In this document: positions 1 to 34,199 of the stretch, in pieces
Numbering within the stretch: position 1 is the first letter of the stretch
Layout of the letters: each line of letters begins with the position of its first letter
Source: Candidatus Cloacimonadota bacterium
GTDB lineage: Bacteria > Cloacimonadota > Cloacimonadia > JGIOTU-2
Reading direction: 5' to 3'
Assembly: GCA_016932035.1 (NCBI GenBank)
Contig: JAFGDR010000048.1
Location: 1-34,199, forward strand
DNA: 34,199 nucleotides
The notes under the pieces: generated by a model
Told to the model about the DNA's origin: nothing
Database searches by the model: none
What the model saw: only the letters and a program-made list of their open reading frames with translations
Translations under genes and position numbers: made by a program

Positions 1-326
1 AGGTCTATACGCATCCCCTGAAAGTAAATTACTCAAATCAACAAAAAAGAAGGTATGGGCAATTTTCTTTATCCTCACCACTTTATAAACTTGTATCGAT
101 ACTTATTTTCTTTTTTTATTTATATTTACCTCTACACATGATAATTTTCAAGGATTGGATCGTACCTGTGATATATTACTGTTCTTTTTTATTCTTTTGG
201 ATTTCCGGGCTTGTCAAACACAAAGAAAGATTTATTTTATGGGATTTATTGTATGTTCTCATATATCCCTATTATCTAATTTATTATTCTCTTACAGGAA
301 TGTTTGGAAAATGGACATGGAAGTAA
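1..326 (+). CDS. Glycosyltransferase family 2, C-terminal membrane part (partial)
   Basis: The reading frame that ends at the TAA at 324-326 is open back to base 3, so this is the 3' end of a longer gene cut by the window edge and not a 62-residue protein starting at 138. The visible part has a QQKRRYG segment, close to the QxxRW-type motif of membrane-anchored family 2 glycosyltransferases. Three hydrophobic segments follow (around IFFFYLYLPL, VIYYCSFLFFWI and LLYVLIYPYYLIYY), and the end GKWTWK resembles the usual C-terminus of this group. The catalytic domain lies outside the window, so donor and acceptor cannot be told. The next gene, a flippase-like membrane protein, is a frequent partner of such transferases. 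Family assignment rests on one motif plus topology, so it is probable but not certain. Confidence 0.6.
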   Translation, partial: VYTHPLKVNYSNQQKRRYGQFSLSSPLYKLVSILIFFFYLYLPLHMIIFKDWIVPVIYYCSFLFFWISGLVKHKERFILWDLLYVLIYPYYLIYYSLTGMFGKWTWK

Positions 327-330
327 GTTA

Positions 331-1245
331 ATGAAAAACTCAAGAACTTCAAAGATCATAATCATTATTCTAAAATTGATCGTTACACTCCTAATTTTAT
401 ACTTTATTTTCAAAAAACTCGATCTTCATGCGCTTGCTCGAGATTTCTTTTCCATAAAGATTTGGATTATCCTGGTTATAATTATCACAACAATCGTCAA
501 ACTTCTCATCCAAGCATATAATTGGGGTAAATATTTAAAACTAAATTCTGACTATTCACCCCAAAAATATGAAATATTGAAATCGTATTTTGTTGGATTA
601 GCTCTTCGTTTTTTAGGTCCCGGTGGTATTGGTGTTGTAGGAAAAATCTATTTTGTTAATAATAAAAAGAAAGCAACTCTTGCCTCAATAGGGGTTGAAC
701 GTATTTTCCTCACATGGAAAAATCTCTTTTTTGCCGCCATTGCTTCGATATTCTATTTTTCAAGTATAAACATTGTAATAAAAATCGTTGTTCTTGTTGC
801 TGTGATTTTTCTTCCTTATATCATCTATCTATTTTCTTTTTTCACAAAGAATGAAAAGATACAATCGTATCTATTAAATTATCTGAAAAAGGTGCCTGAG
901 ATAATGTTTGCACAGATTATATTTGTTTTGATAACCTTCTTTCAGTATTTTATTCTGATGCGTCATTTTGTAGATATTAGTTTTTTTAGGATTATGATTT
1001 CCGTTCCTCTTATTCATATATCCCACCTTATTCCCCTTTCGTTCAACGGATTTGGACTCCGTGAAACCTTCGCTATCGAGGTCTTCTCAAAATATGGCAT
1101 TAGTCCTGAGCTTGCCGTAACATCGACTTTTCTTATCTTTTTCTTTAATTCTGTTTTGCCAGCACTCATAGGTCTTTATTATATTTTTAAGATAAAACAT
1201 GATAAAAATTTCGGAAATAATGTAGAGAAATTACAAACATTTTAA
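331..1245 (+). CDS. Flippase-like integral membrane protein (LPG synthase TM / UPF0104 family)
   Basis: This is a 304-residue protein of about seven to eight hydrophobic helices. It carries features of the lysylphosphatidylglycerol-synthase transmembrane family (PF03706): RFLGPGGIGVVGKIYF in the middle and the conserved SFNGFGLRE near residue 240. Such proteins are thought to move or hand over lipid-linked groups in the inner membrane; many stand-alone copies sit beside glycosyltransferase genes, as here. The frame could begin at a TTG at 304, but the ATG at 331 is preferred because GGAAG at 319-323 stands at good spacing and the product then begins with a basic stretch before the first helix. 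It follows the transferase by 4 bases, so the two are probably cotranslated. The substrate cannot be inferred. Confidence 0.8.
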   Translation: MKNSRTSKIIIIILKLIVTLLILYFIFKKLDLHALARDFFSIKIWIILVIIITTIVKLLIQAYNWGKYLKLNSDYSPQKYEILKSYFVGLALRFLGPGGIGVVGKIYFVNNKKKATLASIGVERIFLTWKNLFFAAIASIFYFSSINIVIKIVVLVAVIFLPYIIYLFSFFTKNEKIQSYLLNYLKKVPEIMFAQIIFVLITFFQYFILMRHFVDISFFRIMISVPLIHISHLIPLSFNGFGLRETFAIEVFSKYGISPELAVTSTFLIFFFNSVLPALIGLYYIFKIKHDKNFGNNVEKLQTF

Positions 1246-1252
1246 GAAAAAC

Positions 1253-1309
1253 TTGACACACACTTAGCTTTAAAAGAAGAAATATCTAAACACACTCTGA
1301 AAGGAGAAC
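1253..1309 (+). promoter_or_regulatory. Putative promoter and ribosome binding site for the lipoprotein-LysM pair
   Basis: A perfect TTGACA lies at 1253-1258, just after the preceding stop codon, and AAGGAG at 1301-1306 precedes the ATG at 1312. I see no good TATAAT-like box at the usual 16-18 base spacing, so only the -35-like element and the ribosome binding site are supported. Confidence 0.35.
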
Positions 1310-1311
1310 GT

Positions 1312-1581
1312 ATGGGAAAGAATCTAATTAAGATCATAACTTTTTTATTGATCGCATTTTTTGTTCTTTCGGCATGTTGTCATAAACCACCTCCACCAAT
1401 TTCCCAGGTAGAGCTGGATGACCTTCGTGCGAAAGTAGAACAATGCGAGGTCCGTGTTAGCGAACAGAACGCTGAGATCGAAGCTCTTCAAATGGAACTT
1501 CAGGAGAAGAAAATCGAAATTCAAAACCTTAAGGATTACGAACAACAGCTAAAAGACGAAGGTTTTTTAGGGGAGGAGTAA
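1312..1581 (+). CDS. Small coiled-coil lipoprotein
   Basis: The 89-residue product has a lipoprotein signal peptide: basic start, hydrophobic run, then the lipobox LSAC with the acylated cysteine at residue 22. A short proline-rich segment (KPPPPIS) follows, and from residue 32 onward a highly charged helix with heptad-like hydrophobic spacing (VELDDLRAKVEQCEVRV and on). This build is like small outer-membrane lipoproteins of the Lpp kind, a lipid anchor plus a coiled coil, though there is no sequence match I can name. An additional cysteine follows the lipobox cysteine and another sits at about residue 45. It has a strong ribosome binding site (AAGGAG) and ends one base before the secreted LysM protein, so the two may act together at the cell envelope. 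Confidence 0.75.
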   Translation: MGKNLIKIITFLLIAFFVLSACCHKPPPPISQVELDDLRAKVEQCEVRVSEQNAEIEALQMELQEKKIEIQNLKDYEQQLKDEGFLGEE

Positions 1582-1582
1582 C

Positions 1583-2467
1583 ATGAAAAAGTATATTGTA
1601 ATATTCGTATTGATGATTATTCTACCCACATTCCTTCAAGCAGAAGTTCGATATCTTACCGAAGAAGAGTATAAAGATCTTTCCAAAGAGGAAACACTCA
1701 GATACTGGGAAGCTCTCGAAAATGAGATGATGATGCTCCAAGTTCGTCAGGCAAATTCCTGTTCACAGATTCCTGAGAATGATCAGAAAATCGCTACACT
1801 CAAAGAAGAGATAAACCTCCTTGACCAGGAATATGATGTAATCTATACGCGAATCATGAATTCAATCGGCACGGTTTCTCATAGCGACTTGGTTGATTTC
1901 GAACAGAAACTGAATGAAATTAAGAACAAACTCGACTATTATGACCAACTACCAAATTCAGAATTATATAAGAGTAATCAAGAGATTAAAAATTTCATTG
2001 CTCAATATGAAGGTCTGAAAGACGAGAATTTAGCACGAGCTCCCCAATTCCAGAATGATTTTGCAGAGATCGACAACCGTATTGAGATGCTCAAGGAAAA
2101 CATGTATCCTTATGGTGAATACAATGAGGATAATTACACAGTTGTGAGAGGTGATTATCTCGTGAAAATCGCTGGATATGAGCATATCTACAATGATCCT
2201 GCAAAATGGGGAATCATTTACCGTGCGAACAGAGATCAGATCAAAGATCCTGACCTAATCTATCCCGGACAGGTTTTCAAAATACCTCGCGGACTTCCTT
2301 CAAGCTGGAAAGTATACAAGGGTGAATGCCTTTGGACGATATCAAGCTATCCTGAGATCTATAACGATCCATTCCAGTGGCCTAAAATCTACAGAGCAAA
2401 TACAGATCAGATCAAAGATCCCGATTTGATCTATCCTAACCAGATTCTTCGAATACCCCGAGACTAA
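1583..2467 (+). CDS. Secreted protein with coiled coil and two C-terminal LysM domains
   Basis: The 294-residue product begins with a Sec signal peptide (MKKYIVIFVLMIILPTFLQA). Residues about 25-180 are charged and helical, probably coiled coil. Two LysM domains follow, at about residues 185-237 and 241-293. Each has a YTV/WKV-type start, a short helix with IYNDP, and the shared stretch DQIKDPDLIYP before the final IPR. LysM domains bind N-acetylglucosamine-containing glycans, mainly peptidoglycan, so a periplasmic cell-wall-binding role is likely. The two repeats are unusually alike, suggesting recent duplication. No catalytic domain is visible. The gene starts one base after the lipoprotein gene, with GGGGAGGAG as ribosome binding site, and is closed by a strong terminator. 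Confidence 0.85.
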   Translation: MKKYIVIFVLMIILPTFLQAEVRYLTEEEYKDLSKEETLRYWEALENEMMMLQVRQANSCSQIPENDQKIATLKEEINLLDQEYDVIYTRIMNSIGTVSHSDLVDFEQKLNEIKNKLDYYDQLPNSELYKSNQEIKNFIAQYEGLKDENLARAPQFQNDFAEIDNRIEMLKENMYPYGEYNEDNYTVVRGDYLVKIAGYEHIYNDPAKWGIIYRANRDQIKDPDLIYPGQVFKIPRGLPSSWKVYKGECLWTISSYPEIYNDPFQWPKIYRANTDQIKDPDLIYPNQILRIPRD

Positions 2468-2480
2468 TATACATTCTTTA

Positions 2481-2516
2481 AAGCCCCTTATTCAACTAGG
2501 ATTAAGGGGCTTTTTT
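2481..2516 (+). terminator. Rho-independent terminator after the LysM gene
   Basis: A 10-base-pair stem AAGCCCCTTA (2481-2490) pairs with TAAGGGGCTT (2503-2512) around a 12-base loop and runs into a T tract. It separates the envelope operon from the following pgpH unit. Confidence 0.9.
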
Positions 2517-2582
2517 ATTTCTGGAATTCCATATCAATGAATCATTCTAAGGTACTACCTCGAGTTTAATAAATTACTTTTT

Positions 2583-2611
2583 TTGACAAAAGAATCAGCA
2601 AATCTAATTAT
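2583..2611 (+). promoter_or_regulatory. Promoter of pgpH, probably giving a leaderless mRNA
   Basis: TTGACA at 2583-2588 is followed after 17 bases by AATTAT at 2606-2611 (four of six to TATAAT). Transcription would start at about 2618, almost at the ATG at 2621. There is no Shine-Dalgarno sequence before the ATG, which agrees with leaderless translation. Confidence 0.5.
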
Positions 2612-2620
2612 ATATAGTAT

Positions 2621-4750
2621 ATGAAAACATATATTCCAACCAAGAAAATATCACAAGCCTTCATCGCAGTTGGTATTACAACTATTCTGATTTTTTTAAT
2701 AAATTTTTTTATTACTCAAGAAAAAATTATTGTCCGAAAATCAGCATTCAATGTGGGACAGATTTCAAACCAAACGATTGTTGCCCCATTTAATTTCTAT
2801 ATTTATGAAGATCCGGAAATTCTGAAAGAAAAACAAGCTATAGCTGAAAGTCGTGTTTTGCCAAAATACCAATTTTCAGATGATGTTATTTTCGATGTTC
2901 AAGCCACTGTAAACGATTTATATAGTTTTTTGGGTAACCTCTTAACAAAGGATACACTTCATGCTCAAAGATTAATTGAGATAAATAAAGCTGGTTATGA
3001 TTTTACAGAGAAAGAACTTGTGTTGCTTGAGAACAAATATGACCGTGAAAAAATATATGAATTCTTACTTCTGCAGGTAAAAAGTGTTCTCGCAGTCGGT
3101 ATCATTAAGGATGAACCAAAGATTGAAATGATAAGCTTGCTGGATGGGAATATTGAAAAAACAGTTCCTATCAATGAATTATTTACGAAAGATACAGCAA
3201 TTAATTATATACTCAATCAATTGCCCCCTGAATACAATACAGATGAGTGGAAAGGGATCGTAAACAAGATATTACAGAAAATACTACAACCAAACATACT
3301 TTATGATAAAACTGCAACAGATATTGCGAAGAAACGTGCAAGTGAGAGTGTCCCACAAATACTCGGTGAAGTTTTAAAAAATGAACTTATAGTTCAGGAA
3401 CATCAGAGGATTACAGGTGATATGTTGAGAAAACTCAACGCTCTTGAGCAAGCTGAGCAAATGCGGATGGTTTCTGAACGATCAGGTTCGAATGTCCTTT
3501 CATCGATAGCAGAATTTGTTTATATCTTCCTTGTACTCTCTTTATCCATAATCCTCGCTTACTTTATGAAACCGGAACTTCTTACGACCTTCTCTTTTTT
3601 CCAGACGTTTTTGATTTTCACTGCCTGCATGGCCCTTCTCATTGTTATGATCACAAACCTCACAAACTGGTCTGTGTACATTCTTCCATTTGGAATTCCC
3701 GTCATTTTGCTTGCCTTTCTAATCGATGTGCCTGCAGCAATTATGTTTGGTTTTGTGAACTTCTTCCTCCTATCCGGACTACTTGGCTGGAAATTCATTC
3801 CGACCACGATCATCTGTATTGCTGGAATGAGTGCGGTGCTCCCCCTTGAAAATCCTCGAAGTAGAAGGGATTTTTATAACGCAGCTTTTTACATGCTCAT
3901 ATTTTTTATTGCGCTTGTATTAATTTTTGGCGCTCTTCAGCATATAAAAATACTCGATATATTAAATGATGTCAAATGGGGCTTGCTTTCTGTTTTGATC
4001 ACCCTGGTAGGAAGCATGACATTGCTTGCACCGATTGAACAACGCTTACCTGTTATAACGAATATTCACCTGCTGGAGCTCGCAGATTTTGGCAATCCTC
4101 TTTTAAAAAATCTCACCGAGGTTTCATCAGGCACATATCACCATTGTATTGTTGTTGGAAATCTGGCTGAAACTGCTGCTAAAGCAATCGGGGCAAATCC
4201 AATCCTATCACGAGTGGGAAGTTATTATCATGATATAGGAAAAACAAAGAATCCTGAATATTTTACTGAAAATACTGCTGAGAAAGAAAGCATGCACAAG
4301 CAGCTTACAGCAACTCAAAGCGTTAAAATCGTAAAACAGCATGTAGACGACGGCGTAAAGCTTGCACGAGACCATCATATTCCTAAGGCAATTGTCGATA
4401 TCATTCAACAACATCACGGCACTTCGCAGATAAGTTTCTTCTTGAATGAAGCGCTGGAACAGGAAGAGGTTATCGACGAACAGGATTTCTATTATGACGG
4501 ACCAAAACCTCAGACAAAAGAAGCTGCTATCGTAATGATCGCCGACATGGTCGAATCTACAACGAAGTCGCTGGATGAACCTACCGTTGAAGATATTGAA
4601 AATATCGTAAAGAAAACAGTTAAACGTTTGGTTGATACCGATCAACTTTCTGAGAGTGGTATCTCTTTGAAGGAATTAAAAACTTTACAGGAAAGTATGA
4701 TACCTATTTTACTTGGCATCTATCAAAAACGTATTGCATATCCTGAATAA
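2621..4750 (+). CDS. pgpH: 7TM-HD cyclic-di-AMP phosphodiesterase (PgpH/YqfF family)
   Basis: The 709-residue protein has the full architecture of the 7TMR-HD family. It has one N-terminal helix (about residues 13-33), an extracytoplasmic domain (about 40-280), seven membrane helices (about 290-490) and a C-terminal HD phosphohydrolase domain. Metal ligands are visible: HH at 507-508, HD at 537-538 in YYHDIGK, and further His residues in RDHHIP and QQHHGT (598-599). In Listeria the family member PgpH hydrolyses cyclic di-AMP, linking it to osmotic and potassium balance; that function is inferred here from family. The following ybeY is a usual neighbour, but the phoH gene often found before it is absent. 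The ATG has no Shine-Dalgarno sequence and sits about 10 bases from a -10-like box. Confidence 0.92.
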   Translation: MKTYIPTKKISQAFIAVGITTILIFLINFFITQEKIIVRKSAFNVGQISNQTIVAPFNFYIYEDPEILKEKQAIAESRVLPKYQFSDDVIFDVQATVNDLYSFLGNLLTKDTLHAQRLIEINKAGYDFTEKELVLLENKYDREKIYEFLLLQVKSVLAVGIIKDEPKIEMISLLDGNIEKTVPINELFTKDTAINYILNQLPPEYNTDEWKGIVNKILQKILQPNILYDKTATDIAKKRASESVPQILGEVLKNELIVQEHQRITGDMLRKLNALEQAEQMRMVSERSGSNVLSSIAEFVYIFLVLSLSIILAYFMKPELLTTFSFFQTFLIFTACMALLIVMITNLTNWSVYILPFGIPVILLAFLIDVPAAIMFGFVNFFLLSGLLGWKFIPTTIICIAGMSAVLPLENPRSRRDFYNAAFYMLIFFIALVLIFGALQHIKILDILNDVKWGLLSVLITLVGSMTLLAPIEQRLPVITNIHLLELADFGNPLLKNLTEVSSGTYHHCIVVGNLAETAAKAIGANPILSRVGSYYHDIGKTKNPEYFTENTAEKESMHKQLTATQSVKIVKQHVDDGVKLARDHHIPKAIVDIIQQHHGTSQISFFLNEALEQEEVIDEQDFYYDGPKPQTKEAAIVMIADMVESTTKSLDEPTVEDIENIVKKTVKRLVDTDQLSESGISLKELKTLQESMIPILLGIYQKRIAYPE

Positions 4751-5200
4751 ATGGAACAAAGTAATCAACAGATCATCAACGAAACAGACGCCGAAATAGA
4801 CCAACGGCGGATACAGAAACTTATTACGCATATTTTGCATAGAGAAGGTCTCTCACAAGATACTATCCTTAACATCGTTTTTACAGATAACAAAACAATT
4901 CATGAGCTAAATAGAAGATTTCTTGATAGAAATCGTGCCACAGATGTGCTGTCATTTAATGTTCATACAGAATATCTGCCAAGCGACCTTCACATTCTTG
5001 GAGATGTATATGTTTCTGCCGAGAAAGCGCAGGAACAGGCAAGCCAGTTTGGCGTTACGCTTCAGAACGAACTTGAACGACTTGTTACACACGGAATGCT
5101 GCACCTCATTGGCTATGAACATGATAATCCAGACAAACTTAAGCTCATGGAGATCTTAACAGAAACATATATTCAAGATTTAGAGAAGGTGGGAATATAA
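4751..5200 (+). CDS. ybeY: Endoribonuclease YbeY (rRNA maturation factor)
   Basis: The 149-residue product has the UPF0054 zinc signature HGMLHLIGYEH, the HxxxHxxxxxH motif with histidines at residues 114, 118 and 124, and upstream the typical RATDVLSF segment. YbeY is a zinc-dependent single-strand endoribonuclease involved in 16S rRNA 3'-end maturation and ribosome quality control. The start codon follows the pgpH stop directly with no bases between, and there is no clear ribosome binding site, so translation is likely coupled to pgpH. Its own stop overlaps the next start (TAATG). Length and motif are normal for the family. Confidence 0.95.
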   Translation: MEQSNQQIINETDAEIDQRRIQKLITHILHREGLSQDTILNIVFTDNKTIHELNRRFLDRNRATDVLSFNVHTEYLPSDLHILGDVYVSAEKAQEQASQFGVTLQNELERLVTHGMLHLIGYEHDNPDKLKLMEILTETYIQDLEKVGI

Positions 5201-6471
5201 TGGCTGTTAGAATAATTTTAATGCTTGTTTTTCTTGTTTTGTCAGGATTTTTCTCCTCATCTGAAACAGCGCTCTTTTCTCTTTCAAAAATGTATTTGAA
5301 AAAACTTGAGAATTCAAAAAAATGGTCACACAAATATGTCCCTCAACTTCTTAAGCATCCCCAACAGCTTCTGATTACTATTCTGCTTGGAAATACGATC
5401 GTTAATGTAACCTTTGCTTCAATAGCAGCGATGATTGCGCTTAATATAGCACATTCGGTCTCCGGCTTAAGTCATGTTATTGCACTGGCAATCGAAATCT
5501 TTCTTGCCACAGTCATTATCCTCATTTTTGGTGAGGTTGTACCGAAAGTTTTTGCCATTCAATATGCAGAAAAATACTCAACCTTTATCTCACTTCCGGT
5601 CGGTTTTTTTAAGATCATATTATTTCCAATAGTGAAAATATTAGAGCTCTTTACCAACATTTTTACGCACGGAACCAATCATGGTTTGATTGATTCGAAT
5701 ATAAAAATCACCTCTGAAGACATTAAAAGCATCGTGTATGATGAAACCCCTGATCTCGTTGATATCCACAAAGAAGAAAGGGAAATGCTCAACAGCGCAT
5801 TCGAATTTTCAGACACGAAGGTCAAAGAGATACTCACACCTCGAATAGATATAAATGCTGTTGATATTGAGGATGGATTTGACGCACTTGTCCAGGTGAT
5901 CAAAGATAGTGGATTCTCACGTATACCGATTTATCGCGGTACGGTGGATAATATCATTGGGATGGTTTACAGCAAAGATATCATACTAAATCTTGGATCA
6001 CAAAAGAAGATAAAGGAATTGATGCGCCCATGCTATTTCGTGCCTGAAAATATGAAGCTCAGTTTCATTCTCAGTTACTTCAGGAAAAATAAGATTCATA
6101 TGGCAGTAGTAGTTGATGAGTATGGAGGTACAACTGGATTAGTAACCCTTGAAGATGTGCTTGAAGAAATTGTCGGTGAAATTCTGGACGAAAGCGATGT
6201 CGAGAAGATCGAAATCAAGCCCATTACGAAAAACGAATATATTATAGACTGTTCTACTGATATTGATGAAGTGTGCAAGAAGTTCAAACTTGATGTCGCC
6301 GACAAGTTTGATAGTTTCTCGGGATTTCTCTATCACCTTTTTGGCAAAATACCCCACAAAGGTGAGACGGTCATTTATAAGGATATTTATAAGTTTACTG
6401 TTGAATCGATAGACAGCCAACGCATTACCAATGTACGTTTAAGCATAGTAGAACCAGCACGTGAAGAATAA
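5200..6471 (+). CDS. CNNM/CBS-domain membrane protein (hemolysin C / CorC-like family)
   Basis: The 423-residue protein has an N-terminal CNNM transmembrane domain (about residues 1-190) with the typical SGFFSSSETALFSLS start. A CBS pair follows (about 205-325), with LTPRIDI opening the first and VVVDEYGGTTGLVTLEDVLEEIVGEI closing the second; a C-terminal CorC_HlyC domain covers about 335-415. Family members are linked to magnesium or cobalt transport or efflux, and some were once called hemolysins; the ion cannot be read from sequence. A neighbour of this type beside ybeY is common in bacteria. The start overlaps the ybeY stop by one base, with GAAGGTGGG upstream. Confidence 0.9.
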   Translation: MAVRIILMLVFLVLSGFFSSSETALFSLSKMYLKKLENSKKWSHKYVPQLLKHPQQLLITILLGNTIVNVTFASIAAMIALNIAHSVSGLSHVIALAIEIFLATVIILIFGEVVPKVFAIQYAEKYSTFISLPVGFFKIILFPIVKILELFTNIFTHGTNHGLIDSNIKITSEDIKSIVYDETPDLVDIHKEEREMLNSAFEFSDTKVKEILTPRIDINAVDIEDGFDALVQVIKDSGFSRIPIYRGTVDNIIGMVYSKDIILNLGSQKKIKELMRPCYFVPENMKLSFILSYFRKNKIHMAVVVDEYGGTTGLVTLEDVLEEIVGEILDESDVEKIEIKPITKNEYIIDCSTDIDEVCKKFKLDVADKFDSFSGFLYHLFGKIPHKGETVIYKDIYKFTVESIDSQRITNVRLSIVEPAREE

Positions 6472-7198
6472 GTCCTGGTTGATTCTCTTTATTTTGGTTA
6501 TACCTCTTCTTTGTTTGGCAGAAGCAACAATTTATGAGTATAAAATTCATTATGCAGGACTTCCTGTTGCTCATGTCACGATAAGGGTTGAATCTGGTGA
6601 TTCTACAAGAATTATAACACTTGAAAGTACATCGAAGGGATTGATATCAGCTCTTTTTCCGGTTGAAAATACCTATGTAAGTTCTTGCGATGATAAGTAT
6701 ATCCCAAAACATTTCTGGAAAACGATCTATCAACAGAATGTTCAAGAGAAGAAAGTTATCATTTTTGACCAGACTGATGGAAAGATAGTAATCCGTGATA
6801 AAATGGTTGAAAAAGTTGATACTCTTTCTTGCAACACCCCGATCTATGATATAGTCAGTATGACTTTCTCTTTACTTCAAGAAGTTCCTAAAAAAGCAAC
6901 ATACACCTGTTATGGTAATTATCGGATATGGGAACTGACAGTCGAACAGGAGAAGATAGTAGAGCTTTCATTTCAGAGGAAAAAATATCCATGCTACGAG
7001 TACATGATCACATCTGCTATAGAATTTGACTCCAAGATAAGTTCGAAAACCGACATTCTGACCAATAATATCTTTAAGGAAAATGGAAAAACTCAGTATT
7101 GGATTACGAAAGACAAACCACACCTTCTATTAAAAGCAAAGTATAAACGTTTTCCGTTCAGTATATATCTTTATCTTAGCAGCATAGCAACACAATAA
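6461..7198 (+). CDS. Secreted DUF3108 protein
   Basis: The 245-residue product starts with a GTG codon inside the end of the CBS gene (11-base overlap) and has a signal peptide (about residues 1-20, ending LLCLAEA). The mature part opens with YEYKIHYAGLPVAHVTI and continues with SKGLISALFPVENTYVS and an end pattern KRFPFSIYLYLSS, all typical of DUF3108 (PF11306), a beta-rich periplasmic or outer-membrane-associated family of unknown function. Three cysteines in the mature region may form disulphides. The coupling with the CNNM gene suggests one transcript, but no functional link is known. Confidence 0.8.
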   Translation: MKNKSWLILFILVIPLLCLAEATIYEYKIHYAGLPVAHVTIRVESGDSTRIITLESTSKGLISALFPVENTYVSSCDDKYIPKHFWKTIYQQNVQEKKVIIFDQTDGKIVIRDKMVEKVDTLSCNTPIYDIVSMTFSLLQEVPKKATYTCYGNYRIWELTVEQEKIVELSFQRKKYPCYEYMITSAIEFDSKISSKTDILTNNIFKENGKTQYWITKDKPHLLLKAKYKRFPFSIYLYLSSIATQ

Positions 7199-7226
7199 GC
7201 TTACGTATCACATATTTTTTCAAAAC

Positions 7227-7232
7227 TTGACA
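7227..7232 (+). promoter_or_regulatory. Putative -35 element before the VanZ-like gene
   Basis: A perfect TTGACA stands 36 bases before the ATG at 7263, nearly the same distance as before pgpH (38 bases). No convincing -10 box is visible and there is no Shine-Dalgarno sequence before the ATG, so the mRNA may be leaderless. Confidence 0.35.
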
Positions 7233-7262
7233 CATTAAGAACCCGCAAATTTTTCTCAAAAT

Positions 7263-7649
7263 ATGAAAATGGGATTCAGAATAGCTCTTATCATATGGAC
7301 AATTCTTATGCTGACATTGTCCTCTTTGCCGGATTTCAAAGCTCCGGATGTTCTTCCAAAATTTGCAGATAAGGTCGTTCATCTGACCGAATACTGCATC
7401 TGGGCAATTCTTTTTCTTTTGATGCTCAAACAGGAAGACAGGATCAACACATTGCTGAATGCTTTTGTAGCTGTGTTAATCTTCGGGGCTATTCTCGGCA
7501 TATTTGATGAGGTCCACCAGAGATTTATATCAGGTCGTTCAATGGATAAATATGACTTGCTCGCTGATGTAATCGGAATCATACTTGCAATAATCCTGTT
7601 TAGAATATTCTACAGAAGACCGAAATATTATATTCCCGAACGAAAATAA
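7263..7649 (+). CDS. VanZ-like small membrane protein
   Basis: The 128-residue protein has four hydrophobic helices and the marks of the VanZ-like family (PF04892): SSLPDF near the start, DKVVHLTEY at the second helix, DEVHQRFISGR after the third and DLLADVIG at the fourth. VanZ gives low-level teicoplanin resistance in enterococci, but most family members, including those in Gram-negative bacteria, have no assigned function. It sits between the DUF3108 gene and hisS. The start lacks a ribosome binding site; the ATG is the only in-frame start before the conserved region. Confidence 0.85.
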   Translation: MKMGFRIALIIWTILMLTLSSLPDFKAPDVLPKFADKVVHLTEYCIWAILFLLMLKQEDRINTLLNAFVAVLIFGAILGIFDEVHQRFISGRSMDKYDLLADVIGIILAIILFRIFYRRPKYYIPERK

Positions 7650-7673
7650 GATAGAGAAGACTTACAACAGCTT

Positions 7674-8948
7674 ATGAAATACCAGGCACCGCGTGGAACA
7701 TATGATATATTACCACAGGATATCAAAAAGTGGCATTACATTGAGAGTATAATTCGTCACGTTACCACTTTGAATAACTACTTTGAAGTTCGAGTACCTA
7801 TTTTTGAACAACTGGATCTTTTCCAGCGAAGTGTTGGTGAAGACACTGATATTGTTGAAAAGGAGATGTACACATTTCAAGATAAAAAAGGCAGAGAACT
7901 TGCACTCAGACCGGAGGGAACTGCATCGATTGCTCGGATGGTTGTTGATCATGCCCTTCATTCTTCAAAAAGAGAACCGCTGCGATTATGGTACGAAGGT
8001 CCGATGTTCAGATACTCAAGACCTCAGAAAGGACGCTACAGACAATTCGTCCAATTTGGAATCGAATGCATTGGCTCTTCAAATCCAATCATAGATTCTG
8101 AAGTAATTGCGATTGGGTGGCAGATATTACAGGAAGCGAAAGTGCCAGACGTATCTCTTGAAATTAACAGTGTTGGATGTCCTGAATGTAGGAGTGAGTA
8201 CAACATCCTTCTTAAAGAATACTTAACTAAAGATAAAGAAAAATATTGCACCGACTGTCAGCGAAGAATGGAGCATAATCCCCTGAGGGTATTTGACTGT
8301 AAAAATGAGAAATGCCAACAGCTTGTTACCAATGCTCCGCGTATGCTCGATAATCTTTGCAATGTATGCAAAGAACATTTCGATGGTGTTGAGAAATATC
8401 TTGATCTGATGAATGTTCCATATGTTGTAAATCCCGAAATTGTCAGGGGTTTGGATTATTATACAAAAACAGCTTTCGAGTATAAAATCAATTACCTTGG
8501 TGCCCAGGATGCCCTTGGTGGGGGAGGAAGGTATGACGGCTTGATTGAGTATCTTGGAGGACCATCAACACCTGCAGTTGGTTTGTCCATGGGATTGGAA
8601 AGGATAATTCTATCACTTGAAAAAAGCGGTTTTAAATTTCCTGATACGTCAGCACTGGAAGTATTAATTATCCCTATCGGGAATGAAGCGATTAAAGAAT
8701 CGATTGGACTTATGCAGGAACTACATTCAGCAGAGATTTCTGCACTTATTGCTGATGAGGATTCATCAGTCGGCAGCAATCTAAAATATTGTGATAAAAA
8801 TAACATTCCTTTTGCAATATTGATTGGAGAAACAGAGCTGAGGACAGGTATGTACGTAATAAAAGATATTCAACAAAAGGATCAGTCAGAAATACAAAAG
8901 AACGAAGTTGTTACATATATTAAATCCTATCAAGGAGATGCCGTATGA
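7674..8948 (+). CDS. hisS: Histidine-tRNA ligase
   Basis: The 424-residue class II synthetase charges tRNA-His. The canonical N-terminus QAPRGTYDILP is present. Motif 2 appears as MFRYSRPQKGRYRQF, the two histidine-binding motifs as RGLDYYTKTAFE and GGGGRYDGL, and motif 3 as GLSMGLERI. A HGTP anticodon-binding domain fills about residues 325-420. Between motif 2 and RGLDYY there is a set of paired cysteines (CPEC, CTDC, CKNEKC, CNVC), a known feature of many bacterial HisRS proteins that may bind a metal. The last bases overlap the start of the epimerase gene (ATGA), so the two are translationally coupled. Full length. Confidence 0.97.
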   Translation: MKYQAPRGTYDILPQDIKKWHYIESIIRHVTTLNNYFEVRVPIFEQLDLFQRSVGEDTDIVEKEMYTFQDKKGRELALRPEGTASIARMVVDHALHSSKREPLRLWYEGPMFRYSRPQKGRYRQFVQFGIECIGSSNPIIDSEVIAIGWQILQEAKVPDVSLEINSVGCPECRSEYNILLKEYLTKDKEKYCTDCQRRMEHNPLRVFDCKNEKCQQLVTNAPRMLDNLCNVCKEHFDGVEKYLDLMNVPYVVNPEIVRGLDYYTKTAFEYKINYLGAQDALGGGGRYDGLIEYLGGPSTPAVGLSMGLERIILSLEKSGFKFPDTSALEVLIIPIGNEAIKESIGLMQELHSAEISALIADEDSSVGSNLKYCDKNNIPFAILIGETELRTGMYVIKDIQQKDQSEIQKNEVVTYIKSYQGDAV

Positions 8949-9931
8949 TACTCATAACAGGTGCTGCAGGATTTATTGGCTCACATCTTGTTGAGCAATT
9001 ACTTACAAAAGGTGAAGAGATCATTGGACTTGATAGCATTAGTGATTTTTATGATATTGCTCTCAAAAGTCATAATTTGAAATTAATTGATGAGCATCCT
9101 CATGCAGAGAAAAAATTCACTTTTTTACGGGGTGATATAACAGACCTTGCACTTCTGGAGATTCTCTTTAATGAATATGAAATTGATTGCGTCATACATC
9201 TCGCTGCAATGGCTGGTGTACGTCCTTCAATTGAGAACGCGCCCTATTACCAGAAGGTTAACGTCGAAGGCACGCATAATTTGCTTGAATGCTGTAAGGA
9301 TCATGATGTAAAGAAATTTATCTTTGCTTCATCCTCATCCGTGTATGGGAATAACGAAAAAGTACCCTTCTCTGAGGATGATCCTGTAGACAAACCGATT
9401 TCACCCTATGCAGCTACCAAAAAGGCTGGGGAACTCCTTTGTCACACCTATCATTACCTTTATGATATGGATATATTGTGTTTGCGCTTTTTTACAGTCT
9501 ACGGTCCCCGCCAGCGTCCTGATCTAGCAATTCACAAATTTTCACAATATATTATTAATAAGAAAGCAATTCCTTTTTATGGCGACGGTTCAACCTCCAG
9601 GGACTATACCTATATTGATGATATTATTGATGGGGTGGTGAAAGCCCTCAACTGGCTTATGAAAAATAAAGGAGTATACGAGATCGTTAATCTTGGAAAC
9701 AATGAGCCAATTACACTTGATGAATTGGTTAAAGCGATCTCTGAAAATTTCGAATTTGAGGTTCTGATCGATAAACAACCAATTCCCAAAGGTGATGTAG
9801 TAAGAACGTACGCGGATATATCAAAGGCGCAGAAATTATTTAATTTTAAACCTAAAACGAACATAGGATGTGGTTTAAAGAAATTTTATGAATGGTTTAA
9901 TTCATACTATAAATTAAATTTGATGGAGTAA
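8945..9931 (+). CDS. NAD-dependent sugar-nucleotide epimerase, UDP-glucuronate 4-epimerase type
   Basis: The 328-residue extended SDR has the NAD-binding GAAGFIGSH at residues 6-14, the active-site serines in FASSSSVYG (127-135) and the YxxxK pair Y155/K159. The segments [12 protein letters not shown] and [19 protein letters not shown] are typical of UDP-glucuronate 4-epimerases, which convert UDP-GlcA to UDP-GalA. A UDP-glucose 4-epimerase-like specificity cannot be excluded. AAGGAG precedes the ATG, which overlaps the hisS stop by four bases, and aspS begins one base after its end. It is thus locked between two tRNA synthetases. The nucleotide-sugar dehydrogenase at 27686-29236 might supply its substrate. 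Confidence 0.85.
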
Positions 9932-9932
9932 C

Positions 9933-11717
9933 ATGTTTGACTTATTAGAGAACTGGAAAAGAACTGATTATGCAGGAAATTTGAACATCGAAGATGATGG
10001 AAGAGATGTTATGCTCATGGGATGGGTACACAACAGACGTGATATGGGGAATCTTATATTTATTGATCTGCGAGATGTAAAAGGCATTGTACAGGTTGTA
10101 TTCAATCCATTGAACGGGACTCAGCTTTTAACTAAGGCACATAATCTTCGTCTTGAATATGTTGTTGCTGTAAAAGGCACAGTGTCAGCCAGACCTGAGA
10201 ATATGATAAATCCCGAGATGAAGACCGGAAAGATCGAAGTGGTGGCAAAGGATTTTAAAATCTTGAACTCATCTAAAGAACTACCCGTTCAGATAAACGA
10301 GAAAGTTGTCGCCGACGAGGATTTAAGATTAAAATTCCGTTATCTTGATCTGAGGCGACAGGACTTGCAGAGAAAAATCATACTACGTCATTACATTGTA
10401 TATGCAATGAGGAAATTCTTAACTGAACAGGATTTTTATGAGATTGAAACACCTCTGATGGTTCGAAGTACTCCGGAAGGAGCAAGGGACTACCTTGTAC
10501 CCAGTAGAGAATACAAAGGAAAATTCTATGCACTCCCTCAATCTCCTCAAATTTATAAACAACTATTAATGATTGGTGGTTTTGACAAGTATTTTCAGAT
10601 TGCCCATTGTTTCAGGGATGAAGATCTTCGTGCTGACCGTCAACCCGAATTTACACAACTCGATCTTGAGATGAGTTTTGTTACTCCGGAAGATGTATTT
10701 AAAGTTATTGAAGAGATGTTTGCTTATATATTCAAGGAGATATTAGATATTGATTTACCAATTCCCTTTCCTAGATTATCCTACTATGAATCAATGAGAA
10801 GGTTTGGAACCGATAAGCCAGATTTGAGATTCGATCTGGAGATTCAGGATCTTACCGATATCGTACGAAATACAGAATTCAGGGTTTTTGCTTCAGTTGC
10901 AGAATCAGGAGGATGCATTCGTGCAATCAATGCCAAAGGATGTGGCGAATATACAAGAAAAGAGATCGATAAATTGGAAGATATTGCGAAGCACCTTGGG
11001 GGCAAGGGATTAGCACGAATGAAAGTTGAGAATGGAACACTTCATTCAAATATCGATAAATTTTTCACTGAACAAACTAAGAAAAAGATCATTGAGCAAA
11101 TGAAAGCCGAGAATGGTGATTTGATCCTCTTTGTTGCTGATAGGGAAAAGATTGCATGCAAGGTTCTTGGTGAGTTGCGCAATCATCTTGCCCGAGAGCT
11201 TGATCTGATAGATACCTCACAATTCAATTTCCTGTGGGTCACAGATTTTCCACTCTTTGAGTGGGATGACGAAAATAATAAATGGGAGACAGCTCACCAC
11301 ATGTTCACGATGCCAAAAGATGAGCATATCCCGTATCTGGATATTCCTGATAAATATGGCGACATTATCGGGCAACTGTATGATTTGGTCTGTAATGGAC
11401 TCGAACTTTCATCGGGAAGTATCCGTTGCCACAGACCTGATATTCAAAGAAAAATTTTTGAGGTGATTGGCATCAAAGGTGAAGAGCTTGAGCAGAGATT
11501 TGGTTTCTTCCTCAAGGCATTTGATTATGGCACTCCACCTCATGGTGGTATTGCTCCCGGTATTGACAGAATTGTTATGATCATGACAGCAGCGGAATCA
11601 ATCAGAGATGTAATCGCTTTTCCCAAAACCTTAAAAGCGGTCGATTTGATGAGCGATTCACCCTCGGAGGTTGATGAGAAGTTGATCAATGATCTGGGAT
11701 TGAAGATTATCGAATAA
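9933..11717 (+). CDS. aspS: Aspartate-tRNA ligase (bacterial type)
   Basis: The 594-residue class II synthetase has an N-terminal OB-fold anticodon domain ([14 protein letters not shown]), the catalytic core with [10 protein letters not shown] and [18 protein letters not shown], and a GAD insertion domain (about residues 290-420), which defines the bacterial type. Motif 3 is [11 protein letters not shown] near the end. It charges tRNA-Asp; whether it also mischarges tRNA-Asn depends on whether gatCAB or asnS exists elsewhere, which the window does not show. Its ribosome binding site GGAG lies in the last codons of the epimerase gene. Length is normal. Confidence 0.97.
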
Positions 11718-11747
11718 TTCTGTTTTTATAAGAGAATCTGATAACAC

Positions 11748-12137
11748 ATGAAACGTAGAAGCATATATGCTTTTATAGCACTTTTTTTAGTTATACCTCT
11801 TGGTTTTTTTACAAAATTCTATAAAGGACGAGAAGCAGATTGGGTGAATAATTCTCTCTGTGGTGTATTTTATGAGATATTTTGGTGCTTGGTGCTCTTT
11901 TTGATTTTCAGAAAATTAAAACCAGTCACAATTGCCTTGATCGTATTTTTTACTACAAGCTTGATAGAATTTACACAACTCTGGAAACCGGTTTTCCTTG
12001 AAGTTCTTCGAAGTAATTTTTTTGTGAGAACTGTTATCGGGAACTCTTTTGCATGGACTGATTTCATATATTATATTATCGGCTCTTTTATTGGATTGGG
12101 TGTAATAATGTTGATAGGGAGGATAGCGCAGGAATAG
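11748..12137 (+). CDS. DUF2809 small membrane protein
   Basis: The 129-residue protein has four hydrophobic segments and matches the pattern of DUF2809 (PF10990): an RSIYAFIALFLVIPLGFFTK start, TTSLIEFTQLW in the third helix and SFAWTDFIYYIIGSFIG at the end. The layout is close to that of VanZ-like proteins (compare DLLADVIG in the protein at 7263-7649). Function is unknown. The ATG lies 30 bases after aspS with a weak AAGAGAA upstream, and the gene is followed by a terminator, making it the last gene of the long plus-strand run. Confidence 0.75.
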   Translation: MKRRSIYAFIALFLVIPLGFFTKFYKGREADWVNNSLCGVFYEIFWCLVLFLIFRKLKPVTIALIVFFTTSLIEFTQLWKPVFLEVLRSNFFVRTVIGNSFAWTDFIYYIIGSFIGLGVIMLIGRIAQE

Positions 12138-12184
12138 CGACAGTTCAATCAATTCACTCATAGAGAGTAATTTTCTTTTAGTAT

Positions 12185-12215
12185 AAAGGACACTGTATTG
12201 TGTCCTTTTTTTATT
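12185..12215 (+). terminator. Rho-independent terminator closing the aspS-DUF2809 unit
   Basis: Stem AAAGGACAC (12185-12193) pairs with GTGTCCTTT (12200-12208) around the loop TGTATT and runs into a T-rich tract. In the opposite direction the stem is not followed by a good T tract, so it mainly serves the plus strand. Its T tract reaches the pgk stop codon of the other strand (12211-12213). Confidence 0.85.
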
Positions 12216-13395
12216 TATCTTGGATTATAGCTATTCCGGGAAGTTCTTTGCCTGAAAGATATTCCAAAGAAGCTCCACCACCTGTAGAGATGTGTGACAC
12301 TTTATCAGCAAAGCCAAATTGTTCGATTGCCGCAGCTGAGTCTCCACCACCAATGATAGTAGTTCCGGTGCAAGCTGCAACAGCCTTTGCAATTCCTTTT
12401 GTGCCGTGGGAAAAACTGTGTATCTCAAACATACCCATCGGACCATTCCAGATGACGGTTTTAGATTTTTTTATAATCTCTGAGTATTTGCGAACAGTGA
12501 GTAGACCGATATCCAATCCAATCATGTCATCAGGAATAGCATTAATAGGCACAGAATAAAATTCTGCGCTGGCATCGATCTCTTTAGCGACAACTGTATC
12601 CTCGGGGAGAATTAGTTCTATGCCCTTGTCTTTCGCCTTTGAGATGATGTCCAGGGCAGCAGGAATCTTGTCTTCTTCAACAAGGGATTTTCCAACTGAG
12701 ATACCCAATGCTTTCAGGAATGTGTACATCATTGCTCCACCAAGCAGGATGTAATCTGCTTTTTCCAGAAGCTGTTCAATGAGATCGATTTTGTCAGATA
12801 CTTTTGCGCCGCCAAGTATTGCGGTATAAGGTTTTTCAGGATTTAGCAGTGCCTTGTTCAAAAACTTGATTTCCTTTTCAATGAGAAACCCAACTGCTGA
12901 AGGAAGTAATTGTGCAATACCGACATTGGAAGCATGTGCTCGGTGGGCTGTACCAAAAGCATCATTAACGAATATATCGGCGATAGAAGCTAGTTTCTTT
13001 GCAAACTCGGGATCATTTTTCTTTTCTTCAGGATGGAAGCGTGTATTCTCGAGAAGGATTACATCACCTGGAGACATCTTTTCAACAGCATCATCAACTT
13101 GGGCTCCAATGCAGTCATTAACGAACTTTACTTCCATGCCAAGAAGTTCAGAAAGGCGTTTGGCGACAGGTTTTAGACTGAATATGCTTTTTATGTCATC
13201 CTTTGGTCTGCCTAAATGTGAGATGAGGATAACCGAAGCATTATGATCGAGCAAGTACTTAATTGTCGGCAATGCTGCAAGTATTCTCGTATCATCTGTT
13301 ATCTTTTGATTCTCATCGAGAGGAACATTGAAATCCACTCTTACAAGAACTCTCTTGTACTGTACATCCAGATCTTTTATTGTTTGTTTCTGCAT
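12211..13395 (-). CDS. pgk: Phosphoglycerate kinase
   Basis: The 394-residue glycolytic enzyme transfers the acyl phosphate of 1,3-bisphosphoglycerate to ADP. Visible marks are the N-terminal [64 protein letters not shown], the nucleotide-site WNGPMGMFE and GGGDSAAA near the end. Length is usual for bacteria. AAGGAG stands 6 bases before the ATG at 13395. It follows the PiT transporter gene by only 12 bases on the same strand, so it is probably the last gene of a phosphate-related unit. It converges on the DUF2809 gene. Confidence 0.97.
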
Positions 13396-13407
13396 AATAC
13401 TCCTTAT

Positions 13408-14895
13408 TTAATAAGATTTATATTTTCTAAAAAGACTATATACATATTCATATTGTTTGTTTAAATTTTTGTTAAAAGTCGAATAATCGCGGTGTTTCTG
13501 CGATTTTAATTTCCATTCTGATGAAAGAGTTATCAGTCTATCTCTCAATTCCCATTCATGAGAGAATGATTCACCGGAAATGCTTGTAAGGGATTCTATT
13601 TGTTTATCTGTTAGAATATGCTCTGATTCAATCAGTTTGAATAATTCCGGATCAATATAGAAGCTATCGATAACTGATGTGGAATATATAAGTGCTTTCT
13701 CTTCACCGGAAAGGTGATTGAGTTTTTTCAAATTTCTCAGGAAACGCAATCCAGTTGAGAATCGTTCACCATCAATATCCTTTAATTTATGAATAGGGAA
13801 TCCAACTTTATCTAATTTCTGAACTACCTTTGGGGACAAAGAGTAAGCAATTTTATGATACACCTGCTGGTCAAAAACATTCTGAACAAAGAAAAGGGCG
13901 ACAAATGAGATAATGCATGCAATTATCGGTGTGGTAACCCAGCCTGAAGCAATTTTCCCCATAACATCAAATTTGATATTTCGTCCTCCTTTTGCAATTG
14001 CAATACCAAGAATTGCTCCAACTACAGCCTGTGAACTTGATACAGGTACAAGCGGATATTTAGGAAAACCAATCGATGTGAGAGCGTCACGAATTTCTGT
14101 TGATGCAAAAAGATAAAGCACAAGGGATTGAGCCAGGACAACGATCAATGCTGTGACAGGGGAGAGTTTGAATAATGATTTTCCAACCGTTTTGATCACT
14201 TTATGAGAATAGGTGAAAATGCCTGCTGCAATTGCTATGCCGCCAAGAAGAAACAGTATCTGAGTGTCTGTTATTATAAATAAATTATATACATTTACAT
14301 CATGGAAAGGAGATGAGAAAGTAAATACTCCCATTACATTCGCAATATTATTTGCACCAAGGCTGTATGCACCGAAAGCACCAACAATGATGAGACCGAT
14401 CCTTGTATATGCATCAAGATCAAGAAGATGTATCTTGGCTTTTGCAAGGAAGAGTTTAAATAATTTGTAGAGCAGAATAGCGATTACTCCAGAAAGAACA
14501 GGACAGATGACCCATGTGGCGACAATTTTCGTCAGTGATGAAAAGTCTGTTATAGCTCCGCTGAACATATTCCATCCTATAATCGACCCAACGATTGCTT
14601 GAGTTGTGGAAACAGGGAGTTTCAGTTTTGTCATAAAGAAGATGGTAAGAGCAGCTGCAAGTGCAACGGTAAACGCACCTGGCATTGTATTTATGGATCC
14701 GAGTTTTCCAAGAGTACCACTTGCACCAGAACCTTCCATAACAGCACCAAGTATCACAAATATAGCAGCAATCCAGGCGGCAACTCGGAATTTGAGCATC
14801 TTTGTGCCGACCGCTGTACCAAAGACATTTGCAGCATCATTAGCTCCAAGAGACCATCCTAAAAACAAACCGCTGGAAAGAAGGAGATATATCAT
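13408..14895 (-). CDS. PiT-family inorganic phosphate transporter with C-terminal extension
   Basis: The 495-residue membrane protein carries the two PHO4 (PF01384) signature repeats, GWSLGANDAANVFGTAVG near the start and GAYSLGANNIANVMG in the middle, plus the paired PVSTTQAIVGSIIGW and PVSSSQAVVGAILG segments. PiT proteins import phosphate with protons or sodium, often as a metal-phosphate complex. After the last membrane helix (about residue 355) comes a soluble, charged tail of about 140 residues that I do not recognise. The start lies three bases after the stop of the DUF47 gene, a standard PhoU-like partner of PiT transporters, so the two surely work together. AAGGAG-like sequence for this gene lies in the DUF47 end only weakly. 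Confidence 0.92.
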   Translation of the reverse strand: MIYLLLSSGLFLGWSLGANDAANVFGTAVGTKMLKFRVAAWIAAIFVILGAVMEGSGASGTLGKLGSINTMPGAFTVALAAALTIFFMTKLKLPVSTTQAIVGSIIGWNMFSGAITDFSSLTKIVATWVICPVLSGVIAILLYKLFKLFLAKAKIHLLDLDAYTRIGLIIVGAFGAYSLGANNIANVMGVFTFSSPFHDVNVYNLFIITDTQILFLLGGIAIAAGIFTYSHKVIKTVGKSLFKLSPVTALIVVLAQSLVLYLFASTEIRDALTSIGFPKYPLVPVSSSQAVVGAILGIAIAKGGRNIKFDVMGKIASGWVTTPIIACIISFVALFFVQNVFDQQVYHKIAYSLSPKVVQKLDKVGFPIHKLKDIDGERFSTGLRFLRNLKKLNHLSGEEKALIYSTSVIDSFYIDPELFKLIESEHILTDKQIESLTSISGESFSHEWELRDRLITLSSEWKLKSQKHRDYSTFNKNLNKQYEYVYSLFRKYKSY

Positions 14896-14898
14896 ACG

Positions 14899-15543
14899 TT
14901 AGATCTGTCTTTTTATCGTATAAATAGCCAAGCGCTCACTCATATCTTCAGCTGAATCGGATATTTTCTCAATTTGTTGAGCACAGAATCTAAGATGGAT
15001 CTTGTGACTTAAGTCAATTTCAGCATTGAAGATATCATTTTTCAAAGACATTGCAGCCTTGTCCGCTTCTCTCTCATAGAATTTTACTTTGTAGATATGA
15101 TCATTCACTGAAGCAATATCCTTGAAGAAAGCTCGTACACTTCTGATAAGACTTTCCACCGATTCAATGGAAGAATCTGCTAACTCTATGAACAGATCAT
15201 CGAGAAACTCAGGAATTTCTGGTCGCTCGACAGCGAATACCTGGAGTGCTTCTTTGATATCATCGATAACTCTATCCGTATTTTCAAGGATTGCAAGAAC
15301 GTCGCCTCTGCTTTCAGGAATAAGTGTGTGGATATAGAGTTCTTTTTCGATGCTCAATCTGAGTTCATCAGCTTTCCGTTCGTGCTCGGACACTGCATGT
15401 AATCTTTTTTCAAAATCGGCCGAATTATCTTTTAAATAATCAATAAGCCCTTTTTTGAAAAGGATTCCTGCCTCGCTGATGACATTCAGAAAGTCATCGA
15501 TCTGCATCTCAAGCATTTTTGATGTTTTAAGTAATATAGCCAC
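14899..15543 (-). CDS. DUF47 / PhoU-like phosphate transport regulator
   Basis: The 214-residue protein is all-helical and charged, with the pattern of DUF47 (PF01865, PhoU_div): ERKADELRLSIEKELYIHTLIPESRGDVLAILENTDRVID in the first half (read as consecutive short motifs ERKADE, LIPESRGD, LLENTD-like) and EREADKA and KISDSAEDMSERL in the second. Such proteins regulate the adjacent PiT transporter. The start is a GTG at 15543 with AAGGAG five bases upstream. It lies nine bases after the zinc-ribbon gene and three bases before the PiT gene, in one unit. Confidence 0.9.
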   Translation of the reverse strand: MAILLKTSKMLEMQIDDFLNVISEAGILFKKGLIDYLKDNSADFEKRLHAVSEHERKADELRLSIEKELYIHTLIPESRGDVLAILENTDRVIDDIKEALQVFAVERPEIPEFLDDLFIELADSSIESVESLIRSVRAFFKDIASVNDHIYKVKFYEREADKAAMSLKNDIFNAEIDLSHKIHLRFCAQQIEKISDSAEDMSERLAIYTIKRQI

Positions 15544-15552
15544 AAAAACTCC

Positions 15553-15762
15553 TTATTTTGTTACCTTCCAATATTCGGATCCCTTTGGACATCTGCCAAG
15601 TCCGATGCCCAATCCATTAAATAGAATTACATATTGGATTCGACACTTTGTGCAAATGTATAACTTCTTGATCCCAAGAAATTTCATAAGCCATGTCCTA
15701 TGATCACGATGTTTACTTACGTTTCCACAGCAAGGGCAGTTTTTACCAAGAGCAATTTTCAT
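15553..15762 (-). CDS. Small zinc-ribbon protein
   Basis: The 69-residue product has two CxxC knuckles, C9-P-C-C12 and C37-T-K-C40, with a basic stretch between (HRDHRTWLMKFLGIKKLY), the usual build of a zinc ribbon. A further cysteine lies in GRCPKG. I cannot name a family. The ATG overlaps the stop of the upstream lipoprotein gene (ATGA) and the next gene follows after nine bases, so it is in frame with an operon and probably real despite its size. A role in nucleic-acid or protein binding is possible, but nothing shows it. Confidence 0.7.
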   Translation of the reverse strand: MKIALGKNCPCCGNVSKHRDHRTWLMKFLGIKKLYICTKCRIQYVILFNGLGIGLGRCPKGSEYWKVTK

Positions 15763-16148
15763 TTTACTTTTTGCCAGGTACCTTCAATGCTTTCTTTTCT
15801 GATTTTACACATGTCATTTTCAAGCGTGAAAACCAATGTGTTATTATTCTCAATGTAATAGGAATAGATACCTGCATTTTTACATTGAAGATCACTCAGG
15901 AAAGCGATTTTTTTGGACATAATACTAATATCGCCATGCGTATTAATGCGACCTAAAACCGGATCGTTTATAACATATGAAAATGTTTGATCTTCCTTGA
16001 ATGTTAGCCTTGCACTGAGAGCCGTCTCTTCGTTATTAACAGTTCTTTCCCATGAACCGATGAGGGCTTTGGGTTGCCGAGAAACATAGTAACTGCTGCA
16101 CGAAACCATAATAGTGATCAATACAACAAGTATCATATATTTTTTCAT
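15759..16148 (-). CDS. Lipoprotein with lipocalin-like beta-rich domain
   Basis: The product is 129 residues from the ATG at 16148, which has GGAGG at good spacing; a longer frame to 16172 adds eight residues before the signal peptide and is less likely. The signal peptide ends in a lipobox-like MVSC with the cysteine at residue 17. The mature part starts LIGSWERT, is rich in beta-prone segments (LTFKEDQTFSYVI, NTLVFTLEND) and ends EGTWQKVK, a pattern of small lipocalin-like domains in which GxW marks the first strand. That fold is inference. It is the first gene of the minus-strand unit leading to the DUF47, PiT and pgk genes. Confidence 0.7.
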   Translation of the reverse strand: MKKYMILVVLITIMVSCSSYYVSRQPKALIGSWERTVNNEETALSARLTFKEDQTFSYVINDPVLGRINTHGDISIMSKKIAFLSDLQCKNAGIYSYYIENNNTLVFTLENDMCKIRKESIEGTWQKVK

Positions 16149-16278
16149 TTGTCCTCCGAGTTTAACTGTCATAAAATAACGGGATTGCCAACAATTTAAT
16201 TATTGAAATATTAAGAACATTGACAATGCTTTCCATAATTAATCACTAACAAATATCAATAAATTTATAAAGGATTCG
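16149..16278. promoter_or_regulatory. Divergent intergenic region with a TTGACA element
   Basis: This spacer separates the minus-strand phosphate unit from the plus-strand kinase-C45 unit and must hold promoters for both. On the plus strand a perfect TTGACA lies at 16220-16225, 59 bases before the ATG at 16279, the same distance as for the lipoprotein at 1312. No clear -10 box is seen on either strand. Confidence 0.4.
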
Positions 16279-17187
16279 ATGATTCACCGTAATCATTCTA
16301 TTGCACACCAAAACGTGAAAAAAATCTTTTACACACTTGTTTTGTCAATCCTTTTTATGTTATTACCTTCAATCCTCATGGGGGAGATGCCCATGCAGCG
16401 ATATTACTATGCAGATATCCCTTCCGGCAATGAACCGGTAATTCTTGGTATTGCTAATAATATTATCGATTTTCTGAGCAGAGCAATACCAGCCTGGCAT
16501 GTTTTTTTTGTCCTGACACCAATTCTCATTATATTCACATGGTTTTGTTCGTGGGTTGCCAGTATTCTGAAAGTCAAAAAGGGACTCAAAACTGCATATA
16601 CAAGGAAGGTCTTTCATTTTATGATATTTTCGATGGCCGGGATTCTTCAAATCGTAATTGGACTTCCAGGAGTTATCCTTTTCGGTATAATCGTTGTAAT
16701 AGTTATACTATTTGCCGTGCATAAAGGGAGTGGATTTCCCTTTTATGAAGCACTCGCACGTTCTAAAGATTCACCGAGGAGAAGCGCTTTCATACTTATA
16801 CCACTTGCGACAACAGCCCTCGGAGGAGTTCTTGCAAATGTATTTTTCTATCCTTTTGCGTATATTGGTTATTTTGTGTGCGGCTGTGGAGATGCAGTGG
16901 GAGAACCGATTGGTGCGAAATGGGGGAAACATACGTATAAAGTTCCTTCTATGTTTGGAGTAAAAGTGACCCGGAGTATTGAAGGATCGATCGGAGTGCT
17001 TGTTGTTGGATTTCTAGCAGCATTTTTAGCATTGCTTTTCAGCGCACATGATGTCAGAACGAGTTTGTTTGTAGGTGCGATCTGCGCTTTGGGCGGTGCC
17101 CTGATCGAAGCAGTGAGTACCCATGGACTTGATAACGTGACGATCCAGCTCGTTGTATCAGGGATCGCATATATTATCTTACATTAG
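16279..17187 (+). CDS. CTP-dependent polyprenol/phytol kinase-like membrane protein
   Basis: The 302-residue protein has about seven to eight membrane helices and the marks of the dolichol kinase/phytol kinase (SEC59/VTE5) group, relatives of CDP-diglyceride synthase. These are RKVFHF at the first conserved helix, CGDAVGEPIGAKWGKHTYK, TRSIEGSIGV and the end ALIEAVSTHGLDNVTIQL. Enzymes of this group phosphorylate long-chain prenyl alcohols with CTP; some salvage phytol or farnesol. The exact substrate cannot be told. It has a hydrophobic N-terminal extension (residues 15-35) that may be a signal-like helix. AAAGGA precedes the ATG, and the C45 lipoprotein gene starts eight bases after the stop. 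Confidence 0.8.
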   Translation: MIHRNHSIAHQNVKKIFYTLVLSILFMLLPSILMGEMPMQRYYYADIPSGNEPVILGIANNIIDFLSRAIPAWHVFFVLTPILIIFTWFCSWVASILKVKKGLKTAYTRKVFHFMIFSMAGILQIVIGLPGVILFGIIVVIVILFAVHKGSGFPFYEALARSKDSPRRSAFILIPLATTALGGVLANVFFYPFAYIGYFVCGCGDAVGEPIGAKWGKHTYKVPSMFGVKVTRSIEGSIGVLVVGFLAAFLALLFSAHDVRTSLFVGAICALGGALIEAVSTHGLDNVTIQLVVSGIAYIILH

Positions 17188-17195
17188 GAGAAATA

Positions 17196-19007
17196 ATGAA
17201 GAAAAATCTTTTATTCATTCTATTTATTATTGTGATTATTGCAGCATGCAGTCGATTTTCGCGAGTTAAGACCGTAACAATCTTAAGGGAGGAATCTGAC
17301 GTAAGTAAACCTGTGCCAAAATTATCAACCTATGAACTGACACAGGCATTTGAAAAAGATGGATTTGAGATCGATACCGTAATGTTCTTTCAGGGGAAAA
17401 GGGGCATTAAAGCACACAGCAAGAATGTTTTTAATTATGAAACCAAGAAATTTAAAGATGTCTATTATCTGGAAGGAACAGGATTTCAGATGGGATATCT
17501 GTTTGGTTTGATCGCACATGACAAGATTGAGATCATGTGCACACAATTCTTAGACGGAATTGTACCCGCATTTCTCAAACCCGGATATGTGCAACCATAT
17601 AAGAGTTTGCTGGGAAAGCTGATGGTAGACTTTATAAAAAGCAATGATAAGGGAATCAGTAAAGTCATGCCGCAGGAGTATATGAACGAGATGGTTGGTA
17701 TTGTTGCCGGCTGTCAAGAAGCGGATTCCAGCACGGTGGTCAATCTTGATAAATTGTTTGCTTTGAATGTCGGTATTGATTTTATTCTCTCACAGACGTA
17801 TAACATTGAAGGTTTATGGAAATCCATACCTGGAATCGATGGCACGAAACTTAAACCACCTCTCTTCTGCAATGCATTTTCAATATGCAAAAAAGGCACG
17901 AAAGATGGGACTCATTATTATGGCAGAGATTTTATGTTCCCGACTGCTGATATTTTTCAGAACATTGCCTGCATGATCATTTATAATCCTGATCCCATGC
18001 TTGATTATCCTCAGCGTGTTCCGCTTATTTCAGTAACAGCACCAGGTATGGTCGGCTCCATAACTGCAATGAATGCAAACGGTCTTGCCATTGGAGTTGA
18101 TATGGTCCCCGCCGGCAATCTCAATACTAAACAGCCAGGTCTAAATTCCCTGCTTCTCGTTCGTCATGCTGCCCATTATGGATCGACATATCATAAGGCA
18201 TTACGGGTGATGATCCACGCACCGCGTGGCGTTCCATGGCTCTATTCGATTGCAGACGCACAGTCCGGCAGGGGAGCTGTTTTGGAAGCCGGTGCATATG
18301 CAGACAGTCTTGACTTTCTCTCTTTTCCCAAAAAGGATCTTCTCAAAGAAGGGCTATTCCCGACAAAGGAATTCCTTGCGGAATATGATACATTAGCACT
18401 TTACTATGGCCTGAAGATCCGCAGTGATACATATGTATATCCCGATACATTCTTCTATTTCAACACCGGATTATTCGAGAAATTTGATAAACCCTATGAT
18501 CCTGAAGAGTTCTATGATAAAATGGGATTTGTCGATTCAACCTTCAAAGCTCATGCTGTACCAGGCTCATATTATTTTGCTCCTCAACGTGAAGATAAAC
18601 CCGATCTTGTCCTTGTTTCAAACATGTATATCAATCCATCGATGCGTTTGTGTTCAATGGCACCCTGGACAAACATGATCTCTGCAGACCATATGGATGA
18701 TTCTCAATGGCGTTATGACGCATTGAACAGGATTCTCCTCAGAGAATATGGTACAATAGATTTTCAAAAAGCAAAGGATATCATTAACTTTCTTGCACCT
18801 AACGGGAAGTATTATACACATTTCTATGAAGAGATAAATAATAGTGATTACTTTTATCAGATCGCAGCGAGTTCAGACGGAAAGACACTGCAGATTTTCG
18901 GAGCAACATCGATATGCGATCTTACGAACAAAGTGATCGAAAGCCATTACGGCTATTTTGCAGACGAATGGTTAAGAATAAGTCTCCAGAATTACATCAA
19001 GCAATGA
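17196..19007 (+). CDS. C45-family Ntn hydrolase / acyltransferase-like lipoprotein
   Basis: The 603-residue product has a lipoprotein signal peptide (lipobox IAAC, cysteine 18), so it is membrane-anchored outside the cytoplasm. The C45 (acyl-CoA:6-aminopenicillanic acid acyltransferase-like) pattern is visible: YYLEGTGFQMGYLFGLI in the prepeptide, then CNAFSICKKG with C225 as the likely self-cleaved N-terminal nucleophile, followed by YYGRDFMFP and the later MNANGLAIGVDMVPAG. Such enzymes autocleave before the cysteine and hydrolyse or form amide bonds of acyl groups. About 250 residues of the C-terminus extend beyond the core. AGGAG precedes the ATG. The gene is coupled to the kinase-like gene before and, by ATGA overlap, to the DUF3795 gene after. 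The substrate is unknown. Confidence 0.8.
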   Translation: MKKNLLFILFIIVIIAACSRFSRVKTVTILREESDVSKPVPKLSTYELTQAFEKDGFEIDTVMFFQGKRGIKAHSKNVFNYETKKFKDVYYLEGTGFQMGYLFGLIAHDKIEIMCTQFLDGIVPAFLKPGYVQPYKSLLGKLMVDFIKSNDKGISKVMPQEYMNEMVGIVAGCQEADSSTVVNLDKLFALNVGIDFILSQTYNIEGLWKSIPGIDGTKLKPPLFCNAFSICKKGTKDGTHYYGRDFMFPTADIFQNIACMIIYNPDPMLDYPQRVPLISVTAPGMVGSITAMNANGLAIGVDMVPAGNLNTKQPGLNSLLLVRHAAHYGSTYHKALRVMIHAPRGVPWLYSIADAQSGRGAVLEAGAYADSLDFLSFPKKDLLKEGLFPTKEFLAEYDTLALYYGLKIRSDTYVYPDTFFYFNTGLFEKFDKPYDPEEFYDKMGFVDSTFKAHAVPGSYYFAPQREDKPDLVLVSNMYINPSMRLCSMAPWTNMISADHMDDSQWRYDALNRILLREYGTIDFQKAKDIINFLAPNGKYYTHFYEEINNSDYFYQIAASSDGKTLQIFGATSICDLTNKVIESHYGYFADEWLRISLQNYIKQ

Positions 19008-19471
19008 AAAATAATGAAACAAGCAACGGACGTGAACTTGTAGCGTATTGCGGATTGTATTGCGGAGATTGTGGCGGCTATTCAGGAGATATTGCTCACG
19101 CAGCGAAAAAGCTAAAAGAGCAGCTCGAAAAATATAAGTATGAGCTCACTGTTAAGGCAATGTTTGCTGATCACTTCAAAGATTATAAGGAATTCCAGAA
19201 AAATCTTGAGTTTCTCACTCAGATGAAGTGCCCGATTGTATGTACACAAAGGAATAATACTGAGTGTACGGTTTGGCATTGTTGCCGAGAAAAAGGATTA
19301 CAAGGCTGCCATGAATGTAGCTCTTTCGAGCAGTGTGATTTGTTAAGAAATCAACTCGGTCTGGTCTTTTATAATGCATGTATGGAAAATATTCGAAATA
19401 TACAAAAAATTGGGATTGATGCATGGATCGAAACGGGAAAACGGTATTGGTTTAGCTGCGAAGTGGAATAA
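19004..19471 (+). CDS. Cysteine-rich DUF3795 protein
   Basis: The 155-residue product opens with the DUF3795 (PF12675) signature AYCGLYCGDCGGYSGD and has further cysteine clusters: KCPIVC, CTVWHCC, and CHECSSFEQC. The dense Cys pairs suggest metal or iron-sulphur binding, though no function is known. A longer frame begins at 18914, but the ATG at 19004 overlaps the stop of the C45 gene as ATGA and begins just before the conserved domain, so it is preferred. Unlike the lipoprotein before it, it has no signal peptide and should be cytoplasmic. Confidence 0.85.
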   Translation: MKNNETSNGRELVAYCGLYCGDCGGYSGDIAHAAKKLKEQLEKYKYELTVKAMFADHFKDYKEFQKNLEFLTQMKCPIVCTQRNNTECTVWHCCREKGLQGCHECSSFEQCDLLRNQLGLVFYNACMENIRNIQKIGIDAWIETGKRYWFSCEVE

Positions 19472-19517
19472 GAAATAAGATACTGAATAACAGATATTGA
19501 TTTTGAAAAGGATTTCT

Positions 19518-21224
19518 ATGAAGACAAACTCACGTATGTTTTTAAGTGTAACTATTATTGCATTTTGTATTATGATGCCATTGTATGGTGAACAGAATCT
19601 ACCTAGTCTTTACGATAATGACAGTTTTAGCAAAGGTAACAGTAAATTTGATTATAGTTCTCTCACCTGGATCGAATCTTTTGATTCATTGCAAGCGTGT
19701 TTATCCTTAAGATATGCTTTTACACAATGGAAAGCAATCGATTGGGAGGAAAAGGTGATTGAGACCCGTCCGAAAATCATCGAAGCACAAGATACACAAG
19801 ATAATGTGAAGTTTATACAAACGCTGTTTGAATATTTAAATGACGTGCCAGATGGTCATATTAGCCTGATCGGTGATGTAGATCCATTTAAACAGGACAA
19901 GTTGGCTGGTTGCTATGGATTCAACATTATGCCAATTTCTGATGGAAGAATAGTGGCGACACTTGTACTCGAAGGAAGTCCTGCATATGAAAATGGCTTG
20001 CGAACAGGCGATCGTATTATATCATGGAATGGTGTTGATGTTCATGCTGTTTCTCAAAGAGAACTTTGGAATTATTTTAGAAATTATGCAACACTCGAAG
20101 GGAGACTGCTCAGCAGGTATACCATGCTTTCCAGGGATGCTATCGGTACTCAAGCAACGATTACCTATCAAAATCATGAAACAGACTCCGAAGAGACTAT
20201 GACTCTCGATGCTTATGAAGATGACTTTGAACTTTTCACAGCTGCTGTTTTAAACACTGCATCACTTTCGTATATTGAGACTTATGTCGAGTATCATATA
20301 CTGCAAAGCGGGAATGGGTATCTCAGGATCGGCGCTGAAGATTCTGACGCTATGACTCCAGAAGAGATTATGGAGAGTGAGATTTTCATCGAAGTAGTGG
20401 AAGCAATCGATTATTTCAATGCCAATGATGTGAATAATCTTATAATCGATCTTCGATTCAATATGGGAGGTAATGATCTGATGGCTGCTGTCATGATGGG
20501 ACTTTTCTACGACGAAGCGTCCTTTTATGAATATATAACAGGTCCTTTTGAAATGGATTACGCTATCATGTTCACACTATGGACTACACCGATCACACCC
20601 CGGTATGATGGTAATGTAGTAGCACTCATCGATCCAAACTGTATCAGTACCGGCGAAGGACTGGCAATGATGATCAAGCGTTTGGAGAAGGGGAGGATTG
20701 TCTCTTCCTGGGGAACGAATGGATCATTTGGTATGGTGGATTACGATCCAATCTTTTTGCCTGAAGGATTGATCCTCATTTTTCCACAAGCTCGTTCCCT
20801 CAATGAAAATCAAGTCATTCAGCTTGATTCAGATTCTACACTTACCGGTGGTGTTGTTCCTGATATAAGAATTCCATTGACTGTTGAGAATGTTATTGCA
20901 CAGTGGAACCAGGATCGAGATGTTCAGCTTGAATATGCGGATAGTATATTAACTGAAGAACACTGTTCGCAGAGCGCAGTATTACTTTATCCAAATCCCT
21001 GTTCTGAGAACTTAAAAATAAAAATTCTAAGAGAATTTGAGACTTCCTGCGATATTAGCTTTTATGATATTCGAGGTAGATTTATACATGAACAAAGAAT
21101 TAATTTCGGTGCATTGGGTGAAGCAATACATTTGGATACTCATATCTTTTCTTCCGGTATTTATTTTTATCACATTTCTGATCGAACCAACGAGTATGTT
21201 GGCAAGATACTGCATATAGAATAG
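19518..21224 (+). CDS. Secreted S41 (C-terminal processing-type) peptidase with T9SS sorting domain
   Basis: The product is 568 residues from the ATG at 19518, chosen over a TTG at 19497 because AAAAGGA lies five bases before it and a signal peptide follows directly (FLSVTIIAFCIMMPLYG). A PDZ domain is seen at about residues 125-190 (GSPAYENGLRTGDRIISWNG). The S41 protease core follows, with IDLRFNMGGND and the catalytic serine S377 in CISTGEGLAM. The last 85 residues form a Por/type IX sorting domain: LLYPNP, ISFYDIRGRF and SSGIYFYHIS. The protein should pass the outer membrane by T9SS and be released or anchored at the surface. It starts 46 bases after the DUF3795 gene; whether it shares that transcript is not clear. 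Confidence 0.9.
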   Translation: MKTNSRMFLSVTIIAFCIMMPLYGEQNLPSLYDNDSFSKGNSKFDYSSLTWIESFDSLQACLSLRYAFTQWKAIDWEEKVIETRPKIIEAQDTQDNVKFIQTLFEYLNDVPDGHISLIGDVDPFKQDKLAGCYGFNIMPISDGRIVATLVLEGSPAYENGLRTGDRIISWNGVDVHAVSQRELWNYFRNYATLEGRLLSRYTMLSRDAIGTQATITYQNHETDSEETMTLDAYEDDFELFTAAVLNTASLSYIETYVEYHILQSGNGYLRIGAEDSDAMTPEEIMESEIFIEVVEAIDYFNANDVNNLIIDLRFNMGGNDLMAAVMMGLFYDEASFYEYITGPFEMDYAIMFTLWTTPITPRYDGNVVALIDPNCISTGEGLAMMIKRLEKGRIVSSWGTNGSFGMVDYDPIFLPEGLILIFPQARSLNENQVIQLDSDSTLTGGVVPDIRIPLTVENVIAQWNQDRDVQLEYADSILTEEHCSQSAVLLYPNPCSENLKIKILREFETSCDISFYDIRGRFIHEQRINFGALGEAIHLDTHIFSSGIYFYHISDRTNEYVGKILHIE

Positions 21225-21499
21225 TCCGGTTTGTTGAAAAAACATCATAAATCGCTGAATTAACTCTACACATAGCGGAATTAATTCCGCACTTTTTAGC
21301 ATATTAAGGGCAGAAATAATGACCTAACAAGAGACATATAAACTATTATCGAAATTGTATCTGTCTATTATAATGTAAGATACAGGAAAACGAGAGGGAA
21401 TTAACACCACATTAATAATTTTTAGCACGAAAATTGTGACTATATTATGTATAAATAGAGCGTGCTCAGTAAATCGAAAATTTAAAACAAGGAGCAATA
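21225..21499 (+). promoter_or_regulatory. Leader region of the large histidine kinase
   Basis: This 275-base AT-rich spacer holds the palindrome at 21275 and presumably the promoter of the kinase pair. TATAAA-like sequence occurs at 21450-21455 without a good partner -35 box. An AAGGAG at 21489-21494 serves as ribosome binding site. I see no open frame with coding character here. Confidence 0.3.
21275..21297 (+). terminator. Palindromic hairpin, weak terminator candidate
   Basis: GCGGAATTAATTCCGC at 21275-21290 is a perfect 16-base palindrome, forming a six-pair stem with a TTAA loop and followed by ACTTTTT. It lies 50 bases after the protease gene. The short T tract makes it a weak terminator at best; it could also be a dimeric protein binding site. 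Confidence 0.4.
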
Positions 21500-24400
21500 A
21501 TGACAGAAAAAAGTGACCAGAAGAAAAAAAATGCACCCGAGGTTAGATCGGATTCAGGAATTGAACTGTCAGTTTTTAGACAATTTGCTCAATCCTCAAA
21601 TCTTGGTTTTGGCATGGCTACGGTAGAAGGAATCACCGAATATGTTAATCCTGCACTCTGTCGAATGCTTGAAATTGATAAAGAGGAAATTCTCGGGGAA
21701 TCATTCATTCAATTTTATCCTCCGGATATGCAAAAGAAATTGAAAGAGGAAGTAATTGCATCAGTTATGAAAAATGGAAGCTGGCAGGGTGAATTGAGTT
21801 TTAAAACAAAAAGTGGAAAAATGATTCATACCTTTGAAAGTTATGCAGTGATATACGATGAAAAAGGCAAACCTATGTTCATCAATGACGTGATACGAGA
21901 TATAACTGAGTTAAAAAGACTTCAAGAGATCGAAATAGAATCAATAAAATCAAAACAGCAGCAAGAAGCAAAGCAAGAAAAAGAAAAATTATTACATAAC
22001 CTCAATGAACGCCTAAAGGAGATGTCGACACTGTATCAGTTTGAGAAAATCGAGAATAATACTGATCTTTCTATTGTGGAGTCACTACAAAAAATAGCTG
22101 AAATACTACCTGCAGGATTTCAATTTCCAGATATTACAGAAGCCACAGTTAAGTATGACAATACATATTATACGACGGAGCATTATAAAAAAACTTACAA
22201 CTATTTGGAAGCACCGATTATAATCAATAATGAAGAAAAGGGTTTTGTGCGAGTTGACTATACAAAGAAAGTGATACCTGACCGGAAGAATCAATTCTTG
22301 GATGAAGAGAAGAAACTGATTGAAACGATTGCCTCAAATACTGCAAATCTCATTATAAGAAGAGAGTCAGAAAGGAGATTGGCAGAAAGTGAGAAGAAAT
22401 TTCGGGAAATCGTTAATGCTCTTAATGATGCAATTTATAACTCAGACAATCAGGGTAAGCTTACCTTTGTCAATCAAGCACTTTGTGATATTTTTGGTTA
22501 TAAAGAAGATGAGATCTTAGGAAAACCTTTTGGAATGTTCATAATTCCTGAAGCACAAGAAAAATTCTTGATAGCTTACAAAGATTCTTTTAAAAATAAA
22601 AAAGCACACGATGTCCTAGAAGTTCCAGTTATTAAAAAAGATGGTTCAAAAAGAGTAGTTGAGATCAAACCGACCATTATCTTTGAAGATGGTAAACCTG
22701 TAGGTTCCCTTGGAATCATACGGGATATTACTGAGCAAAAGGAGTGGGAACAAAAGATGCGGGAGAGCGAAGAACGTTACCGCTCATTTGTGGAAAACTT
22801 CCATGGTATTGCCTTTCGAAGTAAAATGGACTGGACTCCAATCTATTTCCATGGTTCTGTTGAGGAGATAACAGGATATACCGAAGCAGAATTTATTAAC
22901 GGAAATCCACGCTGGGATCAGATCATTCACAAAGATGATCTTAAGAAACTAATTGCAGAATCCTCAAAAAAAGGAATCCAAAAAGAAGGATATATCGCAA
23001 ATCGTCAATACCGAATAATTACTAAACATGGAAAAACCAAATGGGTGTTGGATTATATTAAGACAGTATATGATGAAGTCAATGGAGAAAATATCCTACA
23101 AGGAGCTCTCTACAATATAACTGAACAAGTGAATGCGCAAGAAAAATCTGTCATTTTGGATAGTACTCCAACGCTTGTGGCTTATCATGATCTGAAACAT
23201 GAAATAATCTGGGCTAATAAGACTGCCTGTGAATCTGTTCAAATGGAATTGGATGAAGTTGTTGGGAAAAAATGTTATGAGATGTGGGCATCACGGAAGA
23301 AGGAATGTGAAAACTGCCCTGTTCGAAAATCGTGGGAAACGGGTGAGATCGTTAAAGGGGAAATGGAGACACCTGATGGTCGATACTGGATGATCTATGC
23401 CGGACCTGTGTTTGACGATAAAGGAAAGGTGATCGGTGCTGTTGAAACTACCCTTGATATAACAGAACAGAGAGTAATTGGATTAGAACTTCAGCATAAC
23501 CAGAACATGCTCCGCCAGATCATCGATACAGTTCCAAGCAGTATCTTTATAAAAGATCGAGATGGGAAGTATCTGCTCGTTAATAGTCTTATGGCTGAGC
23601 AGCATAACACGACACCGGAAGAGCTTGTCGGCAAATATGACTATGAGATCGCACAAAAATGGTTTGAAAAAGTAGATTATCAGGAGTTTCGGGCACGTGA
23701 GCAAAAATCAATAGATTCGAATACTACCCTTTTCATTCCTGAAGAATCATTTATTCATCAGGATGGGACAGTACGATGGTCTCAAACAACAAAAATTCCC
23801 TTTGAACTCTATGATAAAGAGAAATGTCTGCTTGTTATTTCCATCGATATAACTAATCGTAAGATTTCAGAAGAATCGCTGAGGATAGCAAAGGAACGAT
23901 ACGAAACAGCAGAGGAATCAGCTCATCTCGGGCACTGGGAAATGGATATCGAAACCGGAAAGAGTTTGTGGTCCGATGAATTCTTCCGTATTTGCGGCTT
24001 CGAGCCGGGAGCATTCAGTCCAACTGAAGAGATCGGTATGCAATCAATCCATCCGGATGATAGAGATAAAGCTGCAAAAGCAGTTGAAGAATCGATTGCA
24101 AACAAAAAACCCTATGCTATCGAGAAAAGGATCGTGAGACCTAATGGTGAGATTCGATGGGTGCATTCGATCGGAAAGATCATATGTGATAAAGATGAAA
24201 AACCAATAAAGCTTCAGGGATCGTTTCTAGATATCACAGAACGGAAGAAAGCAGAGAAGCTTCAGGAAACTTTCTATAAGATCTCTAACGCAGTAAGCAC
24301 CACGGATGATATTCAGGATCTTTACAGACGAATTCAGTTATATCTTGGTAATATCATTGATACAACGAACTTCTATATAGCACTTTACGACAGCAAGAAA

Positions 24401-25387
24401 CAATACATCTCATTTGGATATTATGCAGATGAAAGTTTTGAAAATCCGGATCATATGCCTTCGGGGCGTCCTTTCGGAAAGGGTTTGACTGAATATGTGC
24501 TTTCAACGGGTAAACCTTTGTTTGCAACCAGACAAACACAACATGAATTGGCAGAGAAAGGAGAAATTGAGGTCATCGGAAGATTATCTGAGATCTGGCT
24601 GGGTGTTCCACTTTGTATTGATAGTGGTCAAATTGGTGTGATAGCAGTCCAAAGCTATATCGATCCCAACCTTTATACAAAGAATGATATAGAGATACTC
24701 AATTTTGTATCCCAGGAAATAGCACTTGCCATCAACCGCAAACAGGTAGAAGAAAAGATAAAACGAGAATTAAAGGAAAAGGAGCTTCTGCTCAGAGAAA
24801 TTCATCATAGAACAAAAAATAATCTTCAAACGATCTGCGGTTTATTGCAGCTCCAGGAATATTCGATCAACTCCAAAGAGGATGCGGTCAAGGGTTTCGA
24901 AGCAAGCCAGGACAGGATCAGGGCTATGTCGAGTGCCTACGAAATATTGCTCAGTTCAGAATACATGTCTGAAGTCACACTGGGAGAATATATTACCTTA
25001 CTTGTTGAACAGATAAAGAAAAACTATGATATTCATAACAAGGTCAAGCTTGCATTTTCACTCGATGAAGTATCTTTTGAAACTGAGAAGTTAAGTAAAC
25101 TCGGATTAATATTGAATGAAATTATTACGAATTCAATTAAATATGCTTTTGAGGATATGGAAAAAGGAACTGTAAAACTAAGATTATCGCAGGATGAAAA
25201 AAATGTGATCTTAAAGATATCAGATAACGGTGGGGGTATCCCCAAAGAAATAGATCTAAAAAATCCTAAAACCCTCGGTTTATCATTAATTGATATGTTG
25301 GTGTATGAATTTGGTGGTACCTATTTACTGAATATAAATAAGGGCACCAGCTATACGTTGAATATTCCCAAGCATGGACGTTCATAG
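21500..25387 (+). CDS. Soluble multi-PAS/GAF sensor histidine kinase (HisKA_2 type)
   Basis: The 1295-residue kinase has no membrane helix or signal peptide. Domains in order: PAS1 (about 20-135), coiled coil and a GAF-like region (about 165-290), PAS2 (292-415), PAS3 (421-540), PAS4 (550-660), PAS5 (669-790), PAS6 (798-915), GAF (919-1085), HisKA_2 (about 1096-1170) and HATPase_c (about 1193-1292). The H-box LREIHHRTKNNLQ marks H1103 as phosphoacceptor; the N and G boxes are seen as LNEIITNSIKYA and ISDNGGGIP. PAS4 carries a cysteine cluster (KKCYEMW then CENCPV). The kinase should sense cytoplasmic signals. No output domain is attached; the next gene, with a receiver domain, lies five bases after and is the likely partner. 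Confidence 0.92.
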   Translation: MTEKSDQKKKNAPEVRSDSGIELSVFRQFAQSSNLGFGMATVEGITEYVNPALCRMLEIDKEEILGESFIQFYPPDMQKKLKEEVIASVMKNGSWQGELSFKTKSGKMIHTFESYAVIYDEKGKPMFINDVIRDITELKRLQEIEIESIKSKQQQEAKQEKEKLLHNLNERLKEMSTLYQFEKIENNTDLSIVESLQKIAEILPAGFQFPDITEATVKYDNTYYTTEHYKKTYNYLEAPIIINNEEKGFVRVDYTKKVIPDRKNQFLDEEKKLIETIASNTANLIIRRESERRLAESEKKFREIVNALNDAIYNSDNQGKLTFVNQALCDIFGYKEDEILGKPFGMFIIPEAQEKFLIAYKDSFKNKKAHDVLEVPVIKKDGSKRVVEIKPTIIFEDGKPVGSLGIIRDITEQKEWEQKMRESEERYRSFVENFHGIAFRSKMDWTPIYFHGSVEEITGYTEAEFINGNPRWDQIIHKDDLKKLIAESSKKGIQKEGYIANRQYRIITKHGKTKWVLDYIKTVYDEVNGENILQGALYNITEQVNAQEKSVILDSTPTLVAYHDLKHEIIWANKTACESVQMELDEVVGKKCYEMWASRKKECENCPVRKSWETGEIVKGEMETPDGRYWMIYAGPVFDDKGKVIGAVETTLDITEQRVIGLELQHNQNMLRQIIDTVPSSIFIKDRDGKYLLVNSLMAEQHNTTPEELVGKYDYEIAQKWFEKVDYQEFRAREQKSIDSNTTLFIPEESFIHQDGTVRWSQTTKIPFELYDKEKCLLVISIDITNRKISEESLRIAKERYETAEESAHLGHWEMDIETGKSLWSDEFFRICGFEPGAFSPTEEIGMQSIHPDDRDKAAKAVEESIANKKPYAIEKRIVRPNGEIRWVHSIGKIICDKDEKPIKLQGSFLDITERKKAEKLQETFYKISNAVSTTDDIQDLYRRIQLYLGNIIDTTNFYIALYDSKKQYISFGYYADESFENPDHMPSGRPFGKGLTEYVLSTGKPLFATRQTQHELAEKGEIEVIGRLSEIWLGVPLCIDSGQIGVIAVQSYIDPNLYTKNDIEILNFVSQEIALAINRKQVEEKIKRELKEKELLLREIHHRTKNNLQTICGLLQLQEYSINSKEDAVKGFEASQDRIRAMSSAYEILLSSEYMSEVTLGEYITLLVEQIKKNYDIHNKVKLAFSLDEVSFETEKLSKLGLILNEIITNSIKYAFEDMEKGTVKLRLSQDEKNVILKISDNGGGIPKEIDLKNPKTLGLSLIDMLVYEFGGTYLLNINKGTSYTLNIPKHGRS

Positions 25388-25398
25388 GGGAGATGCAT

Positions 25399-27189
25399 AT
25401 GATCTTTAGGCTGAATATTTTACTTGTAGAAGACAATCCAGGTGATGCTGAGCTTATCAAAGAATATATCTTTGATACGAGTCTGCGTAATTCAGTTTTT
25501 ACTGAAGCACACACCCTTCAGGAAGCTATTATGTTCTGTGTTGAACAGGACTTTGATGTGATCCTTCTTGATCTGGGTTTGCCCGACAGCAATGGATTGA
25601 GCACAATCACAAAACTCTTGCAATGTGAGAAAAAAGTACCCATTATCGTTCTGACAGGGCTGGAAGATGAGAAGATAGCGCTCGATGCAATCAGGTTAGG
25701 AGCGCAGGATTATATAACGAAAAGTAATATTAATCCAGACGTGCTTGTGAGGATCCTTCGATATTCAATAGAACGGAAAAGGACACAAGAAGCACTTTTC
25801 GAAAGTGAAAAAAAATATAGAGACCTTGTGAATCATATAACTGATGGTATCTATAATACTGATCTGCAAGGAAAATTCACCTTTGTTAATGATGCATTAT
25901 GTAAGATTTTTGGTTATTATGAAAGTGAACTCTTAGGAAAACCGTTCAGTATGTTGGTCGAACCGGAAAAACGCGAAGAATTTGTTTCCCGTTACAACGA
26001 ATCATTTAAAACAGGTAGATCTAGTGAGATTATCGAGGTGCCGGCAATAACGGAAGATGGATCAAGCATTACTGTTGAGATAAAACCGGTCGTACAATAT
26101 GAGAAGGGTGAACCTGCTGGATCGAGAGGTGTTGTTCGGGATGTAACAGAAAGGAAAAACTGGGAGCAACAACTCGAGGAGAGTGAAGTACGGTATCGTT
26201 CTTTTGTTGAGAATTTTCACGGGATTGCATTCAGGAGTTTTTTAAATGGTATTCCCATCTATTTTCATGGAGCAGTCAAAGAAATTACCGGTTACACAGA
26301 AGCTGAATTCATCAATGGATATCCCCGCTGGGAAGAGATTATATATCAAGATGATCAAGAGCGTCTTGCACGATCACATGATCAGAAAATACTGTCTGAC
26401 GGCTTCGACATTGAAAGAGAATACAGGATTGTCAGAAAGGATGGCAAGATAGCGTGGGTGCATGATTACATTCAGACTATCTTTGATTATACGAGAAATA
26501 AAAATATCCTTCAGGGTGCGATCTATGATGTTACCGAACGAAAAAAAGCTGAGGAAGAACTCAGCCTTAGTCGTGAACAGCTCAAAATGGCGAATTCAAT
26601 TTTACGCCATGATGTAACGAATGATCTCTCAGTTATCCAGAGTGCAGTAGAAATTTTTCAGGATGAGAAAGACGATCAAATGCTTGATGAAATCGAGAAA
26701 CGTGTTAACATGAGCATGGATACGATAAGGAAGCAGAGATCAAGAGAAAAAGCGATAGAGACTCATGCACAGCTTGATGAGTACGAGATCGAGCATGTTT
26801 TACATGATGTTGCTCAGGATTATAAAAATATCAAAATAAGCATTTCCGGTCATGGAAGAGCGTATGCAGACCAGTCTATCTATTCTGTATTTAAAAATAT
26901 CATCAGCAATGCCATACAACATGGCAAGACTTCATCAATAGATATTGGTGTTTCCTATAAAGGTAATTTCTGTGAGATAAGAATAGCTGACAATGGTATT
27001 GGAATACCGGATGATTTAAAGGAAAAAGTGTTTTATGAAGGTTATTCTTTTGGAAAAGACGGGCATACAGGCATTGGATTACATATAGTAAAACAGACAA
27101 TTAAAGATTATGCAGGTGAAGTCTTCGTAGAGGATAATAAACCGAAAGGTACTGTGTTTATTGTCAGATTGAGAAAGGGAATTGATTAA
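25399..27189 (+). CDS. Receiver-PAS-PAS hybrid histidine kinase
   Basis: The 596-residue product begins with a receiver domain (about 1-125; LLVEDNPGDAEL, phospho-acceptor D58 in LLDLGLPDSNG, the later VLTGLED and YITKSN). PAS1 (about 133-255) and PAS2 (259-385) follow, then a histidine box of the LRHDVTNDL kind (H404) and a HATPase_c (about 475-595; NIISNAIQHG, IADNGIGIP, GIGLHIV). The ATG at 25393 is also open, but the ATG at 25399 has GGGGAG at proper spacing and is preferred. Its PAS2 is nearly the same as PAS3 of the preceding kinase. A receiver before the sensor suggests that the first kinase phosphorylates it. No DNA-binding output is present. Confidence 0.92.
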   Translation: MIFRLNILLVEDNPGDAELIKEYIFDTSLRNSVFTEAHTLQEAIMFCVEQDFDVILLDLGLPDSNGLSTITKLLQCEKKVPIIVLTGLEDEKIALDAIRLGAQDYITKSNINPDVLVRILRYSIERKRTQEALFESEKKYRDLVNHITDGIYNTDLQGKFTFVNDALCKIFGYYESELLGKPFSMLVEPEKREEFVSRYNESFKTGRSSEIIEVPAITEDGSSITVEIKPVVQYEKGEPAGSRGVVRDVTERKNWEQQLEESEVRYRSFVENFHGIAFRSFLNGIPIYFHGAVKEITGYTEAEFINGYPRWEEIIYQDDQERLARSHDQKILSDGFDIEREYRIVRKDGKIAWVHDYIQTIFDYTRNKNILQGAIYDVTERKKAEEELSLSREQLKMANSILRHDVTNDLSVIQSAVEIFQDEKDDQMLDEIEKRVNMSMDTIRKQRSREKAIETHAQLDEYEIEHVLHDVAQDYKNIKISISGHGRAYADQSIYSVFKNIISNAIQHGKTSSIDIGVSYKGNFCEIRIADNGIGIPDDLKEKVFYEGYSFGKDGHTGIGLHIVKQTIKDYAGEVFVEDNKPKGTVFIVRLRKGID

Positions 27190-27232
27190 GAAAAGGATGA
27201 AGAGGAGAGGATTTAAAGATATGAAGTGGATG

Positions 27233-27256
27233 TAGGGATTAGGATATAGGATTTAG
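27233..27256 (+). repeat. TTAGGG-like short repeat, left copy
   Basis: The stretch has TAGGGATTAG at 27233-27242 and TAGGATTTAG at 27247-27256. Both ten-base words recur in reverse orientation at 27666-27688, on the other side of the four-helix-bundle gene. Confidence 0.7.
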
Positions 27257-27264
27257 TATTATTT

Positions 27265-27618
27265 TTATTTTTTTTTGAGTGAGGATATCAAGCCATTGAG
27301 CATTTTCCCAATTTCTTCTGTTTGAAGTATTAGATCATTATACAAACTGGATGTTATATAACAAAGACCTTTAGATAGTAGAAGGAAATAGTTAAGTTCG
27401 TTTAAACTCCCTCTTGAATTATATAAGAAACGAATATAGTCTCTTGTTGTGTTCCTTGAATTCCCTTCAACAATATTTGCAGGAATTGAATAAGCTGCCC
27501 GTATCATCTGATCAATAATACGATACTTTTCGTCTTTAGGAAATTTATTTGTTATTTGATAGAGTGTTAAAACAAGTTGGTGTGATTTCTTGAAAACATC
27601 TAAATCACTATAATTCAT
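27265..27618 (-). CDS. Four-helix-bundle protein (S23 / intervening-sequence type)
   Basis: The 117-residue product matches the four-helix-bundle family PF05635 (TIGR02436). Marks are DLDVFKKSHQLV at the start, RAAYSIPANIVEG in the second helix and SRGSLNELNYFLLL in the third. Members were first found inside 23S rRNA intervening sequences of spirochaetes; many stand alone in genomes of uncultured bacteria, and function is unknown. A strong GGAGG precedes the ATG at 27618. Its C-terminal LKKK is coded by a T-rich run. It is bracketed by inverted TTAGGG-like repeats and lies between a plus-strand kinase and a minus-strand sugar dehydrogenase, which suggests a small mobile cassette. Confidence 0.9.
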   Translation of the reverse strand: MNYSDLDVFKKSHQLVLTLYQITNKFPKDEKYRIIDQMIRAAYSIPANIVEGNSRNTTRDYIRFLYNSRGSLNELNYFLLLSKGLCYITSSLYNDLILQTEEIGKMLNGLISSLKKK

Positions 27619-27665
27619 GATTCCTCCTTATAAATTAATTATATGTTACAATATTCTCCCAAATT

Positions 27666-27703
27666 CTAATCCCTAACCCTAAATCCTATTCCCTAACTCC
27701 TAG
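27666..27703 (-). repeat. TTAGGG-like short repeat, right copy, overlapping a gene end
   Basis: Read on the minus strand it contains several TAGGGA/TTAGGG-like units, among them TAGGATTTAG and TAGGGATTAG, the same words as the left copy at 27233-27256. Bases 27686-27703 also encode the last five residues (LGVRE) and the stop codon of the dehydrogenase gene. Confidence 0.7.
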
Positions 27704-29236
27704 ATCCTTAATATGTCCTTTCCCAACTCCTTTTACCCTGCATCCCAACTTTATGTATTTCTTTATTGTATCATCATTTAGAAAGTTTGAACAATCAATG
27801 ATAAGCGGTTTACCTTCTGACATCTTGATCACATCTTTCGGGTCAAGCTTGATATAGTCTGAATGACCAACCGCAAAGATAATGACATCAGCCTGCGTAA
27901 GTGCATCTTCAAGATTTTTCTCTATTGGAACATTCTCCATTTCTGGCCAATATTCCACATATGGATCATGAGTTTTAACAACTGCCCAGTACTCATTCAG
28001 AAATTTGATCAATGTCTCAGAGGGTGAGTGACGTGTATCACCAAGATCTTCTAGATATGAGACACCAAGCACAGCAATTTTCACATCTTTTAATTCAGGA
28101 TACTCTTCCTTGATCAGATCGATCGTATGGAGCGGCATAGTATCATTTATGTCAACCGAATGAACTGCCATCTTAAGATCTTCATCGATATTGAAGATCG
28201 CATCCATTGCCCAGTTAGCGAGCACAGGATCTTTGGTGAGACAGTAGCCACCAACCCCTAAACTTGGACGCAGAAGGTTATCATGAGTTCCTTTACGCTT
28301 TCGAATGGCTGCGCGAACTTTATGAAGATCGACACCGATCTTTTCAGCGCATTTAGCCCATTCAAGCGTGAGTGCTATATTGGTTGCTCGGTAAGAGTTC
28401 TCCATGACTTTTGAGAGTTCAGAAGCATTGGTATTATCGAGTTCTGTGAGAGGATAGTTTTCTGTATCTAAAATATTATTAAGAAATTCTCGTGCAATGT
28501 CTTTGCTTTTCTCATTCACTCCGGAAAATACTCGCCAGAAATCACGTATTGAACTCACATATTTTGCTCCGGGCATAACGCGTTCATATGAATGTGCGAT
28601 AAGCGGAGGATGTTTTTTGATGTTTATGCCACGTTTCTTAAATTCTTCTTCAATAAGTGGTTTTACCACTTTTTGACAGGTTCCGGGAGGAACGGTCGTT
28701 TCAACCAGAATAAGACAATCGGGTTTAATATGTTTTCCCAGTGTTTTCATTCCATCTCTAAAAGCGGACATATCACAATATCCCTGTGCTGCATCACCAA
28801 AAGCTGGTTTTGTTGCATCAAGCTGAATATCAACAACAACGATATCGGCAACTTCATAGGCGTAGTTCAACCAAGTTGCACGAAGGGTTTTCTTTTCTAC
28901 AACTGTTCGATGGAAGATCTCGGGTACTTCAGCATCAGAGGAACTCACGGGGGGAACTCCTGTGTTTATTATTGGCACTTTCCAGAAAGAACGTGTGGAA
29001 GCTCGTTGTTGACCATGTACAAAATAGAGCGGTTTTCCATTTTCATCAACTGCATCAGCGACCACAGCAGCCATAACGCAACCGACAAAACCCATGCCCT
29101 GGACTGCTACTATCTTCCGTCCGAGTTTGCTTTGTTCCTCGGTTATTCTCTTGAGTTCTTCTAATTCTTTTTCTGATTGTAAGTCTGTGGGCAATTGATA
29201 TTCAGTTCCATTAGGTGCGAGGGAAATGTTTTTCAT
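27686..29236 (-). CDS. Nucleotide-sugar dehydrogenase (UDP-glucose/GDP-mannose dehydrogenase family)
   Basis: The 516-residue enzyme has a Rossmann region (KIVAVQGMGFVGCVMAAVVAD at about 40-60), VETTVPPGTC in the middle, the helix ELSKVMENSYRATNIAL and the catalytic cysteine C332 in GVGGYCLTKDP. A C-terminal domain with GVSYLEDLGDTRHSPS follows. Such enzymes oxidise the C6 of a UDP- or GDP-sugar to a uronic acid in two NAD steps. It is longer than the usual 420-440 residues: about 40 extra at the N-terminus and an insertion around residues 75-110. The sugar cannot be fixed. The start has AAGGAG and lies nine bases after the Wzi-like gene. The last residues derive from a repeat. Confidence 0.87.
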   Translation of the reverse strand: MKNISLAPNGTEYQLPTDLQSEKELEELKRITEEQSKLGRKIVAVQGMGFVGCVMAAVVADAVDENGKPLYFVHGQQRASTRSFWKVPIINTGVPPVSSSDAEVPEIFHRTVVEKKTLRATWLNYAYEVADIVVVDIQLDATKPAFGDAAQGYCDMSAFRDGMKTLGKHIKPDCLILVETTVPPGTCQKVVKPLIEEEFKKRGINIKKHPPLIAHSYERVMPGAKYVSSIRDFWRVFSGVNEKSKDIAREFLNNILDTENYPLTELDNTNASELSKVMENSYRATNIALTLEWAKCAEKIGVDLHKVRAAIRKRKGTHDNLLRPSLGVGGYCLTKDPVLANWAMDAIFNIDEDLKMAVHSVDINDTMPLHTIDLIKEEYPELKDVKIAVLGVSYLEDLGDTRHSPSETLIKFLNEYWAVVKTHDPYVEYWPEMENVPIEKNLEDALTQADVIIFAVGHSDYIKLDPKDVIKMSEGKPLIIDCSNFLNDDTIKKYIKLGCRVKGVGKGHIKDLGVRE

Positions 29237-29245
29237 GAGTCTCCT

Positions 29246-30817
29246 TTAATATCTCAACTCGATACCTGAATATAGAAAATTCTTCACCCTGTTGTCTTTA
29301 TTCTCATATACATATTGTAGATGTATATTCAAGTGGGAAGTTATATTATAATTAATCGATGCATCAATCCTCTGAGTTCTACTAATTTTGCCAGCAAGAA
29401 ATTTTTCATTTGTTTGAATTTTTGCAAAGGGATCATTGCTAATACTACCCTGTTGCATGTTTTCATAAAGAACAGTGCATTCAAGCCCTGGCATTAAATA
29501 CTGAACTCGAAAGGCTAAATTTAATAAATTCGATCCATCCTGAAATCCAAGTAATTGATCTCTATGACTATACGTCAACTGCCTTCTATGATAATATGTT
29601 CTTGGACCAACTGCTGTCCCCTCAAAAGATACATTGAGTGGGATGTTCTTGAATGAATAAGACAAGCCAAGTTGTTCTGCAAAGCCTGAAAGGTATTTCT
29701 CAGTAGTCAAACGACTAACTTTTACATCGTCTATAAAGAGATTATTATACATCATGAAACCATCAAAGGGTGAATAATTTATTATGATGAACGCATTCAC
29801 ATTATCTCTTGATTGATTAGAGAAGTCCACAAGTTTGTACATCACCAAAGGAGTTGAATATGATATTTCAAAATTTCTGTCATCATATAATGAATTCTCC
29901 CCAATTGCTATAAAAATCCTGTTTGTACTATAAGAAATCATTTGAAGGGCAAGAGATTTAGTGCTATATTCATCTTCATTTCCAAGACTGTCTGGAACTA
30001 ACTGGGAATACAAAGAAACATAGAAAAAATTACCCAATTGTTTTGATAATTTGATATAAGGCAAAGATGAAATAACCTTAGTAAAAATAATGGAATTTGT
30101 TATTGAATTTCCAATCTGAAGATTTCCATATCCGATAGCCGCATCTATAATATTGTTCTTAATAAAACATTCGGTTTGAATCTCAAGCTTCTCTGGATTC
30201 TCCCAGTTATCTGCGATAAGTTGTACTGAATCTTTTCTCGTGAAATAGGGATCTCCGGTATAATGACCTTTTCTGAATAAAGAATACAGTCCGATATTGT
30301 TTGTTATATTTCCACCAAATTCCAGGCCATAATACTTTAACAGTCTATGTTTATCTTCAGTATCCGATTTATATAAGTCATAATCAATTCCTATAATACC
30401 GGAAAAGAAAACACTTATTTCGTTTTTTTCATACTCAAGAAGTTTAGACTCCAGTAGTTTGTTGCTGAAAATTGAAAGTGCAGAACGTGGTATTTTTTGT
30501 ATTGGATATACAGCTGACTCAAAACCGTTTTTATCTTTTAAAGATAGTCTTTTTAGATTATATTGGGCAATTTTTTTATAAATCACTGAAATGTCTGAAG
30601 ATAGGATTAATTCAAGTGCTTCGATAACATTATCGTGATATAGAGGGTAGAATCCAGTAATATCTTCAGAATATTTGAGAGATTGAACTGTCTCAAAGAA
30701 TGAATAGACTGGATCTTCAGATGGGATGATGAAATCAGCAACCAATAATGATGGTAGAAAAAAAATGAGGAATATCCTCATTCCTCTGATGTAATAATTT
30801 TTTTTTATGACATTCAT
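29246..30817 (-). CDS. Outer-membrane beta-barrel, Wzi-like capsule assembly protein
   Basis: The product is 523 residues from the ATG at 30817, with GGGAT upstream and a signal peptide (IFLIFFLPSLLVA) near residues 14-26; a longer frame to 30844 lacks a ribosome binding site. After a helical N-terminal part (about 30-115) it shows alternating beta-strand pattern to the end, finishing in an aromatic residue (ELRY), as barrel proteins do. Helical start plus barrel and location among polysaccharide genes resemble the Wzi family, which holds capsule at the cell surface. This is a fold-level assignment with moderate certainty. It lies directly before the nucleotide-sugar dehydrogenase gene on the same strand. 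Confidence 0.65.
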   Translation of the reverse strand: MNVIKKNYYIRGMRIFLIFFLPSLLVADFIIPSEDPVYSFFETVQSLKYSEDITGFYPLYHDNVIEALELILSSDISVIYKKIAQYNLKRLSLKDKNGFESAVYPIQKIPRSALSIFSNKLLESKLLEYEKNEISVFFSGIIGIDYDLYKSDTEDKHRLLKYYGLEFGGNITNNIGLYSLFRKGHYTGDPYFTRKDSVQLIADNWENPEKLEIQTECFIKNNIIDAAIGYGNLQIGNSITNSIIFTKVISSLPYIKLSKQLGNFFYVSLYSQLVPDSLGNEDEYSTKSLALQMISYSTNRIFIAIGENSLYDDRNFEISYSTPLVMYKLVDFSNQSRDNVNAFIIINYSPFDGFMMYNNLFIDDVKVSRLTTEKYLSGFAEQLGLSYSFKNIPLNVSFEGTAVGPRTYYHRRQLTYSHRDQLLGFQDGSNLLNLAFRVQYLMPGLECTVLYENMQQGSISNDPFAKIQTNEKFLAGKISRTQRIDASINYNITSHLNIHLQYVYENKDNRVKNFLYSGIELRY

Positions 30818-30981
30818 AGAAATCCCATATTTTAATTTATTCATTAATTTACATTGAACTAACTGTACGATAAAGAGATATTCGCTAATTATTCATCCAG
30901 TAATGTTCAATTGTTACTTGAAGATATTAGATAAAGTAGTTCAGATACACACTCAAATATTTATACTATCATCTTTCAAAA

Positions 30982-31380
30982 CTAGGATTTAATAATATAG
31001 GGGAATTGATCTGGATTATCATGATCGTGCACCTGATCTCCATATGCTAATAATATGGTCTCTTCATCACCAATATTTTCAAAACTATGTGCATAACCCG
31101 GAAGAACTAAGATTCTATCAATATTTTCTTTGTTGCTATCGAGAACAACTTCTTCGATATTTCTAGACCCAACTTTTTGAATTAAGACTTTCAACTTCCC
31201 TTTCATTACACAAAATATTTCATTCTTGTATTTATGATAATGATTTCCTCTAATATCACCCGGAGATATTGTAGAACAATATACTTGCCCTTTGAAATTC
31301 AAATAATTTTCATCTTCTCTCATGAACTCTACCAAGAAACCTCTATCATCTGAATGCTTGGGGATCGATTCTAATCTCAT
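30982..31380 (-). CDS. Cupin of the CapF C-terminal / sugar-modifying type
   Basis: The 132-residue single-domain cupin has DDRGFLVEF at the start, GNHYHKYKNEIFCVMKG with metal-binding His and Glu residues, and PGYAHSFENIGDEE near the end, like the C-terminal cupin of CapF (PF14667). In CapF that domain acts on a UDP-sugar beside a reductase domain; here it is separate. RmlC-like epimerase or FdtA/QdtA-type ketoisomerase action on the product of the next dehydratase is another option. The start overlaps the dehydratase stop (ATGA). A 137-base spacer without a gene follows before the Wzi-like gene. Confidence 0.75.
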   Translation of the reverse strand: MRLESIPKHSDDRGFLVEFMREDENYLNFKGQVYCSTISPGDIRGNHYHKYKNEIFCVMKGKLKVLIQKVGSRNIEEVVLDSNKENIDRILVLPGYAHSFENIGDEETILLAYGDQVHDHDNPDQFPYIIKS

Positions 31381-32297
31381 TTATGATCCTTGTAGAATTT
31401 TATCATTTCATGCATCGATTTTTTAATATCATATTTTACTTTCCATGATATTTTATTTTTTATTTTGTCAGTCGAAATGGAATACCTAACATCCTGTCCC
31501 CAGCGATTATCAACGAATTGTAGGTTTGAATCTGTTCCCAAAGAGTCATAAACCATATTAACAATTTCAAGATTAGTATATTCAAGACCTGAACATATAT
31601 TGAAAATATCGTTAAAGCAATTATTTTCTATCAAACTTAATATGGCTGCGCAATTGTCCCTCACATGAATCCATGAACGAATGTAAGAACCATCACCATG
31701 AATAGTCATTTTCCTATTATTAAGTCCACTTACAATTGTTTTAGGGATCAGTTTTTCGGGATATTGACGAATTCCATAATTATTACTGCTACGTGTAATA
31801 ATATAATCAATACCATACGTTCTATTATAAGCCAAAACAAATTGTTCTGCAGCGGCTTTAGTAGCTGAATATGGATTACTTGGTTTTAGAACATCCTTTT
31901 CTGTAAACTTTCCAGTATTAGTGTCACCATATACTTCATCTGTACTGATTTGAATGAAAACCGGTCGGTCAAATTTTGCTTTCATTCTTATGTGTTCGAT
32001 AAGATTATGCACTCCTTGAACATTGGAATTAAAAAATACTTCACTGTTCTCAATCGAGTTATCAACAAAGCTTTCAGCTGCAAAATTAACGAGATAATCA
32101 CATTTAGGAAGGTTTGATATATCACAAATATCCTGTTTCCAAAAATCGTAATTCTTATGATTTTCAAATCCAATATTATCCCAAGAGACATAGGTCATTT
32201 TATCAATATTTAAAACTGAATATCCTTTAGATAATATCAATTCAATAAAATGACTTCCAATAAAACCACATCCGCCAGTTACAATAAAGTTGTACAT
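31377..32297 (-). CDS. RmlB-like nucleotide-sugar 4,6-dehydratase
   Basis: The 306-residue extended SDR has TGGCGFIGSH (7-16), the dehydratase triplet T119-D120-E121 in STDEVYG, and Y143/K147 in YSATKAAAE, followed by RSSNNYGIRQYPEKLIPK, the typical dTDP-glucose 4,6-dehydratase segment. Such enzymes make the 4-keto-6-deoxy sugar that opens deoxy- and amino-deoxy-sugar pathways. It is somewhat shorter than usual (about 330-360 residues), so the exact nucleotide-sugar is not certain. AAGGGAG precedes the ATG. It is coupled to the cupin gene after it, a common pair for making modified deoxy-hexoses. Confidence 0.87.
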   Translation of the reverse strand: MYNFIVTGGCGFIGSHFIELILSKGYSVLNIDKMTYVSWDNIGFENHKNYDFWKQDICDISNLPKCDYLVNFAAESFVDNSIENSEVFFNSNVQGVHNLIEHIRMKAKFDRPVFIQISTDEVYGDTNTGKFTEKDVLKPSNPYSATKAAAEQFVLAYNRTYGIDYIITRSSNNYGIRQYPEKLIPKTIVSGLNNRKMTIHGDGSYIRSWIHVRDNCAAILSLIENNCFNDIFNICSGLEYTNLEIVNMVYDSLGTDSNLQFVDNRWGQDVRYSISTDKIKNKISWKVKYDIKKSMHEMIKFYKDHK

Positions 32298-32335
32298 TAT
32301 ACTACTCCCTTAATTTGAAATAATATTATTATTTT

Positions 32336-32998
32336 TTATTTAAGCAATTCACGCTTCCGTAGAGATCTTATTTCAGAAGCAGGATTACCTGCTACAATTA
32401 CTCCGGATTTTACATTTCTATTGACTAAAGAATTTGCAGATACAATGGAATTCTTCCCTACAATAATACCAGGTAGAATGTTTGCCCCTCCCCCGATTGT
32501 AGCGAATTTACAAATTTTTGGACCAACCATCTCTTCAATTCTCATCTTTATCCTCCCCATAGAATTATCATTCTCAGTTATTACAAGAGGACCAATAAAA
32601 ACACTATCTTCGATTATGCTATTACCAGTTATATGACTATTATCCATTATTTTTACATTATTTCCAATAATAGTATTATAATTTATTGTAACTCCCATTG
32701 CTATCAAAGAAAAAGAACCAATCCTTGTACCTTCTCTGATACATGCATTATCACAGACCATTGTATTGTTATCAATTTGAACTCCACAATACAATACTAC
32801 ATTACAACCCATAATACAATTATCACCGATTATTGTCTGAGGTAGATTATTGTAATGTGCCTTTCTATAAGTCGCACCTGACGATAGTGGAGGCCTGCCA
32901 ATAACAACACCAGGAAATATAGTCACATTGTCTCCAATAATAACATTATCATATATTATAACATTTTCATAAATATTACAGTTTTTTCCTTTAATCAT
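32336..32998 (-). CDS. Left-handed beta-helix acyltransferase
   Basis: The 220-residue protein is built almost entirely of hexapeptide repeats: IIGDNVTIFPGVVIG, IIGDNCIMGCNVVLY, RIGSFSLIAMGVTI, IIGNNVKIMDNSHI and IVGKNSIVSANSLV. It has the end VIVAGNPASEI typical of sugar O- or N-acyltransferases. Residues around 35-50 (RPPLSSGATYRKAH) form a loop insertion that may give substrate choice. With ACP, ketoreductase-like and KAS III genes beside it, it may move an ACP-bound acyl group to a sugar nucleotide, in the manner of LpxD or LpxA, which are beta-helix enzymes too. That role is inference. GAGGAA precedes the ATG. Confidence 0.83.
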   Translation of the reverse strand: MIKGKNCNIYENVIIYDNVIIGDNVTIFPGVVIGRPPLSSGATYRKAHYNNLPQTIIGDNCIMGCNVVLYCGVQIDNNTMVCDNACIREGTRIGSFSLIAMGVTINYNTIIGNNVKIMDNSHITGNSIIEDSVFIGPLVITENDNSMGRIKMRIEEMVGPKICKFATIGGGANILPGIIVGKNSIVSANSLVNRNVKSGVIVAGNPASEIRSLRKRELLK

Positions 32999-33031
32999 AT
33001 TTCCTCAATTAATTGTAATGATATGATAGTA

Positions 33032-33790
33032 TTATTGAGCACTGTATCCTCCATCAATAATCAAATTTGATCCAGTTACCCATCTTGAGGCATCAGATAA
33101 GAGATACACACATGCAAGAGCAATATCTTCAGAATTACCTATTCCCAATGGATGCATGTTAAGAATTTCTTTTCCCGATTCAGGTGGTATATTTTCAAAT
33201 AACTTTTTTGTCATATTAGTCTCGACGATAGCAGGTGAGATTGAGTTCACTCTTATCTTTTTCTTAGCAAGTTCTAAAGCCATTGCTTTAATACCTGACA
33301 CCAATGCTCCTTTGCTACTACAATATCCGACCTTACCTGTCTGTCCTAGTACACTCATAATAGAAGCAATAAAAACAAAACTTGCTCCATTATTTCTATA
33401 TTTTTTATTAGCTAAAATTCGTGCTATCTCAAATCCAGAAATAATGTTTATATTAAATATATCTTTGTAGATGTTTGGAGTCATTAATTTTAATGGCAAT
33501 GTCTTTTCAATACCAGCTGAGTGAATGAAACCATCAATTTTACCAACTTTTGAGATAGAATCATCTATTATAATCTTAATTCTAGAGTATTCAGTAATAT
33601 CTTGAATATAATAAAGATTGTTTTTACTATTTAATTTATTATAGGTAGACAATAACCTATCTTCATTTCTTGCAACTAATATAACGTTTGCGCCCATGGT
33701 TGAGCAAGAAATTGCACATTGCCTTCCAATACCGGAAGAAGCACCGGTAATAAAGATTACTTTACCTTCTAAAGAGAATGGATTATTCAA
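33032..33790 (-). CDS. Short-chain dehydrogenase/reductase (FabG-like)
   Basis: The 252-residue classical SDR has TGASSGIG (15-22), the HSAGIE segment, catalytic serine in SIMSVLGQTGKVGYCSSK with the YxxxK pair, and the C-terminal DASRWVTGSNLIIDGGYS. FabG-type enzymes reduce 3-ketoacyl-ACP with NADPH; its place beside ACP and KAS III supports such a role, though a sugar reductase cannot be excluded. The frame opens with several TTG codons and no ATG; TTG at 33790 gives the usual NNPFSLEGKV start and overlaps the ACP stop by eight bases, while TTG at 33805 would add five residues. No clear ribosome binding site, so translation is probably coupled. Confidence 0.87.
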   Translation of the reverse strand: MNNPFSLEGKVIFITGASSGIGRQCAISCSTMGANVILVARNEDRLLSTYNKLNSKNNLYYIQDITEYSRIKIIIDDSISKVGKIDGFIHSAGIEKTLPLKLMTPNIYKDIFNINIISGFEIARILANKKYRNNGASFVFIASIMSVLGQTGKVGYCSSKGALVSGIKAMALELAKKKIRVNSISPAIVETNMTKKLFENIPPESGKEILNMHPLGIGNSEDIALACVYLLSDASRWVTGSNLIIDGGYSAQ

Positions 33791-34016
33791 AATTATCAAA
33801 ACCAATTAATCTCATAAGATCATTAACTGTATTAATCGATTGAAAATCTTGTCCCGATATTTTCTTATTGAATTTCTCATCAATTAATGCAATAATTGAG
33901 AGAATGGCTAATGAATCATATTCATCTAATTCTGTGAGGATAGTATCCTCTTTCAAATGAATGTCTTCAATTTCAAGTGTTTCCTTCAACTCATCAAAAA
34001 ATACTACTTTTTTCAT
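33783..34016 (-). CDS. Acyl carrier protein
   Basis: The 77-residue acidic protein has the phosphopantetheine site DSL with serine 35 in EYDSLAILSIIALID, four predicted helices and normal length for an ACP. The sequence is not that of the housekeeping AcpP (usual site GADSLD), so it is a specialised carrier, most likely for the neighbouring KAS III, SDR and acyltransferase enzymes. AGAGGAGAT stands before the ATG at 34016. The SDR gene overlaps its end. Confidence 0.9.
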   Translation of the reverse strand: MKKVVFFDELKETLEIEDIHLKEDTILTELDEYDSLAILSIIALIDEKFNKKISGQDFQSINTVNDLMRLIGFDNFE

Positions 34017-34036
34017 TACAAATCTCCTCTTGAATT

Positions 34037-34199
34037 TTAGATTTCAATTATTGTTGCACCCCAAGAGTAACCCACTCCAAATCCAACTAGTAATACTTTA
34101 TCTTTTTCTTTAATAATTTTATTTTCGAGACAATCTTTAATTGCTATTGGAATAGTCGCTGATACTGTGTTCCCAGTTGAAAGCATATTATTGTAAAAT
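34037..34199 (-). CDS. 3-oxoacyl-ACP synthase III-like protein, C-terminal end (partial)
   Basis: On the minus strand the frame ending at the TAA at 34037-34039 is open to the window edge and reads MLSTGNTVSATIPIA and then VLLVGFGVGYSWGATIIEI. This is the typical KAS III (FabH-type) C-terminus: GNT holds the active-site asparagine, and the GFGxGxSWGA stretch is the end of the fold. It would condense an acyl-CoA starter with malonyl-ACP. Only 53 codons are inside the window. It precedes the ACP gene by 20 bases in the same direction. Confidence 0.88.
   Translation of the reverse strand, partial: FYNNMLSTGNTVSATIPIAIKDCLENKIIKEKDKVLLVGFGVGYSWGATIIEI

Follow-up and report, generated by a model that had tools for sequence, protein, structure and literature searches.

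The S23/IVP proteins, known since the early 1990s, have no assigned function that we are aware of. In Coxiella burnetii an S23 open-reading frame (ORF) sits in an rRNA intervening sequence (IVS) which is bounded by 28-bp terminal inverted repeats and has been called selfish (PMC4990558), and IVP ORFs are also present in rRNA insertions of CPR bacteria. One solved S23 relative has been reported to form a homopentameric ring (PMC4990558), and the S23 four-helix bundle is homologous to the DGR protein Avd (PMC10053308). Heptamer arrays have been described from other starting points: the GGGAATC arrays of Xanthomonas and GGGGA(C/T)T arrays of Nostoc, which include ~70 convergent inverted pairs in X. 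campestris, favour the sense strand near stop codons and the antisense strand before ORFs, and were not linked by their authors to S23 or to mobile elements (PMC4692102). TAACTGA repeats of Beggiatoaceae, cyanobacteria and Bacteroidetes lie between genes, sometimes over the upstream stop, and are patchily distributed across phyla, for their transfer "no mechanism is evident" (PMC4679880). Our literature search found nothing linking S23/IVP genes with heptamer arrays; it left subscription journals mostly uncovered, and a prior description is not excluded.

The window (the whole stretch of DNA analysed, 34,199 nucleotides of a Candidatus Cloacimonadota contig) contains an S23 gene situated between a dehydrogenase and a putative kinase gene, not inside an rRNA gene (Table 1). 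The original prediction, made from the letters alone, held that two ten-base words frame this gene and no other, the second pair being inverted, and both points were confirmed: TAGGGATTAG is found at 27233-27242 and TAGGATTTAG at 27247-27256, their reverse complements at 27666-27675 and 27679-27688, and in the ORF list of the window the S23 ORF is the only one between them. When the two flanks were aligned to each other the best alignment spanned 38 columns (ATATTAAGGATCTAGGAGTTAGGGAATAGGATTTAG vs. ATATGAAGTGGATGTAGGGATTAGGATATAGGATTTAG, score 17), a score reached by 0 of 2000 shuffles and by ~1% of swapped S23 flanks. The S23 protein matches PF05635 (23S_rRNA_IVP; E 2.1e-36, 124.8 bits against a curated cut-off of 33.8) and TIGR02436 ("four helix bundle protein"; 2e-34, 118.1 bits, cut-off 24), and its solved relatives are 2GSC (X. 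campestris XCC0516; E 3.5e-17) and 2RLD. Profile searches identified no recognisable catalytic domain in S23; a host enzyme is not excluded. S23 had no PADLOC match and no match among 50,697 phage records, on which grounds a known defence protein and phage carriage were rejected, as was a known RNA family, no Rfam match being found in window positions 26900-28000. Two adjoining multi-PAS histidine-kinase-type ORFs (1295 and 598 aa) occupy window positions 21500-27189, beside a nucleotide-sugar gene cluster.

Table 1. Coordinates of the S23 cassette and the adjoining genes in the window.
Feature	Position	Strand	Basis
S23 / 23S_rRNA_IVP four-helix-bundle gene, 117 aa	27265..27618	(-)	Profile matches and solved relative
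Shine-Dalgarno AAGGAGG between the S23 start codon and the 5' array	27623..27629	(-)	Read from sequence
5' array, gene sense GATCTAGGAGTTAGGGAATAGGATTTAGGGTTAGGGATTAGAATTTGGG, extending into the dehydrogenase end	27658..27706	(-)	Flank alignment, orthologue divergence
3' array, reverse complement of the 5' array; plus strand AGTGGATGTAGGGATTAGGATATAGGATTTAG	27225..27256	(-)	Flank alignment
Dehydrogenase codons 512-516 and stop (L-GVRE-stop), array-written	27686..27703	(-)	ORF list, orthologue divergence
Upstream co-directional nucleotide-sugar (UDPG/MGDP) dehydrogenase, its stop codon being the insertion site	27686..29236	(-)	PF03721/PF00984/PF03720
Convergent neighbour on the other side of the cassette, putative PAS/response-regulator-type histidine kinase ORF	25393..27189	(+)	Read from sequence

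The cassette resembles the 23S rRNA IVS of C. burnetii in having a single ORF of ~120 aa from the same protein family, a total length of ~430-480 bp and terminal inverted repeats whose complementarity permits a long stem (PMC4990558). Unlike the IVS it lies between protein genes at stop codons and not in rRNA, and unlike the IVS as described its ends are tandem 7-8 bp arrays, the unit of which varies with the protein, and it has S23-less derivatives.

Five PF05635 matches, four of them over the cut-off, are present in the window genome, and relatives of the same class carry from 0 to 30 S23 copies. Genomes were scanned with a single protein as query, no profile block being conserved enough. 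The set analysed comprised 181 S23 genes from the window's own class, from cyanobacterial plasmids and from 80 loci in other phyla (Bacteroidota, Nitrospirae, Omnitrophota, KSB1, Atribacterota, Desulfobacterota, CPR, Planctomycetes, an archaeon and others). Each 5' flank was compared with the reverse complement of the 3' flank, with the threshold placed at the 95th percentile of swapped-flank pairs. Mirrored arrays exceeded it at 140 of the 181 S23 genes (4.3% expected) and at 7 of 181 (4%) control ORFs near S23 genes; dereplicated by protein, 77 of 104 S23 genes had them (74%; 5% by swapped-flank chance). They were visible at 28/28 S23 matches in three Flavobacterium genomes, one scoring just under threshold, and in 8/8 further S23 copies examined on cyanobacterial plasmids. 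About a quarter of S23 genes have no detectable mirrored array, for which we offer decay, early families or contig ends as an explanation. The flanks are AT-rich, which counts in favour of an artefact of chance or base composition, yet with 0 of 2000 shuffles matching the window, 74% against 5% expected in the 104 dereplicated genes and no arrays in block shuffles of 400 kb, the likelihood of such an artefact is practically nil, and the shuffle and swapped-flank controls rule it out.

The arrays have periods of 7 (14, 21, 28) and 8 (16, 24) bases, and their unit is a degenerate 7-8 bp word which is mirrored within a locus and varies between loci, for example GAGAGGTC, AAAGTCG, GTTTCAG, AGGCACAA, AGGGAGT and AGTTGACG. 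The TTAGG type of the window is one version only, and because different units stand at other S23 loci we reject a TTAGGG or telomere-like meaning. The expectation that the repeats would flank S23 genes elsewhere was thus met by the mirrored arrays and not by the TTAGGG-like word itself; the accompanying proposal of a genome-wide search for that word returned no further copy with ≤3 mismatches in its own 2.44 Mb genome, other S23 copies carrying other units. As far as sequence comparison can establish it, the signature is a mirrored 7-8 bp array, with a unit that changes per cassette and follows the S23 protein. These are heptamer arrays like the GGGAATC and GGGGA(C/T)T arrays (PMC4692102) and the cyanobacterial STRR, and differ from the former as described in having an S23 gene between the arms, including on Nostoc, Anabaena and Calothrix plasmids. 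The TAACTGA repeats are similarly intergenic heptamer arrays, sometimes over upstream stops and patchy across phyla, but unlike S23 cassettes are described as direct, with one inverted pair and no S23 gene (PMC4679880).

Unit similarity rose with S23 similarity across the set (Mantel r 0.21, 0 of 2000 permutations). Among S23 pairs of similarity >0.7 with non-homologous neighbours, 11 of 13 had a common unit (8 of 10 at similarity 0.7-0.8, 3 of 3 above 0.8). For example, a cassette from the window's own genus (L028, genome G001) and one from a plasmid of the cyanobacterium Trichormus variabilis (L104) align over 405 bp at 72% identity, the similarity covering the gene and its arrays and stopping at their ends, and the L015/L020 pair behaves in the same way. 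By this comparison, shared cassettes stand beside unrelated genes and in different phyla. One contig, binned as Limnohabitans (L161 and L174), carries a cassette and a neighbour ORF 87% identical to Flavobacterium fluvii, and is probably mis-binned or a recent transfer.

The window dehydrogenase ends HIKDL-GVRE-stop, and the array covers the stop (27686-27688), the GVRE codons (27689-27700) and part or all of L512, which bears out the claim that the end of this gene is repeat sequence. Orthologues in the family (80-89% identity) can be aligned with it as far as residue 512-514, beyond which they part, each finishing in its own array or its own sequence, and the suggested comparison of orthologues accordingly found C-termini departing from that of the window from codon 512/513 on. 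An S23 cassette is present at the dehydrogenase end in seven genomes (G000, the window genome, G001, G002, G005, G006, G007 and G010), with several different units and S23 types among them. One dehydrogenase copy in G005 has no cassette (L201) while its paralogue has one (L189), the two having a common downstream terminator, GGACTGAAGAAATTC.GTCCTTTTTT, and in G009 (L196) an array is found at the dehydrogenase end with no S23 gene within the stretch read. In two of the dehydrogenase loci, L192 (G001) and L193 (G010), a GIY-YIG nuclease ORF (PF01541, E 7.8e-21) lies inside the S23 gene at its conserved NI(A)EG codons, with ends like CCCCGTGTAAT / ATTACACAGGG; remnants resembling these insert ends, CACGGGGCAGGCACGG, are present in L202 and L204. 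The nuclease ORF looks like a second element targeting S23 genes.

Across S23 genes the median distance between the upstream gene's stop codon and the beginning of the 5' array is +1 bp, and 87% of the arrays begin between -40 and +60. Together with the dehydrogenase orthologues, the mirrored arrays at S23 genes elsewhere support the original reading of a small cassette inserting near gene ends. The upstream neighbour is co-directional with S23 in 107 of 110 cases (control genes, 96 of 112), a strong tendency and not a rule, since a few copies are antisense to their neighbours (e.g. L454, L099). Cassette anatomy, mirrored ends, the coupling of unit to protein and the stop-codon position are all shown by comparing loci. 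L454, on a Nostoc edaphicum plasmid, has near-perfect TAGGGAG arrays and lies antisense between both ribonucleotide reductase subunit genes. S23 cassettes also occur between cas6 and cas4 of a CRISPR locus on plasmids of Pseudanabaena (L101) and Anabaena sp. 90 (L458), with two different array units.

Filled and empty versions of the same site were found at one Flavobacterium gene pair. The junction is bare in three genomes (L294-L296), with the stop TAA, 1-2 bases and ATG (for example TAA G ATG); it is filled by cassette A (unit AAAGTCG) in 18 genomes, by cassette B (unit GTTTCAG, with a clearly different S23) in nine and by S23-less mirrored hairpin minis of several units in ~19. No clear target-site duplication was seen between the empty TAA-G-ATG and filled sites, the array ends being degenerate. 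A flank tree (600 bp, 50 genomes) requires at least 26 state changes at this junction (shuffled mean 28.0), which are not 26 insertions because homologous recombination through the conserved flanks can exchange alleles. A second site (L207) has a similar mixture of states. Compared across genomes, the sites present filled, empty and differently filled alleles.

These alleles bear on whether the cassette is instead a regulatory or RNA-processing device, in which an RNA stem of the arrays walls off the S23 message in the host transcript, much as RNase III trims the rRNA IVS, and S23 binds the stem to control itself or its neighbours, spreading by homologous recombination and vertical descent only. 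The window cassette RNA does fold into an end-to-end stem around the S23 ORF (-110.5 kcal/mol, z -4.35), placement within operons is strongly co-directional, and the Coxiella IVS is cut by RNase III in the stem of its inverted ends (PMC4990558). However, regulation alone leaves unexplained the true empty sites, the unrelated S23 cassettes at one junction and the same-unit cassettes in unrelated neighbourhoods and phyla, and some copies are antisense to their neighbours (L454, L099); we regard it as unlikely.

Arrays without S23 are also found. In 400 kb of Flavobacterium G061 there are 30 arrays, 6 of them as mirrored pairs without S23, and none in block shuffles. The density of S23-less arrays per 100 kb is 0.54 in four S23-free relatives of the class, 1.1 in the window genome (from sampled stretches), 7.7 in S23-rich relatives (from unselected contigs) and 7.3 in G061, ~14 times higher in S23-rich than in S23-free relatives, which belong to different families of the class; on this comparison array density rises with S23 number. 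In 150 Flavobacterium genomes, AATTGTK arrays occurred in 21 of 40 genomes with an S23 bearing the AATTGTK unit and in 13 of 110 others (Fisher p 7e-7; p 0.0005 and 0.02 within size classes), with genome-size and phylogenetic effects controlled only in part. Repeats occurring broadly without such genes had been named as a refutation of the cassette. Arrays without S23 do exist, in other genomes; they do not overturn the cassette reading and rather extend it, because they take the form of mirrored minis, occupy sites of the same kind and are found mainly where S23 genes are numerous.

That S23-less arrays are common in some genomes could also mean that the arrays are simple-sequence repeats independent of S23, which slippage and fold-back template switching maintain at gene junctions and in which S23 genes merely land or hitchhike. 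Quasi-palindrome correction, an established process, could keep the two arms alike. Against this, array units track the S23 protein, S23-free relatives have few arrays and the window array word is unique in its genome, and we give the idea little weight.

The kinship with Avd raises one more route, by which S23 would hand the cassette RNA to a trans-acting reverse transcriptase, the tandem ends being made by target-primed copying. The window protein matches bAvd (PF22296, 2.4e-12) and the DivGenRetAVD model (7.2e-15, under cut-off), Avd is a homologous pentameric four-helix bundle (PMC10053308), and tandem 3' ends resemble reverse transcriptase slippage. Unlike the DGR setting of Avd, the window genome lacks a reverse transcriptase: profile searches gave no RVT_1 match in it (95% complete), in G009 (30 S23 copies) or in G012 (22 copies, 96% complete). 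A reverse transcriptase in trans was rejected on the absence of RVT_1 from these S23-rich genomes, and we find a retro-element very hard to credit.

We consider it likely that the S23 gene and the mirrored heptamer/octamer arrays on either side of it together form one transposase-less minimal mobile element, in which the S23 protein recognises its own arrays. Movement is inferred from the comparisons, no transposition having been observed, and the binding of S23 to arrays, its role as mobility factor and the host-enzyme route are likewise inferred. The arrays would be the ends of the element. The S23 protein, a four-helix bundle closely related to pentameric rings, would most likely bind the unit of its own arrays, either as folded DNA or as an RNA stem made by both arrays. 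Host replication, repair or recombination enzymes may then write copies of the unit between a stop codon and the gene that follows; the inserted array itself would supply the upstream gene's stop, and S23-less array pairs would be non-autonomous derivatives or remnants, served in trans. Such an element resembles MITEs and REPIN-RAYT as a small inverted-ended unit at gene ends in autonomous and protein-less versions, and MITEs or transposons in its terminal inverted repeats and presence or absence at orthologous sites; it differs from MITEs and REPIN-RAYT in having no recognisable transposase, only S23 inside, tandem-array ends of changing unit and no clear target duplication seen.

We see in the cassette a strong candidate for a class of minimal mobile element that is related to the rRNA IVS elements and has not itself been described. 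The wider proposal is evenly poised, namely that S23 cassettes are a new enzyme-less class in which a pentameric protein reads its own changing heptamer array and directs insertion into stop-to-start gaps, with the rRNA IVS and the orphan heptamer arrays of cyanobacteria, xanthomonads and Beggiatoaceae as members or derivatives; there are no binding data, and none on rRNA IVS ends as arrays. The cassette reading joins the unexplained mobility of the IVS, the orphan heptamer arrays (STRR, GGGAATC, TAACTGA) and many "four helix bundle protein" genes into one unit, and may explain two old puzzles, the rRNA "intervening sequences" and the scattered seven-letter repeat arrays. On this reading every S23 protein should bind the unit of its own arrays, a prediction for which many natural pairs exist. 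Should S23 prove to be the factor behind mobility, few known ones would be as small (~120 aa), and its array specificity could be read from sequence.
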